From NCBI GenBank assembly GCA_946482165.1, contig CAMLQS010000081.1, forward strand, positions 1 through 16,639: a stretch of 16,639 nucleotides of DNA. Direction: 5' to 3'. Made by a program: the position numbers and the translations under genes. The stretch comes from an uncultured Verrucomicrobiota bacterium. GTDB taxonomy: Bacteria; Verrucomicrobiota; Verrucomicrobiae; Opitutales; Opitutaceae. The notes beneath the pieces are model-generated. The model saw nothing but the letters and a program-made list of their open reading frames with translations. It had not been told where the DNA came from and made no database searches. Below are positions 1-16,639 of this stretch, piece after piece; the stretch's first letter is position 1, and each line of letters opens with the position of its first letter.

Positions 1-1627
1 TGCCCGCCTCGATCTTGGAGATGTCGAGGACGTCGTTGATGAGGCCGAGGAGGTGTTTGCCGGCGGCGTGGATCTTTTTTAGATCGGGAATCGCGTCCTC
101 GTTGCCGGAGTCCTCGGCGTCCTCCACGAGCATTTCCGAGTAGCCGATGATGGCGTTCATCGGGGTGCGCAGCTCGTGGGACATGTTGGCGAGGAAGGCG
201 GACTTGGTGCGGTTGGCCTCCTCGGCGGCTTCGCGGGCCTGGAGCAGGGCGGCCTCGTCCTGTTTTCGCTTGGTGATGTCGACCTGGACGACGACGTAGC
301 TTTCGACTTCGCCGGAGGCGTTGAGGATGGGCTGGCCGTCGATGAGGAGCCAGAGCGGGGCGCCGTCTTTTCGGTAATTGAGGAGTTCGAGTTGAAAGGG
401 GCGTTTCTCGGCGCGGGCTTTTTTCTTTCCCGCGAGAGCGATGGGATCGGTGTCGGGGCCGAGGAGGAAGTCGTCGGGGTGGCGGCCGATGGCTTCGGCG
501 GCGGAGTAGCCGGTGAGGCGGGTGAAGGAATCGTTGACCCAGGTTATTTTGCCTTGGGTGTCGGTGATGATGACGCCGTTGAACGTGCGGGCGGCGACGA
601 GGGCGAGGCGGCGGGCCTCGGCTTGGAGGCGCTCCGCCACGGCGAGGGCGTTGGAGAGGCGGCGGGCCAGAACGTAGCCGAGCGCGAGGGCGGCGACGAT
701 GAGCGGGACCATGAAGCCGAAGACAGGGAGGACGCGCGACCACGTTTCACGGTGGACCTCGTCGGGGCGGTGCGCGGCGAGGAGGGTGAACTTCCAGAGG
801 GGGAAGGGCTCGGCGCGCCAGGACCAGCCGTTTTCGTCGGCCCAGGCGAGATCCTCGGCGTGGGCCCTCGCGGCGGCGCGGACGAGCTCGATGTCGACGT
901 CGCGGGTGTGGAAAAGGGGGCGGCCCTCGCGGTCGACGAGAGCGAAAAAGCCGGAGTCGAGGAGGCGGGTGTCGGCGAGTTGATCGCCGATGCGATCCAG
1001 GTTTTCGACGAGGTAGCCGACGTAGATGACGCCGACGGTGGCGCCGGAGTCGTCGAGCAGGGGGTCGTAGCCGGTGAGGTAGGGACGCCCGAGGATGTCG
1101 ACGACGCCGTAGTAAGGCTTGCCCTGGCGGATGGCGGCGATGGCGGGGCCGGAGGGGTCGAGGACGGTGCCGACGGCGCGGGTGTCGTCGGCGCGTTTGA
1201 CGTTGGTGGAGACGCGGACGAAGTCCTCGCCGGCGCGGACGAAAAGGGTGGCGGTGCCGCCCATGAGCGAGGTGACGCGATCCACGATGGTGAAGTCGTG
1301 CGCGACGGGGGTGAGGCCGAAGCGGAGGACGGGGACTTCGCGGCCGTCGACGCGGTCGGTGGCGCCGCCGGGAGCCAGGTTGGCGGAGCCGAGCTGTTCG
1401 GTGGCGTCGCGGAGGACGCGCATGGCGGCGTGGACGCGCTCAAGGTAGAGAGCGTGGGTGGTGACGAGTTCGCGGCGGACTTGGACGGTGCGCTGGGCGA
1501 TGTCACCCTCGAGGTCGGCTTCGACGGTGGCGCGAAGGTTGCGATAGCCCCCGAAGAGGGCGAGGCCGACGAGGGCGGCGACGAGGAGGAACCAGCCGAG
1601 GAGGCGGAGGTGGAGGGAGCGGTGCAC
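1..1627 (-). CDS. Membrane sensor histidine kinase, Cache-like and PAS domains (C-terminus off the window)
   Basis: The frame is open from a GTG at 1627 to the window edge, giving 542 visible residues. Residues about 7-26 form a transmembrane helix (LLGWFLLVAALVGLALFGG). A periplasmic region of about 270 residues follows and resembles a single-Cache sensor (GKPYYGVVDILGRPYLTGYDP, then VGVIYVGY). A second helix lies at about 300-324 (FGFMVPLIVAALALGYVLA). A PAS domain spans about 336-450 (FNGVIITDTQGKITWVNDSF, ending VDITKRKQDE). A HisKA dimerisation domain follows with H-box MSHELRTPMN; the phospho-acceptor His is near residue 483. The ATPase domain, and any receiver domain, would lie past base 1. 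No ATG occurs in frame upstream before the preceding gene, so GTG is the likely start, though no ribosome binding site is visible. It is the second gene of an operon with the SpoIIE protein, 65 nt behind it. The ligand cannot be read from the sequence. Confidence 0.9.
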   Translation of the reverse strand, partial: MHRSLHLRLLGWFLLVAALVGLALFGGYRNLRATVEADLEGDIAQRTVQVRRELVTTHALYLERVHAAMRVLRDATEQLGSANLAPGGATDRVDGREVPVLRFGLTPVAHDFTIVDRVTSLMGGTATLFVRAGEDFVRVSTNVKRADDTRAVGTVLDPSGPAIAAIRQGKPYYGVVDILGRPYLTGYDPLLDDSGATVGVIYVGYLVENLDRIGDQLADTRLLDSGFFALVDREGRPLFHTRDVDIELVRAAARAHAEDLAWADENGWSWRAEPFPLWKFTLLAAHRPDEVHRETWSRVLPVFGFMVPLIVAALALGYVLARRLSNALAVAERLQAEARRLALVAARTFNGVIITDTQGKITWVNDSFTRLTGYSAAEAIGRHPDDFLLGPDTDPIALAGKKKARAEKRPFQLELLNYRKDGAPLWLLIDGQPILNASGEVESYVVVQVDITKRKQDEAALLQAREAAEEANRTKSAFLANMSHELRTPMNAIIGYSEMLVEDAEDSGNEDAIPDLKKIHAAGKHLLGLINDVLDISKIEAG

Positions 1628-1647
1628 GCTGAGAAGAGGGATGAGGG

Positions 1648-1675
1648 CTGAAACCTGAGACCTGAAGGCAGAGAC
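1648..1675 (-). repeat. Four tandem heptads in an intercistronic gap
   Basis: On the plus strand this reads CTGAAAC, CTGAGAC, CTGAAGG, CAGAGAC with an exact 7-base period. It fills much of the gap between the SpoIIE gene and the kinase gene and lies 20 nt before the kinase GTG. The first three heptads recur at 5828-5848 in front of lutB with one base changed, in the same orientation relative to transcription. Its function is unknown. Confidence 0.7.
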
Positions 1676-1692
1676 CCGGCGGAACGGACGCG

Positions 1693-3228
1693 TTACAGAT
1701 CGAAGCGGACGATGGTGAAGTCGTCGTCGAGGGGACCGGGGCCGTGGAGGGCGCGAACTTGGGTGTGCAGGGCGTCGAGATCGTTGGTGCCAGGGACGCG
1801 CGAGTGGCCGAGGAAGTCGCGGAGCTCGTCCAAGCTCCACATGTCTCCGGTGTCGGCGCGTTCGATTTCGTAGACGCCGTCGCTGAGGAGGTAGAGCCGC
1901 GCGGGGCCGGGGATGTGGCGCGTGAAGGTCTTGTAGAACATGCCTTCGAGACCGCCGATCACCATGCCGGCGCCCGCGAGGGGTTCGGCGGGGGCGGAGG
2001 AATCGTTCGCGGGCGCGGACGCCGGGGCCGGCGTCCCTCCAAGCAGCAGGGCGGGAGGGTGGCCGCCGGCGGCGAAGCGGAGCGTGCGCGTCGAGGCCTG
2101 CCAGACGCCATACCAGAGGGTGAAATACATCTCGTTTTGGCGCTCCATGAGGAAGGCGTTGTTGAGCGCGGCGAGGACGAGGCCGGGGTCGCGGAAATCG
2201 ACTCCGGGCAGCGAGGAGCCGCGGAGGACGTTGATGGCGGCGGCGGAGAGCAAGGCGGCGCCGACGCCGTGGCCGCAGACGTCGAGGAGGTAGAGGGCGA
2301 AATGATCGTCGTCGATCCAGTGGTAGCCGAAGGAGTCGCCGCCGAGCTCGGTGGAAGGAACCAGACGCCAGTCGACGTTGATGGCGCGGCAGGGGCCGGG
2401 CGCGGGAAGGAGGGAGCGGATGTAGTTTTCCGCTTCGGTGAGTTCGGCGCGAAGGCGGGATTGCGTCTGCTCGATGGTGTGGAGGTAGGAAGCTTCCTGG
2501 TCGCGGAAACGTTTTTTCTGAAGCCCGGCTCCGATGCGCGCGCGGAGGAGGACGGGGTTGAAGGGTTTGGGGAGAAAATCCTCGGCGCCGTTTTCAATGC
2601 ACTTCACGACGGCGGCGATCTCGTCGAGGGCGGAGATCATGATGACGGGGAGGTGGCGGAGGGCGGGGGCGGCCTTGAGCGCGCGGAGGGTGGAAAAGCC
2701 GTCGAGCACGGGCATCATCATGTCGAGCAGCACAAGATCGAAGGGCTCGGCGCGGAGGCGGGCGATGGCGGCCTCGCCGTCCCCCGCCTCGGCGACGGTG
2801 TGGCCCTGGCGGGTGAGTTGGCGGACGAGGACGTCGCGGTTTCCGGGTTCGTCGTCGACGACGAGGATGCGGCCGGGATCGGGGGCGGGGGTGTCGGCTG
2901 ATTCCGCCGCGGAGGCGGCGAGGAGGGCGGCGACGTCGAGTGGCGGAGCGACCACGCCCGAGGCAGGCGTGGAATGGCCATTGCCTGATGGGGAATGACC
3001 AATGGCGGGCGCCAGGGTCACTCGGGCGTCGGTGAGGTTCTCCGTGATGAGCGTGAGGAGCTGCTGGGCGGCGCGGCGGATTTTGTGCAGGTCGGGCGCG
3101 TAGGTTTCCCCGTGGCCGGCGTCGCCGACCTCGTCGATGAGGAGTTCGCTGTAACCGAGGATCTGGTTGATCGGGGTGCGGAGGTCGTGGCGAAGCTGGG
3201 CGAGCGGGGAGGGGGCGGCGGAGGACAT
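1693..3228 (-). CDS. HisKA - response regulator receiver - SpoIIE/PP2C phosphatase protein
   Basis: A 511-aa soluble protein with three parts. Residues 9-65 are a HisKA-like helical pair with an intact H-box (LRHDLRTPINQILGYSE, His14) but no HATPase domain. Residues 119-235 are a receiver domain with acidic pair D125/D126, phospho-acceptor D169 (LVLLDMMMPVLDG), S199 and K221 (LPKPF). A coiled segment at about 240-275 links to a SpoIIE-type Ser/Thr phosphatase with metal-binding motifs GGDSFG (D298), LLDVCGHG (D316) and a terminal DDDFTIVRF. Receiver-SpoIIE proteins are usually anti-sigma-antagonist phosphatases switched by phosphorylation. The N-terminal HisKA may dimerise or dock with the membrane kinase encoded 65 nt downstream, whose HisKA is clearly similar. 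No anti-sigma or STAS gene is visible in the window, so its target is unknown. The ATG at 3228 lacks a Shine-Dalgarno motif; the leader is pyrimidine-rich. Confidence 0.92.
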   Translation of the reverse strand: MSSAAPSPLAQLRHDLRTPINQILGYSELLIDEVGDAGHGETYAPDLHKIRRAAQQLLTLITENLTDARVTLAPAIGHSPSGNGHSTPASGVVAPPLDVAALLAASAAESADTPAPDPGRILVVDDEPGNRDVLVRQLTRQGHTVAEAGDGEAAIARLRAEPFDLVLLDMMMPVLDGFSTLRALKAAPALRHLPVIMISALDEIAAVVKCIENGAEDFLPKPFNPVLLRARIGAGLQKKRFRDQEASYLHTIEQTQSRLRAELTEAENYIRSLLPAPGPCRAINVDWRLVPSTELGGDSFGYHWIDDDHFALYLLDVCGHGVGAALLSAAAINVLRGSSLPGVDFRDPGLVLAALNNAFLMERQNEMYFTLWYGVWQASTRTLRFAAGGHPPALLLGGTPAPASAPANDSSAPAEPLAGAGMVIGGLEGMFYKTFTRHIPGPARLYLLSDGVYEIERADTGDMWSLDELRDFLGHSRVPGTNDLDALHTQVRALHGPGPLDDDFTIVRFDL

Positions 3229-3370
3229 ATCGGGAGGGCGGAGGGCGGAACCTGTTGCCTGATAGGGGGAGAGACGGTGGCGCGTGGAATGCGGTGCGGC
3301 GACGTGTTATTGAAGCACGGATGCGTTTTTCGGATTCCGCAACGCGGGAAGCGGTTGGCGATGCGGACGC

Positions 3371-3398
3371 GAAAAAGCCCGCCGGGGACGGCGGGCTT
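3371..3398 (-). terminator. Intrinsic terminator after rhaB
   Basis: On the minus strand, arms AAGCCCGCC and GGCGGGCTT (9 bp, 6-nt loop) run directly into TTTTTC. It lies 39 nt beyond the rhaB stop. It implies that the SpoIIE gene downstream is transcribed from its own promoter somewhere in 3229-3370, where I could not pick out convincing -35/-10 boxes. Confidence 0.85.
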
Positions 3399-3436
3399 GA
3401 AAAGAGCGACAAACGCCGGCGGGGAAGCGTGAGGCG

Positions 3437-4873
3437 CTACAAGGCGCGGGGCTTGTAGACGGTCTGCTTGAGGCCCTTGGCGAGGAGGGCGCGGAAAACG
3501 GCGAGGTTTTTGACCGCGCCCAGCGCGATGAGCTGGCGGGCAATGTTGCCGACGGCGGTGCCTTCGAGCGCGAAGCTGACGACGGGCACGCCGCCGGCGT
3601 CGGCGGTGGACTGGCAAAGAAGGCGGTTTTTCGAGCCGCCGCCGACTACGAGGATGCGTTTGAAGGCCCGGCCGCTCATGCGTTCGAAGGCGGCCTTGGC
3701 ATCGGCGTGGCCCTTGCCGAGCGAGTCGCAGATGAGGCGGGTGTAGGCGGCGAGGTTTTTCGGAAGGGCGAGGCGACGCTTCTTCAGGTGGGCGTCGATC
3801 GCGGCCTTCATCGATTTCGGATTGGCGAAGGCGGGATCGGCGACGTCGAGGAGGGCCGCGGGCGCGGGAAGTTTTTCGGCGGCGGCGATCAACTTCGCCC
3901 ACTCGGCGTCGTTCTTGGGTCGCGAGGCGAAATCCTTCATCGTGCCTTCGAGGAGCCAGAGGCCGATGACATTGGTGAGCGGGCGGTAGCGGCCGTCGCC
4001 GATGCGTTCGTTGGAGATGCGGGCGGCGAGGGCTTCGGGGCCGAGCAGGGGCGTGTCGCTTTCGAAACCGACGAGCGACCAGGTGCCGGAGCTGAGGAAG
4101 AGGTCGGTGCCGTCGGGCGCGGCGGGCATGGCGTCGTAGGCGCAGGCGGTGTCGTGGCCGGGGACGGCGATGACCTGCGTCTTTTCGAGTCCGGGGAAGT
4201 CTTTGACTTTGCCGAGCTTGGTCCCCGCCAAGACGGGTTTGGCGAACCACTGCGCCGGGATGCGGAAATGGTCGAGGGCGGCGCGGGACCAGTCGGTGGA
4301 GTGGACGTCGAGAAGCTGGGTGGTGCTCGCGATGGTGAGCTCGTTCGCCATTTTGCCCGAGAGGAGGAAGTTGAAGAAGTCGGGGAGGAAAAGGCAGCGC
4401 GTGGCGAGGTCGGTGACGGCGGGGCAGGAGGCGACCTGTTCCTCGAGTTGAAGCGAGGAATTGTAGAAAACGTTCGGAATGCCGGTGGCGGCGTAGACGC
4501 GTTCGAGGGCGGCGCGGGTGTTGCCGAGGCGTTGGAGGCCGGTCTGCGTGCGCGCGTCGCGGTAGGCATGGACGGGCGCGACCATGCGGCCGGAGTCGTT
4601 GACCAAGACGTAATCGACGCCCCACGTATCGACGCCGACCGAAGCGAGCGTGGCGCCCTTGGGCAGCGCGGCGACCGCGGCGCGGAGGCCGGTCTGGATT
4701 TCCGACCAGAGGCCGGTGATGTTCCAGTAGTCGTGACCGCCGAGGGATTGGAAAGCGTTGGGGAAACGATGCACCTCCTTGAGCTCGAGCTTCTGGTTTT
4801 TCCAGATGCCAAGAATGACGCGACCGCTGGTGGCGCCGAGATCGACGGCGGCGAGATGGACAGGGGAGGGCAT
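3437..4873 (-). CDS. rhaB: Rhamnulokinase
   Basis: This 478-aa cytoplasmic sugar kinase of the FGGY family phosphorylates L-rhamnulose with ATP to rhamnulose 1-phosphate. The length matches known RhaB proteins (about 490 aa). Diagnostic segments are AAVDLGATSGRVI at the N-terminal phosphate-binding fold (residues 8-20), EVHRFPN (33-39), SVGVDTWGVDYVLVND (78-93), HAYRDARTQ (102-110), the catalytic-base motif PGHDTACAY with D241, LSSGTWSLVG (260-269) and the adenosine-binding VVGGGSKNRLLCQ (409-421). The RhaB-specific RFPN and GVDTWGVDY motifs separate it from xylulokinase, glycerol kinase and fuculokinase. It appears to be a single-gene unit with its own terminator, transcribed divergently from lutABC with 152 nt between the start codons. 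Isomerase and aldolase genes are not in the window. The ATG at 4873 has a leader without a Shine-Dalgarno motif. Confidence 0.95.
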   Translation of the reverse strand: MPSPVHLAAVDLGATSGRVILGIWKNQKLELKEVHRFPNAFQSLGGHDYWNITGLWSEIQTGLRAAVAALPKGATLASVGVDTWGVDYVLVNDSGRMVAPVHAYRDARTQTGLQRLGNTRAALERVYAATGIPNVFYNSSLQLEEQVASCPAVTDLATRCLFLPDFFNFLLSGKMANELTIASTTQLLDVHSTDWSRAALDHFRIPAQWFAKPVLAGTKLGKVKDFPGLEKTQVIAVPGHDTACAYDAMPAAPDGTDLFLSSGTWSLVGFESDTPLLGPEALAARISNERIGDGRYRPLTNVIGLWLLEGTMKDFASRPKNDAEWAKLIAAAEKLPAPAALLDVADPAFANPKSMKAAIDAHLKKRRLALPKNLAAYTRLICDSLGKGHADAKAAFERMSGRAFKRILVVGGGSKNRLLCQSTADAGGVPVVSFALEGTAVGNIARQLIALGAVKNLAVFRALLAKGLKQTVYKPRAL

Positions 4874-5025
4874 GAGCGAAAGGTGAGCAGTAAAAGTTGG
4901 TCGGAGGCGAAAACGACCTAAGAACTGAATCTACCAAAATCTACCAAAAACGCGCACCTTCTTCCAAGATGGGGATTGCGGGCGGCCTCGACGTGCTGGC
5001 ATTTTCGGCGCCTTCGTTTCCGTCC
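4874..5025. promoter_or_regulatory. Divergent rhaB-lutABC control region with candidate operators
   Basis: This 152-bp region must hold promoters for both directions. Two possible protein-binding sites are visible. One is an interrupted palindrome GGTCG-N10-CGACC (4899-4903 and 4914-4918). The other is a perfect tandem decamer AATCTACCAA (4929-4938 and 4939-4948), in an AT-rich patch unusual for this region. I could not assign -35/-10 boxes with confidence. The role is inferred from position only. Confidence 0.4.
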
Positions 5026-5802
5026 ATGGCTCACGCTCAATCCGCCCTGATCACCCATCCTGCGCGCCCCGCCGGCAAGCGCGTGCAACTGATGGCCACC
5101 TGCCTGTGCGACGCTTTCTACGACGACGTGGCGAAGGCCACGGTCGAGGTGCTCGAATATCTCGGCTGCACGGTGGAGTTTCCCGAGGGGCAAACCTGCT
5201 GCGGCCAGCCCGCCTTCAACGGCGGCGACTGGGCCTCCTCGCGCAAGGTGGTGCGTCACACGGTGAAGGTATTCTCCGGAGACCTGCCGGTGATCGTGCC
5301 GAGCGGCTCCTGCGCCGCGATGATGTTTCACGGGGCGCCACTCGAGTTCGAGAAGGAGCCCGACGCCGCCGAGGTCGAGGCCCTGGGCAACCGCACGTGG
5401 GAGCTGATCGACTTCATCGTCAACGGCCTCGGCGTGACGTCGTGGCCGGGCAACTACAAGGCGAAGGTCGCCTTTCACCGCTCCTGCCACTCGCGCGGCA
5501 CCTGCACCGGTCCGGCGGCGCTCACTTTGCTTTCCAGCATCAAGGACATCGAGGTCGTGCCCTTCGGCGAGGGCGAGCAATGCTGCGGCTTCGGCGGCAC
5601 CTTCTCCGTGTCGTTTCCGAATGTCTCGAAAGGCATGGGCGACTTGAAACTCGAGCACATCCGCGCCGCGCAGCCCGACGTCCTCGCCTCGATCGACATG
5701 AGTTGCATGATGCACCTCGGCGGTCTCGCTCAAAAAGAGGGCAAGCCGATCAAAACCCTGCACGTCGCGCAGATCCTCCGCGACGCGCTCAAGAACGTCT
5801 GA
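5026..5802 (+). CDS. lutA: L-lactate utilisation protein A, iron-sulfur (CCG-domain) subunit
   Basis: A 258-aa protein of the LutA/LldE family, one of three subunits that oxidise L-lactate to pyruvate without the classical flavin dehydrogenase. It carries the two cysteine-rich CCG modules of the family: C26/C28 (MATCLCDAFY) with CCGQPAFNGG (C58-C59) and SGSC96, then RSCHSRGTC (C154, C160) with CCGFGGTF (C186-C187) and DMSC227MMHLGG. These bind Fe-S clusters. I chose the ATG at 5026 because homology begins at KRVQLMATCLCD and the 43 extra residues of the longer frame (from 4897) have no family character and would cover the promoter region. The length is close to Bacillus LutA (about 240 aa). 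It is the first gene of lutABC. The leader is CCTTCGTTTCCGTCC, without a Shine-Dalgarno motif. Confidence 0.94.
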   Translation: MAHAQSALITHPARPAGKRVQLMATCLCDAFYDDVAKATVEVLEYLGCTVEFPEGQTCCGQPAFNGGDWASSRKVVRHTVKVFSGDLPVIVPSGSCAAMMFHGAPLEFEKEPDAAEVEALGNRTWELIDFIVNGLGVTSWPGNYKAKVAFHRSCHSRGTCTGPAALTLLSSIKDIEVVPFGEGEQCCGFGGTFSVSFPNVSKGMGDLKLEHIRAAQPDVLASIDMSCMMHLGGLAQKEGKPIKTLHVAQILRDALKNV

Positions 5803-5827
5803 GTTCTCCTCCGCGCCCGTCGCTCCT

Positions 5828-5848
5828 CCTTCAGGTCTCAGGTTCCAG
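5828..5848 (+). repeat. Three tandem heptads before lutB
   Basis: The site reads CCTTCAG, GTCTCAG, GTTCCAG; on the other strand this is CTGGAAC, CTGAGAC, CTGAAGG. It matches 1648-1668 at 20 of 21 positions. It ends 23 nt before the lutB ATG within the lutA-lutB gap and reads in the direction of transcription in the same sense as the copy before the histidine kinase gene. Confidence 0.7.
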
Positions 5849-5871
5849 CCTCTCCGTCCCTTTCCGCTCTC

Positions 5872-7266
5872 ATGGCTCTCCAGCAAATCGACCAGTTCGC
5901 CGCCAAGCTGCGCCCCGACACGCGCGCCGCCGTCTACGACGGTTCCAAAAAGGGTCACGAGAAGCGCACCGCCGTTCTTTTCGACCACTATCCCGATCCC
6001 GACCACCTCCGCCGCCTCGCGGGCAACATCAAGCAGCATGTCGTGGAGAATCTGGACACGCTCCTGCCGGCCACCGCCGCCGCCCTCGAACGCAACGGCG
6101 TGAAAGTCCATTGGGCAAACACCGCCGAGGAGGCGAACGCCGCCGTGCTCGCCATCATGCAGGCGCGCGGCGCCAAAAAGATGGTCAAGGCCAAGACCAT
6201 GGTCTCCGAGGAGACCCATCTCGGCGACTTCCTCGACAAAAACGGCATCGAGTGCGTCGAGACCGACCTCGGCGAGTTCATCATCCAGATCGATGGCGAC
6301 CACCCCTCGCACATCGTAAAGCCGATCATCCACAAGAACCGTCGCGAGATCGCGACCTCGTTCGAGAAACACGGTCTCGGCGCCTACAACGACGACCCGC
6401 AGACCATCACGCGCCGCGCGCGCGTCCACCTTCGCAAAAAATACCTCGAGGCGGACGTCGGTCTCACCGGCGCGAACTTCGTCACCGCCGACACCGGCCG
6501 CCTCGTCCTCGTGACCAACGAGGGAAATTCCCGCTTCTGCCTCGCCGCCACCAAGTGCCACATCGCCATGGTGGGGATCGAAAAGCTCCTCCCCCGCGAG
6601 ACCGACCTCGGCCTCTATCTCAATCTCCTCGCACGCTCCGGCACCGGGCAGCAGCTCACCGTCTACACCGAGTTCATTTCCGGTCCTCGCTCACCGCAGC
6701 AGCCCGACGGTCCCGAGGAGATGCATGTCATCTTCGTCGACAACGGCCGCACCGACGCCCTCGCCAGCGACTGCCGCGACATCCTGCGCTGCATCCGTTG
6801 CGGCGCCTGCCTCAACGTCTGCCCCGTTTACCGCCAGGCCTCAGGCCACGCCTACCGGAGCGTTTATCCCGGCCCCGTCGGCGCCGTGCTTTCGCCGCTC
6901 CTCGCGGGCGAGCGTTTCCCCGAGCTCGCCGACCTGCCCAAGGCCTCCTCGCTCTGCGGCGCGTGCAACGAGGTTTGCCCGGTCAACATCCCCATTCCCG
7001 ACCTGCTCCTCCGACTTCGCGCCCGAGGCAAGGAGGAGGGCGCGAAAGGCGCCGCCGCCGGCACGCCGCCGATGGGAGCCTGGTCGGTCCTCGCCTCGCA
7101 ACCCGTCGCGTGGAAGACCTCGCTCACCGCCGGCCACGCGCTCAACTACATCCCCAAGAGCCTCATCCCCGTGCCTCCGATGCAGACTTGGCTGCGCGAC
7201 CGCACGCTCCCCGAGTGGCGCGGCGGCTCCTTCCGCAGGTGGATGAAAGACCGCGCCAAAAAATAA
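5872..7266 (+). CDS. lutB: L-lactate utilisation protein B, LUD domain plus 2[4Fe-4S] ferredoxin subunit
   Basis: A 464-aa protein of the LutB/LldF family (Bacillus LutB is 476 aa). The N-terminal two thirds are a LUD domain (KTMVSEETHLGDFLDKNGIE, GANFVTADTGRLVLVTNEGN, TVYTEFISGPRSP). The C-terminal third is a ferredoxin-like domain with two four-cysteine motifs: C307-x2-C310-x2-C313-x3-C317-P (CIRCGACLNVCPVY) and C362-x2-C365-x3-C369-P (CGACNEVCPVNIPIPDLL). A further cysteine in the fourth position of the second cluster is not obvious. It works with LutA and LutC in oxidising L-lactate to pyruvate and probably passes electrons between clusters. The gap to lutA is 69 nt and carries the heptad repeat. 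The leader before the ATG at 5872 is a pyrimidine tract without a Shine-Dalgarno motif. Confidence 0.95.
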   Translation: MALQQIDQFAAKLRPDTRAAVYDGSKKGHEKRTAVLFDHYPDPDHLRRLAGNIKQHVVENLDTLLPATAAALERNGVKVHWANTAEEANAAVLAIMQARGAKKMVKAKTMVSEETHLGDFLDKNGIECVETDLGEFIIQIDGDHPSHIVKPIIHKNRREIATSFEKHGLGAYNDDPQTITRRARVHLRKKYLEADVGLTGANFVTADTGRLVLVTNEGNSRFCLAATKCHIAMVGIEKLLPRETDLGLYLNLLARSGTGQQLTVYTEFISGPRSPQQPDGPEEMHVIFVDNGRTDALASDCRDILRCIRCGACLNVCPVYRQASGHAYRSVYPGPVGAVLSPLLAGERFPELADLPKASSLCGACNEVCPVNIPIPDLLLRLRARGKEEGAKGAAAGTPPMGAWSVLASQPVAWKTSLTAGHALNYIPKSLIPVPPMQTWLRDRTLPEWRGGSFRRWMKDRAKK

Positions 7267-7267
7267 T

Positions 7268-7368
7268 TTTAACGCAGAGGCGCGGAGACGCGGAGAAAGC
7301 CCGGCCAAACGGTTCACCCGCTTTCGCCTGTTTTCCTCCTCTCCGCGCCTCTGCGACTCTGCGTTAAA
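7268..7368. repeat. Inverted repeat with octad units between lutB and lutC
   Basis: The two 29-bp arms, 7268-7296 and 7340-7368, are complementary at 26 positions, including a perfect 12 bp TTTAACGCAGAG. They enclose a 43-nt loop. The left arm contains an 8-base period of CGCAGAGG, CGCGGAGA, CGCGGAGA. It begins right after the lutB stop. Read as protein on the minus strand it gives NAESQRRGEEE and LRASALK, strings that recur in spurious hypothetical proteins of many genomes because this is a dispersed intergenic repeat (from memory). It would form a large hairpin in the lut mRNA and might influence stability or lutC level. Confidence 0.8.
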
Positions 7369-7395
7369 TTTTAGAATCCTTCGATCCCCGTTCCG

Positions 7396-8016
7396 ATGTC
7401 CACCGCCCGCGACACCCTTCTCGCCCGAGTCAAAGCCGCCCTCGCTCCGCTGCCCGAGCGCGCGCCGCTGCCCAACTGGGACCGCGAACTCGTCATCATG
7501 CGCCAGGCCCGCGGCGTGGTCGACGCGTGGACGCTCTTTGCCGAGCGTCTCAAAAGCGTGAACGGCACCCCGCTCGCGTCCGTGCCCGAACTCGTCGATC
7601 TCCTCGCGAAGAACAACTGGAAACACGGCTACTGCGACCCCGCGCTCTGGCCCTCGCTTCGCGCCGCCTTCGACGCCGCGGGCGGCTTCACCGTCGAGAC
7701 CGACTTTGACCGCACCCGCGTCGACGATTACCAATTCGGCATCACTGCCGCCGTCGGCGCAGTCGCCGAGACGGGCACGCTCGTCCTCTCCGACCTCGGC
7801 ACCTCGCGTCGCCTTGGCGCGCTGACGCCTTGGACCCACATCGCCGTGCTGCGTCGCGCCCAGATCCATATCGATGTGCCCGCCGCCATCGCTGCGCTTC
7901 CGAAAGACCCGAACGTTGTCTGGGCCACCGGCCCCTCCAAGACCGCCGACGTCGAGGGCATTCTCATCGAGGGCGTTCATGGACCGGGGGTGCAGGTGGC
8001 GCTCCTGATCGACTAA
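7396..8016 (+). CDS. lutC: L-lactate utilisation protein C, LUD-domain subunit
   Basis: A 206-aa protein of the LutC/YkgG family and the third subunit of the lactate-oxidising complex. The LUD signature is present as GITAAVGAVAETGTLVL (the AETGTLVL core is the family hallmark), preceded by EIVET-like VETDFDRTRVDDYQFG and followed by a C-terminal GPSKTADVEGILIEGVHGPG (about residues 178-197) and VALLID. It is somewhat shorter than Bacillus LutC (240 aa), mostly at the N-terminus. The order lutA-lutB-lutC on one strand is the usual one. The gap from lutB is 129 nt and holds the octad inverted repeat, so lutC could be expressed at a different level from lutAB. The leader CCTTCGATCCCCGTTCCG before ATG 7396 lacks a Shine-Dalgarno motif. 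Confidence 0.93.
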   Translation: MSTARDTLLARVKAALAPLPERAPLPNWDRELVIMRQARGVVDAWTLFAERLKSVNGTPLASVPELVDLLAKNNWKHGYCDPALWPSLRAAFDAAGGFTVETDFDRTRVDDYQFGITAAVGAVAETGTLVLSDLGTSRRLGALTPWTHIAVLRRAQIHIDVPAAIAALPKDPNVVWATGPSKTADVEGILIEGVHGPGVQVALLID

Positions 8017-8017
8017 T

Positions 8018-8032
8018 CCGGGAAATTCCCGG
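8018..8032. other. Small perfect palindrome after the lutC stop
   Basis: CCGGGAAATTCCCGG starts two bases after the lutC TAA. It can form a 6-bp hairpin with a 3-nt loop. It has no T-run, so it is at best a weak terminator or pause site, or a protein-binding palindrome. It marks the boundary between the lut genes and pyrH. Confidence 0.35.
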
Positions 8033-8065
8033 TTGCGCCCTCCGCAGGAGCTTTCCGCGCCGCGC

Positions 8066-8094
8066 TTGACCCGCCCTCGCGCGGCCCGCTTTTC
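8066..8094 (+). promoter_or_regulatory. Possible pyrH promoter
   Basis: TTGACC at 8066-8071 matches a -35 box at five of six bases. About 17 bases later is only CTTTTC (8089-8094), a poor -10. The TSS would fall within a few bases of the pyrH ATG at 8107, giving a very short leader. A promoter is expected here because pyrH is functionally unrelated to lutC, but the boxes are weak evidence. Confidence 0.25.
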
Positions 8095-8106
8095 TTCCGC
8101 TCAACC

Positions 8107-8844
8107 ATGAGCGACCGCCCGGCCACACCGTCCACCGTCAAATACAAGCGCATCGTCCTGAAACTCAGTGGCGAAGTGCTTCGCGGCAAAGGTGTCGACC
8201 CGATCGATCCGCAAATTTTGGAGGACATCTGCCGCCAGGTGAAAATCGTCCGCGACCTCGGCATCGAGGTCTGCGTCGTCATCGGCGGCGGCAACATCTT
8301 CCGCGGGCTCACCGGATCGCAGCGTGGCGTCGACCGCACCACCGGCGACTACATGGGCATGCTCGCCACCGTGATCAACTCGCTCGCGATCATGGATTGC
8401 CTGGAAAAGATGGGCGTGAGCTGCCGCGTGCAGTCCGCCATCCCGATGAACCAGGTGGCCGAGCCCTTCATCCTGCGCCGCGCGATCCGCCACCTCGAGA
8501 AGGGCCGCGTCGTCATCTTCGCCGCCGGCACGGGCAACCCGTATTTCTCCACGGATACCACCGCGGCGCTCCGAGCCTCCGAAATCCGCGCCGACATCAT
8601 CATGAAGGCGACCAAGGTCGACGGCATCTACAACAAGGATCCGAAGAAGCACGCCGACGCGGTCCGCTACGACAGCCTCACCTTTATCGAGGCCCTCAAG
8701 CAGCGGCTCAACGTCATGGACAGCACCGCCTTCTCGCTGTGCCTCGACAACAACATGCCGATCCTCGTGTTCGATCTCCACGCGCCCGACGCCATCACGC
8801 GCGCCATCCACGGCGAGCCCGTGGGCACCTTGGTGCATAGCTGA
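8107..8844 (+). CDS. pyrH: UMP kinase
   Basis: A 245-aa cytoplasmic hexameric nucleoside monophosphate kinase of the amino-acid kinase fold. It phosphorylates UMP to UDP for RNA, CTP and cell-wall sugar nucleotides. Motifs in order: [13 protein letters not shown] (phosphate binding, about residues 15-27), [14 protein letters not shown] (about 57-70), [20 protein letters not shown] (about 78-97), [38 protein letters not shown] (split here for reference at [10 protein letters not shown], the UMP site) and [15 protein letters not shown]. Length and motifs are fully typical. pyrH normally sits in rpsB-tsf-pyrH-frr; here frr follows, but the gene before it is lutC, so rpsB-tsf have moved away. A terminator follows 25 nt after the stop. 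The leader GCTTTTCTTCCGCTCAACC has no Shine-Dalgarno motif. Confidence 0.97.
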
Positions 8845-8869
8845 CGCGCGGCATACCCGTTCGCCGTTT

Positions 8870-8895
8870 AGCCGCTCCCCGGGAGCGGCTTTTCC
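8870..8895 (+). terminator. Intrinsic terminator after pyrH
   Basis: Arms AGCCGCTCCC (8870-8879) and GGGAGCGGCT (8881-8890) are a perfect 10-bp inverted repeat with one central base. They are followed by TTTCC, which with the last arm base gives a TTTT run. It separates pyrH from frr, which are usually cotranscribed. Confidence 0.75.
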
Positions 8896-8931
8896 GTTCT
8901 TATAGCTTCGGCTCGGGCGCCCACCGCGCTC

Positions 8932-8961
8932 TCGACAAGTCCGCCCGCTCCGGCGAATAGT
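8932..8961 (+). promoter_or_regulatory. Candidate frr promoter
   Basis: A -35-like TCGACA (8932-8937, five of six to TTGACA) is followed after 18 bases by AATAGT (8956-8961, four of six to TATAAT). It would start transcription near 8968, about 27 nt before the frr ATG. Its position just after the pyrH terminator supports it, but no experiment backs it. Confidence 0.4.
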
Positions 8962-8994
8962 GCCCGTTTTCCCTTCCTTAACCCATACGTCGCC

Positions 8995-9543
8995 ATGTCC
9001 TCCCCCTTCCTCTCCGACGCCCAGGCCCGCATGAAGAAAGCCGTGGATCATACCCTCCACGAGTTTTCCAACATCCATACCGGCAAGGCTTCGCCGACCA
9101 TGGTCGAGGGCGTGATGGTCGAGTCCTACGGTTCGATGATGCGCATCAAGGACTGCGCCGCCATTTCCACCCCCGATTCCCGCCAGATCGTCGTCCAGCC
9201 TTGGGACAAGGGCTCCCTCCAAGCCATCGTGAAGGGCATCCAGATCGCCAACATCGGCCTGAACCCCCGCATCGATGGCAGCGTCGTCCGCATCGGTTTG
9301 CCCGAGATGAGCCGCGAGCGCCGCCAGGAGTTTGTGAAGATCGCCCAGCGCTTCGCCGAGGAAGGCCGCGTGCAGGTTCGCAATTCCCGTCGCGACACGC
9401 TTGAGGCGCTCAAGAAGGCCAAGCTCCCCGAGGACGAGGCCAAGCGCGTGGAAAAGGACATCCAGGCCGCCACCGACAAGGCCATCGCCGAGATCAACGC
9501 GCATCTCGCCTCCAAGGAAAAGGATCTGCTCACCGTCGGCTGA
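8995..9543 (+). CDS. frr: Ribosome recycling factor
   Basis: A 182-aa protein (E. coli RRF is 185 aa) that splits the post-termination 70S complex together with EF-G. Helix I begins ARMKKAVDHTLHEFSNIHTGKASPTMVEG. The middle domain contains AAISTPDSRQIVVQPWDKGSL, IANIGLNPRIDGSVVRIGLPEMSRERRQEFVK and the strongly conserved RVQVRNSRRD segment, which contains the essential helix III arginines. The C-terminal helix ends EINAHLASKEKDLL. In helix I the usual IRTGRAS reads IHTGKAS, replacing two normally conserved arginines by His and Lys; a related group may share this. It has its own candidate promoter after the pyrH terminator. A GNRA-looped hairpin overlaps its stop codon. The leader before ATG 8995 lacks a Shine-Dalgarno motif. 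Confidence 0.95.
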   Translation: MSSPFLSDAQARMKKAVDHTLHEFSNIHTGKASPTMVEGVMVESYGSMMRIKDCAAISTPDSRQIVVQPWDKGSLQAIVKGIQIANIGLNPRIDGSVVRIGLPEMSRERRQEFVKIAQRFAEEGRVQVRNSRRDTLEALKKAKLPEDEAKRVEKDIQAATDKAIAEINAHLASKEKDLLTVG

Positions 9544-9564
9544 GCGCGGCCGCAAGGCCGCGCT
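9543..9564 (+). other. GCAA-tetraloop hairpin overlapping the frr stop
   Basis: The stem AGCGCGGCC / GGCCGCGCT (9 bp) closed by a GCAA loop begins at the last base of the frr stop codon. There is no T-run, so it is more likely an mRNA 3'-end stabiliser or pause site than a complete terminator. The GGCCGCAAGGCC core recurs at 16435-16446. Confidence 0.55.
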
Positions 9565-9658
9565 GTCGAAGGTCGGGAGGTCAAAGGTCGAACGTCACTA
9601 CCGCGCGGCGAGCCGCGCCACGATCGCCCCTTGGCCATTCGACCTTCGGACCTGCGAC
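9565..9658. repeat. Heptad-spaced inverted repeat in the frr-proB gap
   Basis: GTC triplets occur at 9565, 9572, 9580, 9587 and 9594 (steps 7, 8, 7, 7) in units such as GTCGAAG and GTCAAAG. The reverse-complement GAC triplets occur at 9641, 9649 and 9656 (steps 8, 7). The two blocks are imperfect inverted copies, with AAGGTCGAA in the left block facing TTCGACCTT in the right. Between them is a GC palindrome GCGCGGC-GA-GCCGCGC (9603-9618). The whole could fold as a cruciform or large RNA hairpin ending 17 nt before proB. Confidence 0.6.
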
Positions 9659-9675
9659 TTCCGTCTCCGTTTCCC

Positions 9676-10779
<1,104 letters not shown>

Positions 10780-10889
10780 CGCCGGCCGGCGTTGATCACC
10801 GCGGTCAGGCCGACTCCGGCAACTATTCCGCCTGCCAACATTTCCTAACGGGTCGGCGTAGGCGGCCTAATAGGTCCGGTATTCCGGTG

Positions 10890-10948
10890 AAGCCCCGCGC
10901 GGACTTTGCTTTGCATGCGGTTTTAATTTTGTTCACGTAGCGGGGCTT
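10890..10948 (+). promoter_or_regulatory. Inverted repeat abutting the gltA start codon
   Basis: AAGCCCCGC (10890-10898) is exactly complementary to GCGGGGCTT (10940-10948), whose last base touches the ATG at 10949. The 41-nt spacer is AT-rich and contains TTTAAT (10922-10927), a possible -10, with a weak -35-like CGGACT at 10900-10905. If transcription starts further upstream, the RNA could fold and cover the GGGG that is the only Shine-Dalgarno-like purine run before gltA. If it starts near 10934, the arms would instead be a DNA operator around the promoter. Confidence 0.4.
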
Positions 10949-12250
10949 ATGGCCAACACCGCTACCCTTCATATCGACGGCAAGGAACTCCAATTACCCG
11001 TAATCATTGGTTCTGAAGGGGAACGGGCGGTAGATATCGGCAAGCTCCGCGCGGACACGGGTTACATCACCTACGACGACGGCTTCGGCAACACCGGGTC
11101 CTGCCTCAGCAAAATCACGTTTATCGACGGCGAAGTCGGCGTGTTGCGCTATCGCGGCTATCCGATCGAGCAGCTGGCCGAGAAGTCCAACTTCATCGAA
11201 AGTTCGCTGCTGGTGATGAACGGCGAGCTGCCCACGCCGGACGCGCGCGCGGCCTTTTCGCAGCTTCTCACCGCCAACGCGCCCCTCCGCGAGGGTTTGG
11301 TGCGCTTCATCCAAAGCTTCCCTCGCGACGCGCATCCGATGGCGGTGCTCTCCGCCACCCTCAACGCGCTCGGCGCCTATTATCCGCACCTCGCGAGCAA
11401 CAACCACCAGAACGATCTCGAGCATTTCGACGAGGCCGCCGCGATCGCCATCTCCAAGGTCCGCACCATCGCCGCGCACACCTATCGAGTGAGCAAGGGG
11501 CTGCCCTTCAATTATCCGAATCCAAAACTTGGATACTGCGAGAACTTCCTGCACCTGATGTTCTCCGAGCCCTACGCGGAATACGTGCCGACCCCCGAGG
11601 TCGCGCAGGCGCTCAACCTCTTCCTTCTGCTCCACGCCGACCACGAGCAGAACTGCTCCACCTCGACCGTGCGCATGGTGGCCTCGGCCGGAGCGAATCT
11701 CTTCGCCTCGATCTCGGCCGGCGTGAACGCCCTCTGGGGTCCGCTGCACGGCGGCGCCAACATGGCGGTGATCGAGATGTTGAAGAACATCCACGCCGAG
11801 GGCGACGACGGCACCAAGTTCATCGCCGCGGCCAAGGCCGGCAAGGGCGAGCGCCTGATGGGCTTCGGCCACCGCGTCTACAAGAACTACGATCCGCGCG
11901 CGAAGATCATCAAGACCTCCTTCTACAAGGCCCTCGCCTCGCTCGGCATCAAGGACGACCCGCTCCTCAACATCGCGATGAAGCTGGAGGATTGCGCGCT
12001 CAACGACCCGTATTTCGTGCAGCGCAAGCTCTACCCGAACGTCGACTTCTACTCGGGCCTGATCATGCGCGCGCTGGGCATCCCGGAGAACATGTTCACG
12101 GTGATGTTCGCCATCGGCCGCATGCCCGGCTGGATCGCGCAGTGGCGCGAGGTCGCCGCCAATCCGAAGCTCAAGATCTACCGCCCCCGCCAGGTCTACG
12201 TCGGCGAGCCGCAACGCAATTACGTCCCGGCGAATCTGCGCCAGGGTTGA
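10949..12250 (+). CDS. gltA: Citrate synthase
   Basis: A 433-aa enzyme that condenses acetyl-CoA and oxaloacetate to citrate, the entry step of the TCA cycle. The catalytic triad can be placed: H267 in [13 protein letters not shown]308 in [15 protein letters not shown] and D366 in [10 protein letters not shown], close to E. coli H264, H305 and D362. The N-terminus ([14 protein letters not shown], then [29 protein letters not shown]) has the beta-sheet extension of the Gram-negative hexameric type, which is commonly NADH-sensitive; that regulation is inferred from family. It ends with IARMP-like [11 protein letters not shown] and a typical [16 protein letters not shown]. It is transcribed alone, with a possible promoter in 10900-10934 and a strong terminator at 12306. 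The leader has only a GGGG run 3 nt from the ATG. Confidence 0.97.
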
Positions 12251-12305
12251 TGGAATGCGGCGCATTCGCGCCGCGTGTTCCGCGGTTCGACAGAAATTCC
12301 CAAAG

Positions 12306-12330
12306 GCCGGCTCCGTGGAGCCGGCTTTTT
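12306..12330 (+). terminator. Intrinsic terminator after gltA
   Basis: GCCGGCTC (12306-12313) and GAGCCGGC (12318-12325) form an 8-bp GC stem with a CGTG loop, followed by TTTTTCG. It begins 56 nt after the gltA stop. Confidence 0.85.
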
Positions 12331-12370
12331 CGTATAGCGGTGCTCGTGCCGGGCGCGAAGGAAGCGAAGA

Positions 12371-12390
12371 ACGCGGGCGCGCCCCCGCGT
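12371..12390. other. Short GC hairpin upstream of the MITE
   Basis: ACGCGGG (12371-12377) pairs with CCCGCGT (12384-12390) around a 6-base loop. It has no T-run and lies between the gltA terminator and the palindromic element. I see no gene around it. The rest of 12331-12395 holds nothing I can identify. Confidence 0.35.
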
Positions 12391-12395
12391 GTCAC

Positions 12396-12570
12396 ATCAC
12401 CCTAGATTCGGCGATAGCCCCGGCGAAAGATCGCTCAAGTTGCTGAATCAGATGGTGATTGCGGCGACCCGAAGGCGCACCCGGCGGGTGCGTCGAGTGG
12501 TCGATGCGATCAGCAGATGGTCAGCAGGTTGTGCGAGATGAGTCGCGGCTATCGCCGGATCTAGGATCAC
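12396..12570. mobile_element. 165-bp palindromic MITE, IS1380/ISEcp1-like ends, with 5-bp target duplication
   Basis: The element 12401-12565 begins CCTAGATTCGGCGATAGCC and ends with its inverse (12547-12565) with one mismatch, which would be a G-U pair in RNA. It is flanked directly by ATCAC on both sides (12396-12400 and 12566-12570), a clean 5-bp target duplication. Its interior is also an imperfect palindrome: 12431-12446 pairs with 12521-12536, further pairing continues inward, and the exact centre is a 7-bp hairpin CGCACCC-GGC-GGGTGCG (12476-12492). No transposase or other ORF fits inside. Ends starting CC, five-base duplications and the string CCTAGATTC are features of IS1380-family elements; from memory the left end of ISEcp1 starts the same way. 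It would be mobilised in trans by a full-length relative elsewhere. Confidence 0.75.
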
Positions 12571-12627
12571 AGGTGCGGGGCCGATCCGGCGTGACGACGG
12601 TTTTGCAGCGTGGAAGACGACAGTTGC

Positions 12628-12667
12628 CACGAAAAGGCCGGCTCCCGAGGAAGCCGGCCTTTTCGTG
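12628..12667. terminator. Bidirectional terminator between gltA and the cyclophilin gene
   Basis: A perfect 16-bp inverted repeat, CACGAAAAGGCCGGCT (12628-12643) and its complement (12652-12667), with an 8-nt loop. The arms carry AAAA/TTTT at the correct place on both strands, so it can end transcription from either side. It lies 24 nt past the stop of the minus-strand gene and is its natural terminator. The core AAGGCCGGCTCC is shared with the gltA terminator. The stretch 12571-12627 before it holds nothing I can identify. Confidence 0.85.
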
Positions 12668-12691
12668 ACCTGAACCACAGTTTGCCGACGC

Positions 12692-15600
12692 TTAGGGCGC
12701 GGGCGTGGCCGGGTTCTTGAATTGGACGCGGCCGGAAACGGTTTGCTCGGCGCCGCCGGAGATAGGCTTCACGAGGGTGAAACCTTCCGCGGTGACGGAG
12801 CCTCCGGCAAGGTTCTCGGCCATCAGGAACGCCCCCTCGAACGGCACCGTCCGGGAGATTGTTCCATCGACGAGGCGGAAGCTGCCTTTGAAAACGCCCG
12901 TGCGGGTGTCGAGCGTTCCTTTGAACTGCGAGGCGTCATTGGCCGCGAAGTCGGCGAAGGGCGCGATCGGCACTTTGTAGGTCACGCCGAGCAGGGCGGG
13001 CAGTTCGCCCGAGGAGGCGCCGAGCTCGGCGCCGGAGAGGACGAGTTCGGTTTTGCCCTTGTTGGCCGTCTGATCGTGCGCGAAGCCGAAATCGCCGAAC
13101 GTGCTGGGATACCAAGGCTCGAGCCGGATATTCAGACCGAGCGGACCGAAGCCCGCGCGATAGTTGGCGGAGGTGGGAAGCGCGGGCTTGGTCCAGTAGG
13201 CATCGGTGCCGGCGCCCGGCGCGACGTAGTGACGCTGGAAGAAGAAGTAGGGCTGGAACTTCGTGACGGAGGTCATCGGCAGCTCGGCGCTAAGCACGCC
13301 GCCGTTGACGGCGACACCGTGGGGGCGGGCGAAGAGGCGGATGCTCTTGTCGACCGCTCCGCGGACCGAGGTGGTCAACGGCGTGCCATCGGCAAGCTTG
13401 CCCTTGAAGTTGAGGCGGCCGTTCGCGGCGGCGGGAGCGGTGGCGTAGCCGCTGCCGGCGGGGAAAGGACGCTCGTCGTCGGATTCGTCGTCGAGCAAGG
13501 CCGGTGTGGTGATCGCGAGGTTGTAGGAGCCGACGTTGGCCCAAGGCGGAGGATTTGCCTTGGAGTGCGCGCCGATCTGACGGCCGGGATTGCCGGAGGG
13601 CAGGGTGTCCGCGTCACCGTCGTCGGGAATGAGGAGAGCGGACGCGATTTCGACGAGCCCGGACGAAGGGGTCTCGCGGGTGCTCAACTTCACCGAGACG
13701 TAGCCGTCCTCGGTGATGGCGAGGTCCGTGAGCACGTAGGCGCGGCCGGCAGGGGCGCCCGGGCGGGCGGCGACCACGGGCGCGGCGAAGGAAAGGGTGC
13801 CGGTGTCGTAGTCGCGGACCACGCGGCCCTTGAGCGGAATGGGTTTCTTGTCCTGCGCGGTATCGAGCGTGCCGGTGAGGACGCCGACTCCGGAGATCGT
13901 GAGCGAGAGTTTGGCGATGTGGACGCCGTCCGCGGGGCTGAGCAGCGCCTCGAAATCGCCGACCGAGCCGCCGACCAAGGGCTCGACGAGGATGTAGTAG
14001 GTGCTGGAGAGGCGGCTGGCTCCTTCGGTGACCGTGAGAACGACTTTGTAGAGGCCGGGCTTGCCGGTGATCACGCCGGTGATGATGCCTTCGTTGTTGA
14101 TCGAGAGGCCGGTGGGGAGTCCCGTTGCGGAGTAGCTTCGGCTCGTTTCAGGCGACGGCGCCGGAGTGCCGGGCAGGACGAAGCTGTTATTCGTTACCAA
14201 GAAGAGGACGCCGGAGACGATGCGCAGCGTCGCGGGGGCGCTGATCGCCTCGCCCGCGGTCGGGCCGAAGGGGGCGGGGGCAGTCTTGAGGACATTGCGC
14301 AGCACGCACCGGTATTGGGTGCCGTCGAGGGCGAGTCCGAAGCCGGCGGTGGTGTTGGCGTCGGAGGGGAGGCGGATGGTGAGCGTGGAGCTGGTGACGT
14401 TGGAGTAGGGCGTGGGCGCTCCGGGAGAGGCGGGGGTGGTGTCGGTGGCTGCGGTGGGCGGGACGTGGTTGACGAGGTTATCCCACTGCCCGGTGGCGGC
14501 GTTCAGGCGCTGCCACTGGTATTTGACGGGGGTGTTGGACGCGGCGGGTTTGGCGGCAACGGAGATCGTCGTCTTGTTATTGAGGTCGCCCTCGGCGTGC
14601 GAAAGGAAGCCGTGGACCATCTTCGCCGGCTGGGTGGCGACTCCGACCGGGACGGTGGTGATGCGCAGCGTGGTGGGCGCTCCCGGCAGTGAAACGGGAC
14701 CGTCGCCAAGGTCATGCGAGATGACGCAGCGGAACTGGTTCAGGTGGAGCGCGAGGGTGTCGAGCGTGTTGATGTCCTGGGAGTTCGCCGCGGGGGTTTC
14801 CGGGCCGGTGAGGCGAACGACCAGCGTGGCGGTCTTGGTGCCGGAGAAGGCGCTGGGGACGGAGGGAAACTCAGGGTTTTCATTGGTGCCGGTGCCTTTC
14901 ACCGCGGCTTTGCGATCGACGAGGGCGATCCAGTCGCCGTTCGGGGCCTTGCGCTGCCACTGGTAGTTCGGCGCGGGATAGGTGCCGCCGACCGCGGGTG
15001 CGGAGAGGCTGAAGGAGGTGCCGAGCTTGGCGGTGGTGTTGGCCGCGAGTTTACCGGTGAAGGCGAGGGTGGTGGTGACGGTGAGCGTGGTGGGCGCGCC
15101 CTCGGCAAGCGGGGCGGTGAAGGCGTCGGAGTTGGCCACCACGAAGCGGAACTGGTCGCCACTGAGGTCGAGGGCGGCGCCAACCTCGTCGGCGTTCGAG
15201 CCGGTGAGGCGGACGGTGAGCGTTTCGGTGTTTACGCCCGAGTAGGCGGTAGGCGCCTCGCTGGTGGAGTCGACCAGATCAACCCAGGGCGAACCGCTGT
15301 CGGAGCGGCGCTGCCATTTGATCGCAAGGGGCCACGCCGTGATATCCGCGTTGAGCGTGAAGGTGGAGCCGAGGGCGGCCTTGGTGGCGGCGGGGAGCTG
15401 CTTGATGACGCGAGGCGGGCCGTTGCGGGTGACGGTGTAAACGGTGTCCGTATAGTGGCCGCTGAGGGCGGTGGCGCGGACGGTGATCAGGGCGCGACCG
15501 CCGAATTTGCCGGGGACGACTTTCAACACGCCGCGCGTGATGGTCGGGGTGGCGGCGGAGGGGTTGTCGTTGGCCGCGATGGAGAAGTTGATCGGGCTCG

Positions 15601-16402
15601 TCTTGGCCGAGGCGGGAACGGACGCGGCGTCGACGGTGCGGAGGGTCGGGAAGGTGACGAAGTGGGACGCGGTTAGGTTGCCGCCAGTAAAGTTGCGAAG
15701 GGGGACCGTATCGAAAGTCGATCCGCTCCCGTCGACGTCCAAGGCAGGGAGGCCGGCGATGCGGTCGAAGATCTTCATGCCGTCGCCCATGACGCGGGCG
15801 AAGACGGTGAAGCCGCCGTTCTGGTTGTCGAGATTGCCGCGGTTGTCGGCGAGGTTGACGAACCACTCGTTGGTCGCGGAGTTCACCTGGCCGCCGAGCT
15901 TGGCCATCGCGAGCGTGCCGCGGGTGTTGGCCACTTTGAACTCGTTGTTGACGGCGGCCTTTTTCGTTACGGTGAGGAGGTTGAGCGGCGGGGCGATTTT
16001 GTAGCCGCCGGTCTGCACGACGAAGCCTTTGACCGAGCGGTGCACGAAGACGCCGTCGTAGGTCTTGATGAGGTCGGCGGCGGCGGTCGATGCAGTGGCG
16101 AGGTAGGACTTGAAGTTGGTGACGGTGTTGGGCGCGTCGGCGGGGAGAAACTCCAGGTAGACGTCGCCGAAGGGGGTGGCCACCTTGGCGAAATCGTTGG
16201 AGATCGTCGGGAACTCGTAGTGGTCGGCCAACGTGAACGAGCGCTGGCTCGCGGGGTTGTCGAGATCGATGGACGGGGTCGGCGCGGACTCCTTGAGGGT
16301 GGGGGCATTGCGGACGATGCCGGTGCCAAAGAGCGACGTGGCGGCGAGGGCGAGGGCGCAAAGCGACGATGCGGCCGCGCGCAGGGTGGGGACGAGGTTC
16401 AT
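12692..16402 (-). CDS. Large secreted protein: cyclophilin-type peptidyl-prolyl isomerase with Ig-like repeats
   Basis: From ATG 16402 this gives 1236 aa. The start is chosen because MNLVPTLRAAASSLCALALAATSLF is a Sec signal peptide; the longer frame from 16558 would bury it. Residues about 71-238 are a cyclophilin domain. R122 in FVHRSVKGF, Q130 in VVQTGG and F181 in NEWFVNL match the active-site Arg, Gln and Phe of the family, and NTRGTLAMAK is present, so it is probably active in proline isomerisation outside the cytoplasm. Three Ig-like units follow, each with WQR (W363, W482, W630), a Y/F-S-x-x-x-[ST]xTL[TV]VRL strand and an FR[CF]V strand. An Ig-like putative-carbohydrate type module (ATGLPTGLSINNEGIITGVI) comes at about 750-810. 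The C-terminal 420 residues are rich in short beta repeats with FKGTLDTRTGVFKGSF. No PEP-CTERM or other anchor is visible. Client and location are unknown. Confidence 0.9.
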   Translation of the reverse strand: MNLVPTLRAAASSLCALALAATSLFGTGIVRNAPTLKESAPTPSIDLDNPASQRSFTLADHYEFPTISNDFAKVATPFGDVYLEFLPADAPNTVTNFKSYLATASTAAADLIKTYDGVFVHRSVKGFVVQTGGYKIAPPLNLLTVTKKAAVNNEFKVANTRGTLAMAKLGGQVNSATNEWFVNLADNRGNLDNQNGGFTVFARVMGDGMKIFDRIAGLPALDVDGSGSTFDTVPLRNFTGGNLTASHFVTFPTLRTVDAASVPASAKTSPINFSIAANDNPSAATPTITRGVLKVVPGKFGGRALITVRATALSGHYTDTVYTVTRNGPPRVIKQLPAATKAALGSTFTLNADITAWPLAIKWQRRSDSGSPWVDLVDSTSEAPTAYSGVNTETLTVRLTGSNADEVGAALDLSGDQFRFVVANSDAFTAPLAEGAPTTLTVTTTLAFTGKLAANTTAKLGTSFSLSAPAVGGTYPAPNYQWQRKAPNGDWIALVDRKAAVKGTGTNENPEFPSVPSAFSGTKTATLVVRLTGPETPAANSQDINTLDTLALHLNQFRCVISHDLGDGPVSLPGAPTTLRITTVPVGVATQPAKMVHGFLSHAEGDLNNKTTISVAAKPAASNTPVKYQWQRLNAATGQWDNLVNHVPPTAATDTTPASPGAPTPYSNVTSSTLTIRLPSDANTTAGFGLALDGTQYRCVLRNVLKTAPAPFGPTAGEAISAPATLRIVSGVLFLVTNNSFVLPGTPAPSPETSRSYSATGLPTGLSINNEGIITGVITGKPGLYKVVLTVTEGASRLSSTYYILVEPLVGGSVGDFEALLSPADGVHIAKLSLTISGVGVLTGTLDTAQDKKPIPLKGRVVRDYDTGTLSFAAPVVAARPGAPAGRAYVLTDLAITEDGYVSVKLSTRETPSSGLVEIASALLIPDDGDADTLPSGNPGRQIGAHSKANPPPWANVGSYNLAITTPALLDDESDDERPFPAGSGYATAPAAANGRLNFKGKLADGTPLTTSVRGAVDKSIRLFARPHGVAVNGGVLSAELPMTSVTKFQPYFFFQRHYVAPGAGTDAYWTKPALPTSANYRAGFGPLGLNIRLEPWYPSTFGDFGFAHDQTANKGKTELVLSGAELGASSGELPALLGVTYKVPIAPFADFAANDASQFKGTLDTRTGVFKGSFRLVDGTISRTVPFEGAFLMAENLAGGSVTAEGFTLVKPISGGAEQTVSGRVQFKNPATPAP

Positions 16403-16432
16403 TCGAAAGAGGTCGGCAACTAAGGAGCGGCG

Positions 16433-16448
16433 ATGGCCGCAAGGCCAT
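16433..16448. other. Hairpin upstream of the cyclophilin gene
   Basis: ATGGCC-GCAA-GGCCAT is a perfect 6-bp stem-loop 30 bp upstream of the start codon, so it would lie in the 5' leader of the minus-strand mRNA or its promoter. The same GGCCGCAAGGC core appears again at 16551-16561 and at the frr stop. Confidence 0.4.
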
Positions 16449-16561
16449 GCGAAAGCGCCATTCGCGGGCGAAGCGGCGAAATCGTCACGGCGCTGTTCTA
16501 TGGGAGGTCCTGAAATCTCCGGCGGGGGCTGCGTTGAGAGGTAAACGGCAGGCCGCAAGGC

Positions 16562-16605
16562 GGGGAGGCGAGGGGTATCCTCGGAGAGGCTATCCCCGCC
16601 TCCCC
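16562..16605. repeat. Imperfect 44-bp palindrome near the right edge
   Basis: The left arm GGGGAGGCGAGGGGTATCCTC (one base over a perfect match) faces GAGGCTATCCCCGCCTCCCC at 16586-16605, with a 3-base centre and about one bulge and one or two mismatches. It lies 160 bp upstream of the cyclophilin gene start. It could be a terminator-like stem without a T-run, an operator or a small repeat element. Nothing else is recognisable in 16606-16639. Confidence 0.45.
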
Positions 16606-16639
16606 AACGCCGCGGATGTCGGAATGGCTCTCAACCCGC

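Follow-up and report, generated by a model that had tools for sequence, protein, structure and literature searches.

Between the genes for citrate synthase and a cyclophilin-domain protein, the window (the whole 16,639-nucleotide stretch of DNA analysed here) carries an imperfect palindrome of 165 bp. This palindrome is very probably a non-autonomous MITE of an IS1380-type transposon lineage, inserting by duplication of a 5-bp NTNAN target. Homologous palindromes form a family in related genomes; copies are flanked by exact duplications; the ends and the target site match those of IS1380 elements; and one copy is absent from the orthologous site of a relative. Movement itself, and its manner, would be the work of an IS1380 transposase.

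The palindrome and its surroundings

An earlier, sequence-only reading of the window had described the palindrome and an ATCAC duplication on both flanks, and this observation was confirmed (Table 1). The 19-bp terminal repeats of that reading are indeed present and face inward, but CCTAGATTCGGCGATAGCC and CCTAGATCCGGCGATAGCC are identical at 18 of 19 positions, so that the repeat carries one mismatch. The apex is centred, as had been claimed: its loop occupies 12483-12485, and the element's centre is 12483. Coding capacity was also rightly denied to the element. Five ORFs of 50-137 aa touch it, mutually overlapping or entering from outside, and none is a plausible gene. The element is therefore short, transposase-free and bounded by terminal inverted repeats.

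The two ends are the sole sites in the window at three or fewer mismatches (chance expectation 0.01; two sites in 0 of 200 shuffles). An inverted-repeat search gave arms of 22 nt that are 91% complementary. Folded as DNA, the element reaches -57.4 kcal/mol, against -30.8 (sd 3.0) over 200 shuffles, none of which folded equally well (z -8.8). With R1, a covariance model of the family described below, the window copy scores 175.3 bits on the plus strand and 65.5 on the minus strand, R1 having been built with this copy in the plus orientation. The commonest form of the left-arm motif across the family is CGCAAGATGCTG.

Table 1. Features of the palindromic element, in window coordinates
Feature	Position	Strand	Basis and remarks
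Left target duplication, ATCAC	12396-12400		Sequence; fits NTNAN, not the narrower YTNAR
Left terminal inverted repeat, CCTAGATTCGGCGATAGCC	12401-12419	+	End search and inverted-repeat search; first 9 bases as in the ISEcp1 left end
Palindromic element (very probably a MITE)	12401-12565	+ (best-fit orientation to the family model)	Fold z -8.8; R1 match
Left-arm subterminal motif, CTCAAGTTGCTG	12434-12445	+	Offset 33 from the left end
Apex hairpin, CGCACCCGGCGGGTGCG	12476-12492	+	Fold; apex stem covaries over 60 copies
Right-arm counterpart motif, CACAACCTGCTG (minus-strand reading)	12522-12533	-	Offset 32 from the right end
Right terminal inverted repeat, CCTAGATCCGGCGATAGCC (minus-strand reading)	12547-12565	-	First 17 bases identical at 15/17 to the L161 IS1380 ends
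Right target duplication, ATCAC	12566-12570		Sequence; duplication tally of family copies

Upstream lies citrate synthase (gltA, 10949-12250; Pfam Citrate_synt), and downstream a convergent cyclophilin-domain protein (12692-16558, minus strand). The copy is intergenic by position, 146 bases past the gltA stop. A simple scan of 12200-12750 found no sigma-70 promoter or terminator consensus. Two G+C-rich look-alike hairpins flank the element, at 12302-12333 and 12628-12667 (AAAGGCCGGCTCC...GGAGCCGGCTTTT and CACGAAAAGGCCGGCTCCC...GGAAGCCGGCCTTTTCGTG); they look like terminators, though the simple scan found none there. In one near relative (G113) a similar hairpin lies directly 3' of gltA. Rfam returned nine weak matches, every one below its gathering score: seven inside the neighbouring hairpin (12616-12678), STnc250 spanning that hairpin, and P24 overlapping the element (12.0 of 100 bits). 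Elsewhere in the window (1693-3225, minus strand), a single protein combines HisKA, response-regulator, and SpoIIE phosphatase domains.

A scattered family with NTNAN duplications

A DNA search of 252 genomes from the family of G001 identified homologous full palindromes in three: G121, G217, and G109. Model R1, built from these and the window copy, matched in 30 of the 252 genomes (at most 11 candidates scored per genome, so that copy numbers per genome are "at least" values). A second covariance model, R2, built from 60 copies, matched in 16 of 286 genomes sampled across the class, ten of them outside the first set (for example, G353 and G364). The homologous palindromes are about 162 bp long and, in relatives, occur as multiple copies at differing loci. 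R1 gave 98 matches in 90 loci; removal of seven second-strand matches left 91 copies from 31 genomes, window included, a subset from which the contig-end loci L117, L119, and L128 are left out.

Exact 5-bp duplications, ATCAC among them, flank 34 of the 91 copies, against a mean of 3.5 and a maximum of 11 with shuffled right flanks (500 trials). At least four of five bases are duplicated in 63 copies (shuffled mean 23.3, maximum 36; 500 trials). In copies and controls alike, the tally permitted a boundary shift of up to 3 bases, the same at both ends. All 34 exact duplications, from 16 genomes, conform to NTNAN, with T at position 2 and A at position 4; 32 of them also conform to YTNAR, ATCAC being among the two exceptions. 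Copies with differing 5-bp duplications, anticipated by the sequence-only reading, thus exist in relatives. The remaining 57 copies lack an exact duplication, which fits old insertions, as expected, without proving them. Among the 63 copies with at least four duplicated bases, 57 are 160-166 bp long.

The family is not tied to the citrate synthase locus. Citrate synthase was found in 236 of the 252 genomes, and the element is absent from all 30 of the closest of these loci (1.5 kb on each side, contig permitting, some loci being cut by contig ends; best E 0.07). As far as relatives show, then, the palindrome is not the single, locus-conserved sequence that the sequence-only reading had named as the outcome against it. 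The nearest genomes by citrate synthase are G001 and G113 (each at 95% amino-acid identity, for G113 over 401 of 433 residues) and G002 (94%). A plasmid search with citrate synthase was uninformative, its matches all being below 60% identity.

An empty site, also anticipated, was obtained in part: of two sites tried one worked, for another copy and with diverged flanks. For the window copy at gltA, the downstream stretches of the nearest relatives are too diverged to be of use. The orthologous place in G381 lacks copy L261 of G364 (duplication TTTAA), having 67 bp where G364 has 240 bp; flank identity is 81% immediately beside the gap on one side, rising to 88-90% farther from it, and is also 88-90% on the opposite side. 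At this place G451 has a 93-bp gap, which could not contain the element, and the orthologous stretch of G497 has no element match; the junction alignment is poor in both. For copy L122 of G120, the best flanks in G109 (82% and 73%) enclose no element match, but the G109 stretch is longer than the L122 region (371 vs 323 bp) and so is uninformative on emptiness.

The window's own end type is rare. One genome from each of 84,980 species was scanned, and CCTAGATYCGGCGATAGCC was found at three sites, in the Verrucomicrobiota MAGs G001 and G002 and in one proteobacterial MAG; none of the three bounds a transposase in the sequence examined. (The proteobacterial site, L002, is a single 19-bp end, unpaired within the 800 bases inspected, and was taken as chance.) With one mismatch permitted in the first 18 bases, five sites appear in four of the 252 genomes, and two in the reversed control. 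At up to three mismatches, G001 has 7 sites (reversed control, 5) and G002 has 6 (control, 1), low counts that argue against abundance of this end. Viral contigs gave no matches to the end pattern. By the same three-mismatch measure, G118 has 54 sites for the end pattern CCCGGATACCGCGATTAT and G119 has 37 (reversed control, 1 and 0); of 13 genomes searched, six are near background (G109, G121, G001, G070, G074, and G103).

Reduced or broken copies accompany the full ones. G001 contains a 43-bp palindrome with the window end type and an exact TTGAA duplication (L001, contig C146, 393-435, minus strand); it sits just after an apparent gene end. In G002 (L035, contig C149, from 1501), a left arm of the window subfamily is interrupted by about 170 bp and has no right end. 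The longer right end ATCCGGCGATAGCCGCGGCGCG (up to three mismatches) occurs four times in G001, six times in G002, and not at all in six other relatives; its reversed control matched three times in G113 and twice in G111, so some of the G001 and G002 sites may be chance. Mini-palindromes of 31 bp, each made of two overlapping CCCGGATACCGCGATTAT-type ends (G118:C395:1915-1945 and G117:C8:33810-33840), are possibly deletion products. Two copies in G377, L266 and L279, lie on different contigs yet agree fully in the element and share their 10-base flanks, and so probably represent a duplicated stretch.

Many copies lie exactly at gene ends. Among the 63 copies with at least four duplicated bases, the duplication overlaps a stop codon in 18, lies between genes in 40, and falls within coding-like ORFs in 5; control NTNAN sites fell in such ORFs in 1855 of 3742 cases. 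(A stop codon here is the end of a coding-like ORF of at least 100 codons, with ORFs judged by codon-position G+C, not annotation.) Noncoding NTNAN sites of the same loci overlap a stop codon in 58 of 1887 cases (Fisher p 7.7e-13 vs copies) and YTNAR sites in 23 of 530 (p 2.1e-9), copies of one genome being only partly independent in these statistics. The stop codon is at the left in nine copies, at the right in eight, and at both in one, which shows no strand preference. At its simplest, the pattern would mean that stop codons are over-represented among the T-N-A targets of G+C-rich genomes, and that an insertion there regains its stop through the duplication. The excess may reflect target preference or later selection, which are indistinguishable here.

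Ends in common with IS1380 elements

The Pfam model that covers IS1380 transposases, PF13701, matched in 81 of the 252 genomes, 65 of them over the cut-off. Among the 30 element-bearing genomes it matched in 10 and, at E 0.001, found nothing in the other 20, including G001, G002, and the single-contig, 4.0-Mb G109. For three transposases tested, the best NCBIfam match was IS1380, two scoring over the cut-off and one (L161) below. Candidate end pairs were found at 20 of 63 IS1380 loci, the other 43, many of them fragments or contig-cut, giving none. Three pairs (L159, L178, and L218) were dropped as unconvincing, and L151 and L149 were added to the remaining 17, for 19 elements.

Where ends could be placed, these elements have CC ends and 5-bp duplications, in line with the statement of the sequence-only reading that such ends and 4-5-bp duplications typify the family. 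Its other statement, that the ISEcp1 left end begins CCTAGATTC, agrees with the published account of that end (PMC7864471). Exact duplications flank 25 of 31 IS1380 copies, in 16 of which a four-of-five duplication had itself served in finding the ends; 24 of the 25 conform to NTNAN, the exception being L197 (TAATA). This count omits L157 (left end unaligned), L182 (weak ends), and L149 (contig ends within the right duplication). The copies in G213, aligned without regard to duplication, gave 11 exact duplications in 15. That genome has undergone a recent burst: it has 23 equal-score IS1380 matches, and 15 of 16 aligned copies (L157, L161, and L163-L176) carry CCTAAATCCGGCAATAG at both ends of a 1741-bp element.

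Ends of the palindromes resemble those of the transposons. Of the 63 palindromes with at least four duplicated bases (the comparison omits the 28 copies with fewer), 29 match one of the 19 elements at 14 or more of 17 end bases, a level reached by 0 of 2000 shuffled ends. Two end types agree at 17/17: CCTAAAAACGGCGATAG, in the G121 palindrome and an IS element of G112; and CCGGACTCATGCAGTTG, in palindromes of G070, G074, G099, and G103 and an IS element of G045. The end CCCGAAAACCGAAGTTG of the G109 palindrome agrees at 16/17 with an element of G084, and the window end CCTAGATCCGGCGATAG at 15/17 with L161 of G213. Because these end types (15/17 to 17/17) and the NTNAN motif are shared, the proposal of a non-autonomous IS1380-type MITE is well supported.

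All of these identities are between genomes. No single genome was found to contain a palindrome and an IS1380 element that share their ends, which lowers confidence in the IS1380 explanation. The full-length partner envisaged in the sequence-only reading was likewise found in kind only: related genomes have complete IS1380 elements with the same kind of ends and the NTNAN duplication, but the scan of 84,980 species' genomes found none with the window's exact ends. Probably many copies are stranded, or are served by a transposase missed here.

The left arm may also have a counterpart in the transposons. Among 19 IS1380 left ends, 8 give the highest score for its motif at the offset seen in the MITE, against 0 of 19 right ends, several of the elements being close relatives; the offset is 33-34 in L148, L205, L207, L211, and L222. 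This likeness weakly suggests a tie between left arm and IS1380 left ends, but a profile search of whole IS1380 sequences gave nothing significant. A derivation of the apex from a similar small hairpin near the IS1380 left end was considered and dropped: that hairpin lies near the start of the transposase frame, at a varying distance, and here too the profile search gave nothing significant.

These observations suggest a route for the element. An IS1380 transposase encoded at another locus would bind the CCTAG... ends, excise the element, and insert it at a 5-bp NTNAN target, which would thereby be duplicated. Copies would survive chiefly in intergenic positions, in many cases directly on a stop codon, which the duplication would rebuild. 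Published accounts describe IS1380 members as tolerant of a poorly matching second end (PMC9330008, PMC10454011), a tolerance that could ease a change of partner by the MITE.

The folded core and its possible meaning

The outer 18 bp vary strongly from one subfamily to another, while the inner 120 nt of all of them are recognisably one sequence and one structure. RNAalifold, applied to a MAFFT alignment of 60 copies, gave 40 pairs, 39 of them with two-sided changes. Pairing is intact in 92.9% of cells; the share drops to 67.5% when partners are shuffled and to 33-40% when they are displaced by 1-3 columns. These figures overstate independence, since the structure comes from the same alignment and the copies are related and were found with structure models. 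Core pairs (24) are 92.2% intact and end pairs (16) 93.9%. The stem retains a two-base purine-purine mismatch: columns 40/143 are unpaired in 55 of 60 copies, and columns 41/142 in 54 of 60.

One explanation, plausible though short of an even chance, would supplement the MITE proposal: the core is also kept for a role as a folded single strand, DNA or RNA, such as a hairpin bound by a protein or by the transposase. The two-sided changes and the pairing excess speak for such a role, as do core pairs about as intact as the end pairs, the retained mismatch, and the narrow range of lengths. The lack of strand preference at stop codons argues against a role for a sense-strand RNA, however; a structure derived from the alignment, with related copies found by a structure model, leans the figures toward folding; and arms that bind one protein as a duplex would covary too.

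More tentatively, the palindrome may be ancient. It would have spread class-wide by virtue of a selected hairpin core, with its fixed purine mismatch and length of about 162 bp, swapping ends across IS1380 lineages; the hairpin would aid movement or tolerance, and NTNAN would steer insertions to stop codons that are then rebuilt.

Covariation could also arise with no selection on the fold. Template-switch correction occurs in bacteria, and in a quasi-palindrome each arm could template the repair of the other. Such arm-to-arm correction would yield two-sided changes in all helices, as observed, but rampant repair should have erased the mismatch at columns 40-41/142-143; the conserved mismatch thus argues against correction, which we consider unlikely. 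A conserved gene for a structured RNA, lying 3' of citrate synthase, would account for a very stable, covarying hairpin, but is most improbable given its absence from the 30 closest loci, copies at many differing loci, and no Rfam match near its gathering score. Equally improbable is a repeat of the REP/BIME type, mobilised by a RAYT tyrosine transposase: the family is palindromic, extragenic, and multicopy in Verrucomicrobiota, but REPs carry a GTAG or CGTC tag and span 20-40 bp, whereas these elements have CC-starting ends (CCTAG) with no such tag, a length of about 162 bp (165 bp in the window), and a 5-bp duplication.

Extragenic palindromes of the REP kind are known in Verrucomicrobia and sometimes supply a stop codon, and the verrucomicrobium Opitutus terrae is described as rich in GTAG REPs, a different kind of repeat (PMC3733652).

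As an IS1380-type MITE, the window element shares with IS1380 and ISEcp1 its CC ends, 5-bp target duplication, and CCTAGATTC start, the left end reported for ISEcp1 (PMC7864471), and the IS1380 elements of relatives share NTNAN and the end types. It differs in its nearly full-length palindrome and its size: 165 bp with no transposase, against about 1.5-1.75 kb. Gene mobilisation by IS1380 members, as described in PMC9330008, employs one IS copy and a misread second end (TMos), not a MITE.

Correia and ERIC elements belong among the hairpin-forming MITEs of bacteria. Members of this group (TIMEs and others, as described in PMC4133298) are likewise short and non-coding, with terminal repeats and a strong fold, and lie mostly near or between genes; one of them, MITEPye1, has been linked to IS1182 (PMC11578231). 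The palindromes described here differ in an IS1380-type 5-bp NTNAN duplication in place of the usual TA, in a single core with several end types across many genera, and in frequent siting on stop codons. The open-access literature searched, including PMC3281130, PMC3542288, and PMC10813416, offers no account of this family or of an IS1380-linked MITE. As far as searched, therefore, the palindromes apparently constitute a new MITE family with IS1380-type ends and target site.

Together, these results add a MITE family scattered across the class and very probably tied to IS1380, to which ISEcp1, a mobiliser of resistance genes, also belongs. Siting on stop codons offers a simple route by which a mobile element could lie beside genes and leave them unbroken in G+C-rich genomes. 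It also carries a warning for annotation: in these genomes, a strong hairpin that follows a stop codon is not necessarily a terminator. Moreover, the core outlasts the terminal repeats, the opposite of what is expected of a MITE, so that both core function and transposase switching become testable. If the palindrome is indeed ancient, with a selected core, the hairpin, in addition to the ends, would be part of how these elements move or are tolerated.
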